A stretch of DNA of 64,000 bases, from positions 1,488,001 to 1,552,000 of the forward strand of contig NZ_CP033878.1 of assembly GCF_009690625.1 (NCBI RefSeq), in the 5' to 3' direction. Below, piece by piece: positions 1 to 64,000 of the stretch. Within the stretch, counting starts at the first letter, position 1; every line of letters starts with the position of its first letter. Origin of the DNA: Halorhabdus sp. CBA1104 (GTDB lineage Archaea; Halobacteriota; Halobacteria; Halobacteriales; Haloarculaceae). A program made the translations under genes and the position numbers. The notes below the pieces were generated by a model. That model was not told where the DNA came from. It ran no database searches and was given only the letters and a program-made list of their open reading frames with translations.

Positions 1-464
1 CTTAATGACCGACTTCCGTATTTAAACACTACTGTCGCTATGACTGCGCCTGTCGTCATATGCATCAGAATCGGCATGAGAGCAGTCACATTGAGAGTAA
101 ATGATAGAATTATCTTGCTCAATGATTCCACAATTCCTACTGTTAGCCCACCCAGCAAGCCGAATTTCAAAGGGTTTGATCGTGCCCTCCATGTTTGTGA
201 TTTTCTACTAGCAATATAAAGCACAAGTATTGAACCAAGTAGTTTGGAGGTTATCGGTTCTTGAACTGCTGCGATTATTGGTTGTAAACAAACACGAAGG
301 TACTCTTCAGTTTCTGGAGGATAAGATTCCTTCAGGGCAATTAGAACCAGATTGTTTACTACAGACATCAAGATCGTTGCTATCGCAAAGGGGAGGAGAT
401 ATACCGAGGTGAATTCTGCAGCGTTCCCGATAGAATTCCCTACAGATGATCGTCGCTCCCACAT
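1..464 (-). CDS. Membrane protein, 3' end off the left edge (possibly PrsW-like)
   Basis: An open frame of 154 codons runs from an ATG at 464 leftward to the window edge without a stop, in clearly AT-richer DNA than the rest of the window, so chance is an unlikely explanation. The visible protein has at least three hydrophobic stretches (about residues 20-45, 75-86 and 101-145). Residues 101-145 carry a glycine-rich helix with a glutamate (VGIVES, Glu113), then a helix with a histidine (MHMTTG, His135). That Glu-helix/His-helix arrangement recalls the PrsW/CPBP intramembrane protease fold, but the similarity is weak and the C-terminus is missing. A TATA-like ATTATACC on the minus strand lies near 511-520. 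The base composition differs from all other genes here, suggesting recent transfer. Function unknown. Confidence 0.6.
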   Translation of the reverse strand, partial: MWERRSSVGNSIGNAAEFTSVYLLPFAIATILMSVVNNLVLIALKESYPPETEEYLRVCLQPIIAAVQEPITSKLLGSILVLYIASRKSQTWRARSNPLKFGLLGGLTVGIVESLSKIILSFTLNVTALMPILMHMTTGAVIATVVFKYGSRSL

Positions 465-676
465 ATTGTCTAACTCCCAAGAATCCGAGTCATTTCAATA
501 TTCTACGGATGTGGTATAATCATTGTGCTGAGTATGCGCCTTCCATCTTGCAGGGGTGTCTTGCCAAGACTCAAACAAGCAGACTATATGGGGATATTTA
601 TGACACGCTGAGTGCCTAGCTTAACGACTGAAACAAATCCCCTACTGTCAGCCGTCAGCTCCACTCAAAACGACGG
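465..676. other. AT-rich intergenic stretch
   Basis: These 212 bases separate the edge membrane gene from the glycosyltransferase gene. I see no open frame with coding character, RNA signature or repeat. The low GC content continues to about base 600 and then rises to the chromosomal level, so a compositional boundary lies here. Confidence 0.5.
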
Positions 677-1588
677 TCACTCGACAACCTCGACGTCGAA
701 CATGCTTCGCCAGCGGTAGCGTCGTCCGCCCCAGACGAACGTCCGTCGTGCCAGTGCATACACGAACAGCGGGAGGTTACCCACGGTGGCCGGGACCGCC
801 AGAAGGAACGTCCAGCGCCGGATGCCGAAGGCTGCGTACACCGCTCCGTACGTCGCTGTCAGCCCACCGATCGTCAGTAGCGGAGCAACGACGAGTGCAG
901 CGACGATTGCGAACAGTGCACCGAGGTTGAACGCCGTCAGCCCTGGCGCGTGAAACCGGGTCAGTGAGATAAACCGGACGTACCGCTCCAGGGACTCCCG
1001 CGTGGTTCCGCCGGCGGGCACCACACGGACGCGCTTGACCGTCGTCACGTCCAGATGCTCCCCGAGCGTGCCATCGTCACTGACCGTCCGGGTCAGATCC
1101 GTCCGGAACGCCGCCACGTCCAGATCATCGCACTCGAAAATCACGCCACCACCCCAGGCGACGTCACCGAGCCACGTCATCAGAGTGCCACCGAAGGCAT
1201 TGGTCGGTTCGAGCAACACCGAAAGCGGGTCCCGCCCGCGGAAGAAGGGGACTTCAGAGACGGGACCGTTCGCGTCGTAGTCGGCCGAGAGCCGCTCGAG
1301 CCAGCCGTCCGGGTGCTCGAAGTCGTCGTCGGTCCAGACGATCCGATCATTGTGCGCTCGCTCCATGCCGACGTCGATCGCGTTGGCCTTCCCGGAACAC
1401 CCGGCTGGTTCGCCGGCCGGAATTACCGATACGGACGCGGGAATGTCCGTTCGCTCTGAGACTGGGTCGCTCTCGTAATCACAGAGAATGAGGAGTTCGT
1501 CGCCGTCCTGAAGTTGGTTTGCCACTTGCCCGCAGGCCGGCGTCCAGGTCGTCGTCGGCAACAACACCGAAATAGGCGGCCGCTCCAT
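677..1588 (-). CDS. Family 2 glycosyltransferase with C-terminal membrane helices
   Basis: The 303-residue protein starts with the beta-strand typical of GT-A glycosyltransferases (ISVLLPTTT), then has a nucleotide-sugar/metal motif TDDDF at residues 86-90 and a conserved-looking FFRGRDPLSV segment. The C-terminal third has two or more membrane helices (about 225-255 and 262-285) ending in an arginine-rich tail. This layout matches haloarchaeal GT2 proteins related to ceramide glucosyltransferase-like enzymes, which face the cytoplasm and transfer a sugar to a lipid or glycan carrier. Donor and acceptor cannot be told from the sequence. It lies downstream of the lysine operon, separated by 64 bases, and is probably read through from it or from its own weak promoter. 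Confidence 0.75.
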   Translation of the reverse strand: MERPPISVLLPTTTWTPACGQVANQLQDGDELLILCDYESDPVSERTDIPASVSVIPAGEPAGCSGKANAIDVGMERAHNDRIVWTDDDFEHPDGWLERLSADYDANGPVSEVPFFRGRDPLSVLLEPTNAFGGTLMTWLGDVAWGGGVIFECDDLDVAAFRTDLTRTVSDDGTLGEHLDVTTVKRVRVVPAGGTTRESLERYVRFISLTRFHAPGLTAFNLGALFAIVAALVVAPLLTIGGLTATYGAVYAAFGIRRWTFLLAVPATVGNLPLFVYALARRTFVWGGRRYRWRSMFDVEVVE

Positions 1589-1652
1589 ACTCGAGCCACG
1601 ACGACCGTATTGCAGTAGCTACCGGAACCGTCAGGTGCTGCCGGTTGCGCTC

Positions 1653-2729
1653 CTACGCCAGCAGCGTCTCGATCGCACCGGTCAGGACAGTCGCCGCCCG
1701 TTGAATCGAATGCCGATCGACGTACTCTCGGGGCGAGTGAGCGACCGGCCCCTCGTCGTCGCTCAGTTCACCCGGACCGAAGACGACAGTCGGTGCAAGG
1801 TCGGCGAACTGCGCGGCTTCGGTCGCTGCACCGAACGGGCGAACCTTGCCCTCGCTGGCTTCCTGTAGTACCTCGACGATCCGTGCCCCCGTGTCCGTCT
1901 CGAAGGCCTCCGGGAATGGCGTCTCGGGACGAACCAGTTCGACGTCAACGCCGATCTCGACAGGGAGGGATTCGACGAGGTGTCCCTCCAGGGCCGCCGG
2001 AAACGCCTCGCTCCGTTTGGGCGGAACACTCCGACGATCGAACGTAATCGTGCACTCGGCCGGCACCTGGTTCGGTGCCTCGCCCCCCTCGACCATCGTC
2101 GGCGTCAGCGTGGGTTCCCCAAGGGTGTCGTGTGGTTCGGTCTCGTGTTCGTCGTCGAAGCGGTCCATCGCCTCGATCGTCGGGCCGACGGCACGGAGGG
2201 CGTTGGTCCCGTCTGCCGGATTGCTCGCATGAGCACTCTCACCGCGGAGCGTGATCGTCCCCTCGAACTGCCCGCGAGCGGCATAGCAGACGTCCAGAGC
2301 AGTCGGCTCACCGACGATCGCTCCATCGACGGCGAGTGTCTCGGCCAGGTGGGCTGCGCCAGTTTGAGTCGTCTCTTCGTCGGGTGTCACTGCCAACGTG
2401 ACGCGCCCGTCGCCAGGATCGGCGTCGAGGAAAGCACCGACCATCGCGGCCAACGGCCCCTTCGCGTCACACGAACCGCGTCCCCTGACGAACTCGCCGT
2501 CGCGTTCGAACGGCACGTGTGGCGGTACCGTGTCGAGATGGGTATTCAACAGCAGGTGTGTTCCGTCAGCACTGCCCCGGTGGGCGATGACGTTCCCGGC
2601 TTCGTCGATGTGGGCACTGACACCGGCGGATTCGAGCGTCTCGACGAGGAAAGACTGCATGTCAGCCACCGACTCGTGGGACGGTGTCTGGACCGCCCGT
2701 TCGTGGAAATCGAGACCATCAAACGACAT
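1653..2729 (-). CDS. dapE: Succinyl-diaminopimelate desuccinylase (M20 peptidase family)
   Basis: This M20-family metallo-amidohydrolase (358 residues) should remove succinate from N-succinyl-LL-diaminopimelate. Visible metal-site motifs are THLDTVPP (His64, Asp66), GSCDAKGP and the glutamate pair in TPDEETTQTGA. An internal dimerisation (lid) domain follows. I chose the ATG at 2729, which overlaps the lysA stop codon by one base (TGATG); a GTG one codon earlier (2732) is the alternative. The gene is the last of five in the dapA-dapB-dapD-lysA-dapE operon, and this context makes DapE far more likely than another M20 hydrolase such as ArgE. Confidence 0.88.
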   Translation of the reverse strand: MSFDGLDFHERAVQTPSHESVADMQSFLVETLESAGVSAHIDEAGNVIAHRGSADGTHLLLNTHLDTVPPHVPFERDGEFVRGRGSCDAKGPLAAMVGAFLDADPGDGRVTLAVTPDEETTQTGAAHLAETLAVDGAIVGEPTALDVCYAARGQFEGTITLRGESAHASNPADGTNALRAVGPTIEAMDRFDDEHETEPHDTLGEPTLTPTMVEGGEAPNQVPAECTITFDRRSVPPKRSEAFPAALEGHLVESLPVEIGVDVELVRPETPFPEAFETDTGARIVEVLQEASEGKVRPFGAATEAAQFADLAPTVVFGPGELSDDEGPVAHSPREYVDRHSIQRAATVLTGAIETLLA

Positions 2730-3988
2730 CACTCACGCTCCGACTCTGGCGCGCCCGAGGCCTGGTCTTCGACGCGAGTGACGTCGGCCATCGTCTCGCG
2801 ACGACGAACAACCCGTGCGCTCTCACCGTCGATTGCGACCTCAGCGGGGCGGGGCTGGGAGTGGAAATTGTTCGCGAGTTCGTAGCCGTAGGCCCCGGCG
2901 TTGCCGATCGCAAGCACGTCACCACGTTCGGGCCGTGCGACCGGCCGATCAGTCGCGAAGACATCCGCACTGGTACAGCACGGGCCACCGATCGAAGCGG
3001 GCGCTGGCTCACGATCAGGGTCGGAGATGTTCCGGATCGGGTGGTAGGAATCGAACATCGCCGGCCGGATGAGTGTCGAAAGCGAGGCGTCGACGCCGAC
3101 GACGGTCGCCTCCGCAGTCTCCTTGATCGTATTGACCGTGGTGAGGATCAGCGCCGCGTCGGCGACAACGTACCGACCAGGCTCGAACTTCACCGTTGCC
3201 TCGAGGTCGCCGATCGATTCGCGGACTGTCTCGGCGACGGCTTCGATATCGAGTGGCGGTTCGTCCTCCCGGTAGGGCACACCGAAGCCACCGCCAAAGT
3301 CGACGAACTCCAGATCGCTGTCACCGACGTCGCGAGCCAGATCGGCAACCGTGCCCAGGGCGCGTGCGTGGTCGTCAACCTCGTCCGTCAGCACACCACT
3401 GCCTACGTGGGCATGAATTCCGACGAGGTCGAATCGGTCCCGAAGATCAGCGGCGAGTTGGGGCACGCGGTCGTAGGGGATCCCGAACTTGGCGTCCTTG
3501 CCCGTCGCGACCTTCTCGTGGTGGCCGGTCCCGATACCGGGGTTGACCCGGATGGCGACGCGGCCGTCGTAGCCACGCGCTTCGAGGCGATCGAAGGTGT
3601 CTTCGGCACCGCCGGTGATCGTGAGCCCTGGATAGTCTTCGGCCAGGTCGACGGCGTAATCGAGGTCTTCGGCGGGCGGATTGACCGCCGTGTACTGGAG
3701 GGTGTTGGGGTCGGCGCCCGCTTCGATCGCCCGCTGTAGTTCGCCGCGAGCGGCACACTCGACGTCGGCACCGACGTCAAGCAGCGCCGAGAGAACGGCC
3801 CGCCCGGTGTGGGCCTTGGCGGCGTACATTACCTCGGCATCGGGAAATGCGGCATCGAAACGACGGTAGTTTGCCTGAACACGGCCGGGATCGAGGACGT
3901 ACAGGGGCGTCTCGTGGTCGGCAGCGAGATCGAGCAAGCGGTCGTGGTCCCACTCGGAAAGTCGACGGACTGGCGGTGAGTGACTCAT
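2729..3988 (-). CDS. lysA: Diaminopimelate decarboxylase
   Basis: A 419-residue fold-type III PLP enzyme that decarboxylates meso-diaminopimelate to L-lysine, the last step of the pathway. The PLP lysine lies in VMYAAKAH (Lys58). The phosphate-binding glycine loop is VDFGGGFGVPY, followed by EPGRY, and the catalytic cysteine motif is GPCCTSADVF. Length is normal for the family. The ATG at 3988 is preferred over a GTG at 4000 because the protein then begins just before the first conserved helix. It sits 62 bases downstream of dapD and overlaps dapE, so the two are translationally coupled. Confidence 0.93.
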   Translation of the reverse strand: MSHSPPVRRLSEWDHDRLLDLAADHETPLYVLDPGRVQANYRRFDAAFPDAEVMYAAKAHTGRAVLSALLDVGADVECAARGELQRAIEAGADPNTLQYTAVNPPAEDLDYAVDLAEDYPGLTITGGAEDTFDRLEARGYDGRVAIRVNPGIGTGHHEKVATGKDAKFGIPYDRVPQLAADLRDRFDLVGIHAHVGSGVLTDEVDDHARALGTVADLARDVGDSDLEFVDFGGGFGVPYREDEPPLDIEAVAETVRESIGDLEATVKFEPGRYVVADAALILTTVNTIKETAEATVVGVDASLSTLIRPAMFDSYHPIRNISDPDREPAPASIGGPCCTSADVFATDRPVARPERGDVLAIGNAGAYGYELANNFHSQPRPAEVAIDGESARVVRRRETMADVTRVEDQASGAPESERE

Positions 3989-4050
3989 TGGGGAAGACAC
4001 GGGAAGGGCAATAACAAGGATTGCGCTTCAGGGTACCCAGCCCACGATCG

Positions 4051-4878
4051 TTACTCCCGCAACGCGTCCTCGCGCTCGGCACCCTCTAGGGTCTCTTCTT
4101 CGACGTGCGTCGCGACGACTGCCGGCTTGAACGCCCCACCGTCGAACAGATCGTGCTCGCCGATCGAAGACTCGACGAAGCGCTGGAACGCTCGCCGTTC
4201 CGGTGGCAGCTCGCCGTAGATGATCACTTCATCGACAAGATCGTACACGGGAATGCGGGGCGACAACAGCGTGTTCTCGCCGACCACCGAATTCTCACCG
4301 ACGACGAACCCCGAGGTGACGCGACTCCCCGCCCCGAGTGCGACGCCGTCCTCGACGATTACCGGCGCGTCCTCGACCGGTTCGAGGACGCCGCCGATGA
4401 CGGTGTTGGCACCGAGTTTCACGTCCGCGCCGATCTGGGCACACGAGCCAACGACATCGTTGGAGTCGACCAAGGTCCCGTCGCCGACGTTGGCGCCGAT
4501 ATTGACGAAGGCGGGGCTCATCAAGATCGCGTCCCTACCCACGTAGGCACCGCGTCGGATAACCGTCCCGTCGGGCGTGTTTCGCGTTCCACGGTCGCCG
4601 AGATCGGCCGTCTCACGGAGGGGAAGGACATCGTGATACGTCACGTCGCCGTACTCGCGGGGCTGTGTCTCGCGCAAAGCGAAGTTGAGCAGGATACCCT
4701 GCTTCACCCAGGCGTTTGCTTCCCAGGTCCCGTCGCGTTTCTCGGCGGCTCGAATCTGGCCGGCTTCCAACGCTTCAAGAAACCGGTCGAGGGTGGCCTG
4801 CTGGTCTTCGGTGAGGTCCGCTGGGGCGAGGTCGTCCGATCGCTCCCAGAGCGTCTCGACGTCGGCTTGCAGACTCAT
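4051..4878 (-). CDS. dapD: Tetrahydrodipicolinate N-succinyltransferase
   Basis: This 275-residue enzyme transfers succinate from succinyl-CoA to tetrahydrodipicolinate, committing the operon to the succinylase branch of lysine synthesis. The middle third (about residues 100-200) is a left-handed beta-helix made of hexapeptide repeats, for example VIRRGAYVGRDA and NIGANVGDGTLVDSN, as in the family. An N-terminal helical domain and a C-terminal strand/helix segment flank it. The ATG at 4878 is one base from the dapB stop, so the two are coupled. Its presence together with dapE excludes the acetylase and dehydrogenase variants of the pathway. Confidence 0.93.
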   Translation of the reverse strand: MSLQADVETLWERSDDLAPADLTEDQQATLDRFLEALEAGQIRAAEKRDGTWEANAWVKQGILLNFALRETQPREYGDVTYHDVLPLRETADLGDRGTRNTPDGTVIRRGAYVGRDAILMSPAFVNIGANVGDGTLVDSNDVVGSCAQIGADVKLGANTVIGGVLEPVEDAPVIVEDGVALGAGSRVTSGFVVGENSVVGENTLLSPRIPVYDLVDEVIIYGELPPERRAFQRFVESSIGEHDLFDGGAFKPAVVATHVEEETLEGAEREDALRE

Positions 4879-4879
4879 G

Positions 4880-5638
4880 TTAGCCCTCGATTACGTCCCC
4901 GAAGGTATAGAATCCCTGATCGCGGCCATCGAGCCAGACGGCAGCATCGAGTGCGCCAGCGGCGAAGACGCCGCGATCCTCGGCGCGGTGGGTCAGCGTT
5001 AGCACCTCGTCGTTGCCGGCGAACATGATCTCGTGCTCGCCGCGGACGTCACCGGCCCGTCGGACGTGGACACCGACCTCCCCATCTTCACGCGGTTGTA
5101 TCCCCTCACGGCCATAGGTCTCCTCGAAGTCACGCTCCTCGGCGAGGGCGTCGAGGATAGTCTCAGCGGTGCCGCTTGGCGCGTCCTGTTTCCCGTTATG
5201 GTGGGTCTCGGTCAGTTCGGTGTCATAGCCCGGGAGCGCGCTGGCGGCCGCCCGTACCGTCTCCAGCAGCGCCTGAATGCCGCGCGCGAAGTTCGCTGCT
5301 TTCAGTACCGGGACGTCTTCGCTGATCGCTTCGAGGGCGGCACGTTGGTCGTCGGTCAGCCCCGTCGTGCCAGTGACCAACGGGACGCCAGCCTCACCAC
5401 AGGCGTCTGCCAGGGAAGCTGTCGCGGCCGGGACCGAAAAGTCGACCATCGCGTCGGGTTCGTGGGTCGCCAGTAATGCTGGAACGTCCGCGGGGTCGTG
5501 GACAGGTTTCTCGGCAACCATCTCGGCGTCCGCGTCGTCGATCGCGACGACGACTGCCACGTCCTCCCGATCGGCCGCTGTCTCGATAACCGTCCGTCCC
5601 ATGCGTCCGGCCGCGCCGGAGACGCCAATGCGGATCAT
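4880..5638 (-). CDS. dapB: 4-hydroxy-tetrahydrodipicolinate reductase
   Basis: The 252-residue protein reduces the dapA product with NAD(P)H. A Rossmann fingerprint GVSGAAGRMGRT opens the protein (residues 5-16), and the substrate-binding/catalytic motif ETHHNGKQDAPSGTA is present with its paired histidines and lysine. The frame is open for 29 codons further upstream, but the conserved MIRIGVSG beginning fixes the start at ATG 5638. It lies 31 bases after dapA and ends one base before dapD. Confidence 0.93.
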   Translation of the reverse strand: MIRIGVSGAAGRMGRTVIETAADREDVAVVVAIDDADAEMVAEKPVHDPADVPALLATHEPDAMVDFSVPAATASLADACGEAGVPLVTGTTGLTDDQRAALEAISEDVPVLKAANFARGIQALLETVRAAASALPGYDTELTETHHNGKQDAPSGTAETILDALAEERDFEETYGREGIQPREDGEVGVHVRRAGDVRGEHEIMFAGNDEVLTLTHRAEDRGVFAAGALDAAVWLDGRDQGFYTFGDVIEG

Positions 5639-5669
5639 ATCCGTCGCTCCGTGCTCGGTCCCGGAATGA

Positions 5670-6593
5670 CTATCGGTCCGTCGTCTCGACTGGTGTCTCG
5701 ACATCGATGGGCTCGAGAGCCCCAAGCGTCTCTTTGAGGTGCTTGCGGTGGTGCTCGGACAATCGCGTCAGCGGCGATCGAAGCACCGGCGAACCCAGAC
5801 CCCGCATCGCCATCGCTTCTTTGACCGGAATCGGGTTGGTTTCGACGAACAGCGCACGGGCAAGCGGACCGAGTTCGTGGTGGAGTTGCCGAGCGCGTTC
5901 GAAATCCCCAGCCAGCGCCGCACCGACCATCGCACACGTCCGGACCGGTTCGACGTTCGCGACGACGCTGATCGCACCGGTCGCACCGATCGACAGCATC
6001 GGGACCGTCAGCGGATCGTCGCCCGACAGAATCGCAACATCCATCTCGCGGGTCCGTTCGATGATCTCAGAGATCTGCCCGAGGTCTCCCGAGGCTGCCT
6101 TGAACGCCTGAATGTTCTCGTGTTCGGCGAGTGCGACCGCGGTATCGGGCTCGATGTTTCGGCCCGTTCGAGAGGGGACGTTGTAGACGATCTGTGGGAG
6201 ATCGATTGCAGCAGCGATCGTCCGGTAGTGGTCCAACAGCCCCTGTTGTTCGGGCTTGTTGTAATACGGCGAGATGAGCAAGAGGGCGTCAGCGCCAGCG
6301 TCGGCTGCTCGCCGTGACAGCGAAAGCGCTTCCTGGGTGTTGTTCGAGCCCGTTCCGGCGATCACGGGGACGTCCGCAACGGCGTCGATAACGGCCTCGA
6401 TAACCTGGACGTGTTCGTCGTGGGAGAGGGTCGCACTCTCACCGGTAGAACCGACGGGGACGAGTCCATCCACGCCCGCCGCTTCGAGACGCTTTGCGTT
6501 GGCCCGGAGTTGCTCGAAGTCGATACTTTCGTCCTCGGTGAACGGTGTCGTCATCGCCGGATAGACACCCTCGAACGGCGGTGGCGCTGTCAT
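5670..6593 (-). CDS. dapA: 4-hydroxy-tetrahydrodipicolinate synthase
   Basis: First gene of the lysine operon. The 307-residue TIM-barrel enzyme condenses pyruvate with aspartate semialdehyde. The pyruvate-binding GSTGES motif (48-53), the catalytic tyrosine in YNVPSRTGRN (Tyr137) and the Schiff-base lysine in AFKAASGD (Lys165) are all in place. Members of this fold can also be aldolases or N-acetylneuraminate lyases, but the following dapB, dapD, lysA and dapE settle the role. The upstream intergenic region (6594-6806) must hold the operon promoter; I see no strong TATA element there. Confidence 0.93.
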   Translation of the reverse strand: MTAPPPFEGVYPAMTTPFTEDESIDFEQLRANAKRLEAAGVDGLVPVGSTGESATLSHDEHVQVIEAVIDAVADVPVIAGTGSNNTQEALSLSRRAADAGADALLLISPYYNKPEQQGLLDHYRTIAAAIDLPQIVYNVPSRTGRNIEPDTAVALAEHENIQAFKAASGDLGQISEIIERTREMDVAILSGDDPLTVPMLSIGATGAISVVANVEPVRTCAMVGAALAGDFERARQLHHELGPLARALFVETNPIPVKEAMAMRGLGSPVLRSPLTRLSEHHRKHLKETLGALEPIDVETPVETTDR

Positions 6594-6806
6594 GGACGGG
6601 TGATCGCAGTGGACATACGTGAATCTACGGGATCGACACGCGAGCGACAGCGTTCGACGAACGCGGGAAAGGGGGTTGGGCTTCGAATCGCGACCGAGGA
6701 ACGACGTGTGGCTGTGATTTGGGTTGTGTTGAGTAGCTACTCCCGGGACGGAGCCGGCGAATTCGGCGGCGGAGACGGATCGACGGTCCCGCTGACGGTC
6801 TCCCAG

Positions 6807-7967
6807 TCAGACATCGAGGCCGAAATCGACCGTCTCGGCGTCTGCCTGGGCGCGGCGGCTGGCCGCCTCGAGGTCGAAGTCTCTGAGGATCTCACCGTCC
6901 CGGAGGAGTGGTTCGAGCAGGGATTGGCCGTCGGCCGGACCGGCCCGGCCTGCGAGCCCGACCTCGTGGCCGCCATCGGGCGTCCGGTAGACGGCCTTTT
7001 TCCCCGAGAGTTTCCCGCGTTTGGCGACGGGCTCGCCCTCGATGTCGACGATATCCAGCGCGAAGTCCTTCGGGTCGGCATTGCTGACGTAGCCGCCGAC
7101 ACCGAAGCCATCGGCGACGTCACGGAGGTCCCACAACGTCTCGGGGTCTAGGCCACCACTGAGGAAGATGTCGACGTCGTCGTGACCGCGGGCCTCAAGT
7201 TCCCAGCGCACTTCCTGGACGATTCGCCGGAAGTCACCCCGTCGGGAACTGGTCGTGTCCAGCCGGATGCTATCGAGGTCGTCGATAGCTTCGACGGCCC
7301 GCAGCGCTTCGTCGACTTCATCACTGTAGGTGTCACACAGTGCCACTCGTGGCACGTCTGGGCCGACTGCCTCGTCGAAGGCTTGCCAGGCGGCTTCCTG
7401 GTTGCCCGGCCCGAAACAGATCACCAGCGCGTGTGGCATCGTCCCACCGGCCTCGCGTCCGATCACGTCACCGGCGGCAACGTTCGAGATGCCATCGAGG
7501 CCACCGAGCAGGGCGCTGCGCTCGATCATCGCCCCCAACGAGGGATGGACGTGCCGAGAGCCGAAGCTCAAGACGGTCGCGTCGGGCGCAGCCAGCCGGG
7601 CACGTAAGGCGTTGGTTGCGACACCGGTCGGATGTGAGAGAAAGCCCAGCAGGGCGGTCTCTAACTGGGCAAATGCCCGATACCGCCCCTCGATGCGCAT
7701 GACTGGCCCGTGATCGAACAGCTGGCCCTCGGGCAAGGCATCGACGTCGACAGGATGGCCTTCGAGCAAGTGGGCTGCATCTTTCAGTCCAGCCAGCACC
7801 GACCACTCGCCGGTCGGGAACTGGTCGGCCGAGACCTCCGCGACGACGGTGGGATCCTTGCCAGCGTGTTCGAGAGCTTCCATGGTCCGGTCGAAGTAAG
7901 CGTCCGTCCCTCGACCCGACGCGATCGCCGACGAGGGCACGATGTCGAACGGCGACTCTTCGGTCAT
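6807..7967 (-). CDS. pncB: Nicotinate phosphoribosyltransferase
   Basis: The 386-residue protein should convert nicotinate and PRPP to nicotinate mononucleotide in NAD salvage. Supporting motifs are the substrate-loop-like segment FGSRHVHPS, the SNVAAG turn, LDTTSSRRGDF and the phosphate-binding barrel end IFLSGGLDPETL. Family length is about 385-395. I chose ATG 7967 (MTEESPF); an ATG at 7991 would add eight residues and leave only nine bases to the upstream gene. The nicotinamidase gene (13351-13923), which supplies its substrate, lies on the other side of the surface-protein triplet. Confidence 0.88.
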   Translation of the reverse strand: MTEESPFDIVPSSAIASGRGTDAYFDRTMEALEHAGKDPTVVAEVSADQFPTGEWSVLAGLKDAAHLLEGHPVDVDALPEGQLFDHGPVMRIEGRYRAFAQLETALLGFLSHPTGVATNALRARLAAPDATVLSFGSRHVHPSLGAMIERSALLGGLDGISNVAAGDVIGREAGGTMPHALVICFGPGNQEAAWQAFDEAVGPDVPRVALCDTYSDEVDEALRAVEAIDDLDSIRLDTTSSRRGDFRRIVQEVRWELEARGHDDVDIFLSGGLDPETLWDLRDVADGFGVGGYVSNADPKDFALDIVDIEGEPVAKRGKLSGKKAVYRTPDGGHEVGLAGRAGPADGQSLLEPLLRDGEILRDFDLEAASRRAQADAETVDFGLDV

Positions 7968-8000
7968 GGTGTCGATCGCTTTGGGCCCCACAGCAAAAAC

Positions 8001-9683
8001 TTACCCGTCCCGATCGCGCCACACAGCAAGCCCAGCTATCACACACAGACTGAACACAGCCCCGGTAGCGACGAATCCAGGACCGCTGGTGGTCGTGGGT
8101 GGCTGGGCGGCGGTCCCGTTGCTGGGAGGGGTCGTCGCCTCGGCACTCCGAGCAGCGCCGGCCCTGACTGCCGACAGCGCAGTGACGTTGGGCGCGTTGA
8201 CGATCACGAGCTGGTCGCCAGTCTGATCGAGATAAAACGCGTCGCCGAACGCCTTGTCCTCGGGGATCCAGTAGGTGTCTCGGTGGCCATCGACTGGCTG
8301 GGCACCGTAGTAGGCAAGCAGGTCCGTATACCCCTGGGCAAACTCGGCGGCGTCTGCCTGGCTATCCCAGGCCGTCTTCCAGACGTAGCCCGTCTCGTTG
8401 GTCGTTGCGGAATCGTTTCTCACGTAGGGGTATAGCCGGTCGTTGTCCCAGCCGTTCGTGACGTCGAGACCGTAGTTGAGTGGATCGACACTGCTGACGT
8501 CACCGCGAGCCGTGAAATTGTAGATCGCAAGCGGCCCGACGACGGGTGTCGCCGTGCCACCACTGGCGAAGACCGGCCGCATGAACATGGCACTGAGGCC
8601 AGCCTGGCCGAATCGAGCGTACTCGGGGCTGCCATTCCCGAGATCAGGGACGTGCCAGGCGGCCGCGCTGGTGTCGGTGAACGTGAGATTGTGCGGCCGT
8701 TCATCGGGGTACATCTCGGGGTGAATCGTCTGCTCGGTCGAGACCGGGAGCTGCTCGTAGACGTCGTTGACCGCATCCCACCCGCCCGTGGCGCGGATCT
8801 CGGTGACGAAGGCGGGACCGTCGCTGTAGGGCTGGTACTGAGTCAGATAGACGCCGTAATTGATAGCTGGCTCACTGTCGCCCTCGCGATCCGTCTCGCC
8901 GTCGGCACCGTCCGTGCCGGTCCCGGACTGGAGACAGTCCCACTCGGCCACACAGCGCTGTTGGTACAGTCGATCGACGAGGTTGGCATCACCTTCGACG
9001 ATCCCATCGGCGGCGTTGTGTCCCTCCTGTGTCGGCCGGTCGAACGAGAGGTCGAACCGCTGGTCCTGCAGGGCGTGAAACAGTTCCTGTGAGAGGGTGA
9101 TCTCGTCCATTTTCGGGACTGACTCGTTTGCCGAGACGACGACGATCTGCTCGTTGGCGGGCGAGTAAAACCCACCCACGGTCGCCGACTGTGTCGACTG
9201 GTAACCAGCCACCGCATCCGTGTCTTCGCCGATCGAAAGCATCGCCTCCCACTTGACGTTCTGGTGGAGGCGATTGGCCGTCGACGTGTTCGGCGTGCTC
9301 GCGTTCGTTCCCCACTGGTCGCGGTATGTGTCTCGGGAAACGACGTCGACACTCACCGTCGTCTCGAACTCCAGGCGCCGAATCTGCTCGACGCGGGCCA
9401 TCGACCGGGCGACGACGGCCTCGAGTTCCGAGTTGTTCAGCCCGTCCTCGGGCGTCACGTCGAGGGTCTCGTTGTACCAGTAGCCGTTCTCCCACCCGAG
9501 ACGATCCGACGAGGGGTCCGACTGGGAAGCGTCTCCAAGGGCAGAGTCATTCGCCCCAGCGGGCGAGTCGATTGCCTCGCTGTCGATTCCCGGTGTGGCC
9601 GCGACCGAGGCGGCTGTCGGTGCGACGGCCGTCCCCACCACCAGAGCGGCTATCAGGGCGGCGACGAGATGACGAGAGACCAT
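8001..9683 (-). CDS. Hvo_1808-like surface protein, copy 1 (degenerate zinc motif)
   Basis: A 560-residue exported protein: N-terminal signal peptide (about 1-26), a large extracellular domain starting with a RLGWENGYWYNE block, a low-complexity Thr/Pro/Ser stretch and a C-terminal membrane helix followed by arginines (PGF-CTERM-like anchor). It resembles the haloarchaeal Hvo_1808 family of surface proteins. The region equivalent to the HEXXH zinc site of copy 3 reads QELFHAL at residues 199-205, with the first histidine replaced by glutamine, so peptidase activity is doubtful. It is most similar to copy 2 (shared VTPEDGL and LSQELFHALQDQRF blocks). The start is ATG 9683; the upstream gap is 81 bases. 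Confidence 0.8.
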   Translation of the reverse strand: MVSRHLVAALIAALVVGTAVAPTAASVAATPGIDSEAIDSPAGANDSALGDASQSDPSSDRLGWENGYWYNETLDVTPEDGLNNSELEAVVARSMARVEQIRRLEFETTVSVDVVSRDTYRDQWGTNASTPNTSTANRLHQNVKWEAMLSIGEDTDAVAGYQSTQSATVGGFYSPANEQIVVVSANESVPKMDEITLSQELFHALQDQRFDLSFDRPTQEGHNAADGIVEGDANLVDRLYQQRCVAEWDCLQSGTGTDGADGETDREGDSEPAINYGVYLTQYQPYSDGPAFVTEIRATGGWDAVNDVYEQLPVSTEQTIHPEMYPDERPHNLTFTDTSAAAWHVPDLGNGSPEYARFGQAGLSAMFMRPVFASGGTATPVVGPLAIYNFTARGDVSSVDPLNYGLDVTNGWDNDRLYPYVRNDSATTNETGYVWKTAWDSQADAAEFAQGYTDLLAYYGAQPVDGHRDTYWIPEDKAFGDAFYLDQTGDQLVIVNAPNVTALSAVRAGAARSAEATTPPSNGTAAQPPTTTSGPGFVATGAVFSLCVIAGLAVWRDRDG

Positions 9684-9764
9684 ACGAACGATGGGCGCGA
9701 AGGCCTTACAAATCTCTCGGAGTCGTGAAAATAAACGACGGGCCAGGGGGTGATGTGTCTGCTC

Positions 9765-11408
9765 TTATCGGTGGCGAGTGGCGATCCCAACTAGCCCAAC
9801 GACGGCAAGCAACACTGTGAGGACCGTGAATCCGTCACCGGACGTTGTCGTGGTCGTGGACCCGGAAGCCTCAGTCGGCGTCGGCTCACCGTCGGGAGCG
9901 GCGCCGTCCCTGACCGCAGAGAGGTCCTCGACGCTTGGCGCGTTGACGACCACCAGTTGGTCGTCAGTCTGGTTGAGGTAGAACGCGTCACCGAATTCCT
10001 GCCCGTCTGGAATGCGGTAGGTCCCTATCCGGCCGTCGACGGGCTCGGCACCGTTGAACTGGAGGAGTTCCTCGTAGGCGGTCTGGAATTCGGTGGCGTC
10101 CTCGGGCGAGTCCCAGGCCATCTTGTAGACGTAGCCCGTCTCGTTGGTCTCACTGGATTGGTCGGTGACGTACGGGACCAGTTTGTCACCGTCCCAGCCC
10201 GCCGTGACGGTGTGGTTGTAATCGTACGGATCGAACTGGTCGACCCCGCCGTCGGGAGCGTAGTTGATGTGGTTCTGTAACGGAACGATCGCAGTCATCC
10301 CCTGGGTCTGGAATGCAGGATACCACAGCGTCACGTACAATCCCGCCTCGCCAAACGAGGCGTAATCGACACTCCCGTTGGTATCTACGGGCCGCCACCG
10401 CTCGTCACTCCGGTCTGGGACAGATACGTCAGTCGGCTCGTCCTCGCCGTATTTCTCCGGGTGAATCGTCTGCTCGGTCGAGGCCGGTGGGTTCTCGTAG
10501 ATCGCGTTCACCGCGTCCCATCCCCCGTCCTCGCGGACTCCCTCGACGAAAGCCGGGCCGTCGCTGTAGGGCTGCAGGAGAATCTGATAGAGGCCAAGGT
10601 GAGGCTGGAAGTCAGAGGGCGTGTCCTGTCCCGACGGTTCGAGACACGTCCCGTTCCAGGCTCCATCACAGCGTTCCTGATAGAGGTGATCGACGTAGTT
10701 GCCGTCACCTTCGATAATACCGTCTTTGGCGTTGTGTAGTTCCCGCGTCGACTGGTTGTAGGCAGAGACGTTGAATCGCTGGTCCTGCAGGGCGTGAAAC
10801 AGCTCCTGGGAGAGTGTGATCTCGTTCATCTGTGGCGTCTCCGTGTTCTCGGAGACGATCTTGATTTCGCCCGTCGAGGGATCGTAGAATCCGCCGACGC
10901 CACCCGCGCGGTTGCTGGCCTGGACCGCGACGGCATCCGTCGACTCGTTGATCATGAACAGGGCCTCGTACTTGACGTTCTGGTGAAGTTCCTGGGCCTC
11001 GGTCGTATTCGTCGTCCGGTTCTCGACGCGCTGTTGATAGTCGTCACGACCGATGACCTCGACCGGCGGTGTCGTCTCGAACTCGAGGCGACGAATCTCT
11101 TCGACCCGAGCCATTCCACGGGCGACAACGGCCTCGAGTTCCGAGTCGTTCAGCCCGTCTTCGGGCGTCACGTCGAGGGTCTCGTTGTACCAGTAGCCGT
11201 TCTCCCAGCCCAGTACGTCCTCGTCGGGATCGGGTGGCTGCTGGTCCGCAATGGGGCTCGCATCCGTGCCAGCAGCCTGCTGGGACTCGTTGAACGTATC
11301 GTAGGCAGGGCCAGGACCAGCGGGACCGGGACCGATCGCCCCAGCCACCGGCACGCCGACCAGTGCGACTGCGACGATGACCACGACCACTCCAGTTCGG
11401 GAAACCAT
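9765..11408 (-). CDS. Hvo_1808-like surface protein, copy 2 (degenerate zinc motif)
   Basis: Second tandem copy, 547 residues. The frame is open far upstream into copy 3, but the signal peptide MVSRTGVVVVIVAVALVG fixes the start at ATG 11408. The mature part shares with copy 1 the LGWENGYWYNETLDV block, DGPAFVEGVRE, STEQTIHPE and NETGYVYKMAWDS motifs. The motif at 201-207 is again QELFHAL rather than HELVHAL. A Thr/Ser linker and a C-terminal hydrophobic helix with a basic end (ATRHR) follow, which suggests surface anchoring. Many N-X-S/T sequons are present, as expected for a glycosylated haloarchaeal surface protein. Probably not an active protease. Confidence 0.8.
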   Translation of the reverse strand: MVSRTGVVVVIVAVALVGVPVAGAIGPGPAGPGPAYDTFNESQQAAGTDASPIADQQPPDPDEDVLGWENGYWYNETLDVTPEDGLNDSELEAVVARGMARVEEIRRLEFETTPPVEVIGRDDYQQRVENRTTNTTEAQELHQNVKYEALFMINESTDAVAVQASNRAGGVGGFYDPSTGEIKIVSENTETPQMNEITLSQELFHALQDQRFNVSAYNQSTRELHNAKDGIIEGDGNYVDHLYQERCDGAWNGTCLEPSGQDTPSDFQPHLGLYQILLQPYSDGPAFVEGVREDGGWDAVNAIYENPPASTEQTIHPEKYGEDEPTDVSVPDRSDERWRPVDTNGSVDYASFGEAGLYVTLWYPAFQTQGMTAIVPLQNHINYAPDGGVDQFDPYDYNHTVTAGWDGDKLVPYVTDQSSETNETGYVYKMAWDSPEDATEFQTAYEELLQFNGAEPVDGRIGTYRIPDGQEFGDAFYLNQTDDQLVVVNAPSVEDLSAVRDGAAPDGEPTPTEASGSTTTTTSGDGFTVLTVLLAVVGLVGIATRHR

Positions 11409-11478
11409 ACCGTCTCTGGGAGTGAGAGCCTTACAAATCTCCCGGTAGTCGCAGTCGGAAGCCGAAAATATGACCCGA

Positions 11479-13188
11479 TCAGCGTCGACCAGCGGCGACA
11501 AATCCGAGAAGGGCAAGCAGCGCGGCCACGAATCCGAGCCCGGGGCCGCTGGTCGTCGTGGCGTCGGTGGGCTGCTCAGTGCTATCACCAGCGGTGGTCG
11601 TCGAGGGCGGCGTCGCTGTCGTCGTCCGGGTCGTGGTCGCTGTTTCGGTCGGCGTTTCTGTCTCCGTCGGCGTCGGCGCTGCACCCTCCGGGGCAGCCCC
11701 CGAACGTACGTCGGACAACGCCGGCACGCTGGGCGCGTTGACGATCACCAGGCGATCGGCCGTCTGATTGATGTAAAACGCGTCACCGTAGGTCTTCTCG
11801 TCGGGGATCCGGTAGGTGTTCTCGTGGCCAGCAACTGGCTCCGCGCCACGGTATTTGAGGATCTCGACGTAAGCGTCTTCGAAGGCTGTCGCGTCAGCCT
11901 GGCTGTCCCAGACCGTCGACCAGACGTAGCCCGTCTCGTTGGTCTCGCTTGACTCGTCGGTCACGTACGGTACCAGTTTGTCACCGTCCCAGCCGTTGGT
12001 CGCGTCGGCATCGTAATCGTAGAAGAACGGCGATTGAGCACGAAGCGACTGATTGAATGGCGCTGATCGGGGCATGACGACCGACATACCGGACTCGTAG
12101 CTCGGGAACCACAGCATCGTGTACAGCCCCGCTTGGCCGATCGTGTCCGCTGCCGACTGGCCATCGACGGTGAGCGGCTGCCAGCCGGCACTGCTCCGAT
12201 CGGGCACGGCCACCGTCTGGGGCTGGTCCGAGCGGTACGTCTGGGGATGAATGACTTGCTCAGTGCTGGTAGGGAAACTATCGTAGGCGTCGTTGACAGC
12301 GTCCCAGCCCCCGCGTTCACGCAGTGTAGCGACAAACTCGGCCCCGTTGCTGTACTGGACGTAATTGAGGATGGAGAGACCCACAGCCGCATCCGAGAAC
12401 CTCTGGCCGCCGCCGGTTGCCGGCGTGACACACTCCCAGTCGGCCCCACAGCGCCGTTCGTACAGATAGCCCACGTGGCTGGCGTCACCCTCGATCAGTC
12501 CTCGGCGGGCGTTGAACGCGTCCGTCGTCTGATTGGTTCCCCGGAAGGTGACGTTCAGTTCCTGGACTTGCAGCGCGTGGACGAGTTCGTGACCGAGTGT
12601 CAGCTCCGAGAACGATGCCTGTCCTTCGTCGACGACGATCGTGACGTCACCGGCCTGTAAGTCGAGTTGCGGCACGGACTGTGGGACCACGAACGCGGCC
12701 GCAAACCCACTCTGGCGTTCTCTGATTGCAGCCGTCGCGTTCCGATCTTCGCCCCGGAACCCGAGGGCCTCCAGTTGAACGTTCGCCGACAGCGGATCGA
12801 CCGCGAACGATTCGGCGTACGCCGCGTAGGAGCTTCGATTGATGAAGTTGAGGTCGACTGGTTCGTCGAACTCCACGCCGCGGATCACCTCGACGCGGGC
12901 CATCGTCCGGTTTAACAACCGGGACGCCTCTTCCCTGTCGATCCCGTCGGAAGCGTCGACGTTGATGGATTCGTTGTACCACACGCCGTTCTCCCACCCA
13001 AGCCGATCCGACTCCGGATCGGGCGGGCTCGCCACAACGGCCGCTTCCCCGTCAGCCCCCACTGCCACGGATTGATCGTCGAACTGTGCCGTCGAGACAC
13101 CTGCCTGTGTCGCCCCGACCGTCACTGGTTGGAGAGCCAGCATTGCAACAGCGAGGACAGCCAGGAGTTCTGTGCGCTCGGCTCGCAT
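11479..13188 (-). CDS. Hvo_1808-like surface protein, copy 3 (intact HEXXH)
   Basis: Third tandem copy, 569 residues, upstream-most of the triplet. After the signal peptide (about 1-27) comes the DRLGWENGVWYNES block shared with the other two. Unlike them it keeps a canonical zinc-metallopeptidase signature HELVHAL (His200, Glu201, His204). The C-terminus has a Thr/Pro repeat region followed by SGPGLGF, a hydrophobic helix and AAGRR, a good PGF-CTERM-type sorting signal of the kind handled by archaeosortase A. A pair of inverted repeats lies directly before its ATG (see the regulatory entry). It could be an extracellular metalloprotease; the third zinc ligand was not identified. Confidence 0.8.
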   Translation of the reverse strand: MRAERTELLAVLAVAMLALQPVTVGATQAGVSTAQFDDQSVAVGADGEAAVVASPPDPESDRLGWENGVWYNESINVDASDGIDREEASRLLNRTMARVEVIRGVEFDEPVDLNFINRSSYAAYAESFAVDPLSANVQLEALGFRGEDRNATAAIRERQSGFAAAFVVPQSVPQLDLQAGDVTIVVDEGQASFSELTLGHELVHALQVQELNVTFRGTNQTTDAFNARRGLIEGDASHVGYLYERRCGADWECVTPATGGGQRFSDAAVGLSILNYVQYSNGAEFVATLRERGGWDAVNDAYDSFPTSTEQVIHPQTYRSDQPQTVAVPDRSSAGWQPLTVDGQSAADTIGQAGLYTMLWFPSYESGMSVVMPRSAPFNQSLRAQSPFFYDYDADATNGWDGDKLVPYVTDESSETNETGYVWSTVWDSQADATAFEDAYVEILKYRGAEPVAGHENTYRIPDEKTYGDAFYINQTADRLVIVNAPSVPALSDVRSGAAPEGAAPTPTETETPTETATTTRTTTATPPSTTTAGDSTEQPTDATTTSGPGLGFVAALLALLGFVAAGRR

Positions 13189-13191
13189 GAT

Positions 13192-13233
13192 GTAAAGCTT
13201 GCTTTACCAATAGTAATAAGTATTTTCCTTATT
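13192..13233. promoter_or_regulatory. Two inverted repeats over the start of the HEXXH surface-protein gene
   Basis: GTAAAGC-TT-GCTTTAC (13192-13207) is a perfect 7-base inverted repeat with a 2-base spacer, ending 4 bases from the ATG at 13188. Next to it AATAAG-(7)-CTTATT (13215-13233) is a second perfect inverted repeat in an AT-rich block that also contains a TATA-like element about 27-40 bases upstream of the ATG. The first repeat would cover the transcription start of a leaderless mRNA, a normal place for a repressor operator. The cognate regulator is unknown. Confidence 0.5.
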
Positions 13234-13350
13234 GTCGCGTTTGATTGCTTTCGCCGGGCGCGCATGTTTCGTGGTCCCAGCGTGCAACGACTCGTGGAAG
13301 GTTGTGAGCCAGAACCACTAATGGCCACACTCCCGAACGAGGAGACGACA

Positions 13351-13923
13351 ATGACATTCGAACCGGGCCGGACTGCCATCGTCGTGGTCGACATGCAGAA
13401 CGGCTTCTGCCACCCCGACGGGAACCTCTACGCACCGCCGAGTGAGGATGCGATCGAACCGTGCGTCGAACTCGTCGATCGGGCGCGTGCTGTCGGCGCG
13501 TCCGTCGTCTACACGCGGGACGTACATCCACCCGAGCAGTTCGAGGACGCTCACTACTACGACGAGTTCGACCGCTGGGGTGAACACGTCCGCGAAGGCT
13601 CTTGGGACGCCGCGCTCGTCGATCCACTGGCCGACCGCGAGGCAGACCTGACCGTCGAGAAACACACCTACGACGCCTTCCACGAGACCCAACTCGACGG
13701 CTGGCTCGAAGCCCACGGGATCGACGATCTCCTGCTCTGTGGCACGCTGGCGAACGTCTGTGTCCTCCACACCGCAGGTAGTGCCGGCCTCCGGGACTAT
13801 CGCCCCGTCTTGGTCGAGGACGCTATCGGATTCATCGAAGACGACCACCGGGAGTACGCACTGGATCACGCTGACTGGCTGTTCGGTGAAGTGACCGACC
13901 GGGATTCGGTCACCTTCGCCTGA
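13351..13923 (+). CDS. pncA: Nicotinamidase (isochorismatase fold)
   Basis: The 190-residue protein hydrolyses nicotinamide to nicotinate for NAD salvage. Catalytic residues are visible: Asp14 in VVDMQNGF, Lys104 in TVEKHTYDAF and Cys137 in NVCVLHTA. The metal site DVH (Asp57, His59) lies before a tyrosine-rich loop. The frame extends upstream, but ATG 13351 has a GGAG Shine-Dalgarno eight bases before it and gives the family length; an ATG at 13321 is possible. It forms a rightward pair with the next acetyltransferase gene, whose ATG overlaps its stop. Confidence 0.88.
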   Translation: MTFEPGRTAIVVVDMQNGFCHPDGNLYAPPSEDAIEPCVELVDRARAVGASVVYTRDVHPPEQFEDAHYYDEFDRWGEHVREGSWDAALVDPLADREADLTVEKHTYDAFHETQLDGWLEAHGIDDLLLCGTLANVCVLHTAGSAGLRDYRPVLVEDAIGFIEDDHREYALDHADWLFGEVTDRDSVTFA

Positions 13924-14372
13924 TGATCCGTCGCTTCCAAACAGGTGACGGGCCAGGTGTCAGGCGCGTGTATCACCGGGCGCTCGCGGATGCAGGCACC
14001 GATCCGGCCGACGTGCCGGGTAACGCAGATCTCAACTGGGTCGAGGAGACGTATCTGCGATCCGACGGGGCGTTCCTGATCGCGGAACGGGACGGAAAGA
14101 TCGTGGCCTGTGGCGGCCTCCTCGTCGACGGAGCGGCCGCCGAACTCATGCGGATCGCCGTCGATCCGGCCCAGCAAAACGAGGGGCTGGGGACTGCAAT
14201 CGTCGACCGCCTCGAAGACATCGCCACCGACCGAGGGTGTGACCGGATTACCCTCACGACAGCGGGGAGACAGATTGCCGCGACCGAATTCTATCCGGAT
14301 CGTGGCTACGAGCGAGTCGCGACGCGAGAAACGAACGGCTACGAATTACTCGACTTCGAAAAGGCGCTGTAA
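13923..14372 (+). CDS. GNAT-family N-acetyltransferase
   Basis: A 149-residue protein with the full GNAT fold. The acetyl-CoA pyrophosphate-binding signature reads QQNEGLGTAIVDRL (about residues 82-95), preceded by the beta-4 strand AAELMRIAVDP and followed by a C-terminal GYERVATRE strand. The acceptor cannot be predicted. The ATG overlaps the pncA stop codon by one base (TGATG), so the two are translationally coupled; whether this enzyme acts in NAD metabolism is not shown by the sequence. Confidence 0.8.
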   Translation: MIRRFQTGDGPGVRRVYHRALADAGTDPADVPGNADLNWVEETYLRSDGAFLIAERDGKIVACGGLLVDGAAAELMRIAVDPAQQNEGLGTAIVDRLEDIATDRGCDRITLTTAGRQIAATEFYPDRGYERVATRETNGYELLDFEKAL

Positions 14373-14376
14373 CCGC

Positions 14377-15450
14377 TCAGTCGTCCCGTTGGACGGTCCC
14401 ATCCGGACCGATCCGACTCACTCGCTGGCTGCCGTCGAACGTCTGTGCCACCAGCGACACCTCGACAGTCTCGCCCGGACCCAGCGACCGCATCGAGCCG
14501 TTTTCCCGCTGGGCGTCCGGATACGAGTGGGCGGGGTGGGCCGTCGTCGGTTCCAGCCCAGCCGTATAGTTGCGCCCCCAGAACGGTGCGGCCGCGAGAC
14601 CACCGTAAGGCTGCCAGTACCACAGTGACTCGAAGTGCTCGGCCGGCCACCGCAAGCCAAAGCCAAGGTCCAACGCCGGATTCGTCACCGCGTACCAGCC
14701 TTCGTCCAGCTCGTGCAGGTACGCCATGTCGTTGATCTCGGCGTCGGTCGGCGGGAATTGCGAGAGATCGACCGACTCACCGTCGGCGCCGGGCGCCACT
14801 GGCCACTCGAAAGACGCCTCACTCTCTAGCCGGTGGTTCTCGGTTCCGGGATCGTACGCTTCGACGTAGCCGCGCTCGGCGGAGACGTCCAGGCGGGCTT
14901 GGGGGCCGATCAACGGTCGCCCCAGCGTGAGGTGCTGTTGGTGGGCGTACTCGACCGTGACGTCGCCCTCGTTGGTGATCGACTCCTCGATCTCGAGGGC
15001 GGCCTCGCCGGCCCGCAAGGTGAGTTCCCGCCGCACGGTAAACGGATAGCGCCGAAGCGAGGTCGTGAGTTCGAGTGTCACCGCGTCCTCGTCGTCCCGG
15101 ACGATCTCGGCGTCCCACTCCAGGAGTGCCGTTTCGCCGTGGTGGTCGTAGCGCCCGCCGGGGAATTCGAAGGGACCGCCCGCTCCAGGAATGTTGAGTT
15201 GCCAGCCGCCAGGGTAGTATTCATCCCAGGTACCTTCGATCGAAGGCAGGGCGTTTGGCGGGGCCGACCACTCGTGATCGGCGTGCCAGAGGACGTCGAT
15301 GTCGGTCCGCTTGTCCCGGAATTCGACGATATCACCGCCCTTGCCCTGCAGGACCATCACCCGGAGGTGGCGATTTTCGAGGATCGAGGCGTCGATCCCC
15401 TGATACTGGTAGGCCGTCGAGATTCGCGGTCGCTTGTTCCACTCGTCCAT
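14377..15450 (-). CDS. Galactose-mutarotase-like / DUF4432-like protein
   Basis: A 357-residue beta-rich protein without signal peptide. Its layout matches the aldose-1-epimerase superfamily fold (galactose mutarotase-like, near DUF4432): an N-terminal strand with a VLQGKGGDIVEFRD turn, a GAGGPFEFPGGRYDHHGE segment with paired histidines, EYAHQQHLTLGRP, and a C-terminal ALDLGFGLRW / WYWQPYGG aromatic cluster likely to line a sugar pocket. It could be a sugar epimerase or a glycosidase-like binding protein. It is convergent with the acetyltransferase gene (4 bases between the stops) and diverges from dihydroorotase. Confidence 0.7.
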   Translation of the reverse strand: MDEWNKRPRISTAYQYQGIDASILENRHLRVMVLQGKGGDIVEFRDKRTDIDVLWHADHEWSAPPNALPSIEGTWDEYYPGGWQLNIPGAGGPFEFPGGRYDHHGETALLEWDAEIVRDDEDAVTLELTTSLRRYPFTVRRELTLRAGEAALEIEESITNEGDVTVEYAHQQHLTLGRPLIGPQARLDVSAERGYVEAYDPGTENHRLESEASFEWPVAPGADGESVDLSQFPPTDAEINDMAYLHELDEGWYAVTNPALDLGFGLRWPAEHFESLWYWQPYGGLAAAPFWGRNYTAGLEPTTAHPAHSYPDAQRENGSMRSLGPGETVEVSLVAQTFDGSQRVSRIGPDGTVQRDD

Positions 15451-15613
15451 GGCGAAAGCCGACGACGGGTATTGTCTAAGAGTTTATGATGATCGGCGGC
15501 CGGGGAACAATCCAGTAGCTTGTCGCGTCTGTCCTCGAAGATCGAACCCATCGAGAGGGAGGCGCGCCACCGGACTCCGGGACACTTAGGGTCGCGGGGT
15601 GCTCAGTCGGGGC

Positions 15614-17119
15614 ATGCGCATCCGGAACGCGACGCTGCCCGACGGACGACAGCGGGACGTCCACATCGAGGGCGAGCGGATCGCGGCCGTCGCCGAAGAT
15701 CTCTCCGATCACGAAGGCCGGACGATCGATGCATCGGGGAAACGCCTCCTCCCGGGAATGATCGACACCCACGTCCACTTCCGGGAGCCGGGCGACAGCC
15801 ACAAAGAGACCTGGACCAGCGGGTCCCGAAGTGCCGCCGCCGGTGGTGTCACCACGGTCGTCGACCAACCGAACACGACACCGCCGACGATCGACGGCGA
15901 CGCCTTCGACGAGAAAGCGTCGATTGCCGAGTCCTCGCTGGTCGATTTCGGCCTCAACGGCGGGGTGTTGCCGTCGTGGGACCCCGAATCGCTCCTCGAG
16001 CGGCCGGTGTTCGCGCTCGGCGAAGTGTTCCTCGCGGATTCGACCGGCGATATGGGGATCGACGAACGCCTGTTCCGTCAAGCACTGGCCAAAGCCCAGC
16101 GTCAGAACGTGCCCGTCACCGTCCACGCCGAGGATGCCAGCCGGTTCAACCGGGGGGCCCAGGAACGGACCGACGCCGACGCGTGGTCGGCCTACCGGGC
16201 GGCCCGCGCGGAGATCGCAGCCGTCGAGCGCGTCTGTGAACTGGCCGAGGAGTTCGACGTCGATTGCCACATTGCCCACGCCTCGACGCCGGAAGCGATC
16301 GACGCCGCCGGGCAAGCTGGCGTCAGTTGCGAAGTAACCCCGCACCATCTCTTTCTCTCCCGATCGAATCTCACCGATCTGGATACCTTCGGGCGGATGA
16401 ATCCCCCGTTGCGCCGCCAGAAGCGCCGTGAACGCGTCTACGATCGCGTCCGCAACGGGCAAGTCGACATCATCGCCACCGACCACGCCCCACACACGCG
16501 CGAGGAGAAAGACACGGGTATCTGGGACGCCCCCAGCGGGGTCCCAGGCGTGGAAACAGCACTCCCACTCTTGCTCGAAGAGGCCCGCCGTGACCACCTC
16601 ACGTACGAACGAATCCGGGACCTCACAGCCGCAAACCCGGCCGCCCTCTTCGAGCTGGCAAACAAGGGCCGGATCGCGCCCGGATTCGACGCCGATCTCG
16701 TCCTCGTCGATCCTGAAGACACACGGGAGATTCAGGGCGAGGCGCTCCACACCAACTGTGACTGGACGCCCTTCGAGGGCTGGCAAGCCGTCTTCCCCGA
16801 GTGGACGATGGTTCGGGGTTCGATCGTCTACGAGCGGACGGAAGACGGCGAGCAATTCCACGACAACCAGGGCCGGAACGTCAGGCTGGCCCGACCCACG
16901 GCGGACAGCCAGGCAACCCCCACGGAGGAGGCTGAGCCATCGGCCAGTGACCAAGCCCCCGATCCTGTCGAAGAAGACGAGTCGGTCGCCGGTGAAGACG
17001 GCGAGCCTGCAGACGAGCCAGTCGAAGCCGACGGTGGCGGCGAATCGACGACCGAGCCGGGCGACAACGCGGGCGAGGACGCCGACAGAGCAGTAACTGC
17101 TGAGAAGTCAGACAACTGA
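15614..17119 (+). CDS. pyrC: Dihydroorotase with long acidic C-terminal tail
   Basis: The protein cyclises carbamoyl-aspartate to dihydroorotate in pyrimidine synthesis. It has 501 residues: an amidohydrolase barrel of about 430 plus a tail of about 70. Metal and substrate motifs are DTHVHFREPGD, VDQPNTTPP, IAHASTPEA, the late aspartate in ATDHAPHT and GVPGVETALPLL, as in class I enzymes. The start is ATG 15614 (MRIRNATL), five codons inside the open frame. The tail is almost only Glu, Asp, Ser, Ala, Pro and Gly with no predicted fold; ordinary dihydroorotases end near residue 430. A 492-codon open frame on the other strand here is a shadow. Confidence 0.9.
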   Translation: MRIRNATLPDGRQRDVHIEGERIAAVAEDLSDHEGRTIDASGKRLLPGMIDTHVHFREPGDSHKETWTSGSRSAAAGGVTTVVDQPNTTPPTIDGDAFDEKASIAESSLVDFGLNGGVLPSWDPESLLERPVFALGEVFLADSTGDMGIDERLFRQALAKAQRQNVPVTVHAEDASRFNRGAQERTDADAWSAYRAARAEIAAVERVCELAEEFDVDCHIAHASTPEAIDAAGQAGVSCEVTPHHLFLSRSNLTDLDTFGRMNPPLRRQKRRERVYDRVRNGQVDIIATDHAPHTREEKDTGIWDAPSGVPGVETALPLLLEEARRDHLTYERIRDLTAANPAALFELANKGRIAPGFDADLVLVDPEDTREIQGEALHTNCDWTPFEGWQAVFPEWTMVRGSIVYERTEDGEQFHDNQGRNVRLARPTADSQATPTEEAEPSASDQAPDPVEEDESVAGEDGEPADEPVEADGGGESTTEPGDNAGEDADRAVTAEKSDN

Positions 17120-17340
17120 GAGACTCCCAGCGTCCGAGTGCTGCAGGCCGGTCAGCTGTGAGGGTGTACAATCGGCAAGTGCGGCAGTACTGGGCAGACA
17201 AGGGGGTGCTGATTGCGGTGAGGTCAGTGTTGTTTGGTGCAATCGTCGTGCGAGATATGGAGGGTGCATGCAACGAGCGCCGAACTCACGAACAGTGAAA
17301 CGATCGCTTGGACAGACAACGAGAAGGCGTTCGACGGGAC
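17120..17340. other. Intergenic, nothing recognised
   Basis: Between two convergent genes. No open frame with coding character, no hairpin with a T-run and no RNA signature were found. Confidence 0.4.
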
Positions 17341-17667
17341 TCACAACACCCGTACCCTGTAGCCTTCAGCGGCAGTTTCGTCGGTGACTCGGCCGGCCTC
17401 AAGCGCGGCGTCGAGGACTTCGGTAACGAACTCTGGAGGGACTTCGACGCCGATAAAATCGGCCCCGTCGCGTCCCGTTGTCAGTCGCGCCATCGTTCGG
17501 TTCGTCCCGTCGTCGTTGTAGATGCTCCCGACGCGTACGCCGTCTCTGATAAACCGTAGCGTCACGTCAGTCGGCTCGATCGAGTCGAAGTTCACCTCGA
17601 ACACCCGGTCCTCGCCGTCAATTCGAGCGAGCAACCGTCCGTTATGTTCGGTCACAGTCGTCTCCAT
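17341..17667 (-). CDS. Small conserved-looking haloarchaeal protein, unknown function
   Basis: A 108-residue acidic soluble protein starting METTVTEH at ATG 17667; an in-frame start at 17703 would add twelve poorly coding residues. It has no cysteine cluster, signal peptide or membrane segment. The predicted pattern is beta-rich in the first two thirds (RLLARIDGEDRVFEVNF, then VTLRFIRDGVRVGSIY) with a final helix. A TATA-like CTTATGTA on the minus strand lies about 30 bases before the ATG (near 17690-17700), supporting an independent leaderless transcript. I do not recognise the family. Confidence 0.6.
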   Translation of the reverse strand: METTVTEHNGRLLARIDGEDRVFEVNFDSIEPTDVTLRFIRDGVRVGSIYNDDGTNRTMARLTTGRDGADFIGVEVPPEFVTEVLDAALEAGRVTDETAAEGYRVRVL

Positions 17668-18076
17668 ACCGCTCGTAGGTGTCCGAAGTACATAAGACCT
17701 CACGCAGAGTGACAGGTCCGTCTGTGCGGAGTGAGCACTCTGTGTGTAATCTGTGATCGGGCAGGACCGCTTGCTGTGGATGCTGGTAGCTGTGGATCGA
17801 GTTACGTCCCGTAGTCACCCACTGGTCGTGGCACAGACACGCCCTGCATCGCAGAAAGGTATCGGCAAACTCCAGACTGTTGAGGAGCTCATCGATACTC
17901 GATACCCACGCACCGTTTTGAAATCGGTCGGCCGACAGGAAACATGCCTCGTGAACGGTTCCAAGACGCCCTCGTAGCTCGATCGAAACCGCACACAGCA
18001 ACTGGCGTCGGCGGAGCACGCTTTGCGTTCGAGAACCACCAGTTAGCGTCTATCCCTGAGCGGTCTGGACTGCAGA
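17668..18076. other. 409-base stretch without a supported gene
   Basis: Composition is somewhat lower in GC than the flanking genes. Short open frames exist on both strands (for example 17753-17977 and 17642-18019) but show no haloarchaeal amino-acid bias and no recognisable motif. It may hold a decayed gene. The leftmost bases include the promoter of the preceding small gene. Confidence 0.4.
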
Positions 18077-18826
18077 TCACTCCTCGCCGTCGACCTGAAA
18101 GGAGTGTCCACAGTCGGGACATTCGACCTCGTCGTGGCGAAGCGCCGCACTGTGTTCCCGGACTTCCCGCATCACATCTGAGATCTGATCTTCGGCTTCG
18201 AGTTCCTCGTCGACGCTCAACTCGACGCCCTCGACCTCCAGCAGGAACTTCGCGACCTCCGTGGCCTCGTACATCACCTCGTCGAGTTCGTCGGCGGTGA
18301 AAAAGTCACTCATCGCCCCATAGAGGAAGGTCGCGCCGGCCATACGGACCTTCTCCTCGAAGGAGGCCCGGGCCTGGTTGACGGCCTGTGGCGTGTAGGT
18401 ATCAGTCATGAACGGCACCAGTTCGGGCAGGTTCTCGCCGATCTTGGTCATCTCGACGCCAGTTTCGGTCCGGAAATCAGCACACAGGCGAGCGATCGCC
18501 CACTCCCGGGCAGTGATGTAGGTTCGTTCACGGAGGAAGTCGTTTGCGCGTTCGTAGGTCCCGCCGTCGATCTTCTGAAAGCGCTCGTAGGAACGGACAT
18601 CCGCCGGCGGGTCCTGCTCGGTCGCTGTCTCGCTTGCCCGGTCTGCATCCCCGGCCGTCCTATCGGCGTTTACGGACGCCGTTTCGGTGTCCTCGTGACC
18701 CCCCGTAGCGGAGACTGGCTCGCCCGATGGCTCGGTGTCAGCCGGTTCGGGCTGGGCGCGATCCGCCGACCCATCACCGGACGGGACTGGTTCTCTGGCG
18801 GGCTCGTCGGCTTGCTTGTCGTCCAT
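18077..18826 (-). CDS. Haloarchaeal protein with acidic N-terminus and C-terminal zinc-knuckle (DUF5806-like)
   Basis: 249 residues from ATG 18826. The first ~75 residues are a disordered acidic Ser/Thr/Glu/Asp segment. Then comes a well-folded helical domain beginning YERFQKIDGGTYERANDFL, with REWAIARLCADFRTETG and VPFMTDTYTPQAVNQA. The protein ends in CPDCGHSF, half of a zinc ribbon, which could pair in a dimer or bind metal with another ligand. I believe the core corresponds to the haloarchaeal family catalogued as DUF5806, but that is from memory. Function unknown; the helical domain with a zinc knuckle might bind nucleic acid. Confidence 0.7.
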   Translation of the reverse strand: MDDKQADEPAREPVPSGDGSADRAQPEPADTEPSGEPVSATGGHEDTETASVNADRTAGDADRASETATEQDPPADVRSYERFQKIDGGTYERANDFLRERTYITAREWAIARLCADFRTETGVEMTKIGENLPELVPFMTDTYTPQAVNQARASFEEKVRMAGATFLYGAMSDFFTADELDEVMYEATEVAKFLLEVEGVELSVDEELEAEDQISDVMREVREHSAALRHDEVECPDCGHSFQVDGEE

Positions 18827-18890
18827 GCCAGGGGGTGTGGGCCGGGCTCGAAAAAACATGTCGGCGCCCGCACCGGGTCACGGAACGGAG

Positions 18891-18918
18891 AATTTTTATC
18901 TCCAACAGTAATGGGAGG
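18891..18918 (+). promoter_or_regulatory. TATA-like element and GGGAGG before the first stress-protein gene
   Basis: AATTTTTATC (18891-18900) lies 22-31 bases before the ATG at 18922, the distance expected for a leaderless archaeal promoter. GGGAGG (18913-18918) is Shine-Dalgarno-like but only three bases from the ATG, which is too close for normal use. The TATA element is the more likely functional signal. Confidence 0.45.
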
Positions 18919-18921
18919 CAT

Positions 18922-19290
18922 ATGAAGATTCTGCTGGGAGTCGGCGGGAGCGATCACTCCCGGCGGGCGCTCGAGGAAACCGCAGACCGCGTCCGGGAAA
19001 CCGGCGACGAGCTGACCGTAGCCATCTTTCGGTCCGAAGCAGTCGAAGCACCGCTGACAGACATCGAAGCGGACGTCGACGAAGTGCTCGAAACCCACGA
19101 CGTGACCGCAGAGGTAACGCGTGTCTCAGGTCACCCTGGTGGCGAACTGGTTACACTGGCCGATCAAGAGGGATACGATCGGTTAGTCATCGGCGGTGGG
19201 ACCCGGAGCCCGCTCGGGAAGATTCAGCTGGGCAGCGTCGCCGAATTCGTCGTACTCAACGCAGAAACCCCGGTGACACTCATCCGATGA
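18922..19290 (+). CDS. Universal stress protein, single UspA domain (first of three)
   Basis: A 122-residue UspA-fold protein. The N-terminal strand is MKILLGVGGSDHS. The nucleotide-loop equivalent is GGGTRSPLGKIQLGSVAEF near the C-terminus, in which the G-x2-G-x9-G-S/T pattern of ATP-binding Usps is altered (Arg/Ser/Pro in the first loop). The start is ATG 18922. It overlaps the following acetyltransferase gene by four bases (ATGA), so the two are co-translated. Usps are stress-response signalling proteins; the specific stimulus is unknown. Confidence 0.82.
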   Translation: MKILLGVGGSDHSRRALEETADRVRETGDELTVAIFRSEAVEAPLTDIEADVDEVLETHDVTAEVTRVSGHPGGELVTLADQEGYDRLVIGGGTRSPLGKIQLGSVAEFVVLNAETPVTLIR

Positions 19291-19817
19291 GCGGCGACCG
19301 TTCTTACCCCACAGACGTGTCAGGGCCGTTCCCGACGCCACCCCACGCGTTCACCGACGAAGACGGTCGGGACATCGTCGTCCGAGTCGCCGACGACCGC
19401 GAGGCACTCGTCTCGATGTACGAGGCCTTCGATCCCGAAGATCGCGCACAGGGGATCCCGCCAGTCGGTGAGGGATCGATCCGGCGATGGCTCGAGCGCG
19501 TCTTCGAAGACGAGTGTCTGAACGTTATCGCCTGGCACGATGGAGATGCCGTCGGGCATTCGATGCTCGTCCCGGACGACGAGGACGCCTACGAACTGGC
19601 GATCTTCGTGCTTGGCTCCCACCAGTCGGCCGGGATCGGCACGGAATTGCTCCAAACGCTGCTGGGCCACGGCAAACAGGACGGAATCGAGTGCGTCTGG
19701 CTGACGGTCGAGCGCTGGAACGATCCCGCGATCGGCCTCTATAAGAAGGTTGGCTTCGAGATCCGCAACACCGAGAGTTTCGAGCTAGAGATGGCGATTC
19801 GCATCGCCGACTCGTAG
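19287..19817 (+). CDS. GNAT-family N-acetyltransferase coupled to a universal stress protein
   Basis: A 176-residue acetyltransferase. The acetyl-CoA loop is SHQSAGIGTELLQTLLG (about 110-126), after the strand AYELAIFVLG and before WLTVERWNDPAIGLYKKVGFE, which is the classic GNAT end with the asparagine/tyrosine pair. The start overlaps the stop of the stress protein gene (ATGA). Some bacterial Usp/GNAT pairs act as nucleotide-controlled protein acetylases; here the two are separate proteins, and such a link is only suggested by the overlap. Confidence 0.82.
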   Translation: MSGDRSYPTDVSGPFPTPPHAFTDEDGRDIVVRVADDREALVSMYEAFDPEDRAQGIPPVGEGSIRRWLERVFEDECLNVIAWHDGDAVGHSMLVPDDEDAYELAIFVLGSHQSAGIGTELLQTLLGHGKQDGIECVWLTVERWNDPAIGLYKKVGFEIRNTESFELEMAIRIADS

Positions 19818-19850
19818 GGCGCTGCTTTGAACACCGCTTTCTACCGCCCA

Positions 19851-20303
19851 TCAGACCGAAAGAACTGGCTGGCTGGCATACGAGAGAACGTAGCCAGCGA
19901 CGCGACCGAGCATCGCTCCCGGCTCGTCCATCGCCGACTCCCGTGGCACGACGATGAAATCGGCTCCGAGTTCCTCGGCTGCGTCTAACACGACACTGAC
20001 CGGATGGCGACTCAGCGAGGTCGAAGAATAGCCGGCAGCCGCGGACTGTGAGAGCGTGACGTCGTAGCCATCCGCACGCGCGATCTCCCGGACGGCACCC
20101 ATAAACGCCCGGTGTTCGTCGGCAACACTGTCAGCAGCGATCGTCCCGGAGTCGATCCCACGCGCGATCTGATCGTCGATAACGTGAAGCACGTGGACGT
20201 CAGCCCCGTACTGATCAGCTACCGCCAGGGCGTGTGCTGCGGCCCGCTCGGACGTATCCGTCCCATCGACGGGGACGAAGACCGTCTCGATGTCGACACT
20301 CAT
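19851..20303 (-). CDS. Universal stress protein (second of three)
   Basis: 150 residues from ATG 20303 (MSVDIETVFVPVDGTDTS). The first strand and the VHVLHVIDD strand are typical of UspA. The C-terminal loop reads VPRESAMDEPGAMLGRVAGY, so the glycine-rich ATP-binding motif is largely lost; this copy probably does not bind ATP in the usual way. It is transcribed away from the next Usp gene from a shared 106-base divergent region. Confidence 0.82.
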   Translation of the reverse strand: MSVDIETVFVPVDGTDTSERAAAHALAVADQYGADVHVLHVIDDQIARGIDSGTIAADSVADEHRAFMGAVREIARADGYDVTLSQSAAAGYSSTSLSRHPVSVVLDAAEELGADFIVVPRESAMDEPGAMLGRVAGYVLSYASQPVLSV

Positions 20304-20378
20304 TGTGACTACTGTGTCAGGAACCATCAAAAACCCACCGAGCGCTGTCACGGCCAGTCGGCAACGGTGCCACGCCAG

Positions 20379-20387
20379 CTTTATCCC
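20379..20387 (+). promoter_or_regulatory. TATA-like element of the third stress-protein gene
   Basis: CTTTATCCC lies 23-31 bases before the ATG at 20410, the spacing expected for a leaderless transcript. It sits in the 106-base divergent region shared with the leftward Usp gene. Confidence 0.4.
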
Positions 20388-20409
20388 GGCAGGGAGATAC
20401 CTCATCTGC

Positions 20410-20871
20410 ATGTACGATACGGTCGTGCTCGCGACCGACGGTTCGGCGAGCACTGAACGAGCGGTACGGGTCGGACTCGACCTCGTCAAGCGGTTCGACG
20501 GCACTGTCCACGGGCTGTACGTCCTCAATGCGAGCGACATCGCGGCCACGCCCGAGGCAGTCCGTCAAGACCTTCGTGACGCACTTCGAGATCGAGGTCA
20601 GGACGCACTCGCGAAGATCGCCGAGCAGGCAGACAGTGACGTGATCACGTCGATCCGAGAGGGGAAACCGGCAACGGAGATCTGTGCGTACGCCGAGTCG
20701 GTCGAGGCCGACGTAATCGTGACAGGGACACGCGGCCGGCACGGCGAACACGCGTTCTTGCTTGGCAGCGTCGCCGAGGCCGTCGTCCGCCAGTCCCCCA
20801 TCCCGGTGTTGACCGTCCGACAGTTGGAAGCCGACGAACACGCCCAGCGACGCCCACAAGGGGTGGCCTGA
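20410..20871 (+). CDS. Universal stress protein with intact ATP-binding motif (third of three)
   Basis: 153 residues from ATG 20410 (MYDTVVLATDGSAST). The complete motif TGTRGRHGEHAFLLGSVAE fits G-x2-G-x9-G-S, so this copy should bind ATP, unlike the divergent neighbour. Strand VHGLYVLN and the final IPVLTV strand complete the alpha/beta fold. The DHH phosphoesterase gene begins two bases after its stop, which makes a two-gene transcription unit. Confidence 0.85.
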   Translation: MYDTVVLATDGSASTERAVRVGLDLVKRFDGTVHGLYVLNASDIAATPEAVRQDLRDALRDRGQDALAKIAEQADSDVITSIREGKPATEICAYAESVEADVIVTGTRGRHGEHAFLLGSVAEAVVRQSPIPVLTVRQLEADEHAQRRPQGVA

Positions 20872-20873
20872 CC

Positions 20874-21944
20874 ATGGACGACTGGCTCATCGACGACGAG
20901 CGACTGTCGATCGAACGGAAATCAGTGCTCCCTGGAGAGGGGTTTTTCTACCCGGAGACGCTCGAAGAGACCGAACGCGAACGCGAAGCCGCCGATCGAC
21001 TCACCGACGCCGAGACGGTCGTCATCGCCGACACCGACGCCGACGGCCTTGCCTGTGTCGCCCTGTTGGAAACTCAGTTCGGCGAGGTGTCACTGCTCCC
21101 GGCCAGCCCCCACGACCTCGGCCGGGCAATCGAGTGGGCCGCCGAATACGTCGATCCGGGGACGCATGTGTTCGTCTGTGATCTCTGTCCGGACGCTCCC
21201 GAAGACCTCGACGCCCTGGGGGCACTGGTCGATCAGGCTGGCGCTGTCCGATGGTTCGACCACCACCAGTGGGAACCCGATTTGGCGGAGGCCGTCGAGA
21301 CTGCCGGCGTCGAGTTGACGGTCGGCGACTCCGAGGCAGTCTGTACGGCTGACGTTGCCCTAGGAGAACTCGACGGTGACTTCGAAGAGCGCTTCGTCGA
21401 GCTAGCCGCAGTGACACGCGACCACGACCTCTGGATCCGGGAGGATCCACGAAGTGACGATCTCGCGGATCTCGCCCACTGGGTCGAGCCCGACGAATAC
21501 GTCGACATCATCCGCGAGCATGGGGCCGACCTTCCGCCCGAGGCCGAAGAACTGCTCGCCGAGCGACGCATCGAAAAAGACGCCCTCATCGAGAAGGCCG
21601 TCGAACGCGCCCAACTGCGCGAGATCGGTCCCTGGACCGTGGGAGTGACCTACGGCCGCTGTTCGCAAAACGAGGTTGCCCAAGCCCTGCGCGAACAGGG
21701 TGCCGACGCCGCTGTGATCGTCAAGCCGGCTGGTTCTGCGAGTATTCGAGGGACCGAGACCTTCGAGCGCGCCCACGAGGTCGCCGCTCAGGTCAACGGG
21801 GGCGGCCACCCGAAAGCCGCCGGCTGCAAACCGGACGTCTACGACGACATGCTCGATTACGCTCACCACTGGACGACCAGGGGCGCGGTGGCGAAACAGG
21901 CGATTATCGATGCGTTCCGGCGGCTCGAGGTCGAAAGCGACTGA
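20874..21944 (+). CDS. DHH-family phosphoesterase (RecJ/NrnA-like)
   Basis: A 356-residue two-domain phosphoesterase. Motif I is ADTDADGLACV (aspartates for Mn binding), motif II FVCDLCPD, and motif III the eponymous WFDHHQW. The C-terminal DHHA1 domain carries VNGGGHPKAAGC, which grips the substrate. Members include RecJ-like exonucleases, nano-RNases and cyclic-dinucleotide phosphodiesterases; the compact length, without OB or DHHA2 domain, fits an oligonucleotide or nucleotide phosphoesterase. Haloarchaea carry several paralogues, so an exact substrate cannot be given. It follows the ATP-binding Usp gene closely. Confidence 0.85.
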   Translation: MDDWLIDDERLSIERKSVLPGEGFFYPETLEETEREREAADRLTDAETVVIADTDADGLACVALLETQFGEVSLLPASPHDLGRAIEWAAEYVDPGTHVFVCDLCPDAPEDLDALGALVDQAGAVRWFDHHQWEPDLAEAVETAGVELTVGDSEAVCTADVALGELDGDFEERFVELAAVTRDHDLWIREDPRSDDLADLAHWVEPDEYVDIIREHGADLPPEAEELLAERRIEKDALIEKAVERAQLREIGPWTVGVTYGRCSQNEVAQALREQGADAAVIVKPAGSASIRGTETFERAHEVAAQVNGGGHPKAAGCKPDVYDDMLDYAHHWTTRGAVAKQAIIDAFRRLEVESD

Positions 21945-21965
21945 AACCCGGGCCGGACACAACCG

Positions 21966-22142
21966 TCAGTCGACCAGCGCGTCGTCAAGGACGAGCTCCC
22001 ACAACCCTGCCAGCACGACGAGCCCGGCGACAACAGCGCTCTCGCGGGGGCCGTACTGAAGTGGAAAGACGAACAGACCCAGAAAGACGAGAACGCCGGC
22101 AACACCGGCCGTTCCGCCGAGGATCAGTTTGTGGCGATCCAT
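21966..22142 (-). CDS. 58-residue membrane protein
   Basis: A short open frame from ATG 22142 to TGA 21966 that codes for two hydrophobic helices (about residues 7-26 and 35-52) joined by a short QYGPRES turn, with a basic start MDRHK and an acidic end DDALVD. This is a convincing two-helix hairpin topology with haloarchaeal codon use. It lies between the convergent DHH gene and the next leftward gene. Function unknown. It is easy to miss because of its size. Confidence 0.6.
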   Translation of the reverse strand: MDRHKLILGGTAGVAGVLVFLGLFVFPLQYGPRESAVVAGLVVLAGLWELVLDDALVD

Positions 22143-22178
22143 GCGGACCGACGGTTCGAGTCGCCAACCTGAAAACCG

Positions 22179-22622
22179 TTACTGTCGATCAACGGTATCC
22201 GCGACCCACTTCTCGCTGTAGCGTTCCCCACAGGCACAGACCGCATAGGCGTGAATGACGTCGCCCTCGGCGTATAGCCCGCCGACATCCTCGTTCTGGG
22301 CTTCAGCGAACGCGAAGACGAAGCGGACAGTGTGATCCTCGTCGTGGTCATCGGCAGCCACAGGACAGGTGCCACCAGTCAGGTCGTCGTCGATGTGGCC
22401 CTCGGTGTCCATGGCCTCCTGGGCCAGCGCCATCGGGTCGATGTCCGTCGCCGACTGGAAGGCACTGCGGCCGTCCTCGCCGGGCAACACGAGAACAACA
22501 CCGTCCTCGACGGACTCAGCATACGATTCGAGCGCTTCGGGATTCGAGACGGCCGCCTCGTGGAGGAAGACGGCGACGTCATCGGGTCGGTCGCCGGCCA
22601 GAAAGGCCTCGCGATCGGTCAT
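22179..22622 (-). CDS. Conserved-looking haloarchaeal protein, unknown (DUF5807-like)
   Basis: 147 residues from ATG 22622 (MTDREAFLAGDRPDDVAVFL). A helical first half contains a VVLVLPGEDGRSAFQ segment. The second half has cysteines in GGTCPVA and AVCACGERYSEKW, which could bind metal. The beginning resembles the haloarchaeal family I remember as DUF5807, but I cannot confirm the number. No catalytic motif stands out. It is leftward, upstream of the 58-residue membrane protein gene, and possibly co-transcribed with it. Confidence 0.65.
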   Translation of the reverse strand: MTDREAFLAGDRPDDVAVFLHEAAVSNPEALESYAESVEDGVVLVLPGEDGRSAFQSATDIDPMALAQEAMDTEGHIDDDLTGGTCPVAADDHDEDHTVRFVFAFAEAQNEDVGGLYAEGDVIHAYAVCACGERYSEKWVADTVDRQ

Positions 22623-22695
22623 ACCGCAGGCGACGGCACAGGGAGGGAAAAACGACTCGGAGGCGATCGGTGATCGGTACTGAAATCTGAAGCGG

Positions 22696-24437
22696 TCAGA
22701 TGTTGATGACGCTAGAGACGACGAACTTCGTGAAGATCGCGATGACCGCGCCAACCCAGGTTAACACGACGAAGTGCATGTAGCTGTTGAGCTTGTGCCC
22801 CCGTCGGTGGTCCGGATCATCAGCGCCGACAGCATGGCGTTGAACACGATGACGATGATGAGCAGGAACTCGATGACGGGGATGTCGTAGACAGAGGTGT
22901 GAACGAGGGCATTGACCTCGAAGCGGCTCCCAGTGTCGAGATTCAAGCTCATTTCGGAGAGGATATTGACGACCTGCAGCCCGATGAAGAAGGCGAACGT
23001 CGAGGCCGCAGAGATCCCGTAGAGGACGCCGATGAGAGTCGTCGTCTCCTGGTCGCGTTGCTGGCGGAGTTGCTGGACTTCGTTCATGTTCTCGCTGATG
23101 AGTTCGCCCAGTTGCTTCGGAGAGCCACCCATCTCACGGCCAACGAGGTACATCTCGCTGAAGGTTTGGATGAGATAGGAGCGACACTCCGCGGTGAAGT
23201 GCCCCCACGCTTTGGCGGGCTCGATACGCATATTGAGCCGCTTATAGAGGTTGTCGACGTTCTCGGTGAGCGGGCCAAAGTCTTTGCTGCGTAGCGATTC
23301 GAGGACCGTCCCGGTTGTGGACTGTTTTGCGCCTTCCGTCGAGCCGAGCGCGCGGATGAAGCTGGGATACTCCTCGTCGCGAGCCTTGATCTTCTTTTCC
23401 TCACGACGGATCACGAGGCCGGGAATGAGCAACGGAGAAATTGGGACAGCGGCATAGAACGGGAGCGGAACAGGGTCCCAAATCGGGACCAACATGTTCA
23501 GCGTAATCGGGCTGATGCCCGCTGCCCCGCCGAACGTGATAAGCGCGAGCACGACCGTCAGGAAGACGCCAGCAGCGAAACTCAGGTTGAGACGGCGCTC
23601 CATCGGCGACGTGATCTCTTCGGGATGGTACCAGACGGGATCGTACGGCGCAAGCGATCGAATCGCGACGAAGAAGCCAGATTGAACGAAAATAAAGAGG
23701 ACGATGACGGCGCTGACGGTCATCATCGGGTTCGTCCCCGTCAGGATCGGGAGGACGACCGCAAACACCAGGGCGAACGTCATCGAGAGAATCATCGACA
23801 GATAGAGGTCTTTCATGACCTCCAGATTGCCGAGCGCGCCCTCGTAGACGGTTTTGTAGTTGTCGATGATCATGTCCTGCTCGGAGAGCAGGTAGTCCTC
23901 GAGGCTCTGGCCGGCCCCGAGCGTGTAGCCGAGCCGATCGAAGAAATCGGAGACCGGCTCGCTCGGGACCTCTTTGGCCCGCCGCCTGAGGGCATCGTCA
24001 AGACTCAAATTCCACGTATCGACCAACTCGACGACCCGGCCCATCTCCGTGGCGAGTTCGCCGTACTCGTCTTCTTCGGCCAGCGCCCGAAAGACCTCCA
24101 TCCGGTCGATTTTGGTCGTCGCCAGCACCGTCATGTGCGTGACCAGCAGGTGAAATCGGTTGTTCAGCGCCTGTCGGCGCTGGGAGAGTTGGACTTTCGG
24201 ATAGAAGACTGCCGCCCCGAACAACAGTAACCCAAGCAGCGGGAACGGCAAGGCAATCGCCAGCGGGAGCGGGATTACGACCGCGACCGCGATGGTAATG
24301 ACGAAAAACACGAACGCTGGCAGCAAGATAGCCAGCAGATATCGCTGGATCGGGATTCCCATCCGACGGTAGGAATCCATCAGCGAAGCTATCGTACCGG
24401 AGATCGTCAGGTCGAGGGTGGCTTCTTCGGAGGCCAT
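22696..24437 (-). pseudogene. arlJ: Archaellum membrane platform protein ArlJ (FlaJ), frameshifted near the 3' end
   Basis: ArlJ is the polytopic membrane platform on which the ArlI motor ATPase acts. The frame from ATG 24437 gives a normal ArlJ: helix pairs near residues 30-80, 210-265 and 285-345, then a cytoplasmic domain and helices near 475-500 and 525-545. It goes out of frame at a run of five G (minus strand; 22798-22802) and stops at 22761 after aberrant residues. The other frame directly continues as HKLNSYMHFVVLTW, then a last membrane helix ending VVSSVINI, with its stop at 22696. That is the expected ArlJ C-terminus, so one G is missing. This is either a sequencing error or a real motility-disabling mutation. 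The arlI stop overlaps its ATG. Confidence 0.88.
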
Positions 24438-26110
24438 CAGTCTTGGCGGTGGATATCGAAGGAGAGCCCCTCGACACCGTCCCGTTGGAAGTTCTCGATC
24501 ATCTCGTTGACCTCGTGATAGCCCAAGATGTTCTCCTGGATCGCCCGTTCGATGAGGCGAGCACGGAACTTCAGGTCGTCGTAGATGTCGCGCGTGTCCT
24601 CGTATCCCAGCAGCGTCGCGATCTGCTCTTCGAGGACGAAAGAGTTGTTCATCCCCTGGAAGACGATCTCGTCTTCGACCGGATCCCAGTAGAAGCTCTG
24701 GCGAGTGACGACACCGTCCATCTCCTTCGAGTACCCCTCGATTTCCTGAACGGAGGTCACCCGACGAAGCACCTCGTCACCCTGCTTGACACGGTTCTGG
24801 AACAGTGCGATGTCGGCGACGTCCATGAACGTCTCGGGGACGTTGATCGGTTCACCGGTAAAGCGCTGGATCATCGAAACGATGTCGGCAGCGTGGAAGG
24901 TCAGCATGACTGGGTGGCCAGTCTGGGCGGCCTGGAACGCCATTCGCCCCTCCTCGCCACGGACCTCGCCGACGATGATGTAGTCAGGACGAGACCGGAG
25001 CGCGGCGGCGACGAGATCGAACATGTCCACGTCCGTGCCCTCGTCGTCACCCTCGCGAGTGAGCAGTTGCTGCCACGTATCGTGTGGCGGGAGCACCTCC
25101 GCGGTGTCTTCGGCAGTGTAGATCTTGTTGTCCCGGGGGATGAACGACATGATGGAGTTCAGCGTCGTCGTCTTCCCTGAGGCAGTCTCCCCGACGACGA
25201 AGACCGTCTGCTCGTTCTCCAAGGCGAGCCACAGATACGCCGAGAGCTCGGGGCTGAGGGTCCCCCACTTGGTAATCTGGAAGATAGAGAGGGGTTCGCC
25301 CTCGTTCTGTCGGATCGTGAGTGACGGGCCTTTGACGGAGATGTCGTCCGAGTAGATGATGTTGATACGTGAGCCGTCGGGCAGCGTCGAGTCGATGATC
25401 GGGTCGCTGTCGGAGACGGGGTCGCCGATCCGCTCGCCCATGTTCCGCAGCCACTGTTCGTACTCTTCGGGTTCGCCGAAGTCGACGGTCGTCTTGATGA
25501 GGCTGTAGACGGAATGATCGACGTAACACTCGTGGGGACCGATGACGTGGATGTCCTCGTTGGCCGGGTCGCGCATCACCGGCTCCAGCGGGCCGAGGCC
25601 GACGATATCTCGGTTGAGTCGGTAGCGGATGTTCTCGTAGGTTTCCTCGGTCACCTCGACTTTCCCGATGTTGGTGATGTCGTTGAAGCGACTGAGGACG
25701 CCGTTCTCGTCACCACTCGACTTGACGGCCGTCGTCTCCTGGAGGAGTTCTTCGATGCGGTCGTCGTACTCGGCCTCTTCGCTTGGGGCCGGCTTCATCA
25801 CGCTCTTTTCGAGCAAGCGATTGCGCACCTTCTCGAAGACGGTCCACTCGTCGTCCTCCAGTTCGGGCTCGATGGCGTAGTACTTGATGTCCTGTCCGAT
25901 GTCACCGTAGATGTGCGTGTAAATCGGGCCACCGACGGGGTAGATGATGTTCGGGCGCTGGGACTCGTACTCCCCGTCGGCCTCGTCGACGAACATGGGG
26001 AACTCGCCGGTGATCTGCTTGAACTTCTGGAGGTGATCACGGAGATGGGGCCGTCTGGCGGCGTGTTGGCGGAGTTCATCTGACGGTTTCGGTCTGCCGT
26101 GATCTGTCAT
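24437..26110 (-). CDS. arlI: Archaellum motor ATPase ArlI (FlaI)
   Basis: A 557-residue secretion-type hexameric ATPase that powers archaellum assembly and rotation. An N-terminal domain of about 280 residues precedes the RecA-like core. The Walker A motif is GETASGKTTT (307-316), followed by an Asp-box-like segment IYTAEDTAEV, the His-box region TGHPVMLTFHA and Walker B region IIVGEVRGEEGRMAF. The length is typical for haloarchaeal ArlI. It is 12 bases downstream of arlH and overlaps arlJ by TGATG, forming the conserved arlH-I-J string. Confidence 0.95.
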   Translation of the reverse strand: MTDHGRPKPSDELRQHAARRPHLRDHLQKFKQITGEFPMFVDEADGEYESQRPNIIYPVGGPIYTHIYGDIGQDIKYYAIEPELEDDEWTVFEKVRNRLLEKSVMKPAPSEEAEYDDRIEELLQETTAVKSSGDENGVLSRFNDITNIGKVEVTEETYENIRYRLNRDIVGLGPLEPVMRDPANEDIHVIGPHECYVDHSVYSLIKTTVDFGEPEEYEQWLRNMGERIGDPVSDSDPIIDSTLPDGSRINIIYSDDISVKGPSLTIRQNEGEPLSIFQITKWGTLSPELSAYLWLALENEQTVFVVGETASGKTTTLNSIMSFIPRDNKIYTAEDTAEVLPPHDTWQQLLTREGDDEGTDVDMFDLVAAALRSRPDYIIVGEVRGEEGRMAFQAAQTGHPVMLTFHAADIVSMIQRFTGEPINVPETFMDVADIALFQNRVKQGDEVLRRVTSVQEIEGYSKEMDGVVTRQSFYWDPVEDEIVFQGMNNSFVLEEQIATLLGYEDTRDIYDDLKFRARLIERAIQENILGYHEVNEMIENFQRDGVEGLSFDIHRQD

Positions 26111-26122
26111 AGTGTGTTTGTT

Positions 26123-26884
26123 TTAGGCCACGCTGCGTGATTCGATGACGATGCCTGTCCCCGAACGGACTGAGTACCCGATCGTGTCCCCGACCTGCTC
26201 GCCCATGCCGGCAAAGCGTTTCACCGAGATCTGTCGGCGAACGTCGTTGCCGACCTCGACCATCTCCAGTTCGATGAACACGTCGGCGATTGCCCGGAAC
26301 GGGCCGATCGCATCTTCATCCAGCGTCGAGGGATCGACCGTGAGCATGATGACTTTCCCCTCGGCGATGACGTCCCGGAAAAAGGAGATGATCTCCAGGG
26401 CAGCCTGGCGTTCCTCGTTTTGGCGGACGAGGGCCTCGAACTTGGGGTCGTTCCGGAGGATGGCGTCGAACGTATCGATGATAATGACGTCCGTCTCCCA
26501 CATCACCTCGGCGTCCATCAGGCGTTTGAGCAGGTCCATCCGATCGGTCTCCTCGTCGCCGCCCTGGAACGTGTTCGAATCGCCAATGTCTGCGTGCAGG
26601 AACAGCAGATTCTCGTCGAGGATATGCTCGACCATGCCGTAGTCGAGGCTGTGCATCTGATCGAGAAAGCTCCCGACCGTCAATTCAGTCGAGAGCATCG
26701 TGACGGACTGGCCAGTCTCACAGAGCCCGTAACTGAACCGCTGGCTCATCGCTGACTTCCCGGCCCCGTAGTCGCCCTCTACGAGGACGATACTACCAGG
26801 AGGGATGCCGCCGCCCAGTTCCTTGTTGAGTCGATCCCGCTCGTCTAGGCCAAGCGAGTAGAGGTCAGTTGTTGCGATACTCAT
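26123..26884 (-). CDS. arlH: Archaellum KaiC-like ATPase ArlH (FlaH)
   Basis: A 253-residue RecA/KaiC-fold protein that binds ATP, forms a ring and regulates the ArlI motor together with ArlCE. Walker A is EGDYGAGKS (36-44) and Walker B is [11 protein letters not shown], both intact. The C-terminus ends in a VIESRSVA strand. The ATG at 26884 overlaps the arlG stop by four bases (ATGA). The KaiC-like protein at 36082-36807 is a separate paralogue, distinguished by its different Walker A and lack of this neighbourhood. Confidence 0.95.
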
Positions 26885-27330
26885 GTGCGAAATTCGAACA
26901 CCTCCTCGTCACCGTTGATCGTAATCTGGACACGGTGATCGCCACTCGAAAGGTCCGGGGCCGAAATATCCATCCGGACGACGTTTCCGATGGCCCAAGT
27001 CTCCCCGTCGACGACCGTCACCGAGAAGTCAGTCTGGAAGCGGCCATCGAGCAACACGTCCATCACCACGGGATCCGGGGGCAGGCTCTGAGAACCAGTG
27101 TTCTTGACGTACAGGGTGATGTTGCCGTTCCCGGAGCGGTCGTAGACGGTCGCACCGCTATCGCTGATGAATTCGATGTCGGTGCGAACGTCGTCACTGA
27201 CGTCTAAGCCGAGTTCGTCGACGGCTTGACTGAGTTCACCGACCGTGTTCGTGAGCACGCCAGCGACGCTGGCTGCGACGAGAATGCTCGCGATGAAGAT
27301 GATCAGGTGAGACGCAGAGACACTAGCCAC
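26881..27330 (-). CDS. arlG: Archaellum stator protein ArlG (FlaG)
   Basis: A 149-residue protein with one N-terminal membrane helix ([18 protein letters not shown]) and an extracellular beta-sandwich, containing [14 protein letters not shown] and [11 protein letters not shown] strands. ArlG with ArlF anchors the stationary part of the motor to the S-layer. The open frame continues upstream, but the protein family begins at this helix, so I take the GTG at 27330, which overlaps the arlF stop by eight bases. The start codon is therefore unusual for the operon but well supported by homology. Confidence 0.88.
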
Positions 27331-27763
27331 GCACGACCACCTCCGTACTGGCAACCCCTGGACCGGAGACGATCTTGATCCGGTCGGGCTGGCTAGTGGC
27401 CGAAACGTTGTATCGCAACTGCTCGCCCGGCAGCCACAGGCCCGTCCCAGTGTCACCGTCGACAGACCGCTCGGCGAAACTCGTCTGGTAGTCGTTGTCG
27501 ACGATGAGGTCCGTCCCGTCGACGGTCAGTTCGGACGCACCCGTGTTGTTGACCGTGACGATGAGACTGTTGTTGGCGTCGTAATACGTCGCGTTGTGGA
27601 CCGCGATGGCCGTGTTTTGCTGGGTGAGCAAGTCATCCTCGGCTGCGTTACGAGCGTCTGTTACCCGCTCGACGGTGTTGAACGCGGCAGTGTGGAACAT
27701 CCCGAAGGCGATGAGCGTCGCAGCGAAGATGATCGCCACCGAGGCACTAACGCTGAAGCCCAT
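27323..27763 (-). CDS. arlF: Archaellum stator protein ArlF (FlaF)
   Basis: A 146-residue protein from ATG 27763 (MGFSVSASVAIIFAATLIAF) with a single N-terminal membrane helix and an extracellular beta-sandwich (IVTVNNTGASELTVDGTDL, then GPGVASTEVVV). ArlF binds the S-layer and holds the stator with ArlG. Several N-X-S/T sequons (NNT, NAT, NVS) may be glycosylated outside the cell. It overlaps the end of arlCE by 17 bases and arlG by eight, so the string is tightly coupled. Confidence 0.9.
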   Translation of the reverse strand: MGFSVSASVAIIFAATLIAFGMFHTAAFNTVERVTDARNAAEDDLLTQQNTAIAVHNATYYDANNSLIVTVNNTGASELTVDGTDLIVDNDYQTSFAERSVDGDTGTGLWLPGEQLRYNVSATSQPDRIKIVSGPGVASTEVVVRG

Positions 27764-29453
27764 CTGCTCCACCTCCAGCCATAGTTGGCATCTGTTCGAG
27801 AGCGACTGACTCGGCACCGCCGCCGTTCAACTGACTCACGTACCGGAGGCTCTTGGTGTGGTGATCGATAGTCAACGTCGCCGGTTCGCTGTCCGCGTCG
27901 AACCCCTGCAGATACGCCTGAAGCTGGTCGGCGACGTCCTCGTCGATCCAGTCGATGCGCTCGTAGTAGTGGATCGCCTCGGCAGTGGCTCGGATCCCGA
28001 CTTCCTCGACGAGGAATTCGAGCCACTCGACGACGATCAAGTCGGCGAGAAAGCCATCGGGGAGTTCCGTGAGGTACGGCTTCCCGTCCTCGCCGCTGGC
28101 CGATTCCTCGGCCGTGTCGGCCTGATCGCTCGCCTGAGTGTTCGACTGAGAGTCCGCATCCGCCGTCGGTTCCTCGACAGCCGCCTCGTCTACAGTCGCC
28201 GAGTCCACACTTTCGGCACTGTCCGCAACACCGTCGGCAGCGGGCTTCTCAGCGTCGTCAGTCTCTGCGGCTGCGTCGGGGTCGGCCTCTGTGTCGACTG
28301 CGTCCTGTTGTTCGTCCTCGTCGATGACCGTATCGAAGAGGTCGTCGTCCGCAAGCGCGTCGTCGGCTGACTCGTCTTCGAGTTCGTCGAAGGCATCAGC
28401 TGATTCGTCCTCGATCTCGTCGAAGGCGTCAGCCGATTCGTCTGCGAGTTCGTCGTCAGCTTCGGTCGCCTCGTTGTCCGAGCTCGTCTCGTCTGCCTGC
28501 TCGGCCTCGTCGCCCTCGGCCCACTCGGCGTCGCCCGACTCGTACTCGTCTTTCAGTTCCGCAAAGGACTTGCCGCCTTCTTCGCCGCCATCGCTTTCGT
28601 CGCCGTCCGCATCCATCTCGAAGTCATCGTCCATCTCGAAATCGTCGCCGTCGTCGAAATCCTCCTCGAACTCGTCGTCGAAGGCAACGTCCTCACCACC
28701 CTCCTCAAGCTCCTCGCCCCCGAGAACGTCACCGACGTCGGTGTCGGCCTCGAGTTCGTCGTCGTCCTCGACGAGATCCTCGTCGAAGAACCCCTCTGCA
28801 TCGGCGTTGGCGATATCTTCTTCGAGATCGTCGTCGGCCTGGTCGTCGTCGCCATCGTCGAACAAGCCAAACGATTCGTCGCCCGGGCCACCGAGTCCAC
28901 CGGCATCGATATCGTCCGCGAAGGGATTGACACCGCGGGTCACCATCTCGTAAATGTCGAGCAGCTTCCGGACGTTCTCCTCGACGTCATCGACCGTCTC
29001 GGAAATCTGTTCGTTCTCGTTGCGGACGGTGTTGACCGTCGAAGACAGACTTCCGACTTCCGTTTCGAGTTCGTCCAGTCGATGTTCCAGCTCGTCCGTG
29101 TCTGACCCCCCGTCCATGTCGCCGAACTCGTCGTCTTCGAATTCCCCAAACTCGTCACCACCATCGTCGAGTCCACCCAGCTCACCGAAATCGTCGCCAC
29201 CGCCTTCCTCCGGCATCAGTCCCTCGCCACCGCCTGCATCGTCCGGTTGTGCCTCCTCGTCGTCGGAAAGAATCGAGTCGAAAACTGACCTGATACTCAT
29301 ACCGACAAAGCCCACTGAGAGCAGTGCGACGAGCAACGGCTCCGGCGACACTGCTCCGGCCGGCCCCAGGAACCACCCGCCGGCATCCAACACGGGCCGA
29401 CCGGCCGCCGTCGTTACGGCCGATTCGAGCCACAGGGACGAGAGACCACTCAT
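27747..29453 (-). CDS. arlCE: Archaellum switch protein ArlCE (fused FlaC and FlaD/E domains) with long acidic linker
   Basis: 568 residues. A coiled coil ending LLDIYEMVTRGVNPFADD (about 155-180) is the FlaC domain. Then comes some 250 residues of nearly pure Asp/Glu/Ala/Ser with degenerate repeats such as ESADAFDE. The C-terminal domain, about 100 residues beginning YLTELPDGFLADLIVVEWLEFL, is the FlaD/E domain. ArlCE links CheF-bound CheY-P to the motor. The start is uncertain: ATG 29453 gives an N-terminal hydrophobic segment (PEPLLVALLSVGFVG), while ATG 29300 (MSIRSVFDSIL) would give a wholly soluble protein. A TATA-like element at 29488-29500 favours the longer form. A GTG at 29456 is also possible. 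Confidence 0.88.
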   Translation of the reverse strand: MSGLSSLWLESAVTTAAGRPVLDAGGWFLGPAGAVSPEPLLVALLSVGFVGMSIRSVFDSILSDDEEAQPDDAGGGEGLMPEEGGGDDFGELGGLDDGGDEFGEFEDDEFGDMDGGSDTDELEHRLDELETEVGSLSSTVNTVRNENEQISETVDDVEENVRKLLDIYEMVTRGVNPFADDIDAGGLGGPGDESFGLFDDGDDDQADDDLEEDIANADAEGFFDEDLVEDDDELEADTDVGDVLGGEELEEGGEDVAFDDEFEEDFDDGDDFEMDDDFEMDADGDESDGGEEGGKSFAELKDEYESGDAEWAEGDEAEQADETSSDNEATEADDELADESADAFDEIEDESADAFDELEDESADDALADDDLFDTVIDEDEQQDAVDTEADPDAAAETDDAEKPAADGVADSAESVDSATVDEAAVEEPTADADSQSNTQASDQADTAEESASGEDGKPYLTELPDGFLADLIVVEWLEFLVEEVGIRATAEAIHYYERIDWIDEDVADQLQAYLQGFDADSEPATLTIDHHTKSLRYVSQLNGGGAESVALEQMPTMAGGGADGLQR

Positions 29454-29487
29454 CACAACAAAAGTAGCCGCTCACACCCTTCAATGT

Positions 29488-29514
29488 ACCGTTTAGAGTA
29501 TCATATCTGATAAC
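29488..29514 (-). promoter_or_regulatory. Putative arlCE operon promoter and GTTATCAGATA site
   Basis: On the minus strand GATACTCTAAACGG forms a TATA-like element about 36-50 bases before the ATG at 29453. Directly upstream, GTTATCAGATA (29504-29514) is an 11-base match to the sequence next to the winged-helix regulator gene at 35920-35930. Confidence 0.4.
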
Positions 29515-29687
29515 TGATTGTTCTATTCCGCGAGACGGGAAAGAAATTAGCGTCTGACGCCCCCAACTGGACGGTACGTGGCGGCTCCAGGACCCTCGAA
29601 ATATCGATTTTCGGAACGACCATTGCGTTGACTGGTCGTGGCCGAGAACGTGAAAAGATGCAGAGGGGTATCGGACAGACGGCGATC

Positions 29688-30203
29688 TCACAGACGACGG
29701 GAATCCATGTTCGCGCTCTTGACGACGAGATCGCCACTGCTGCCCTCGAACCGGAGCGATCGCCCGTGGTTGCCGCCGACATCCTCGTTGACGACGGGGA
29801 TGTCCATCGATTGGAGCGTCTCCTTGACGACGGTCGCGTTCCGAGCACCGATCCCGGACCCCTTTTTCGAGAAGTCCAACATGTCGCTGCCACCAGCGAT
29901 CTTGGCGATCATATCGGATCGGTCAGCGCCGGCAGTTTCCATCTCGTCGACGAGCGTTTCGACCCCGGTATCGGCGAACTTGGCAGGATTGCCACCATCG
30001 ACCTCGTCGGCTGCGGGCAACATGACGTGGACCAGTCCTGATGCCCCGATGGCCTCATCCCGGATCGCAACGCCGATACACGACCCGAGTCCGCTGGTCG
30101 TCAACACGGCCCCGTTCGTCGAGACCTCGTACTCGGCGATACCGACCTTGATCCGTTCGGTCGTACTTGCATCCGCCTGTTCCGAGCCGTCGTAGACCTT
30201 CAT
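29688..30203 (-). CDS. cheD: Chemoreceptor glutamine deamidase CheD
   Basis: A 171-residue protein that deamidates receptor glutamines and, with CheC, feeds back on receptor activity. The catalytic cysteine is in TSGLGSCIGVAIRD, the histidine in GLVHVMLP, and the threonine-containing IGARNATVV segment completes the triad region. Length and order are normal. The ATG at 30203 overlaps the cheC stop (ATGA), so CheC and CheD, which form a complex, are co-translated. A 231-base gap separates it from arlCE, which has its own promoter. Confidence 0.93.
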   Translation of the reverse strand: MKVYDGSEQADASTTERIKVGIAEYEVSTNGAVLTTSGLGSCIGVAIRDEAIGASGLVHVMLPAADEVDGGNPAKFADTGVETLVDEMETAGADRSDMIAKIAGGSDMLDFSKKGSGIGARNATVVKETLQSMDIPVVNEDVGGNHGRSLRFEGSSGDLVVKSANMDSRRL

Positions 30204-31426
30204 TGGAACAGTTCGTCGGGATCTGCCTCAGTTTTGTCTGCGCGCTCAACCATGAGTTCGTCCAGGGCCTGGCGTAACTCGCGTTCGTTGGGGAGTGCGT
30301 GAATCTCGGCTTCGAACTCGATCTCGTCAGTCCGCATCCGAGAGTCGATACTGAACGCGTGTTCCTGGTGTTGGCCGACCTGTGCAGCCAGCGGGTCGAG
30401 GATTGCCTGGCCCATATCGTGGACCAATCGCGGAGGCGTATGATCGACAGACGTCTCGAGGACGTTGGCCCAGCCGTCGACGAACCCACTGGTCATGATG
30501 TTACCCAATTCCTCGATTGCAGCGGTGTGCTGGTCCGTCAATTCGTCGCTATCGACGTCAGTTGGCATCAGCGCCTCGGCGACGTTTTTGGCCGACTGCT
30601 CGTCGAACAACACCAGAAGGAAGCCACTCGGGAGGCCAGTAAACTCCACGACAGTGCCGACGTACTGAGCGTTCCCGATCTGCTTTGGAACGTCCTCGAT
30701 GCGGGCGAAGCTGATCTGGCTCACTTCCGCCTCCGTCTCGATGCCGGTCATCATCGAGACGTTGTCGGCTGCCTTCTCGGTCCCACGCTCGGTCATCCGA
30801 TTGAACACCTGCAGCTTGTCGATCGGAATGGCGTCGCCCGCGGTGTCGGCGTGGGTCATCATCAGATCGGTCAGCGAGTCGTAGTCGGGCAACATGTAGA
30901 TGTAAAAATCGACTGACTCTTCGAGCCACTCGATTTGACTCTTGAAGACGAACAACTGGTCGGCACCGTCGGCTGGAGTCTCAGACGGCTTCGAATCGGG
31001 AATGACGTCCCGGCCGACTCCCTCGATGTACGTCGGTGGCGAGTGATCGATCGTCGTCTCGAGGTAATCGGCCCAGCCGTCGATGAACCCACTCATCATG
31101 ATGTTGCCGATCTCTTTGACGCCGCTTTCGGCCATCTCGGCTGCGGAGTCTCCCGGAAGCAGGGCGTCGGTAAGCGTCTCACTGCAGGACTGATCCATCA
31201 CGAGAGCGGTCTGGCCGGACAGTTCGCCCTCGAAGTCGAACTGGACGCCGACGAAATCCCGCTCGTCCAGTTGCTCACCGATATCGTCTCGGTCGACCAG
31301 CGTGATCTTGGTCACGTCGACCGCTGCATCGATGCCTGTCATCTGGGCCATCGATGCAGTCGCTTGCTGGGCACCCTCGTGAGCGAGCTGATTGAACGTC
31401 CCGAGCGACTGAATATCGACCTTCAT
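30200..31426 (-). CDS. cheC: CheY-P phosphatase CheC, tandem double-domain form
   Basis: 408 residues, twice the usual CheC length, made of two homologous CheC domains joined head to tail. Each contains the phosphatase helix pattern: VKEIGNIMMSGFIDGWADYL in the first and EELGNIMTSGFVDGWANVL in the second, both followed by a proline pair (HSPP, HTPP) and each domain carrying the conserved Glu and Asn. It should dephosphorylate CheY-P and bind CheD. Both domains look intact, so the fused protein may act as a built-in dimer. It lies three bases downstream of cheY. Confidence 0.92.
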   Translation of the reverse strand: MKVDIQSLGTFNQLAHEGAQQATASMAQMTGIDAAVDVTKITLVDRDDIGEQLDERDFVGVQFDFEGELSGQTALVMDQSCSETLTDALLPGDSAAEMAESGVKEIGNIMMSGFIDGWADYLETTIDHSPPTYIEGVGRDVIPDSKPSETPADGADQLFVFKSQIEWLEESVDFYIYMLPDYDSLTDLMMTHADTAGDAIPIDKLQVFNRMTERGTEKAADNVSMMTGIETEAEVSQISFARIEDVPKQIGNAQYVGTVVEFTGLPSGFLLVLFDEQSAKNVAEALMPTDVDSDELTDQHTAAIEELGNIMTSGFVDGWANVLETSVDHTPPRLVHDMGQAILDPLAAQVGQHQEHAFSIDSRMRTDEIEFEAEIHALPNERELRQALDELMVERADKTEADPDELFQ

Positions 31427-31429
31427 CGG

Positions 31430-31789
31430 TCAGGATGGAACGACGTCTTCGATGGCTTCCATCACGCTCGGTTTCTGGAAGGGCTTGGTGATATACCCGT
31501 CAGCACCCGCCTTGACGGCCTCTTTCATCTTCTCTTCCTGCCCGACACTCGTACACATGATGACGTTGGCACTGGGGTCTGTGGACTTGATCTCGTCTGT
31601 TGCTTCGATCCCGTCCCTGATCGGCATGACGATGTCCATCATGACGAGATCTGGGTTGTTCTCTTTGTAGGCCTCGACGGCTTCGACGCCGTTCTCGACC
31701 TCGTCGACGATCCGATGATCTTCCTCCAAGATCTCACGTAGCAGGTTCCGCATGAACTCCGAGTCGTCCGCGATCAATACTTCTGGCAT
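31430..31789 (-). CDS. cheY: Response regulator CheY
   Basis: 119 residues, a single receiver domain. The acidic pocket is IADDSEF (Asp8, Asp9), the phosphorylated residue is Asp52 in LVMMDIVMP, the switch threonine is in IMCTSVG and the lysine in ITKPFQ. CheY-P made by CheA binds CheF, and through it the archaellum, to trigger reversal. The start is ATG 31789; the open frame runs eleven codons further without homology. Downstream it is coupled to cheC and cheD. Confidence 0.95.
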   Translation of the reverse strand: MPEVLIADDSEFMRNLLREILEEDHRIVDEVENGVEAVEAYKENNPDLVMMDIVMPIRDGIEATDEIKSTDPSANVIMCTSVGQEEKMKEAVKAGADGYITKPFQKPSVMEAIEDVVPS

Positions 31790-31915
31790 GTCTTGTACCT
31801 CGCAGGTTGGCGAATTCAGCAAATAAATGCTTCCGTACGATTATCGCGATTGATACCGATTTGAGTAGCCGATAACCGAACGACGGTCCGCACAAGTGCA
31901 AGACACGCCGGGGAC

Positions 31916-32569
31916 TCACAACTCGAAGCCATCCTCATCGACGCATTCCAGGAGGTCTCCGATCGAATCATCCGGCCCAAGGTCGTGTGATTTTACGAGC
32001 GAAGAGAGGCGCTCTGTTGGGTAACTGATCGGAACGTTCGATTCGGTGAGTAAGATCCCGAGAATTTCTTCGACTGGTGTCTCGCTATCGATGTGCTGGG
32101 CGTACCAGAGAATCAGGCTTTCGAAGATCGTCACCACGTCGTTAGACATCATCCGCCGTTGGGAGACACGCCCGTCGAACGTCGCCGTGACGTGAAAGCC
32201 GTACCGAGAATTAGCCGATTTGAAGGACTCGCGCAGCCAGGCTTCGATGTCCGCTTCCGTGAGTTCCTGAGAGTCAGTCTGCTCCGTAGTCGCTGACGGT
32301 GGGTCTGTCTCGTCGGATTGTCGCTGTGTCGAGGGCGCAGAGTCTGATTCGTCCCGTTCGTCAGGCGCATCCGCAACCGGATCAGCAGAAGTCGACGGTG
32401 CGGAGTCGGTAGTGCCGATTCCGTTAACGTCACCGATCGGATCGTTCGGAGAGACGACGTAGCGACCGTCTTCGATCTCTGCGACGTGCTCATCGTCAGA
32501 TATGTCGAGCTCTTCCGGTGCGAGCACACGACCATCATCCTCGTCGTCAGGGTCGTCCCCCGTCTCCAT
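31916..32569 (-). CDS. Acidic protein of the chemotaxis cluster, unknown function
   Basis: 217 residues. The first half is disordered and rich in Asp, Ser, Thr and Glu. The C-terminal ~110 residues form a folded domain beginning LTEADIEAWLRESFK, with a strand pair YGFHVTATFDGRVSQRR and helices IFESLILWYAQHI and RLSSLVKSHDLG. No signal peptide or catalytic motif. It sits between cheY and the archaellin genes in the same direction, so a role in signalling or archaellum control is plausible by context. I think related proteins are filed as a haloarchaeal DUF (possibly DUF7500), but I am unsure. Confidence 0.65.
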   Translation of the reverse strand: METGDDPDDEDDGRVLAPEELDISDDEHVAEIEDGRYVVSPNDPIGDVNGIGTTDSAPSTSADPVADAPDERDESDSAPSTQRQSDETDPPSATTEQTDSQELTEADIEAWLRESFKSANSRYGFHVTATFDGRVSQRRMMSNDVVTIFESLILWYAQHIDSETPVEEILGILLTESNVPISYPTERLSSLVKSHDLGPDDSIGDLLECVDEDGFEL

Positions 32570-32698
32570 GCATGAGATTCAGTGACGGGCGACAATAATT
32601 CCGTCGGTGGGAGGAACTTCGATAGTCAAACAGCGACACTTCGAGAGAGGGAAGGACCAAGTCGTTGTGGCAAAATACAAGAAGAAACGGAAGTCAGC

Positions 32699-33355
32699 TT
32701 AGAGAAGGACAGTTTTCTTCCCGGAGAGAGACTGTGGCACGACCAGCGTTGAAGTCGTCGTCCCGCCCGACCGGGTGTTGATCGTCACTTCGACCGTGTC
32801 ACCTGCTTTGAGAGGCGATATTTTGTTGCTGTCGGCGCTGTTTTGGAGAGTAATGGGTGACGTGCTATCGTCAGTACTCACGAAGTGCAAGACAGCACGG
32901 TCAGTCTGAGAGTTTAGCGTGTCGTCGTTCGAGATCGATGAATCGTCCGCTCCTTCGTCGTCTCGGAGTGCCGACCAGTTGAACACAGCATCACCCTGAG
33001 GATTGTCAAGCCGATCTGAGACGAGGTTGAAACTGTCAGTATCAGTCACCCACTGGATTGTCGTCTCGTTCAGATTGACGTTGTTCGATCCTGGGGCCAG
33101 CCGCACCGTCATATTGACTCGGTCCACGGATTCGCTGGTCGTGTTCCCGACAGCGTTTTGGACGAGCAGCCGATTCGTGACCTGCTCGGCTGCTTGTTCA
33201 CCACTCTCTTCGGCACTACTCTGCAGGAACCCAGCCGTGTTGATCAACACGCCCGCCGCGATCGCCGCGACCAGCACCATCGCGATGAACACGATCAGTG
33301 TGCCGATCCCGACCTGGGCCCGTTCGTTCCGATTGGTGTCGTTGCGTTCGAACAT
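32699..33355 (-). CDS. Archaellin (archaellum filament subunit), copy 1
   Basis: A 218-residue filament protein. It has a class III signal peptide of 13 residues ending NERA, cleaved before [17 protein letters not shown] by the prepilin peptidase, then the conserved hydrophobic assembly helix (about 14-45) and a beta-rich globular head with N-X-S/T sequons (NTT, NMT, NET, NWS). Alanine instead of the usual glycine precedes the cleavage site, as in the other two copies. It differs from them mainly in residues 158-182. The TATA-like CTTAAGTGAA at 33409-33421 and GGAC before the ATG mark its own promoter. Confidence 0.93.
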
Positions 33356-33408
33356 TGTCTGTCCACTTGGGCTCTACTTCTCAGAGGCTACCGAATTGTC
33401 CTCGTGTA

Positions 33409-33421
33409 TTCACTTAAGAAC
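33409..33421 (-). promoter_or_regulatory. Promoter element of archaellin copy 1
   Basis: GTTCTTAAGTGAA on the minus strand is almost identical to the elements before copies 2 and 3. It lies 54-66 bases before the ATG, so the mRNA would carry a short leader (about 30-35 bases) in which AGTAGAGCCCA is also conserved. Confidence 0.5.
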
Positions 33422-33462
33422 AATCCCCTAATTATCGGAGTTGAAAATATCTGTATAGGCCG

Positions 33463-33489
33463 AAAAAACAGGCACGCAGAACCGAAAAA
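33463..33489 (-). terminator. T-rich terminator downstream of archaellin copy 2
   Basis: The minus strand downstream of copy 2 has TTTTT (33485-33489) and then TTTTTT (33463-33468). Such runs end transcription in archaea without a stem-loop. This fits each archaellin gene having its own promoter and terminator. Confidence 0.4.
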
Positions 33490-33504
33490 GACTGCGGAGT
33501 TGGC

Positions 33505-34149
33505 CTAGAGGGAGACAGTTTCCTTGCCGGAGAGGGACTGTGGCACGACCAACGTCGAGGTCGTCGTCCCGCCCGACCGGGTGTTGATCGTCACTTCAAC
33601 TGTGTCACCCGGGTCAAGCGCCGAAACGTTATTCCCAGTAGTGATAACAGAGCCGCTAGTATCCTCATCACTGGGGAAATGCAAGACAGCACGGTCAGTC
33701 TGAGAGTTTAGCGTGTCGTCGTTCGAGATCGATGAATCGTCTGCTCCTTCGTCGTCTCGCAGTGCCGACCAGTTGAACACAGCATCACCCTGGGGATTGT
33801 CGAGTCGATCTGAGACGAGGTTGAAACTATCAGTATCAGTCACCCACTGGATTGTCGTCTCGTTCAGATTGACGTTGTTCGACCCTGGGGCCAATCGCAC
33901 CGTCATGTTAACTCGATCAACTAAATCGCCGGTCGTGTTCCCGACAGCATTTTCGACGACCAGTCGATTCGTCACTTGCTCTGCTGCTTGTTCACCACTC
34001 TCTTCGGCACTACTCTGCAGGAACCCAGCCGTGTTGATCAACACGCCCGCCGCGATCGCCGCGACCAGCACCATCGCGATGAACACGATCAGTGTGCCGA
34101 TCCCGACCTGGGCTCGCTCGTTCGGTTTGTCGCTTTTGCGTTCGAACAT
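33505..34149 (-). CDS. Archaellin (archaellum filament subunit), copy 2
   Basis: 214 residues, almost identical to copies 1 and 3 over the signal peptide, assembly helix and the globular part up to TDRAVL. It then differs in a patch of about 22 residues ([15 protein letters not shown] and following) before rejoining at AGDTVEV or PGDTVEV and the common end [10 protein letters not shown]. Several N-glycosylation sequons are shared. In haloarchaea such paralogues make major and minor filament parts; which is which is not visible here. A promoter resembling those of copies 1 and 3 lies upstream and T-runs lie downstream. Confidence 0.93.
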
Positions 34150-34203
34150 TGTATCTCCGCCTGGGCTCTACTTCCCAGACTCTATCCGAACAGTTCTCAC
34201 GCG

Positions 34204-34216
34204 TTCACTTAAGAAC
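34204..34216 (-). promoter_or_regulatory. Promoter element of archaellin copy 2
   Basis: GTTCTTAAGTGAA on the minus strand, identical to the element of copy 1. The intervening leader (34150-34203), with GGCGGAGATACA before the ATG, is almost the same as that of copy 3, so the promoter was duplicated with the gene. GGAG eight bases from the ATG is a Shine-Dalgarno site. Confidence 0.5.
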
Positions 34217-34257
34217 AGGCCCCCGATTCTCATGGATGAAAATGTCTGTTGAGGTCG

Positions 34258-34262
34258 AAAAA
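34258..34262 (-). terminator. T-run downstream of archaellin copy 3
   Basis: TTTTT on the minus strand, about 40 bases after the copy 3 stop, inside a block similar to the region after copy 2. Likely a short archaeal terminator. Confidence 0.35.
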
Positions 34263-34298
34263 TCGGCACGCAGAACCGAAGAAGACTGCGGAGTTAGC

Positions 34299-34943
34299 CT
34301 AGAGGGAGACAGTTTCCTTTCCGGAGAGGGACTGTGGCACGACCAACGTCGAGGTCGTCGTCCCGCCTGACCGGGTGTTGATCGTCACTTCAACCGTGTC
34401 ACCCGCTTCGAGAGCACTTATCGTGCCAGCGCCTGAGCTGTTGACGAACGAGCTAGAGCTATTTGTCTCGAAGACCAGGACTGCCCGGTCAGTTTGAGAG
34501 TTCAGCGTGTCGTCGTTCTCAATCGACGAGTCGGTCTCTCCTTCGTCATCCCGAAGTGCCGTCCAATTAAACACGGCATCGCCCTGGGGACTGTCGAGTC
34601 GATCTGAGACGAGGTTGAAACTGTCAGTATCAGTCACCCACTGAATCGTCGTCTCGTTCAGATTGACGTTGTTCGATCCTGGGGCTAGTCGCACCGTCAT
34701 GTTAACTCGATCAACGTCCTCGCCAGTCGTATTCCCGACAGCGTTTTCGACGACTAGCCGATTCGTCACTTGCTCTGCTGCTTGTTCACCACTCTCTTCG
34801 GCACTACTCTGCAGGAACCCAGCCGTGTTGATCAACACGCCCGCCGCGATCGCCGCGACCAGCACCATCGCGATGAACACGATCAGTGTGCCGATCCCGA
34901 CCTGGGCTCGTTCGTTCCGATTGTTGTCGTTGCGTTCGAACAT
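34299..34943 (-). CDS. Archaellin (archaellum filament subunit), copy 3
   Basis: 214 residues and the upstream-most of the three. It has the same signal peptide, processing site (ERA before QVGIG) and assembly helix as the others. The head is also nearly the same except for a few substitutions ([10 protein letters not shown]) and the variable patch at residues 157-179, here serine-rich ([11 protein letters not shown]). The last 35 residues match copy 2 exactly. Sequons NTT, NMT, NET, NWT and NSS could carry glycans. It has its own promoter at about 34998-35010. Confidence 0.93.
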
Positions 34944-34997
34944 TGTATCTCCGCCTGGGCTCTACTTCCCAGACTCTATCCGAACGGTTCTCACGCA

Positions 34998-35010
34998 TTT
35001 ACTTAACAAT
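34998..35010 (-). promoter_or_regulatory. Promoter element of archaellin copy 3
   Basis: ATTGTTAAGTAAAT on the minus strand is a TATA element aligned with GTTCTTAAGTGAA of copies 1 and 2, at the same distance from the ATG. The leader between matches copy 2 at nearly all positions. Confidence 0.45.
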
Positions 35011-35132
35011 AGTCCCTCGATTATCGCACATGAAAACAACAATCACGGGCAGAAATGAGTGGTAACAAAATCGAAAACAGCGGAGAAACCACCCAACAGA
35101 AAGAGCAAGCGCGCAACGTCAAGCCGATTCGA

Positions 35133-35411
35133 TCACGCCTCGTACGTGACGAGACTGTACATCACGAACAAGTAGCCGAACGTGGTCAGTCCACTATTGA
35201 CGAGCAACAGCCCCCGCGTTCCGCTGAATCCAGTCAGGAACGCACTGATCATCGTCGACGCGGCGCCCGCGACTGCCAGGGCAAACCCCAACGACAGGTG
35301 AAGCATAGCACGACGCGACGTCTGAACGTACGCCCGCATTGCCATCCCGACCATCGTCAGGCCTGCGACGACGAAGACGAGCGTCAACACCGCATAGAGG
35401 AGTTCTATCAC
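35133..35411 (-). CDS. Small three-helix membrane protein next to a winged-helix regulator (DUF7521-like)
   Basis: 92 residues with three membrane helices: IELLYAVLTLVFVVAGLTMV, then HLSLGFALAVAGAASTMISA, and the C-terminal LTTFGYLFVMYSLV. I take the GTG at 35411 as start, because the open frame upstream (to 35528) is soluble, poorly coding and overlaps AT-rich intergenic DNA. Small proteins of this shape next to a winged-helix gene recur in haloarchaea (I believe DUF7521). It may tether or sense for the neighbouring regulator. It lies 171 bases downstream of that gene and upstream of the archaellins. Confidence 0.65.
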   Translation of the reverse strand: MIELLYAVLTLVFVVAGLTMVGMAMRAYVQTSRRAMLHLSLGFALAVAGAASTMISAFLTGFSGTRGLLLVNSGLTTFGYLFVMYSLVTYEA

Positions 35412-35582
35412 TGGCACCGACTGATGATTACCGAGGTCACCTATTAAATCATTCCTCGAAAATATCTGCTTTGATAATCGGCCGGTCCCGGCCAGAGTAG
35501 GCACGTATGCAGTAACAAACGACGACAATATGGCGGTAGGGGCGACGACGAATAGAAGACGGGCGACACACGCGCAGGCGCG

Positions 35583-35918
35583 CTAGGACTCGGATAACGT
35601 ACGCCAGGCTTCGTCGAGTTTGTTCGTGACTTCCGATCGTTCTTCGACGTCGATCAGCATCGATTCCTCGAAGGAGACCTCGATTGCGTCGACGTTCCGC
35701 CGGTACACCTTGATGCGTCGACGGTCGTCCGAGAGAACGTTGTCGTGGAGCTCGAGCAGATTGTGGTCGGTGAGTTCGTCGATCCGCCGATAGCACGTCG
35801 CGATCGGGATATCCAGCTGATCGCTCAACTCTTGGGCAGATTTCGGTTCCTCGGTCGCGTCCAGAATCTCGGCGCTGTACTTGTTTCCGAGGGTCCGGAG
35901 CAAATCGACCGATACCAT
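35583..35918 (-). CDS. Winged helix-turn-helix transcription regulator
   Basis: A 111-residue ArsR-like regulator. The DNA-binding helices are SAQELSDQLDIPIATCYRRID, with recognition helix around IATCYRRIDEL; the wing follows as LLELHDNVLSDDRRRIKVYR. The remaining 35 residues are probably a dimerisation helix. No metal-binding cysteine pair is visible. The ATG at 35918 is fixed by a compact family-like N-terminus; the frame is open to 36047. An 11-base palindrome TTATC-A-GATAA lies three bases upstream, a likely autoregulatory operator. Its position between the archaellin genes and the chemotaxis genes makes it a candidate archaellum regulator. Confidence 0.8.
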   Translation of the reverse strand: MVSVDLLRTLGNKYSAEILDATEEPKSAQELSDQLDIPIATCYRRIDELTDHNLLELHDNVLSDDRRRIKVYRRNVDAIEVSFEESMLIDVEERSEVTNKLDEAWRTLSES

Positions 35919-35919
35919 T

Positions 35920-35953
35920 GTTATCAGATAATGAAGCACAGTAAAGTAAAGGT
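35920..35953 (-). promoter_or_regulatory. Palindrome and TATA element before the winged-helix gene
   Basis: TTATCAGATAA (35921-35931) is a perfect 5+1+5 palindrome directly upstream of the ATG at 35918. CCTTTACTTTACTG on the minus strand (about 35940-35953) is TATA-like at 22-35 bases from the ATG. The palindrome would cover the transcription start, as a repressor site does. GTTATCAGATA recurs before arlCE. Confidence 0.5.
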
Positions 35954-36081
35954 ATCGACCATGAAAGCGCGGTAAAATCGATATCCCGAGACGGAAGCGA
36001 GAAATGACGTTTGACGGCGATTGCGGTGGTGAAACGGTCGTTTTCACGAATGAGAAGAGATTCTCACTACGGGAGAGGGGC

Positions 36082-36807
36082 TCAGAGCGGCGACTCGGAG
36101 TCGTTCATCATCGAGAACGCACTGGCGTTGTCGTGGACCGCAATGCCACCCTGGGTTATTTCCATGGGATAGATATCTGTCTCGATATCTTGTTTGCGCA
36201 TCTTCGCGACCCAGACGTAGCGGTTGACGCCAGATTCTGTCGGCGTCTGGATGAGGTAGATATTGCCGTCGGTGAGGAAGTTCTCCAGTCCGATATCAGT
36301 ATCCGGGAATACCGTCGACTGCTCGTTCGTCAACAGGCTCGTCAACCCGTTTTGTTTGAGGATGTCGGTGAACTTCAGGAGATACGTCCGGTGTTCGCTC
36401 TCGTCGTCGAAAAAGAGCTCGAACATCGCAAGTGAGTCTAACACGAGCCGATCGTACTCGTCTTGCTCGATGTCGTCGAGGAGGACTTCGAGTGTGTCCG
36501 AGAAATCGTTCTCCCGCAGGAGACGACGCTTATCGTAGACCTTGATATCGCCTGCCTCGACGTGTTCGGCCCACCGATCGAAGCCGATCGACTCGGCCGC
36601 AGCGGCCAAGTCCTCACGATTTTCCTCGAAGGACAAGAAGATCCCACGCTCGTCGAACTGCTCGACGCCGTTGTAGATGAACTGCAAGCCCAGGATACTC
36701 TTGCCAGCGCCGGGCGTCCCGATAACGAGCGTCGTCGAGTTGGTGACGATCCCGCCGTTGAGGATCGAGTCGAGCCCGTCGATACCGGTTGTGGTGAGTT
36801 CAACCAT
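36082..36807 (-). CDS. KaiC-like (RAD55/RecA-superfamily) ATPase in the chemotaxis cluster
   Basis: A 241-residue single KaiC domain. The Walker A motif is GTPGAGKS (30-37), the catalytic Glu pair is in FLSFEENRED, and Walker B is DRLVLDSLAMFELFF. A C-terminal VAKMRKQDIETDIYPMEI segment is as in KaiC-domain proteins. It differs from ArlH and carries no receptor domain. Proteins of this kind are often auto-named HTR-like. It is leftward, downstream of cheW and upstream of the winged-helix gene. A role in nucleotide-dependent signalling to the chemotaxis or archaellum machinery is inferred only from location. Confidence 0.8.
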   Translation of the reverse strand: MVELTTTGIDGLDSILNGGIVTNSTTLVIGTPGAGKSILGLQFIYNGVEQFDERGIFLSFEENREDLAAAAESIGFDRWAEHVEAGDIKVYDKRRLLRENDFSDTLEVLLDDIEQDEYDRLVLDSLAMFELFFDDESEHRTYLLKFTDILKQNGLTSLLTNEQSTVFPDTDIGLENFLTDGNIYLIQTPTESGVNRYVWVAKMRKQDIETDIYPMEITQGGIAVHDNASAFSMMNDSESPL

Positions 36808-36902
36808 CGTAGATAGTCCCAGGTTGGGTCATAGTGGATTGGTAGGCGAACAGTCAAAAAGGCTTCTGCATCGTGCGGGGACTGACCGTACGGCGACAGG
36901 CG

Positions 36903-37328
36903 TTACGCCGAGTGTACCGCGACTGGATCGACCCAGATCACGAATCCGTCGTCGCGTTTGACGACGCCCTTGATCGAGGCCGCGCCAGCACCGGCGGGCG
37001 AGGGGTCGACGTTCTCCTCGTCGACCGCCCGAACCTGATAGACTTCGTCGACGAGCCACCCGGCAGCTTCCTGATCGGCCGTGATTTCCGGATCGAACAC
37101 GATGATCCGGCGCTGCTCTCCGGACTCTTCGATGTCGAAGACGACCTTCGGATCGACGATCGAGGTCGTGCGACCTCGGAGGTCCATGACACCCTCGACG
37201 TGGCGCGGCGAATTCGGGACGGCCGTGAGCTCGCCGACGTCGACGATCTCGGTCACGTAGTCGATACTGACACAATACCGCTCGTCGCCGAGCTTGAACT
37301 CTAGGACTTGGCCGGTCGAATTTGACAT
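36903..37328 (-). CDS. cheW: Chemotaxis coupling protein CheW
   Basis: A 141-residue protein made of two SH3-like beta-barrels that connects receptors to CheA. Visible are the entry strand GQVLEFKLGDERYCVSIDYV, the interface segment ELTAVPNSPRHVEGVMDLRG, and the closing strand VIWVDPVAV. Length is normal. The start ATG 37328 faces the cheB gene; a 245-base divergent region carries both promoters. Its downstream neighbour is the KaiC-like gene. Confidence 0.93.
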   Translation of the reverse strand: MSNSTGQVLEFKLGDERYCVSIDYVTEIVDVGELTAVPNSPRHVEGVMDLRGRTTSIVDPKVVFDIEESGEQRRIIVFDPEITADQEAAGWLVDEVYQVRAVDEENVDPSPAGAGAASIKGVVKRDDGFVIWVDPVAVHSA

Positions 37329-37429
37329 CTGTGATAGCCTCCCAGTGGCGACCGCTCCGCGGTGGGGGACGCCGCTGAATCGTTTCTGACCATTAGTTCC
37401 GCGAAAATCACCTTAAGTGTGTTCATCAG

Positions 37430-37437
37430 GTTATCAG
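37430..37437 (+). promoter_or_regulatory. GTTATCAG motif in the cheW/cheB divergent region
   Basis: The 8 bases GTTATCAG repeat the core of the 11-base motif found before arlCE and the winged-helix gene. It lies 102 bases before cheW and 137 before cheB. Alone an 8-mer is weak evidence; it is listed because all three occurrences are in control regions of the cluster. Confidence 0.25.
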
Positions 37438-37536
37438 CGATGATTCCGACGGCGGAGTCTTTATTTGCTGCGTTGGGCAAGATTGTCCAAGGAGTGACCC
37501 GCCAATGACCGGACGAGATCGAGCCGCGGTGATCAC

Positions 37537-37543
37537 CTTTAAC
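37537..37543 (+). promoter_or_regulatory. TATA-like element of the cheB operon
   Basis: CTTTAAC at 31-37 bases before the ATG of cheB (37574). Spacing fits a short leader or leaderless mRNA for the cheB-cheA-cheR operon. Confidence 0.35.
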
Positions 37544-37573
37544 CGAACTGCCCCATAGGGTATCATACTGAAT

Positions 37574-38647
37574 ATGTCAGCACGGTCATCGCCTCGCGCC
37601 GTCGTCGCGGATGACAGCCATTTCATGCGGAGTGTCATCTCGGATATCCTCGAGGAGGGCGGAGTCGAGGTCATCGCGACTGCGAAGAACGGTCGCGAGG
37701 CAACCGAAATCGTGTGCGAGCAGGAACCGGACGTCGTGACGATGGACGTCGAGATGCCGGAGATGAACGGCATCGAAGCAGTCGAGCAGATCATGGCCGA
37801 GTGTCCGACGCCGGTCCTGATGCTCAGCGCCCATACCGACGAGAACGCCAACGTGACCTTCGAAGCCCTCGAAAAAGGGGCCGTGGACTTCTTCACGAAA
37901 CCCGGCGGCGAGGTGTCCATGGAGATGTCCCGCCTGAAAGACCAGCTCGTCGAAATGGTGCGGACGGTTGCGGACGTAGACCCAGTTGCGAGGGCCGCCC
38001 GGAACAGTCAAGGAGCCACGACGGAATCGGCGACACCAGCCGGTGGTGCCGAGCAGTACGTCGACAATCCGACGCTGGTGATCGGTTCCTCGACGGGAGG
38101 GCCGACCGTCGTCGAACGGGTCCTCTCGGAGTTGCCCGTCGCGGCCAACTTACGGATCCTCGTCGTCCAACACATGCCCGACGAGTTTACCAGCCGATTC
38201 GCCAACCGACTCGATGGCCGCAGCGAGTACACGGTCCGTGAGGCCAGCGACGGCGATCGGATCGGTGGCGGTGATGCCCTCGTCGCAGCGGGCGGCTATC
38301 ACATGGAGGTCTCGAACTACACGCATGGACGACTCCGCGTCGCGTTGACCGAAGACGCGCCGGTCAACAGTGTCCGGCCGTCGGTCGACGTGACAATGGA
38401 GAGTGCGGCAGCCGCGATTGACGATCCGCTCGTCGGCGTCATCCTCACTGGGATGGGCGAAGACGGTGCCAACGGCATTCGTGCGATCAAAGATGCCGGT
38501 GGCACGACGCTCGCACAGAACGAGGCGTCTTCGGCGGTCTATGGCATGCCAAAGCGAGCCGTCGAAACCGGAAAGATAGACGACGTCTGTTCGCTCGACT
38601 CGATCTCGACCCGGATCATCGAGGCAGTCAAACCGGAGGTGCACTAA
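37574..38647 (+). CDS. cheB: Chemotaxis protein-glutamate methylesterase CheB
   Basis: A 357-residue two-domain protein. The N-terminal receiver has Asp13/Asp14 (VADDSHF) and the phospho-acceptor Asp58 (TMDVEMPEMNG). A linker of about 40 residues leads to the methylesterase domain. Its catalytic serine is in GSSTGGPT, histidine in VVQHMPDEF and aspartate in GMGEDGANG. Phosphorylated by CheA, it removes methyl groups from receptors for adaptation. First gene of the rightward cheB-cheA-cheR-HEAT operon; cheA follows after five bases. Confidence 0.95.
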   Translation: MSARSSPRAVVADDSHFMRSVISDILEEGGVEVIATAKNGREATEIVCEQEPDVVTMDVEMPEMNGIEAVEQIMAECPTPVLMLSAHTDENANVTFEALEKGAVDFFTKPGGEVSMEMSRLKDQLVEMVRTVADVDPVARAARNSQGATTESATPAGGAEQYVDNPTLVIGSSTGGPTVVERVLSELPVAANLRILVVQHMPDEFTSRFANRLDGRSEYTVREASDGDRIGGGDALVAAGGYHMEVSNYTHGRLRVALTEDAPVNSVRPSVDVTMESAAAAIDDPLVGVILTGMGEDGANGIRAIKDAGGTTLAQNEASSAVYGMPKRAVETGKIDDVCSLDSISTRIIEAVKPEVH

Positions 38648-38652
38648 TCACA

Positions 38653-40638
38653 ATGGACGATCAATACCTCGACGCCTTCATCCGCGAGAGCGAGGAGGCG
38701 ATCACGCAGTTGAACAACTCGTTGCTCGAACTCGAATCGGACCCCGAAAACCAGGAGGCGATGGAATCGATCTTCCGGACGGCCCACACGCTGAAGGGTA
38801 ACTTCGGCGCGATGGGCTTTGACGACGCCAGCGACCTGGCCCACGCGGTCGAAGACTTACTCGACCAGATGCGCCAGGGCGAGATGGAGGTCACCCCCGA
38901 AGTAATGGACCTCGTGTTCGCCGGTGTCGACCAGATCGAGGCCATCGTCAACGAAATCGAGCAAAGCGGTGAGCCGACAGCCGACACGACCGCCATCGTC
39001 GATGACATCCGGACCGTCATCGAGGAAGGATCCCAAGCAGCTGGATCCAGCGGCGACGAAAACAGCCAGGAGTCTGCTACCGAGGACACGGCAGACGACG
39101 ACACCGACTCTACGGACAGCGACGTGACGGCAATTCTCGACCGGACCGACGTCCCAGAACCAGACGAGGGCGAGGTCTATCACATCGACGTCGACGTCGG
39201 TGACGGGAACATGCAGGGTGTCGACGCCATGTTGGCCGTCGAATCACTGGCCGAGTCGCTTGACCTGCTGGCGACCGATCCCGATCGAGATGACGTCGAG
39301 AACGGGGACTTCGAGGATCGATTCTCGGTGTTCGCCGCTGCTGGGGACGAAACAACCGTCCGAGCCGCAATCGACGAGGCAGGTTCGATCGAGCGGGCGA
39401 CGGTCGACGACGTCACAGCGGCGGTCGCCGCCGCCGACACTGGGTCCGAAGACGACGATGCTGGGGCAGCCGCCTCCGCCAGCAACGGGGACTCGTCTGT
39501 CGACGAGATCAAATCCGTCCGGGTCGACGTCGGTCAACTCGATGATTTGCACGGCCAGGTCGAGCAGCTGGTGACCAGCCGGATCAAGCTCCGGCGGGCG
39601 ACCGAACAGGAGAACGTGGATTCGGCGACCGAGACACTCAACGAACTCGATAAGATCACTGCCAACCTCCAGAACACGGTCATGGACATGCGGTTGATCC
39701 CGTTGCGAAAGGTCGTCGGGAAGTTCCCGCGGCTGGTCCGTGACCTCTCACGGGATCTGGGCAAGGAAGTCGAGTTCACCATCGAGGGCGAAGACATCGA
39801 ACTCGACCGGACGATCCTGACCGAGATCTCCGATCCGCTGATGCACATCCTTCGGAACGCGGTCGATCACGGGATCGAGTCGCCCGACGAGCGCGAACGC
39901 GCGGGCAAGCCTCGCGAAGGGCACATCGAACTGCGCGCTCGCCGTGAGCGCGACCACGTCGTCATCACCGTCGAGGACGACGGGGCCGGGCTGGACGTCG
40001 AGGAGATCCGCGAGAAAGCCCTCGAAAAGGGGGTTCGATCCGCCGAAGAGATCGAACGGATGGACGATTCAGCGATCTACGATCTGGTCTTTCACCCCGG
40101 GTTCTCGACGGCTGAGGAGGTCACCGACACGTCGGGCCGCGGGGTCGGTATGGACGTCGTCCACGAGACAGTAACGCAACTCGATGGGTCCGTCAACGTC
40201 GAATCGACACCCGGAGACGGAACGTCCGTCTCGCTACGCCTGCCGGTGACGATGGCCATCGTGAAGGTACTGTTCGTCCAAGTCGGTGACGAGCAGTACG
40301 GCATCCCGATCAAGAACGTCGACGAGATCACCGCCGCCACGGAAGCCCGGACGATCAACGGCAGCGAGGTCATCAAACACAACGACGAGATCTACCCGAT
40401 CATCCATCTCGAAGATGCTTTTGATGTCCCCGGGGAGACGAAAAACGGCGACGGCATGCTGGTTCGCGTCCGGGAATCGGAACGCAAAGTGGCCTTACGC
40501 TGTGACGAGGTCAACAGCCAGGAGGAAGTCGTCGTCAAGCCCCTCGAGGGAATCCTCTCGGGGACGCCCGGACTTTCGGGCACGGCGGTCCTGGGCGACG
40601 GGAACATCGTCCACATCCTCGACGTCGTGACGCTGTAG
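38653..40638 (+). CDS. cheA: Chemotaxis histidine kinase CheA
   Basis: 661 residues. The P1 domain has the phosphorylated His45 in FRTAHTLKGNFGAMGF. A long acidic linker follows, with a small domain around residues 170-260 that should be P2 for CheY/CheB docking. Then come the P3 dimerisation helices (LDDLHGQVEQLVTSRIKL), the P4 kinase domain with ILRNAVDHGIE (N box), DDGAGLD, FHPGFST and GRGVGMDVV boxes, and a P5 CheW-like regulatory domain (QVGDEQYGIPIKNV). All boxes are intact. It autophosphorylates in the receptor array and passes phosphate to CheY and CheB. Confidence 0.96.
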   Translation: MDDQYLDAFIRESEEAITQLNNSLLELESDPENQEAMESIFRTAHTLKGNFGAMGFDDASDLAHAVEDLLDQMRQGEMEVTPEVMDLVFAGVDQIEAIVNEIEQSGEPTADTTAIVDDIRTVIEEGSQAAGSSGDENSQESATEDTADDDTDSTDSDVTAILDRTDVPEPDEGEVYHIDVDVGDGNMQGVDAMLAVESLAESLDLLATDPDRDDVENGDFEDRFSVFAAAGDETTVRAAIDEAGSIERATVDDVTAAVAAADTGSEDDDAGAAASASNGDSSVDEIKSVRVDVGQLDDLHGQVEQLVTSRIKLRRATEQENVDSATETLNELDKITANLQNTVMDMRLIPLRKVVGKFPRLVRDLSRDLGKEVEFTIEGEDIELDRTILTEISDPLMHILRNAVDHGIESPDERERAGKPREGHIELRARRERDHVVITVEDDGAGLDVEEIREKALEKGVRSAEEIERMDDSAIYDLVFHPGFSTAEEVTDTSGRGVGMDVVHETVTQLDGSVNVESTPGDGTSVSLRLPVTMAIVKVLFVQVGDEQYGIPIKNVDEITAATEARTINGSEVIKHNDEIYPIIHLEDAFDVPGETKNGDGMLVRVRESERKVALRCDEVNSQEEVVVKPLEGILSGTPGLSGTAVLGDGNIVHILDVVTL

Positions 40639-40690
40639 ACCGGTGACCTCATTACCAACGAGCCATGAGAAAACATAACGTGATGCATCG

Positions 40691-41506
40691 ATGAGTCGCC
40701 GGTCGGGATCACAGCGGGGATTCGAATCGCTGCTCGCCTACATCGGGTCGGAACTGGCCTTCGAGTCGGACTTTTACAACGACTCCTACCTGGATCGCCG
40801 GATCACTGCTCGCATCCGGCGGACCGGGAGTGACGACTACCAGGCCTACGAACGACTCCTCCAGCGCGATTCGGACGAGCAAGCAGCACTGTTAGACTCA
40901 CTATCGATCAATGTCACCGGCTTCTTCCGGAACCCGGACGCCTGGGAGGGGGTGCGGTCGGTTCTCCGGACACTGACGGCTGAAAACCGCCAAGTGCAAG
41001 CCTGGAGTGCGCCCTGTGCGGACGGTCGCGAGCCCTACTCCCTGGCGATGCTCGCTCTCGACGATCCGGAAATCGACGCCCGTCGGCTGGATATTCTGGC
41101 GACAGACATCAACCCGGACATCCTCGAAGTAGCTCGGGAGGGGGTTTACGAGGCCTCACAGACGTCGGATATCGCCGAGGAATTAGCGCCGCTGACGAAC
41201 AACCAGCAATACGTCGATCGTGATGCAGACACCTTCTCGGTGACCGACCGTGTGAAGAACATGGTCACCTTCGAGCAACACGACCTCATCAGAGGTGACC
41301 CGAAACAGGACCTCGACCTCCTGTTGTGTCGGAATTTCCTCATCTACATCGACGGCTCCTACAAGGACCCGATCTTCGAGACGATCCGCGGGTCACTCCG
41401 GGGCGGCGGCTACCTGATGATCGGCATGACGGAGACGATCCCGGCCGGGGCGCGCTCGGATTTCGACGCGGTCGACAAACAACACCGGATCTACGAACGC
41501 CGCTGA
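40691..41506 (+). CDS. cheR: Chemotaxis protein methyltransferase CheR
   Basis: A 271-residue SAM-dependent enzyme that methylates receptor glutamates. The helical N-terminal domain (about 1-75) includes DSLSINVTGFFRNP. The SAM-binding motif is SAPCADGREPYSLAM, with ATDINPDIL and the CheR-typical LLLCRNFLIYID. Length is normal. It lies 52 bases after cheA with a start ATG at 40691 and is followed after one base by the HEAT-repeat gene, so adaptation enzymes CheB and CheR share one transcript. Confidence 0.95.
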   Translation: MSRRSGSQRGFESLLAYIGSELAFESDFYNDSYLDRRITARIRRTGSDDYQAYERLLQRDSDEQAALLDSLSINVTGFFRNPDAWEGVRSVLRTLTAENRQVQAWSAPCADGREPYSLAMLALDDPEIDARRLDILATDINPDILEVAREGVYEASQTSDIAEELAPLTNNQQYVDRDADTFSVTDRVKNMVTFEQHDLIRGDPKQDLDLLLCRNFLIYIDGSYKDPIFETIRGSLRGGGYLMIGMTETIPAGARSDFDAVDKQHRIYERR

Positions 41507-41507
41507 C

Positions 41508-42737
41508 ATGTCTCTGTTCGATCTACACCGGGAAGGCAACGTTCAGGAACTCATCAGACTGCTCCGTGAGAGTGACACCGAGGAAGTCCGCCAACGAGCC
41601 GCCGAAATGCTGGGTGAATTCGGCGAGCACGAAGATCGGCGAGACATCATCAGTGCGCTGGTCAGAGCCGCCAAAGAAGACGACGCAGACACGGTGACCG
41701 CGGCGGCCGTCGACTCACTCGAAGAACTCGGCCAGGGGGCCATCGAGCAACTGATCGAGACGATGGCTAGCGTCGATTTCGAGGGCGAGGAAGCAGAGTG
41801 GGTGCGTGCGAAGGCATTCGTCCAAGCACTGGATGCCGGCATTCCGGAGTTGCGGATGGCCGCGGCAAACGGACTCGGGCAGTTCGGGGAGAGTGACGCG
41901 GTCGAACCGCTAGTTGGGTGCTTCGAGGACGACGACCCACGCGTTCGGGCACGCGCAGCCCGGGCCTGCGGGTCGATCGGTGATCCACGAGCCTGTAGTC
42001 CGCTCGAAACACTACTCGACGACAGGGTCGCAAGCGTTCGTCGCGAGGCAGCCGATGCCCTGGGACGGATCGGTAATCGCCAGGCGTTGCAGGCGTTGCT
42101 CGAGATGTACGACGACCCGTCCGATCAGGTCCGCCGGGTGGCCGTCAGCTCGTTTGGCAACTTCGACAACGCTGCCCCAGTCGACCCGCTGGTCACGGCG
42201 CTGAGCGACGAATCGGCGATCGTCCGCCGAACGGCAGTCTACGCGCTCATCCAATTGCTTGCGAACGTCCCGACACAGAAGAGTCACCAGATCCGCGAGG
42301 AGATCGTCGACAAGTTGAGCGAGACCGACGACGAGAGCGTCGTCGTGCCTTTGGTCGAAATCATCGAAGAAGGAACCCAGGCGGCCCAGCGACGCAACAC
42401 CGCGTGGTTACTCGGGCGTGTCGTGACGGACCCGGACGAGCGGGCAGTCGGCGCACTGATCACCGCACTCGAAGACGACGATCAGATGACCGCCCAATTC
42501 GCCGCGACCAGTCTGGCCGAGCTAGATGCAGACGAACGCGTGGCCGATCGGCTGCTCGACGTCGTAACCGACACGGACCGTCCGACCGACGCTCGCGCAC
42601 AAGCGATTTTCACGCTCGGGAAAGTCGGCGGTGAGGAAGCCAGACAAACACTCGATACGTTGCTCGACGAGACCGACACCGAAGAGATCCGAAAGCGAGC
42701 GTTCTCTGCGATCTCGAAGCTCGGCGGTCGGTCGTGA
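41508..42737 (+). CDS. HEAT-repeat protein of the chemotaxis operon
   Basis: 409 residues built almost wholly of HEAT/PBS-lyase-type helical repeats of about 30 residues, such as VRQRAAEMLGEFGEHEDRR, VRARAARACGSIGDPRAC and VRREAADALGRIGNRQAL, giving a right-handed scaffold. It lies one base after cheR. A HEAT-repeat protein (OE2401F) was reported in Halobacterium, together with the two DUF439/CheF proteins, as linking Che proteins to the archaellum. Position next to che genes and near two cheF genes suggests this is the counterpart. It has no catalytic residues and probably bridges proteins. Confidence 0.88.
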   Translation: MSLFDLHREGNVQELIRLLRESDTEEVRQRAAEMLGEFGEHEDRRDIISALVRAAKEDDADTVTAAAVDSLEELGQGAIEQLIETMASVDFEGEEAEWVRAKAFVQALDAGIPELRMAAANGLGQFGESDAVEPLVGCFEDDDPRVRARAARACGSIGDPRACSPLETLLDDRVASVRREAADALGRIGNRQALQALLEMYDDPSDQVRRVAVSSFGNFDNAAPVDPLVTALSDESAIVRRTAVYALIQLLANVPTQKSHQIREEIVDKLSETDDESVVVPLVEIIEEGTQAAQRRNTAWLLGRVVTDPDERAVGALITALEDDDQMTAQFAATSLAELDADERVADRLLDVVTDTDRPTDARAQAIFTLGKVGGEEARQTLDTLLDETDTEEIRKRAFSAISKLGGRS

Positions 42738-42770
42738 ATCGTCGCGAGTGACCGACTACACCGAGGGCGA

Positions 42771-44461
42771 TCAGGCGAAGAGTGGAATCTTCTCGGCGGC
42801 GACAGTCTCCCAGTTGGCGTTCTTGACCGTGATACGGCCGTCACGCTCGGGTGCGATCGGGGTTTCGGCTTCGATACGGCGGATGAGCAGACTGGAAAGC
42901 AACGGGCCGTTGACCGGCTTGAGGGTCTGTGGAGCGTCGGCTAGCATCTCGTAGCCGTCGCCACCACCAGAGATGAAGTTGTTCGTGGCCAGAGCATAGG
43001 TCGTGTCGGGATCGAGTGGGTCCCCATCGACAGTCACCTCAGTGATACGCTCGCCGACCTCGTTGCTCATGTCCCAGGTGTACTCCATGCCGGCGACCTG
43101 TGGGAACCGGCCGGAGAGACGCTCGACCTCGCTGACTCCGTTCTCGAGGGCCGAGCGGAGCGTTTCGCCAGTGACTTCCAAGACAGTCAGGCGGTTGCCA
43201 AACGGGAAGATGTTGATGATGTCACGCTGGGTGAGCGTTCCGGGTCCGTACTGTTCGCTCGTTCGGATTCCGCCGCCGTTCATGAGCGCGACGTCGACAT
43301 CTGCATCGAGGTGGTTGCGCATCTTCTCGGCGACGTAGTTCCCGAGGTTTGACTCCTCACGGCGAACGACTTTTTCACGCGCGTCGAGGGTCGTCTCGGT
43401 ACGGCCGATTTCCTCTCCGACTTCTTCCTCGAGTTGGTCCTGATAGGACCGCACGAGGTCTGCCACTTCTGTGTTTGGTTCGAGGCCGCGATCGACCGCT
43501 TCGGCCAGCGAGTGACGGGTGAACTCGTGGGAGACGACCTCGCCGTCCTCGACATCGAGGTGAAGTTCGGCGAGATATTTGAACTCGTCTCCGATGATCG
43601 AGACGAGACTGCCGTTGACGACCTTCGGCGTCTCGTAGTCGAGTGCCGCGTGGTCGCCGACGTAGGCGTCGACGCCGTCGACTTTCGGGGCGACTTCCTC
43701 TTCGACGACCGGACTGGCCACGTGTGAGAGAACGACGACGACATCAGCCCCTTTTGTCGCATCTCCGGGACGACTTCCTGTAGCGCAGATGCCGGATCGC
43801 GCACTTCGGCGTTCCCGACCGTCGCGACGTTGGGCGTCTCTTCAGTGAGGATGCCCGTCACGCCGACTGTGATGCCATCGACTTCGGTGAGTTCGTATCG
43901 CTTTGCGCCCTCCGCTTTAGCGAACATCTCTCCCGTCTCACCGTTGATCGTGTTAGCACTGAGCCACGGAAAGTCGCTGTTTGCGACTTGCTCGCGGAAC
44001 GTGTCCGGCCCCATGTCGAAGTCATGGTTGCCGAACCCATCGTAGTCGAGCGAGCCGGCGTTGAGGGCGTCGACGATGTGTTTGCCGTCGAAGACAGACG
44101 ACAGGACTGACGACGCGAGGTCGTCACCGACCCCGAGGCGCAGGGCATTGGGATATTCCTCGTTGAGTTGATCCATCAACCCGATGTAGTTGGCGATGTT
44201 CTCGGTCTCGTCGAGTTCCCCGTAGCGACCCTGCAAGTGGGTATCGTGAATGATCGACACCGTACCAGTCGCCGATTCGGTTTCTGTCGGCGTTTCCGTG
44301 GGCGTTTCGGTCGCCGTCTCGGTCGGCGTCGCAGTTTGGGACGGTTCGGCCGTCTCCGTCTCGTCCGACGACGAACAACCGGCCAGGCCAACGAAGACGC
44401 CTGCCGATCCGATCGTTTTCAGCAAAGTACGTCGGGAAACGGATGTGTTATTTCGAGACAC
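42771..44461 (-). pseudogene. Tat-exported 5'-nucleotidase/metallophosphatase lipoprotein, frameshifted
   Basis: The two halves of one gene lie in different frames. The first part starts at GTG 44461 with a Tat signal and lipobox (RRTLLKTIGSAG, LAGC), a Thr/Glu-rich stalk and the metallophosphatase domain (IIHDTHLQGR; GNHDFD). It goes out of frame near 43748-43751 (a four-G run on the minus strand) after VVPEMRQKG. Adding one G would restore ADVVVVLSHVASPV, which continues in the other frame as GVDAYVGDHAALDYETP and the 5'-nucleotidase C-terminal domain (MNGGGIR, INIFPFGN, ISGGGDGY) to the stop at 42771. One Asp-box residue region is near the join. Probably extracellular nucleotide hydrolysis, if functional. 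Confidence 0.85.
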
Positions 44462-44812
44462 GGCTTACATTTATAATTACATACTCATATAAAGATTTGG
44501 TAAAGCGTTTTCGTTGCCGCTTCGATCTGAGGACCACAACTCGAACCGAAACGGGGCCAAGCGGAGCGAACGTGGAAAATGGATGGCGAATTTTCGCGTC
44601 GATAGAGGAGCCAAGAGAATGATCTCGATGCCCGTCAGCAACTGTCTCGTCCCGATATTCGGCTACTTTATAAGTATCTGCGTATATAAATCCCGAAGAG
44701 TATTCAGTGTCACATCGTGGCGTCGTGGATCATTCAATCTAGAAGAAAGCAGCGGGAGCCGAGATGTTATTACGGTGGCTGACCAACCGTCGTGGGACGA
44801 CAGTCGAAACAA
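44462..44812. other. AT-rich divergent intergenic region
   Basis: 351 bases with low GC content between the nucleotidase and cheF. A TATA-like CTTTATATGAG on the minus strand (about 44484-44494) lies 23-33 bases before the nucleotidase GTG. CTTTATAAG (44666-44674) and GTATATAAA (44682-44690) are TATA-like on the plus strand, more than 120 bases before cheF, implying a leader. Short open frames (for example 44514-44816) lack haloarchaeal amino-acid bias. Confidence 0.45.
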
Positions 44813-45676
44813 ATGAGCGAAGGCGAACACACGCTCGCCGATGCCAAGGGCAGGTTCGTCCAGGTGGTCAAGGACGGCCGGAAGCTCAACGATGTCGAGT
44901 GGATTCCCGGGCGATTGGTCCTCTCGAACAAACGACTCGTGCTGGCGAGCAACGAAGGCAAGCGGACCATAAGCGTCGCAGACATTCGGAGCATCCGGAC
45001 TCGCCAGAACGTCAACGAGGCGATCGCACAGGTGTCGGGCTACATTTCGATCCAACACGGCCGAGACGTATTGTTGCTCTCACCGGCCGACGAGGAACAA
45101 TTCGCGACGGAACTCTTTCGTGCTCGGCTCGACCAGCAGGTTGTCCTGGCGAAGCATCCGGCCGTCAAAGGCGGCGTCGTCCAGGATACTGATTGGGAGA
45201 AAGCACGTGTCAAAGTCGGCGAAGACGCCGTCGAATTGGCGATCTCGAGTGGGCAGTTCGTCGAGATTGCACTCGACGACGTCGGGACGGTCGCCGAAAC
45301 TGAACGGACCGTCATGGGCGACGAACGGACCGTCCTGGAAGCCGAGCACGCGATCGACGGCACGAGTATCAAGACGTACCTGTCTGGATCGTCCGGTGAC
45401 AGTGCGGTCCTGGCATCGCTGTTACGGTCGGGTGACCAACACGTCGAATCCGATATCGATCTCAGTGACGACGAGCGTGAGGTCCTGATGGCGCTATATT
45501 CGGGCGTTTCACCGTTCGAAATCCCCGATTTCGTCGGAATAGACGTCGATGAAGTTGAGGCCATCTTCGACGACCTCGCCGAGCGCGATGTCGTCGAAAG
45601 GGTACGGACCCGCCGCGAGGTCGGCCTCAAACCACGAGGGCGGTCGATCGCCGGCGACGTGATCGGCGATCGCTAG
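44813..45676 (+). CDS. cheF: CheF-type adaptor between CheY and the archaellum (first copy)
   Basis: A 287-residue protein of the archaeal CheF (DUF439) family, which binds CheY-P and passes the signal to ArlCE. The N-terminal half is beta-rich (GRLVLSNKRLVLASNEGKR is a PH-like strand pair). The C-terminus is a helix-rich domain with DLSDDEREVLMALYSGVSPFEIP and a winged-helix-like end. The start is ATG 44813; an in-frame ATG at 44792 is possible. It converges with a second CheF gene; both share the LSNKRLVLA / LSQKRLVLA motif and the DDEREVLMALYSG / DAEIELLVAVYSAG motif. Confidence 0.9.
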   Translation: MSEGEHTLADAKGRFVQVVKDGRKLNDVEWIPGRLVLSNKRLVLASNEGKRTISVADIRSIRTRQNVNEAIAQVSGYISIQHGRDVLLLSPADEEQFATELFRARLDQQVVLAKHPAVKGGVVQDTDWEKARVKVGEDAVELAISSGQFVEIALDDVGTVAETERTVMGDERTVLEAEHAIDGTSIKTYLSGSSGDSAVLASLLRSGDQHVESDIDLSDDEREVLMALYSGVSPFEIPDFVGIDVDEVEAIFDDLAERDVVERVRTRREVGLKPRGRSIAGDVIGDR

Positions 45677-45695
45677 CTCCCAGTCGGCCGGCCCC

Positions 45696-46571
45696 TCAAT
45701 CGTTGACGTCGTCTAAGTGCTTGTTGACGATAACCCGACCTTTAGACGTGAGCGTCGGGCCGGCGTCCGTCGAAGCGAGGAGGTCTTTGCTCTGTAGGTC
45801 GTTGAGGAGCATCGTCACTTGGCTTGCCTCCCGGTCGAGAACGTTCGCCAGCGGGACGTTTTCGATATCGCCGGCGGAGTAAACCGCAACCAGTAGTTCG
45901 ATCTCCGCGTCCGAGAGCTCGATGTCCTTGAGATCTGCCATGAGATCGCTGTACTCCAGCCGGATGTAGCGGCCCAAGAGTGAGAGCTTTCGAGCGGAGG
46001 GAAGAGCAGCGATCGTGGTCACAGCTTGCCCATTTGGATTGTGCTTGACAGTCAGCGTCGCTCGCTGGGCGCCGGCGACGTCGCGTGTTTCACGCGTAAA
46101 CTCCGTCACCTGAGACAGTGAAACGGTGATCGCGTCGTCTGCGCGATTGAACGTCACTGCTTTGGGCCGTAACGCGAGTTTCGCAGGCGCATACGTCTGG
46201 TCGGTGACCCGGCCGCCGATCTCGGCGGGGTGTTTGACTGTCGCCTCAGTCCCGTTCAGCAACGCCTTGTACAGGACTGTCGAGAATTTATCGATCTTTT
46301 CGTCGTCAGTTTCGATGACGGCGACGAGGCGGCGATCGTCCTTCTTGAAGGCGACCGTCACTGTCGAGTCGAAAAAATCACCCAGATCGGGGGGAACGTG
46401 ACCGACCGCAACATCGATGACGTCGCCCAGCGGAATCGTCGTCTTCGTCTCGTCGGCCGCGAGAACGAGTCGCTTCTGACTCAACAGCACCCGTCCAGTC
46501 GTCGGTTCGGACCGGGCGGTATGCTCCGAGTTGAACTTGCCGACGAAATCCGCGATGACTGATTCCGACAT
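45696..46571 (-). CDS. CheF-type adaptor (second copy)
   Basis: A 291-residue paralogue of the converging cheF. The same LSQKRLVLAADETKTTIP strand pair is followed by the central beta-domain (LGDVIDVAVGHVPP), then DIELSDAEIELLVAVYSAGD and a winged-helix-like ending LTSKGRVIVNKHL. Identity to the first copy is limited, so the two are old paralogues rather than a recent duplication. Halobacterium also has two CheF proteins (OE2402F and OE2404R) that interact with CheY and ArlCE. Start ATG 46571. Confidence 0.88.
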   Translation of the reverse strand: MSESVIADFVGKFNSEHTARSEPTTGRVLLSQKRLVLAADETKTTIPLGDVIDVAVGHVPPDLGDFFDSTVTVAFKKDDRRLVAVIETDDEKIDKFSTVLYKALLNGTEATVKHPAEIGGRVTDQTYAPAKLALRPKAVTFNRADDAITVSLSQVTEFTRETRDVAGAQRATLTVKHNPNGQAVTTIAALPSARKLSLLGRYIRLEYSDLMADLKDIELSDAEIELLVAVYSAGDIENVPLANVLDREASQVTMLLNDLQSKDLLASTDAGPTLTSKGRVIVNKHLDDVND

Positions 46572-46677
46572 GTGTATCCGCGAGTATGTACCGGTATACG
46601 AAGGGCCAAGTATTGAGGGTTTCGTGTGAATATCAATCGAAAAAACGGCACGAGAAGATACTCGTGGACGGGTGCCG

Positions 46678-47064
46678 TTACTCGTCGTCGCTCAGCAGCT
46701 CGGCGACGTCGCCCTCACCGTGCTCGACGATCCGCACGTTGAGTTGGCGGACCGCGTCGCTGACTTCTCGGCCACGAACAGTCACGCGCTTGCGCTCGCC
46801 CTCCCGATCGGGGTTGAAGCCAGTTCCGCCCTCGAGAAGCACCGATTTGAGGTCGGGACCACGGACATCTTCCCGAAGCGGGCGGCCCGCATCGTCCGAG
46901 CCACCGGTCAACGAGAGCGTGAAGCCGTCGAGACCGACGGCGCTGCCTGCCACGTCGTCGCCGATTTCGCGGCCCATGAATCGATTTGCGTTCTGTCCGT
47001 CTACGTCGACCTGGTAGGTGTCGCCGGTGTCCGGGTCGGCCACCGCGACGGTGAAGTCGGCCAT
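46678..47064 (-). CDS. rps6e: 30S ribosomal protein S6e
   Basis: The 128-residue protein matches archaeal S6e throughout: it begins [20 protein letters not shown], has [28 protein letters not shown] with the family-specific Gly-rich turn, and [19 protein letters not shown] near the end. It is strongly acidic at the C-terminus (SDDE), as expected in a halophile. It lies alone, diverging from a small regulator gene. Confidence 0.95.
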
Positions 47065-47239
47065 ACCCGATCCAAGCCGGGCACGCTAAAAAAGCCCGTC
47101 GGAATGTCGCGCCGGACGATTCCGGACGCACGTCGCCGACATACCAGCGCAGCCGGTCGAAAAGAGAGGAGACAGGACAGATCTGAAAGCCCACCCCTAG
47201 ATCCAAACGGCTTTGCCCGCACGTGACTGTCAGGACAGC

Positions 47240-47527
47240 ATGGAACAGACAACCCGCGAGCGGATCGCCGACCGACTCCGCGAGAAAGCCCTCTCGGCGA
47301 CAGCGATCGCCGCGGCGTTCGACCTCTCGACGGCGACCGCGATCGAGCACGTCGAACACGTCGCAGCGTCGCTGTCCGGCAGCGACGAACAGCTACTGGT
47401 CGCTCCACCCGAATGTTCCGACTGCGGGTTCACGAACTTCGACGACCGCGTGAACGTCCCGAGTCGCTGCCCGGATTGCCACAGCGAGAGCATCGACCCC
47501 CCGGTCTTCCGGATCGAAGATCAGTAA
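47240..47527 (+). CDS. Small HTH plus zinc-ribbon regulator
   Basis: A 95-residue protein from ATG 47240. The N-terminal 55 residues form an ArsR-like HTH (ERIADRLREKALSATAIAAAF with STATAIEHVEH). The C-terminal 35 residues form a zinc ribbon with two knuckles, CSDC and CPDC. This HTH plus zinc-ribbon arrangement is common in small archaeal transcription regulators. Targets unknown. It converges with the aminotransferase gene, overlapping by seven bases at the stop codons. Confidence 0.82.
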   Translation: MEQTTRERIADRLREKALSATAIAAAFDLSTATAIEHVEHVAASLSGSDEQLLVAPPECSDCGFTNFDDRVNVPSRCPDCHSESIDPPVFRIEDQ

Positions 47528-48381
47528 CAGCTGCGTTCGACCCGACGGTCGTAGAGGCGAGCCAGCAACTGGGTGACGGGGCCGCCGCCGATCGACTGGC
47601 CATCGACACGATCGACCGGCCGGATCTCCCAGGTCGTGTTCGTCAGGAAGGCCTCCTCGGCGGCACGCAACCGTGCTGGCTCGTACCGCCCTTCCTCGAC
47701 CGGTAATCCTTCCGCACGGGCGAGATCGAGGACGGTCGAGCGGGTCACACCGGGCAGGATCGATTGCTCGCTCGTCGGGGTGTGGAGCACGCCGTCAGCG
47801 ACGAAACAGAGGTTGCTCGTCGCGCCCTCCGTGAGATATCCCTGGGTGTCGAGCATGAGTGCCTCCTCGCAGTCGGCGGCGAGGTCCAGACGCGCGAGAA
47901 TGCCGTTGAGATAGTTATGCGTCTTGGCGCCGGCGGGGATCGCTGCCGACGGGACGCGCTCGGTATCGACGGTTGCGACGGTGGCCGGACCGTCCCAGAC
48001 GGGTTGCCCGTCGACGCCGCCCCGCGGCAGCGAGTCGACGAGCACCACGATCGTCGGGTCGACGGCTGGATCGGGCGTCAGTTTGCCGGGCTGGCTGCCA
48101 CGCGTGATCGAGAGCTTCACGTAGGCATCGTCGAGATCGTTGGCGAATACCGTCTCGTCGATTCGCGCACGGAGGTCGTCCCGGGACGGGATCGCCTCGG
48201 CAAATCCGAGCGTCTGGGCAGTCGCTTCGAGGCGGTCGGCGTGAGCGTCCCAGGCGAAGATCTCGCCGCCGTAGGCCCGGAGTGTCTCGAAAGCCCCATC
48301 GCCGTACTGAAAGCCCCGATCCCGGACGGAGACAGTTGCTTCCTCGGCAGGGACGATCTCGCCGTCGACGTGATACTGCAT
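47521..48381 (-). CDS. pabC: Class IV aminotransferase, probably aminodeoxychorismate lyase
   Basis: 286 residues, a fold-type IV PLP enzyme. It begins MQYHVDGEIVPAEEATVSV. The arginine/glycine motif is RDRGFQYGDGAFET, the PLP lysine is in GAKTHNYLNGI, and TEGATSNLCFV and LPGVTRSTVL are typical. Branched-chain aminotransferase and D-amino-acid transaminase share this fold, but the pabA- and pabB-like genes upstream favour 4-amino-4-deoxychorismate lyase. The start is ATG 48381; the upstream frame is open but non-homologous. A lipoprotein gene lies between it and pabA. Confidence 0.8.
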   Translation of the reverse strand: MQYHVDGEIVPAEEATVSVRDRGFQYGDGAFETLRAYGGEIFAWDAHADRLEATAQTLGFAEAIPSRDDLRARIDETVFANDLDDAYVKLSITRGSQPGKLTPDPAVDPTIVVLVDSLPRGGVDGQPVWDGPATVATVDTERVPSAAIPAGAKTHNYLNGILARLDLAADCEEALMLDTQGYLTEGATSNLCFVADGVLHTPTSEQSILPGVTRSTVLDLARAEGLPVEEGRYEPARLRAAEEAFLTNTTWEIRPVDRVDGQSIGGGPVTQLLARLYDRRVERSCY

Positions 48382-48439
48382 CACGCCGTCGTTGGGGCGG
48401 TCGGGGCTTGTGTGTTGGCGTTCGAGCAGGGGGCTCCCG

Positions 48440-49018
48440 CTACTGGCCCAAAGCCGGATATTCGAGGCGCAACTCGCCGTCGAGGGTGTACTCGGTGCTG
48501 AGGATGCCGCCGGCAGAAAGGCCCATCGTGACGTCGAAGACGACGGTCGTGGCCGACGCCGAGCGCGGCCGCACGAGCAGTTCGAGTGTGCTGATCGTCT
48601 CGTCGGCCAGGTCATCCAGATCCGTCACCTCGATCGCCGTGCCGCTCGCGCGGTCGGGCGTATACAGCCGGATCTCGGGTGGGGGCGAACTGTCGCCCTC
48701 AACCGGGGAGACGACAGCGACCTGTGGAGGCGTTTCTGCCTCGGGCAGCCACACCCGAAGTTCGACCGACTCGACGGTCGTCCCCTCGCGGTGCCAGATC
48801 TCGGTCCGGAGCGGGATCACACCGTCCGCAACCGCGCCGTCGACGCCGAAATGGCCGATCTCGGATCCCTCGTCACTGAAGTGAATGCTGGCTCGACCCT
48901 GGCCATCCGAGTGACGGGTCGGATTCGAGAGCATTTGCTCGGTACCCAATGTGCCACAACCCGCAGTCGCCGTGACACCGGCGGCACCCGCAGTCGTGAG
49001 GAAACGACGCCTACGCAT
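48440..49018 (-). CDS. Tat-exported lipoprotein, unknown function
   Basis: 192 residues. The Tat signal MRRRRFLTTAGAAGVTATAG is followed by a lipobox cysteine (TAGC, about residue 21). The mature part is beta-rich with no catalytic motif: strands around HFGVDGAV, VELRVWLPEAE, PEIRLYTPD and a long ELLVRPRSASATTVVFDV strand. It is likely anchored on the outside by a lipid. It is in the same direction between the pabA and pabC-like genes (58 bases before pabC), an odd insertion in a folate-type cluster; no link to that pathway is visible. Confidence 0.75.
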   Translation of the reverse strand: MRRRRFLTTAGAAGVTATAGCGTLGTEQMLSNPTRHSDGQGRASIHFSDEGSEIGHFGVDGAVADGVIPLRTEIWHREGTTVESVELRVWLPEAETPPQVAVVSPVEGDSSPPPEIRLYTPDRASGTAIEVTDLDDLADETISTLELLVRPRSASATTVVFDVTMGLSAGGILSTEYTLDGELRLEYPALGQ

Positions 49019-49189
49019 ACCGGTCCTCCGGTCGCGACCCACGGAGAGGTGAGATTGGCTGAGACAAATCCCCAAGCGGTGATTCAATCAGCGCTACCTT
49101 CGTCATGTGTGGCGGTCAAACGGATCGGTCAAAAACCTGGTTCACGATCAAACGTCGATTTGAGCGACCGACGCCGATCCAACGTCCCG

Positions 49190-49795
49190 TCAGTGGACGT
49201 ATCGCTTCAGGAACGCGGCGATCATCGCTTTGCCGTGGTCGGTCAATATACTCTCCGGATGGAACTGGACACCGACATGTGGCTTCGATCGATGCCGGAC
49301 ACCCATGACAACTGATCGTTCGTCGTCGGTGTGGGCGGTCTCGACGAGACAGCCTGGCAAGTCATCGTGGTCGACCGCAAGCGAGTGATACCGCCCCACG
49401 TCGAAACCCTGGGGCAAGTCGGTGAAGACGCCCTCGCCATCGTGAGAGACGGTCGAGGACTTGCCGTGGACGACTGACGGCGCGTGGCCAACCGGGGCAC
49501 CGTGGACAGCACACAGCGCCTGGTGACCCAGACACACCCCCAGCGTCGGCTTCGCCAGCGACTCGAAGATCGGCATCGAGACGCCCGCCGCCTGGGGCGT
49601 GCCTGGGCCGGGCGAAACGACGATCGCGTCGGGGTCGATCTCGCGGATGTCCGCGAGGTCAACGGCGTCGTTGCGCCTGACGAGAACCTCGCCATCGACG
49701 GCTGGCAGCCACGCGTCGGTCGTCACCACCTCGCCGACGTACTGGACGAGGTTGTACGCGAACGAATCGTAGTTGTCGACGACGAGGACCGTCAC
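49190..49795 (-). CDS. pabA: Glutamine amidotransferase of aminodeoxychorismate/anthranilate synthase
   Basis: 201 residues, class I amidotransferase that supplies ammonia to the chorismate enzyme. The oxyanion strand is [11 protein letters not shown], the nucleophile cysteine is in [10 protein letters not shown], and the His-Glu pair is in VQFHPESIL. The start codon is GTG 49795, overlapping the pabB stop by four bases. Assignment as PabA rather than TrpG rests on the class IV aminotransferase nearby and the absence of other trp genes here. Confidence 0.85.
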
Positions 49796-51279
49796 GTGTC
49801 GGCCCCCCGGCCTGTGGTCGTCTCCCTGTCGCCAGTGACGCCGACCTCGCGGTCCAGGGCGTCTCCGACTGCCTTGACCAGCCCGCGGGCCTTATCGAGC
49901 GTCTCGTCGTACTCCCGATCGGGGACGGAGTCGGCGACGATACCGGCCCCGACGCGCAAGTGATACTCCCCCTGGTGTCGGACCAGCGTCCGGATGATGA
50001 TGTTCAGCGTCGCTCGGTCGTCGAACCCGAAGATCCCTATACTGCCTGTGTATGGACCGCGCCACGTCGCCTCAACCTCGTCGATGATCGCCATCGTCCG
50101 GGGTTTGGGTGCGCCGGTGATCGTCCCGCCAGGGAAGACGGCCCGGATCGCGTCGGCCAGATCCTGACCGGCCCGGAGGCGTCCCTCGACCAGCGAGACG
50201 AGATGCATGACTTCCGAGTACCGGTCGATGCGACGATACTCCGTGACGTCGACGCTTCCGAACTGGCTGACTTTGCCCAGGTCGTTGCGTTCGAGATCGA
50301 CCAGCATCGCGTGCTCGGCACGTTCTTTCTCGTCTGTACGCAGGTCGGCTTCCAGGCCCTGGTCGCGGTCCGGCGTCTCGCCGCGAGGCCGGGTACCGGC
50401 GATCGGTTCAGTTACCAACCGGTCACCGTCCCGATCCAAGAGGAGTTCCGGACTCGCGCTGACGAGATCCGCGTCCGGGAACTCGAGCAGCCCCGAGTAA
50501 GGTGCCGGATTGACTGCTCGGAGCGCCGCAAACGTCGTCACCGGGTGGACCGCGGCGGGTGCCCGGAGTCGATGGGAGACGTTCGCCTGGAAGGTATCAC
50601 CGTCACGGACGTACTGTTTGACGCGATCGACGCGATCGCTAAACGCCTCGCGACCGCAGTCACTCTCGAAGTGGACCGGACCCTCGACGGCCGGTTGCTC
50701 GATCGTCGGATCGCCGTCGTGTGCGCGTCGGGCCAACGTGAGTGCCGTCTCTCGGCCGCCCTCGAAGGCAGCGTCTGGATCGTCACCGACGCGTGGACAG
50801 ACCGTCACGTGGAGAGTCACCGGCGAGTCGGCCGGTTCGCGCCAGGCGACCAGCGCGTCGTAGATGCCGACCTGCACACGCGGCAGGTTGCGGTCGCGTT
50901 CGGCGTCCGTGGGAAGGTCCTCGATTTCACGGGCGAGATCGTAGGAGAGCCACCCGATTGCCCCGCAGGGATACGGGACTGCACAGTCGCCCCGGACGAG
51001 GGACTCGTCGGCCAGTCGCTCGACCAGTGTCTCGATCGCCTGGCCGTCCGGCCCGACAGTCAGCCACTCGACGGGATCGACGCCGAAGTAACTCCAGCCC
51101 TCGGCGCCGCCGCTGGTTTCGAGAACGCAGCCGCCCGGCCCGTCACGGGCCCGACGGTAGGCTGTAAACGGGTCATCGACCGTCGTCCGCACCTCGATCG
51201 GGACGCGTGCCGTTGGGGTAGCATCGGACGCGAGGTCTCGGAACGTCGCCCGGTCAGTTACCAGCCGCGGCTCGGTCAT
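49792..51279 (-). CDS. pabB: Chorismate-binding synthase, PabB- or TrpE-like
   Basis: 495 residues, ADC/anthranilate-synthase component I. The C-terminal domain has [29 protein letters not shown], and [17 protein letters not shown] before TITGAPK is PabB-like, but PIAGT (not PIKGT) is seen in TrpE and in the PabB subfamily lacking the nucleophilic lysine. So reaction assignment is not certain from motifs. The neighbours pabA and a class IV lyase argue for aminodeoxychorismate synthase. Start ATG 51279; a GTG one codon earlier is possible. The coding strand is confirmed over a long opposite open frame. Confidence 0.82.
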
Positions 51280-51326
51280 CACGAAGAGTCAAGCAGGGCA
51301 ACGACTACCGTGTTGCGGTCGATGTA

Positions 51327-51824
51327 CTATTCGCCGGCCCGGTCGATCCACGTTGTGACGCGTGATTGAGCGATGCCTGTCTGCTCTGAGAGGGTGCCGG
51401 CGTCTGCCGCGGCCAGGTCGCCGACCGTCTCGACGTCTGCATCGGCCAGTCGTTCGGCGTAGGCCGGGCCAATACCCTTGATCGACTGGACGTCTTCGGT
51501 CGCGGTTCCATCGGGTTCAGGCGCCGTCTGGCTGGCTTCGGCGGCCGATTCGGGCTCGTCTGCGGTCGATTCTGATTCCGCAGCCGATGTCGTAGTCAGT
51601 TCGTCGTCGGCTGCCGTCGCTGTCTCCTCACTGGCGTCGGATGTCGTCTCGTCGGCCTCGTCGTCGGTCCCTTTCACCGCGTCCTCGGTCGTCGTGTCCG
51701 GTTGACGTTCGACCGTGACGCCGACGTCCTGTGCCGTCGATTCGTCACTCGAAGTCGACCGACCACCCTGACGCCGAGAGGTGTCCAATCCCAGGGCAGC
51801 CTTGATCCGTTCGATGAGTCCCAT
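51327..51824 (-). CDS. Helix-hairpin-helix protein with acidic linker
   Basis: 165 residues. A short basic N-terminal helix (MGLIERIKAALGLD) is joined by about 90 residues of acidic Ser/Thr/Glu/Asp/Ala linker to a C-terminal helix-hairpin-helix domain with SIKGIGPAYAERLADADVET, ADLAAADAGTL and RVTTWIDRAGE. Such domains bind DNA or proteins. The start ATG 51824 is chosen because the N-terminal helix begins there; an open frame extends to 51845. Its upstream gap of 51 bases joins it to aroE in the same direction. Confidence 0.78.
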   Translation of the reverse strand: MGLIERIKAALGLDTSRRQGGRSTSSDESTAQDVGVTVERQPDTTTEDAVKGTDDEADETTSDASEETATAADDELTTTSAAESESTADEPESAAEASQTAPEPDGTATEDVQSIKGIGPAYAERLADADVETVGDLAAADAGTLSEQTGIAQSRVTTWIDRAGE

Positions 51825-51875
51825 GTACGGTGATACGACCGCCACGACTTAAAGCCGTCCACGTTGACCGTCCGG

Positions 51876-52673
51876 CTACAACGCACGGCGGAGTGTTTCG
51901 TTCATCGCCTCGACTGGCGCGTCCCGACCGGTCCAGCGCTCGAACGCTTCGACACCTTGATAGAGGAGCATCCACGCGCCGTCGACGGTTTTCGCGCCTG
52001 CCGCGGCAGCATCGCGCAGCAATCGTGTTTCAAGCGGGCTGTAGACGGCATCCAAGACGGCAAGTCCGTCGTGGAGGGCGTCGGCCGGAACCGGCGATCG
52101 GTCCTCGTCCATCCCGACGCTGGTGGCGTTGACCAGCACGTCGGCGTCGGCGAGGAGCGCACCCAACTCGTCGAGGCTGTGGCCACTTGCCCCGGGGACA
52201 TCCGCCGCCAGGTCGTGGGCTGTCTCGACGGTCCGGTTGGCGATCGAAACTGTCAGGCCTTCGTCTGCGAGGCCGAAGGCAACCGCCCGGCCGGCACCGC
52301 CCGCGCCGACGACGACAGCCGACCCCGCCAGCGTGACATCGTGGTTCTGTAGCGCACGCACCGCCCCGATCGCGTCGGTGTTGTGCCCGGTCGGGGCTTG
52401 GCCAGTCAAGTCGATCGTGTTGACGGCCCCGATGCGGGCAGCCAGGTCGTCCGGCTGGACGGCCTCGAGGACGGCCTGCTTGAACGGGATCGTCACGTTC
52501 AGTCCCGAGATGCCGAGTGTCTGGGCCGCCGCGACGGCCTCAGGGGCCTCGTCTACGGGCGGTTCGAACGTGACGTATCGGGCATCGAGGCCGAGTTCGT
52601 CGTAGCCAGCCTCGTGCATCGGCGGCGACAGTGAGTGCTCGACCGGATTGCCGATGAGTCCGTAGACATCCAT
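51876..52673 (-). CDS. aroE: Shikimate dehydrogenase
   Basis: A 265-residue NADP-dependent enzyme reducing 3-dehydroshikimate in the chorismate pathway. It begins [20 protein letters not shown] (shikimate-binding SLSPPMH), has the catalytic lysine in [25 protein letters not shown] with the catalytic aspartate, and a Rossmann loop [20 protein letters not shown] near the end is typical. Length is normal. The start ATG 52673 is firm despite upstream open frame. It supplies chorismate to the pab cluster two genes downstream. Confidence 0.93.
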
Positions 52674-52819
52674 GGACCGAGCAACGACGGGGACGACCAA
52701 AACCGCGGCGATTGGGCCAGAGAACGGATAGGGCCACGGCCCACACGCGACGTGTGAGAAACTGCCACGCCGATCTCGACTCCGCAAGACATTATTTCTG
52801 AGGGGCGAGACGTCTGGAC

Positions 52820-54196
52820 GTGTCTCGTTTACGCCATCCGCTGACTGCTGTCGCCGCGGCCGTCGCACTGTCGCTGCCGTGGGTGGTCGTCGAGGGGTCT
52901 CGCCTCGCAGCCGCGACCGCATGGATACCGATCGGGACTGGGCTCTCACTGTCGACCGGGTTGACGGTGCTGGTGACGGGGCTTGCCGTCGTCGGTGCGT
53001 CCTTCCTGCTCGCCTGGGGAGCCGAGACTGCCGAGAAAGACGTCCCGCGGGCGTTCGCGCTGGCCGTCCTTGCAGTGCTTGCCGTCGCCCCGGAATACGC
53101 CGTCGACGCGCTGTACGCCTGGCAGGCAGGGGCGGGCGCCGGAACGGCCGCGGGCGCCGAGGCCGGCAACCTCGCCATCGCGAACATGACCGGGGCCAAC
53201 CGAATCTTGATCGGGTTGGGCTGGTCCGGGATCGCCATGTTCACCGTCTATCGGGCCTATCAGGTTCGAGACGACAACGTCGAGAAGCGATCGGGGTTCC
53301 TCGCGGACATCGTCACGCTCGATAAGGCCTTGACGACCGAGATTACGTTCCTCTGGCTGGCGACACTGTGGGCCTTTTTGGTCCCGCTGGGCGGCGGCAT
53401 CGACCTGATCGACACCGTTGTCCTCGTTGGCCTGTACGTGAGCTACATCCTCGTCATCATCCGGTCGGGCATCGAAACGGAGGACGAACAGATCGGCGTC
53501 CCTGGCTACCTGCAATCCTACCGCAAGCCCAAGCGGATCGCAACCGTACTCGGGCTGTTCATCTACTCGGGCATCATGATCCTGATCGCCGTCGAGCCCT
53601 TCGCCCACGGACTCGAGAAGCTCGGTCTCCAGTACGGCGTACCGAAGTTCTTCATGATCCAATGGATCGCCCCGCTTGCCAGTGAGTCCCCCGAGTTGAT
53701 CGTCGTCGTCTATCTGGTCAACAAGGCCCGATCCTCGGCCGGGTTCAACGCCCTGATCTCCTCGAAGCTCAACCAGTGGACGCTACTGATCGGGACACTC
53801 GCGATCGTCTACTCCATCGCAGCCGGGCATCTCGGGGTCCTCGAATTCGACTACAAACAGAGCCTGGAGATCTGGATTACCGCTGCCCAGTCGTTCTTCG
53901 CGCTGGCGATCCTGGTCAACTTCAACATCAGCCTCCGGGAGGCAGTTTCGTTGCTCGTGTTGTTCGCCAGCCAAGTGTTCGCCGAGTTCATGGTGTTGAA
54001 CGTCCTCTCGCTGGCCCATCCCGAAGCAGTCAGCCACCAGATCCTGCTCGGCTACACTGCAGTCTACCTCATCGCCGGGCTAGGGCTGTTCGTCCACCGC
54101 CGGCAGGCGGTCACGGAGATGCTCGCGATGACGGCCGAAGTGGTCCAGACGGCGTTTGGCCGACGGAGTGACTTCGAGCGCCTCGACGAGCCATGA
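52820..54196 (+). CDS. Sodium/calcium-exchanger-like antiporter
   Basis: 458 residues with about ten membrane helices arranged as two halves. Each contains the ion-binding alpha repeat: [19 protein letters not shown] in the first and [17 protein letters not shown] in the second. This is the CaCA superfamily (YrbG-like) plan, so exchange of Na+ or H+ against Ca2+ or similar is likely. The start codon is GTG 52820. The downstream gene overlaps by four bases (ATGA), so the two form a unit although their functions look unrelated. Confidence 0.85.
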
Positions 54197-55566
54197 CCGA
54201 CGCCACGGACCACACAGTCGGGATCGTCGTCTCGGCGGCCGACCGCGCGTCCGAACACATCCACGACCACCTGCTCGATCTGGCAGACTGGACGATCACC
54301 GAAGACACCGACCACCCCGCAGCCGACGGGGGAGGGGACGTCTTCCGGACCGGCGGCTTCGAGATGCGGACCTTCGAGGAGTGGCACCTGGAACTCGACG
54401 GCGTAGCAACGGTCTTCGACGATCCGGATCTCGTCGTCTTCGCCTCCCGCCACTCCGGCGAGACCGGGGCGCTGTTGACGGCCCACCACACGGGCAACTT
54501 CGGACCAGCCGAGTACGGCGGCGAGGAGCGCGCTCTCGCCCGCGCCGCACCGAACGCACAGAGCCAGGTCGTCGAGGCGCTGGCTACCCACGCCCCCGAA
54601 GCCTACGAAGTCGGGATGGAATGTACCCACCACGGTCCGACGGACGTGGGGGTCCCCTCGCTGTTCGTCGAAGTCGGGAGCGGCCCCGACCAGTGGGACG
54701 ATCCCGACGCCGCGGCGGCCGCGGCGCGAGCGATCCTCGACCTCCGCGGGACGGCTCCCGACGTGGCCCGCGAGGACGGCGAGGAAAGCGCCCGCCGGCA
54801 TCTCGTTGGGTTGGGTGGGAACCACTACGTCCCACGGTTCGAGCGCATCGTCCGCGAGACAGACTGGGCGGTCGGCCACATCGCCGCCGACTGGGGGCTT
54901 GCAGAGCTGGGCGATCCTGCCGAGCACGAGGATGTACTCGAGGCAGCCTTCGCCGAGAGCGGGGCCGAATACGCCTTGATCGACGGCGAGTACCCGCAGA
55001 TCGAAGCGGCAATCGAGGACGCGGGACACACCGTGGTCGGCGAGACGTGGCTGCGGGCCGTCGAAGGCGTCCCGCTTCCGTTCGTCCATCGTGTCGAACA
55101 GCGACTGGCGTCCGTCGAGGACGGGCTTCGCTTTGGCGCCCCGGCCCGCGATTACGATGGCGACTTCGAAATCGTCGAACTACCCAGCGAGCTGTTGGAC
55201 GAAGCCCAGGGAATCGACCGTGAGGCGACCCGCGAGGCCGTCGAGGGCGTTGGGCTGGCGTTCACGACCGAGCAAAGTGCCACGCGAGTCGGTGATCGAG
55301 CCGCCGTCGCCGACAGTGCGGACCGGGAAGCGTTGATACGCAGACTCGTGGACGTACTCCAGGTCGACTACGACGCGGTAGTCGTCGAAGACGATCGCGT
55401 CGTCGCGAGGAAAGAAGCGTTCGATCCCGCACTCGCGGCGGAAGCTGGCGTCCCGGAGGGGCCGAAATTCGGACAGCTAGCCAACGGGCAGGCTGTCGAA
55501 GTAGACGGCGAAAGCGTCGAGCCAGCGGCAGTGACTCGGGAGCGAGAAGTGACGTTCCCGGTCTGA
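54193..55566 (+). CDS. dtdA: D-aminoacyl-tRNA deacylase (archaeal DTD2 type) with C-terminal extension
   Basis: 457 residues. The archaeal DTD2 family motifs are clear: AHHTGNFGPAEYGGEE (about 97-112), the THHGPTDVGVPSLFVEVGSG block and VGLGGNHYVPRF. The enzyme hydrolyses D-amino acids wrongly attached to tRNA. Usual archaeal DTD2 ends near residue 280; here about 170 further residues follow, beginning LPFVHRVEQRLASVEDGLRF, predicted as a mixed alpha/beta domain of unknown role. Haloarchaeal homologues may generally have it. Start ATG 54193 overlaps the antiporter stop. Confidence 0.88.
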   Translation: MTDATDHTVGIVVSAADRASEHIHDHLLDLADWTITEDTDHPAADGGGDVFRTGGFEMRTFEEWHLELDGVATVFDDPDLVVFASRHSGETGALLTAHHTGNFGPAEYGGEERALARAAPNAQSQVVEALATHAPEAYEVGMECTHHGPTDVGVPSLFVEVGSGPDQWDDPDAAAAAARAILDLRGTAPDVAREDGEESARRHLVGLGGNHYVPRFERIVRETDWAVGHIAADWGLAELGDPAEHEDVLEAAFAESGAEYALIDGEYPQIEAAIEDAGHTVVGETWLRAVEGVPLPFVHRVEQRLASVEDGLRFGAPARDYDGDFEIVELPSELLDEAQGIDREATREAVEGVGLAFTTEQSATRVGDRAAVADSADREALIRRLVDVLQVDYDAVVVEDDRVVARKEAFDPALAAEAGVPEGPKFGQLANGQAVEVDGESVEPAAVTREREVTFPV

Positions 55567-55589
55567 GCGGATGAGTGTCTACCAGCCAA

Positions 55590-55973
55590 TCAAGGGTCGA
55601 CAGCGTTGGCTTTCAGCGTCTCCAGATCGATCGCTTCGAGCACGGTCTCGTTGGTCGCTTCGAGGACGACCGGCGGGGCAACCCCGGCCTCGTGGGCTTC
55701 CAGCCAGCGGCCGACACAGAGACACCAGCGGTCTTTCGGATTCAATCCAGGGAAATCACGTTCCGGCCGCGGCGTGATCAGATCGTTGCCCTGCGCGCGG
55801 GAAAACTCCAGAAACGCCTGGGTCATCTTCGCACAGAGATGGTGCTGGCCGCGGTCGCCGGGAACAGCCCTGCAGTGGCCATCGCGCTGATAGCCGGTCG
55901 AGAGCGGATCGCTGCAGGGTGCAAGCGGCTCGCCGAGGACGTTTTGCTGGGCGTCGGGGTCGCTCTGTGACAT
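55590..55973 (-). CDS. DUF2237 family protein
   Basis: 127 residues. The protein contains the family signature in order: NVLGEPLAPCSDPLSTGYQR, DGHCRAVPGDRGQHHLCAKM and GLNPKDRWCLCVGRW. Conserved cysteines and histidine suggest metal binding. The function of DUF2237 is unknown. Start ATG 55973 (MSQSDPD); GTG-type start at 55988 is the alternative. It is convergent with dtdA and 47 bases upstream of the thiC stop side. Confidence 0.85.
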   Translation of the reverse strand: MSQSDPDAQQNVLGEPLAPCSDPLSTGYQRDGHCRAVPGDRGQHHLCAKMTQAFLEFSRAQGNDLITPRPERDFPGLNPKDRWCLCVGRWLEAHEAGVAPPVVLEATNETVLEAIDLETLKANAVDP

Positions 55974-56035
55974 ACCGGCCGTTACCACGAAGCGGGGGTA
56001 ACAGTTGGTTTCGAGACGGGTTTTGCCGTAATCTC

Positions 56036-57475
56036 TCAGTCTTCGCCCGGTACGCTGTCGGCGTGATTACACAGCACCTCGGGCACCGTCGGCAGGCCAC
56101 TGGTGTCGTGAGTCCCCGTCGGCGGCAGGTTCACCTCGGCAGCCGGCGAGTTTGTGAGGTCGACATCGGCGTCCAGTCCATCCATCTCCTCGCCGTCTCT
56201 CGTATCCTGGTCGATTCGCATCGAACAGAACTCAGCGCCACACATCGAGCAGTACCGTGCCTCCTTGTAGTTGTCTTCCGGGAGTGTCTGGTCGTGGTAC
56301 TCGCGGGCGCGGTCGGGGTCGAGTGCGAGGGAGAACTGTTCGCGCCAGTCGAAGTCGTATCGCGCCTGTGAGATGGCATCGTCCCAGTCGCGAGCACCGG
56401 GTTTCCCGGCAGCGACGTCACCCGCGTGGGCGGCGATGCGATACGCGGCGAGGCCGTCGCGGACGTCTTGGGCATCCGGGAGTCCGAGGTGTTCTTTGGG
56501 CGTGACGTAACACAGCATCGCCGCGCCGTGACGGGCAGCCTCAGTCGCCCCGATGGCGCTTGTGATGTGGTCATAGCCCGGCGCAACGTCGGTCACCAGC
56601 GGACCCAGGAGGTAGAAGGGCGCGCCGTCACAGACGGCCTGTTGGTGGCGGACGTGCTCGCCGATCTCGTCGAGCGGGACGTGGCCCGGCCCCTCGACCA
56701 TGACTTGGACGCCGTGGGCGTGAGCGCGTTCGGTGAGTTCGCCCAACGTCTCTAACTCCGCCAGTTGTGCCTCGTCGTTGGCATCCGCGATCGATCCGGG
56801 CCGGAGGCCGTCACCGAGGCTGATCGTGACGTCGTACTCGGCGAGGATCGCACAGATCTCCTCGAAGTGCGTATAAAACGGGTTCTGCTCGCCGTGGGCT
56901 TCCATCCACTCGGCGAGGATCGACCCACCTCGCGAGACGATCCCCGTGATCCGGCCGTCAGTCAGCGACAGGTGTTCCTGGAGGATGCCCGCGTGAATCG
57001 TCTGGTAGTCGGTTCCCTGAGCGGCCTGAGATTCGATAACGTCCAACAGGAGAGAAGCCGTCAGATCTGAAGGAGATCCCACTTGCTTCAGCGCTTCGTA
57101 GATCGGGACGGTTCCGAGCGGGACTGGTGAGTGTTCGATCTGGCCAGCACGGAGCGCCGGAATATCACCCCCCGTCGAGAGGTCCATCACCGTGTCCGCA
57201 CCGTACTGGATGGCAGTGTGCAGTTTCTCCCGCTCGGTTTCGCGGTCGCTCTCGGGTTCGCTGTTGCCGATGTTGGCGTTGATCTTCGTCGCAAAGTCCT
57301 GTCCGATGATCATCGGATCGAGAGACTCGTGTTCGTGGTTGTTCGGGATCACCGCCTCGCCGGCGGCGACTTTCTCGCGAACGAATGCGGGCTCGCGGTT
57401 CTCCCGTTTGGCAACCCGTTCCATCGCCGGAGTGATCTCGCCGTCGCGTGCACGCGAAAGTTGTGTCGCTGTCAT
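56036..57475 (-). CDS. thiC: Phosphomethylpyrimidine synthase
   Basis: The radical-SAM enzyme converts aminoimidazole ribotide to the HMP-phosphate pyrimidine of thiamine. Visible motifs are [41 protein letters not shown], and the C-terminal cluster-binding [11 protein letters not shown]. 479 residues is normal for the archaeal form. The ATG at 57475 is preferred over a GTG at 57478. A palindromic TATA element lies at 57498-57507, giving a leaderless mRNA. No thiamine riboswitch signature was recognised. Confidence 0.95.
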
Positions 57476-57497
57476 CACTGGCCCGTCGTACTACTTT

Positions 57498-57507
57498 GTT
57501 ATATAAC
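57498..57507 (-). promoter_or_regulatory. Palindromic TATA element of thiC
   Basis: GTTATATAAC, a perfect 10-base palindrome, lies 23-32 bases before the thiC ATG. The distance means the mRNA should begin at or near the ATG. Its symmetry allows it also to serve as a binding site for a repressor. Confidence 0.55.
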
Positions 57508-57572
57508 CTAGTGATAATCGACGAGACGAGCGGGGGCTAGTCGTGGAGCAAGATCGAAGGGAAACCAAGACG

Positions 57573-58151
57573 TCAGTCGCTGGTGTCGTACTTGTAGGTC
57601 GCCTCGTCAGCGTCGATACCGAAGTCCTCGGCCGTTTCTTCGGGTTCGTCGTCGCTGTCTGCAGCCGCGGCAGCCTTGAAGGCATCCCGGAACCGCTGTG
57701 GCATCGAGAACGCCGCCACTTCGATACGCATCGGGACCGCATCGGGATCGAGGGAGTCGCGTTTCGACTCCAAGCGATCCTGCAACACCCCTGGAAGATC
57801 CGTCTCGTCGATGGCCTCGAAGCCGAACTGCGCGAGATACTCGGGTTCGCCCGAAAGCGTGTAGACGGTGTCGAAGGCCTGGTCGCTCGCTTCCTGGACG
57901 AGTCGCTCGACGACGTGTGCGCCGACGCCCTGGCCGCGCCAGGCCTCGAGGACGCCGATACTCGTCAATTCACAGATGTCTTCGGCCGCCTTGTGGATGC
58001 GAATGCGCCCGAAGCCGGCACGTTCGTCGCTCCGTTCGTCGACCGCGATGACGTAATCCCGCGAACGGAAGGCCGTCTCGTCGAGGCCTAACGCCTCGAT
58101 ATAATCCAATAGCCAGACCTCGTCGCGGTTGCGTGCGTCCCGGACGTACAT
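57573..58151 (-). CDS. GNAT-family N-acetyltransferase with acidic tail
   Basis: 192 residues from ATG 58151 (MYVRDARNRDEVWLLDYIEA). The acetyl-CoA site is GVLEAWRGQGVGAHVVERL, following the strand ICELTSIGVLE; YLAQFGFEAIDE is the C-terminal end of the fold. The last 30 residues are an acidic tail. The acceptor is unknown. Leftward, the gene after the zinc-finger gene. Confidence 0.82.
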   Translation of the reverse strand: MYVRDARNRDEVWLLDYIEALGLDETAFRSRDYVIAVDERSDERAGFGRIRIHKAAEDICELTSIGVLEAWRGQGVGAHVVERLVQEASDQAFDTVYTLSGEPEYLAQFGFEAIDETDLPGVLQDRLESKRDSLDPDAVPMRIEVAAFSMPQRFRDAFKAAAAADSDDEPEETAEDFGIDADEATYKYDTSD

Positions 58152-58264
58152 ACTACGTGGTAGCACCCCCGCGGGAAAAGTATTTGCTGGCGGGACAGCG
58201 GGCGAGCCAATTTCGTCGGCGTCGCTACCGAGCGGACAGACAGACGGCCGGGCGAGCAGCTGGC

Positions 58265-58573
58265 TCAAAAGCCACTGCCGTCGCCCCCTTCCAGTCGATC
58301 GACAACCTCGCGGATGTCCGCAGAGTCTTCGATTGACTCTTTGACCTTCTCACGCCGGCGGACTTCGGCGGCACTGGCGTTGTAGGCCCGGACGTACTCG
58401 GCCCGAGAGTGTTCCTCGAAGGCGTGCCGGATGGCGAAGTATCCGTCGGGCAAGACCGTCCCGCAGACCGCACACTCGATGCGCTCGTGGCTGGTCGACT
58501 GATGGACGATCAAGTCCTCGACCCGGTCGAAGGACTCACCACAGCCTTCGAGCGCACATTCCCAGCGTGGCAT
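58265..58573 (-). CDS. Small zinc-finger protein (C2H2-type)
   Basis: 102 residues. The first 60 residues hold two zinc-finger-like units: CALEGCGESFDRVEDLIVHQ, with two cysteines and the histidine, and CAVCGTVLPDGYFAIRHAFEEH, with two cysteines and two histidines. A helical tail (YVRAYNASAAEVRRREKVKE) follows. It resembles haloarchaeal small C2H2 proteins of unknown role, likely nucleic-acid or protein binding. Diverges from the PHP gene. Confidence 0.8.
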   Translation of the reverse strand: MPRWECALEGCGESFDRVEDLIVHQSTSHERIECAVCGTVLPDGYFAIRHAFEEHSRAEYVRAYNASAAEVRRREKVKESIEDSADIREVVDRLEGGDGSGF

Positions 58574-58664
58574 ACCCGGTCATACGCCCCACCGAGGGTA
58601 AAAACCCACCCATCGCCGTCCGCGAATCAGAACGGCTTTTGTCGCCGCCGGGATACCACCGGGC

Positions 58665-59420
58665 GTGACAACGACGTCGGTCGATCTCCACGTGAAAGTG
58701 CTCGACGAAGCAGTCGTGCGACGGGCCAAAGCCAGGGGACTTGACGTCCTGGTGTACGCCCCGCACTTCCAGCGCCTGCCACGGACACGAGCGACCGCCA
58801 AGAAATTTTCCGACGAGGAGTTGCTGGTCGTCCCCGGACGAGAGGTGTTTACTGGCTCGTGGCGCACTCGCCGGCACGTCCTCGCGATCGGGCTGGCCGA
58901 CCCAGTACCCGATTTCATCACGCTCGAAGCCGCGATGGACGCCTTCGACCGCCAGGACGCCGCCGTCCTGGTGCCACATCCGACGTTCTTGTCTGTGAGT
59001 CTCGGTCCCACGTTGATCGACCGCTACCGGGACTCGATCGATGCGATCGAGACGTACAACCCGAAACATTGGCCCCACCACAACCGCCGGGCGCGACGGA
59101 TTGCCACGGATCAAGAGCTTCCCACCTTCACCTCGTCGTACGCCCACCGTCGGCAGACAGTTGGTGAGGCGTGGGTCGAATTCGACCGCCAGATCGACGA
59201 CGAAGATGATCTCGTCGAGGCCCTCAAAGACGGGGCCACGCGAGCGGTTCGCCACCGATCCGGACTCGTCCACCAGGGCCGGTGTGCACTGGAGTTTTCC
59301 CACCTCGGGTGGGAGAACTCCTGGAAGAAGCTCGATCGGATCCTACTTTCAGGCCGCGAAGCGACCCACCCCGAGGATCCGGCCTACGACGGACGCTTCG
59401 AAGAGGCGAGCGTCTACTGA
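58665..59420 (+). CDS. PHP-domain metal-dependent phosphoesterase-like protein
   Basis: 251 residues. The PHP fold begins with VDLHVKVLDEA and has a metal-site strand YAPHFQRL, HVLAIGL, VLVPHPTFL and an IETYNPKHW block. The first His pair of classical PHP (HxH) is here DLHVK, so the site is modified. Length matches archaeal PHP/PHP-associated phosphatases. Start codon is GTG 58665. Substrate unknown. It converges with the membrane-hydrolase gene. Confidence 0.75.
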   Translation: MTTTSVDLHVKVLDEAVVRRAKARGLDVLVYAPHFQRLPRTRATAKKFSDEELLVVPGREVFTGSWRTRRHVLAIGLADPVPDFITLEAAMDAFDRQDAAVLVPHPTFLSVSLGPTLIDRYRDSIDAIETYNPKHWPHHNRRARRIATDQELPTFTSSYAHRRQTVGEAWVEFDRQIDDEDDLVEALKDGATRAVRHRSGLVHQGRCALEFSHLGWENSWKKLDRILLSGREATHPEDPAYDGRFEEASVY

Positions 59421-59444
59421 CGCCGGTGGATCGTGAGAGGCCAC

Positions 59445-59933
59445 TCAGGCGAATCCGATCGCCTGCAGGCCCATCCCGAAGGCCCGTTGTGGAACCTGGT
59501 AGATGATCGCGGCGGCCACGACGAGTTCGAAGCCGGTCACGGCAAGCATCATGGGTGTCGAGTACTTGCTGTCGACGCGGACACCGATCGGCAGGTCGAA
59601 CTCCCGACTGAGCAAGGGATAGAACAATGCGAGGCCGCGACGGGTCCCGAGGATGTCCAGTGCGTAGTGAGAGAGGACACCGATCCAGACGTACTGGAGA
59701 TTGCCGAAATAATGCGGGTAGGCCCCCACGATCCCGAGTACGAAGAGGTTGTGAAGCGTCTTGCGGTGGGTGCCAAAAGCAGTGTCGACGTCCGGAAACA
59801 ACGCTCCAAGCACCATCGGGACCGAGACCGCCGCGATCGTCACGAACGTCTCGACGTCGCCGGACGGCTCCAACAAGTACCCGATCCCGAGGCTCAACAG
59901 CAGGGCGTTGAGGACGTGGCCGCGCTTGTTCAT
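59445..59933 (-). CDS. Membrane-bound metal-dependent hydrolase-like protein (YdjM/DUF457)
   Basis: A 162-residue protein with four or so membrane helices. It begins MNKRGHVLNALLLSLGIGYL; the histidine-rich loop GALFPDVDTAFGTHRKTLHN is the YdjM-family metal motif, and HYALDILGTRRGLALFYPL follows with a further His and Asp. Family members are inner-membrane proteins of uncertain enzymatic activity. Start ATG 59933. It lies 72 bases downstream of cinA. Confidence 0.82.
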   Translation of the reverse strand: MNKRGHVLNALLLSLGIGYLLEPSGDVETFVTIAAVSVPMVLGALFPDVDTAFGTHRKTLHNLFVLGIVGAYPHYFGNLQYVWIGVLSHYALDILGTRRGLALFYPLLSREFDLPIGVRVDSKYSTPMMLAVTGFELVVAAAIIYQVPQRAFGMGLQAIGFA

Positions 59934-60005
59934 CGATCGGGTAGACGCCGGGCGGCACCGAAAGCGTTTCTCACTCGCGACGGGCGAGGAGGGGCATCCC
60001 GCCAC

Positions 60006-60521
60006 TCACGGCGCGCCGCCGTCGACGGCCGCCAGGAGGTCTTCTAGGGCCTGTTCGGCGATCTGGCGCTTGATCTCGGTCCGCGAGCCGTCGAACTCGT
60101 ACCGACGCACGCGCGTCGACGAGTTACCACTGCCCCACGGCGCGGCGTAGGCGATACCGACGAAGACCGTTCCCACCGGCTTCTCGTCCGTCCCGCCGGT
60201 CGGTCCAGCGATGCCCGTCGTCGAGACGCCCCACGTCGTGCCCGCCCGATCTCGGACGCCCTGGGCCATCTGCCGGGCGACCGGTTCGCTGACCGCCCCT
60301 TCCGCATCGAGCGCCTCGCGACTGACCGCCAGTGCTTCTCGCTTGGCGTCGTAGGAATAGGTCACCAGCGAGCGATCAAAATAGTCGGAGGAACCGGGAA
60401 CGTCTGTCAACAGTGAGCCGATCAATCCTCCAGTACAGGACTCGGCAACCGCGACTGTGGCGTCGGCCTCGCAGAGGGCCTGGCCGACGGGTTCCGCGAT
60501 CGGCACCTCGGATTCCGTCAT
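60006..60521 (-). CDS. CinA C-terminal family protein (nicotinamide-nucleotide amidase)
   Basis: 171 residues equal to the stand-alone C-terminal domain of CinA. AVAESCTGGLIGSLLTDVPGSS contains the family's active-site serine, SDYFDRSLVTYS follows, and VSTTGIAGPTGGTDEKPVGTVF is the catalytic loop. The enzyme deamidates NMN to NaMN in NAD recycling. It links with pncA and pncB elsewhere in the window to NAD salvage. Start ATG 60521; it diverges from the aminotransferase. Confidence 0.88.
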   Translation of the reverse strand: MTESEVPIAEPVGQALCEADATVAVAESCTGGLIGSLLTDVPGSSDYFDRSLVTYSYDAKREALAVSREALDAEGAVSEPVARQMAQGVRDRAGTTWGVSTTGIAGPTGGTDEKPVGTVFVGIAYAAPWGSGNSSTRVRRYEFDGSRTEIKRQIAEQALEDLLAAVDGGAP

Positions 60522-60651
60522 ACGCGCTGGTGGGGCTGCCCGGACCAAAAGCGTCCGGTCCCGGACGGAGCGCCACTGCCCCTGGGAGCGGCGCGAGGCC
60601 TCGACGACTGCGAACGGAAAGACAAACCTGCCGGGACCGTCCACCACGAGT

Positions 60652-61764
60652 ATGGACTACGAGACGCCGCAGTTCTACCGCGTCATGCAGTACGCGGCCG
60701 AGGCCGATCGGGACGTCGTCGATATGGTCTCGGGGAGCCCCGACTGGGGGCCACCGCCAGCCGTGCGCGATGGCCTCCGGGCGTACGCGGATCTCGACGC
60801 CGAGGCCTACGGCTACCCGCCCAGTCCCGGCATCCCGACACTCCGCGAGGAAATCGCCAAGCGTCGCGACGTCCCGACGGAAGCCGTGCTCGTCACCAAC
60901 GGCGCTGGCGAGGCCAACCACCTCGCGACGGCCACGGCCCTGGACGAACGCGACGGCGACGAGGTGCTGGTGACCGACCCCGTCTATCCGTACTACGCTG
61001 GCCGGGCGAGCGTGCTGGGTGCCGAACCGCGGTTCGTGCCGACGGATGAAGACGGCCATCTCGACCCGGATGTAGTCCGAGAGACAGCCAATGGAGACAC
61101 CGCGGCGATCGTCGTCACGACGCCGAACAACCCGACTGGGGCAGTCTACGGCGCGAAGACGATGGCCGAACTCGTCGCGATCGCCGAGGACAACGGCGCC
61201 GTCCTGATCAGCGACGAGGTGTACGACCACTTCGACTACTCGGGCCGGTTCGCCAGCGTACTCGACGTGGACTCGCCGGCCCGCATCGTCACGAACTCCT
61301 TCTCGAAGACGCTCTCGGTGACGGGGTTACGGATCGGCTACATCGTGATTACCGACGAACAGCTACGGGAGCGGGCACAAACGCGGCACATGCTGACCAA
61401 CGTCGCGGTGAGTCGGCCGGCACAGTACGCCGTGGCCCACGCCCTCCAGAACACGACCCCGGAGTGGTACGCCAACAACCGCCAGCGCGTCCGGGACCGA
61501 ATCGAGCGCTTCACCGACACGCTGGAGACGATCGGTGCCGACTACCTCGATCCCGAGGGTGCTTTCTACGTCATGGCCCGCATCGACGGCCTCGATGGCT
61601 CGATCGACGCTGCCTTCGACCTCATCGATACGGCGGGTATCTCGGCGATGCCGGGGTCGGCTTTCGGGGAGACGAAGGCTGACTGGCTCCGCTTTTCGCT
61701 GTTGACGCCACGGATCGCGGAAGCGAGTCGACGCCTGGAGGCCTTCGTCGCCAGCGAGGATTGA
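60652..61764 (+). CDS. Class I/II (aspartate-family) aminotransferase
   Basis: 370 residues, fold-type I PLP enzyme. The start is MDYETPQFYRVMQYA at ATG 60652; the open frame before it overlaps the cinA gene on the other strand and is not coding. It shows NGAGEANHL, VTDPVYPYY, TPNNPTGAVY, SDEVYDHFDY, and the PLP lysine in SFSKTLSVTGLRIGY. RFSLLTP is the C-terminal carboxylate-binding arginine. The substrate cannot be fixed; the family includes aspartate, aromatic and alanine aminotransferases. Confidence 0.88.
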   Translation: MDYETPQFYRVMQYAAEADRDVVDMVSGSPDWGPPPAVRDGLRAYADLDAEAYGYPPSPGIPTLREEIAKRRDVPTEAVLVTNGAGEANHLATATALDERDGDEVLVTDPVYPYYAGRASVLGAEPRFVPTDEDGHLDPDVVRETANGDTAAIVVTTPNNPTGAVYGAKTMAELVAIAEDNGAVLISDEVYDHFDYSGRFASVLDVDSPARIVTNSFSKTLSVTGLRIGYIVITDEQLRERAQTRHMLTNVAVSRPAQYAVAHALQNTTPEWYANNRQRVRDRIERFTDTLETIGADYLDPEGAFYVMARIDGLDGSIDAAFDLIDTAGISAMPGSAFGETKADWLRFSLLTPRIAEASRRLEAFVASED

Positions 61765-61782
61765 GCGAACGCGCCGGAACCG

Positions 61783-62799
61783 TCACTCGCCGCCGAGTGT
61801 GGCCGCCAGGTCGTCGAACTGCCGGCGGTAGTACGCCTCTGCGCGCGAGCGAGCAAGCGACCCCTCACCGTCGTAGAGATCGTCGAACCCGCCCATCCGC
61901 CACAGGAGCGTCGAAAACTGATAGAGGGGTTTGCTCTTCGCGTACCGCTGGTCGGGATCGAAGTCGCGCTCGGACCGATACCCGTCGTGGAGGTGCGCGC
62001 GTAATTGCTCACACTCCTCGGGGTCGCGAAAGACCGAATCGATAAACAGGAACTCCACCTGCGCGAGGTTGTACATCGGTTCGCCCGCGAGTGTTTGCTC
62101 CCAGTCGAGGACGGCCGAGATCGGCGACGTGCCGTCCGGTTCGAACAGGAGATTCCCCGGCCGAAAGTCGTCGTGGACCACGCGGGGAATGCCCTGGCGA
62201 GGCACCGTCGAGAGACGCGCTCGCAGTCGCTCTCTGGCAGTGTCCTGTAAGTCCTCGAAGGTAGTGGCGGCCAGCCCATCGATGTGCCCACGCGTCAGAT
62301 CGGCGAAGTACGCCCGCCAGTCACTAGAGAAGTCACGGACGGACAGCCGCCCGTCACGAAGGGCGAGGCGGCCGTACCCTTCGAAGGCGATCGTCGAGTG
62401 GAGATCCCCCAGAATCCGGCCGACTGCTTCGAGAAGCTCGCTGCGCTGATCGAGCGCGAGGCCTTCGAAGCGCTCGTCGAGGTTGGTGCCATGCATCCGC
62501 TCGGTCACGAAGTACGGCGGGACGTCTTGGTCCGGATCCTCCTCGAAAACGAGAATCCCCGGCAGCGGCACGTCGGTCCGCTCGGCGATGAACTCGTGTA
62601 AGAACGGCTCGACGGCGAACGTAGAGCCCGTCTCCGGGGCGAACTTGACGACGACTTCGTACTCGGTGCCCTCGTACTGCAACGTCACTCGGTAGACGGC
62701 CGCTCGCGTCCCGCCGGTGAGTTGCTGAGAGGAGAACGTCTCGTAATCCGGGCCGGACTCTTCGAGGACGGCCTCGATCGCACCAGCAGACCTAGACAC
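61783..62799 (-). CDS. Aminoglycoside-phosphotransferase-like kinase (APH family)
   Basis: 338 residues. The kinase fold shows EYEVVVKFAPE (ATP lysine), VVHDDFRPGNLLFE (catalytic aspartate and asparagine) and SAVLDWEQTLAGEP (metal aspartate). Family members phosphorylate small molecules including choline, homoserine, thiosugars and aminoglycosides; nothing here identifies the substrate. The start is GTG 62799. The frame is open to 62913, but that part overlaps a tRNA-like 3' fragment and has no homology, so it is left out. Confidence 0.8.
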   Translation of the reverse strand: MSRSAGAIEAVLEESGPDYETFSSQQLTGGTRAAVYRVTLQYEGTEYEVVVKFAPETGSTFAVEPFLHEFIAERTDVPLPGILVFEEDPDQDVPPYFVTERMHGTNLDERFEGLALDQRSELLEAVGRILGDLHSTIAFEGYGRLALRDGRLSVRDFSSDWRAYFADLTRGHIDGLAATTFEDLQDTARERLRARLSTVPRQGIPRVVHDDFRPGNLLFEPDGTSPISAVLDWEQTLAGEPMYNLAQVEFLFIDSVFRDPEECEQLRAHLHDGYRSERDFDPDQRYAKSKPLYQFSTLLWRMGGFDDLYDGEGSLARSRAEAYYRRQFDDLAATLGGE

Positions 62800-62861
62800 G
62801 GTTGTCCGTACACTCGGCGCATCACGTAATATCCCTGTCGAAATGCATCCCTGAGGAAAGA

Positions 62862-62913
62862 TTATTGGCATCAAGGAGAGCCAAACCCGTGGGTTCAAAT
62901 CCGGCTGGGCCAC
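62862..62913 (+). other. tRNA-like 3' fragment (candidate attachment-site remnant)
   Basis: GGGTTCAAATCC (62891-62902) is the T-loop consensus of many archaeal tRNAs, with a TGGGCCA stretch after it where the acceptor 3' strand would lie. TTGGC...GCCAA (62865-62869 and 62880-62884) forms a small arm upstream. The T-stem pairs with one mismatch. No matching 5' half is found within 150 bases, so it is not an intact tRNA gene. It may be a leftover of an integration event or chance. Confidence 0.35.
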
Positions 62914-62923
62914 AGTACCGTCG

Positions 62924-64000
62924 ATGTCACGGTCTGGGGATTCCGGCCAGCCGGACTGGGCGCAGTACTTCGGCTTTCAGGCCCCCTACGACGATCAGGC
63001 TGCGGCAATCGAGTCGGCACTACAGGCCGGCCAGTCGCGGGGCTTTCTGGCGATGGAAGGCCCGTGCGGAACTGGCAAGACGATGGCCGCCCTGACCGCG
63101 GGGGCGACCCTGATCCGGGAGGGTGATTACGAGCGGCTGCTGGTCGTCACACCGGTTAAACAGCAGCGTCGCCAGTTCGTCGAGGATCTCCGTCGGCTGA
63201 ACGCGGGACTGGCCGACCCACTCGACGGCCTCGCACTCGTCGGCAAGCGCGACCTCTGTCCGTACGGCCGCGAGGACGTGTTCCCGCCGGACGCCAGCGT
63301 CCAAGATCGCTGTGAGGACCTGCGGGAGAACACGGCCGGGTTGGTCGAAAGCGACGGCCAAAGCGACGACAGACCAGTCGGCCAGGCAGCTGTCAGCCCT
63401 CGTCTCGACGATATCTGGTGGGATCCACAGGTTGCCAGCGATCTCACGAAAGCGGCCCGGACGGGCGGGATCGGCCAGCAGGCTGTCGCGGGCGCGCTCT
63501 CGACGGCCGGGGGGGAATCGCCGTATCGCCGGACCCAGCCGACCGCCCCCGATGAGATCGGTGGCGACGATCCGCCGCTGTACTGTCCCTTCGAGGCCGA
63601 CTGGTTCGCCCGGAACAAGGGCTCGCCGATCGGTTTCGAGGCCGGCGATGAGAACGTCCTCACGGCCGAGGAGTACCTCCCGAATGCGGTCGAGCGCGGG
63701 ACCTGTCCCCACCGGGCGATGGGTGTCCTGGTGGAAGCGGCCGACGTCGTGATCGGCAACTACAACCACCTCTTCGATCCCGGCTCACGCCCGCTGATCG
63801 AGGGGATCCTCGACGAGCGAACCTTCGTCGTCGTCGACGAAGCCCACCGCCTGGAGGGACGGGTCAGGGACTTGCTGTCGGATCGCCTCGGCCGCCAGAC
63901 CATCGTCCAGGCGCGCAACGACTGCTACCAGTTGCTCTCGCAGGCGCGACAAAGTGCCGACCACAAACGCGAAGTTCGGGCCCGGCTGGGGGATCACGAC
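62924..64000 (+). CDS. XPD/Rad3-like Fe-S DNA helicase, 3' end off the right edge
   Basis: 359 codons are visible from ATG 62924, and the frame continues off the edge. Walker A is EGPCGTGKT (45-53) and the DEAH box is VVVDEAHRLEG (about residue 300). Between them are four cysteines (LCPYG, RCEDL, YCPFE, TCPHR) placed like the 4Fe-4S site of XPD-family helicases, with a 90-residue insertion between the second and third. The enzyme unwinds DNA 5'-to-3' in repair. C-terminal helicase motifs lie outside the window, so completeness is unknown. Confidence 0.88.
   Translation, partial: MSRSGDSGQPDWAQYFGFQAPYDDQAAAIESALQAGQSRGFLAMEGPCGTGKTMAALTAGATLIREGDYERLLVVTPVKQQRRQFVEDLRRLNAGLADPLDGLALVGKRDLCPYGREDVFPPDASVQDRCEDLRENTAGLVESDGQSDDRPVGQAAVSPRLDDIWWDPQVASDLTKAARTGGIGQQAVAGALSTAGGESPYRRTQPTAPDEIGGDDPPLYCPFEADWFARNKGSPIGFEAGDENVLTAEEYLPNAVERGTCPHRAMGVLVEAADVVIGNYNHLFDPGSRPLIEGILDERTFVVVDEAHRLEGRVRDLLSDRLGRQTIVQARNDCYQLLSQARQSADHKREVRARLGDHD

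Follow-up and report, generated by a model that had tools for sequence, protein, structure and literature searches.

Why does an archaeon keep several archaellin genes? The question is raised by a chromosomal region of Halorhabdus sp. CBA1104 (a single contig of 2.63 Mb) in which three tandem archaellin genes are nearly alike at both ends and entirely different in one short patch. The region lies within a stretch of 64,000 nucleotides, called the window here, and all positions below refer to it. How are the ends kept alike? Is the patch exchanged between the copies, or does each gene hold its own? A first-pass annotation had recognised three tandem archaellin copies at 32699 to 34943, and this is confirmed by open reading frames (ORFs) and by profile matches to PF01917, all with E 3e-33 or better and bits well over the cut-off:

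34299 to 34943, minus strand: archaellin A1, first in transcription order, ORF of 214 residues, PF01917 E 3e-35
33505 to 34149, minus strand: archaellin A2, ORF of 214 residues, PF01917 E 5e-35
32699 to 33355, minus strand: archaellin A3, ORF of 218 residues, PF01917 E 3e-33

Each product has the archaellin signature of a short charged leader (MFER...) followed by QVGIGTL and a long hydrophobic helix, and the flanking units of the genes repeat at intervals of about 800 bases. In the neighbourhood are DUF7500, further PF01917 proteins at 26881 to 27817 and putative chemotaxis genes, the last assigned by reading ORF translations. Halorhabdus archaellin upstream regions have in common a TATA-like TTCTTAAGT, and an alignment of these regions places one box before each gene of the trio:

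35001 to 35006, minus strand: TATA-like box TTAAGT of A1, conserved in the alignment
34207 to 34213, minus strand: TATA-like box CTTAAGT of A2
33412 to 33418, minus strand: TATA-like box CTTAAGT of A3

A promoter scan with a bacterial model, which is uninformative for archaea, gave no match. Judged from its sequence, the trio is a tandem array in an archaellum-chemotaxis region, made up of three complete archaellin genes, each with an apparent promoter of its own. The array is of an ordinary kind; its evolutionary pattern is clear and general.

In the codon alignment of A1, A2 and A3, nucleotide identity is 96–99% over codons 11–62, 85–89% over codons 63–100, 84–96% over codons 101–157, 47–53% in the patch, where 4–8 gap codons are added, and 89–97% over codons 182–214. 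One run of 43 consecutive codons shows no difference between the three genes (permutation p = 5e-5). The invariant run and the patches are located as follows:

34779 to 34907, minus strand: invariant codons 13–55 of A1, for the hydrophobic helix packing in the filament core
34401 to 34469, minus strand: variable patch of A1, residues 159–181, with two N-X-S sequons
33607 to 33675, minus strand: variable patch of A2, residues 159–181, with one N-X-S sequon
32801 to 32881, minus strand: variable patch of A3, residues 159–185, with no sequon

Four further N-X-S/T sequons, all outside the patch, are common to the three copies. The annotated patch, said to differ completely between copies, is thus real, and its position at 34407 to 34475 in A1 was close. 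The claim of near-identity over about 155 N-terminal residues and the C-terminus holds for the high identity of both ends, and has to be amended by lesser variable spots at residues 5–9, 75–76 and 136–142.

Where would the patch lie in the filament? A predicted archaellin structure, modelled from four sequences at low confidence (mean pLDDT 57.9), has a helix at residues 9–54, the expected strands and a tadpole fold with an outer beta-sandwich; the patch forms an unstructured loop between strands 151–158 and 182–188. The best structural match of the model is the Halobacterium archaellum 9eq7 (VIA Z 16.1), with an rmsd of 10.6 over 175 residues that reflects a poorly modelled angle between helix and domain; the globular domain alone matches 5ya6 with an rmsd of 2.6 over 134 residues. 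In the 9eq7 filament, according to its authors (PMC11239922), the globular domains point outward, and regions unique to each of the five archaellins face the solvent outside the contacts. Mapping onto an archaellum structure had been suggested as a check, and the loops that differ among A1–A3 coincide with residues unresolved in the 9eq7 consensus chain. By homology with these structures, the patch is probably exposed to solvent, in agreement with the first-pass expectation that it lies on the filament surface. A role of the patch in adhesion or virus recognition is speculation.

The reading that we prefer, with a probability of roughly 0.7, is that the trio is a segmentally evolving tandem array. 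Conversion between neighbours would keep the leader region, the signal peptide, the polymerising helix and the C-terminal strands alike, so that every copy would be compatible with one route of secretion and assembly. Homogenisation would spare the outer loops, foremost the loop of residues 159–185, and through them the copies would differ in the surface that they turn to the solvent. The filament would then probably be a mixture of subunits, or a condition-dependent choice among them, with one core, several faces and differing N-glycosylation sequons. We infer that filaments may be mixed and that selection may favour distinct faces. As a family-wide pattern, homogenised ends together with unhomogenised loops argue that exposed surfaces, and not assembly parts, are what keeps the copies distinct.

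Could conversion instead serve to exchange the patch? The first-pass annotation had regarded the identical flanks as the means of swapping it, and in phase or antigenic variation of this kind conversion would swap patches between copies, or import outside ones, for a change of adhesion or escape from viruses. Such variation could account for the sharp break between A2 and A3, which are 96% identical over codons 101–157 and drop to 50% in an unrelated patch, and for the A1–A3 patches, for which no close relative was found among other Halorhabdus archaellins. A review argues generally that a cell with several archaellins could be better placed against viruses binding one of them, although, according to the same review, an archaellum-binding virus is still to be discovered (PMC7911016). 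The behaviour of the patch was followed by gene position in G030, G063, G086 and G091, four genomes that belong to a single genus and carry the same two archaellin genes in the same order; the position test rests on these four congeners, and no array of the same species matching the trio was found among the genomes compared. In a fifth genome, G068, one archaellin copy fits neither position group well.

Among the four congeners, synonymous differences (pS) in the patch were 0.58 between paralogs, 0.58 between different copies across genomes and 0.39 between same-position copies. The corresponding values were 0.10, 0.16 and 0.16 in the helix and 0.12, 0.17 and 0.17 in the C-terminus. This pattern means that the duplication is older than these species, that the ends are still homogenised and that the patch stays with its gene. 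Swapping by way of the identical flanks is thus not supported by these congeners, where the patch follows gene position and the ends do the reverse. The pattern indicates that conversion there would preserve the polymerising parts and leave each copy its own face. Silent promoterless donor copies, by which cassette antigenic variation is recognised, are not present in the trio: A1–A3 are all complete, each with its own leader and TATA-like box. Dispersed archaellin-like domains, considered as conversion donors, were rejected because they have no recent DNA in common with archaellins; in the closest archaellin-like fusion, even a segment with near-identical protein sequence agrees in at most 13/22 codons. 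A scan of viral contigs gave no archaellin relative, and a plasmid search gave two distant matches only. Taken with both the break and the private patches, these results leave an exchange of patches unlikely.

Another possibility is a recent triplication without conversion, after which positive selection changed a single loop fast; the tandem arrangement and the repeated flanking units would conform to it. Within the trio, pS is 0.05–0.15 in the helix, 0.22–0.43 in the middle, about 0.6–0.76 in the patch, where saturation and poor alignment limit the reliability of the values, and 0.10–0.28 in the C-terminus; the evenness of synonymous divergence had been named as a check on conversion, and it is far from even. 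The odd-one-out copy is A2 in codons 1–10 (6/7 sites), A1 in codons 101–157 (23/29 sites) and A3 in codons 183–214 (9/11 sites), a shift along the gene that a single duplication history fails to explain. A runs test on the three-way genealogy with the patch excluded gave 28 runs versus 47 expected (p = 2e-5); restricted to third positions, it gave p = 8e-4. A GENECONV-like tract test was significant for A2/A3 at codons 137–156 (p 2e-4) and not for A1/A2 (p 0.07) or A1/A3 (p 0.17). Uneven synonymous differences and genealogies that conflict along the genes argue for gene conversion, which in the trio is well supported as a probable process, and which has been documented experimentally in Haloferax volcanii (PMC8223754). 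In the congeners, moreover, the duplication is older than speciation, yet the ends look young. A triplication with selection alone is therefore quite improbable.

Does the same pattern recur elsewhere? Tandem archaellins were collected from the same family and neighbouring groups, giving 39 non-identical tandem pairs, of which those sharing one genome are non-independent. The helix has a lower pS than the middle in 37/39 pairs and the C-terminus in 34/39, and the patch is the segment with the highest pN in 31/39. Median pS within genomes versus between genomes is 0.10 versus 0.51 in the helix, 0.14 versus 0.58 in the C-terminus, 0.43 versus 0.69 in the middle and 0.62 versus 0.69 in the patch. 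Neutral sites that are more alike between paralogs than between orthologs, the mark of concerted evolution, are found in the helix and C-terminus, in the four congeners and in the 39 pairs, and not in the patch. Over all genomes, amino-acid differences between paralogs peak at residues 73–78, 115–126, 139–144 and 157–180. In relatives, then, homogenisation within the genome affects both ends of tandem archaellins and leaves out the outer loops; the supposition that gene conversion acts here gains from this recurrence as well as from the trio itself, where different segments of the gene have different closest pairs. It is most improbable that codon constraint instead of conversion makes the helix and C-terminus alike: the helix is partly constrained, as its between-genome pS lies under that of the middle, but its within-genome pS is still five times lower, congener paralogs are closer than orthologs, and the between-genome values show that constraint alone fails to explain the identity of the ends.

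How does this array compare with known systems? The literature already describes genomes with multiple archaellins that differ in exposed regions, archaellin ecoparalogs, and one case of recombination between archaellins (PMC11239922, PMC6528647, PMC7349177). A literature search, with subscription journals mostly outside its range, found neither segmental concerted evolution of archaellins nor a relevant link between archaellins and gene conversion. Like the trio, the five-archaellin filament of Halobacterium salinarum (9eq7) combines a common helix with short differing solvent-facing regions; its paralogs are almost 80% identical and have three N-glycosylation sites in common (PMC11239922), whereas the trio has one unrelated loop with 0, 1 or 2 sequons in it. 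Haloarcula marismortui likewise has several archaellins in one genome; these ecoparalogs differ subtly in function, namely in stability and in expression with salt (PMC6528647). In Halorubrum lacusprofundi, recombination between flaB1 and flaB2 exchanged the signal peptide (PMC7349177), and the leader of A2 compared with those of A1 and A3 suggests something similar; unlike in the trio, flaB1 and flaB2 have 36% identity, and the recombination took the form of a deletion in a single strain. Bacterial flagellin and other paralogs in concerted evolution are, as here, closer to each other within a genome than to orthologs, but that survey of long-lasting concerted evolution contains seven archaeal genes, all methanogen and none an archaellin, and here only segments of genes are homogenised (PMC6053082). 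Bacterial flagellin with its hypervariable regions resembles archaellins in that the ends are conserved and the exposed middle varies, although the fold is unrelated and the variants occur mainly between strains, whereas the trio consists of paralogs of one genome (PMC7018530).

The copied region also extends beyond the coding sequence. Leaders of Halorhabdus archaellin genes contain GTCTGGG-loop-CCCAGGC adjoining the start codon, then GGAG:

34941 to 34982, minus strand: A1 leader with the hairpin GTCTGGG/CCCAGGC, host-genome pattern match, covariance model 6e-11
34147 to 34188, minus strand: A2 leader with the same hairpin, host-genome pattern match, covariance model match
33353 to 33394, minus strand: A3 leader with breaks in two pairs of the hairpin and AGTGGAC in place of GGCGGAG, weaker covariance model match of 6e-5

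Promoter, leader and terminator blocks had been described as copied. This stands for A1 and A2, which have the intact leader and the downstream block; the A3 leader has decayed, its downstream block is mostly different, and the promoter and leader blocks of the three genes are 65–78% alike. In the host genome, exact matches to the hairpin occur in the A1 and A2 leaders only. In other genera, the sequence of the stem changes yet still pairs, at a nearly constant distance from the ATG. The best hairpin ended 8–12 bases before the ATG in 36/59 leaders versus 10 expected from shuffles. Pairing holds in 94% of the cells of a 20-sequence alignment, with one pair changed on both sides and another occurring as U-G, C-G and U-A; a second alignment from other genera had 89% pairing and no covariation. 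Since only 18/59 leaders beat 95% of their own shuffles in single-sequence score, the case for the hairpin rests on constant position, cross-genus pairing and specificity and not on energy. All 11 matches that a covariance model gave in 30 genomes lie at archaellin starts, with the best 150 candidates per genome scored; as these matches lie in the training set or overlap it, the absence of other sites is the informative part. Rfam gave no match over 32500 to 35300. Our guess is that the hairpin acts in mRNA stability or translation. Since it occurs only at archaellin starts in the genomes searched, it offers a way into the question of how the individual copies may be dosed. From the loss of two pairs and of GGCGGAG we infer weaker expression of A3, which may be hardly expressed at all. 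It is conceivable, at somewhat below even odds, that in haloarchaeal arrays generally conversion renews the assembly-critical ends, selection holds several distinct faces in a single filament across speciation, and the hairpin leader sets expression, with its decay, as in A3, adjusting how much each face contributes.

Several arrays among the relatives have peculiarities. In G044 (L056:1345-2852), two tandem archaellins are identical in every compared segment, by either very recent duplication or complete conversion. The array of G010 (L053:2490-3997) contains undetermined letters in its archaellin copies and looks incompletely assembled. Four tandem archaellins of about 300 residues each occur in G059 (L075:220-4066), with the leader hairpin on the first only. 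Finally, in three Halorhabdus genomes the outer domain of archaellin, in some cases together with part of the helix, is fused C-terminally to unrelated membrane, Tat-lipoprotein-like or zinc-ribbon proteins:

L042:2884-4314 (host C1:895883-897313): archaellin-domain fusion
L038:2337-4769: archaellin-domain fusion
L039:1662-3038: archaellin-domain fusion
L040:1460-2617: archaellin-domain fusion

These fusions are devoid of the archaellin leader and hydrophobic helix, and possibly display an archaellin-like domain on the cell surface.
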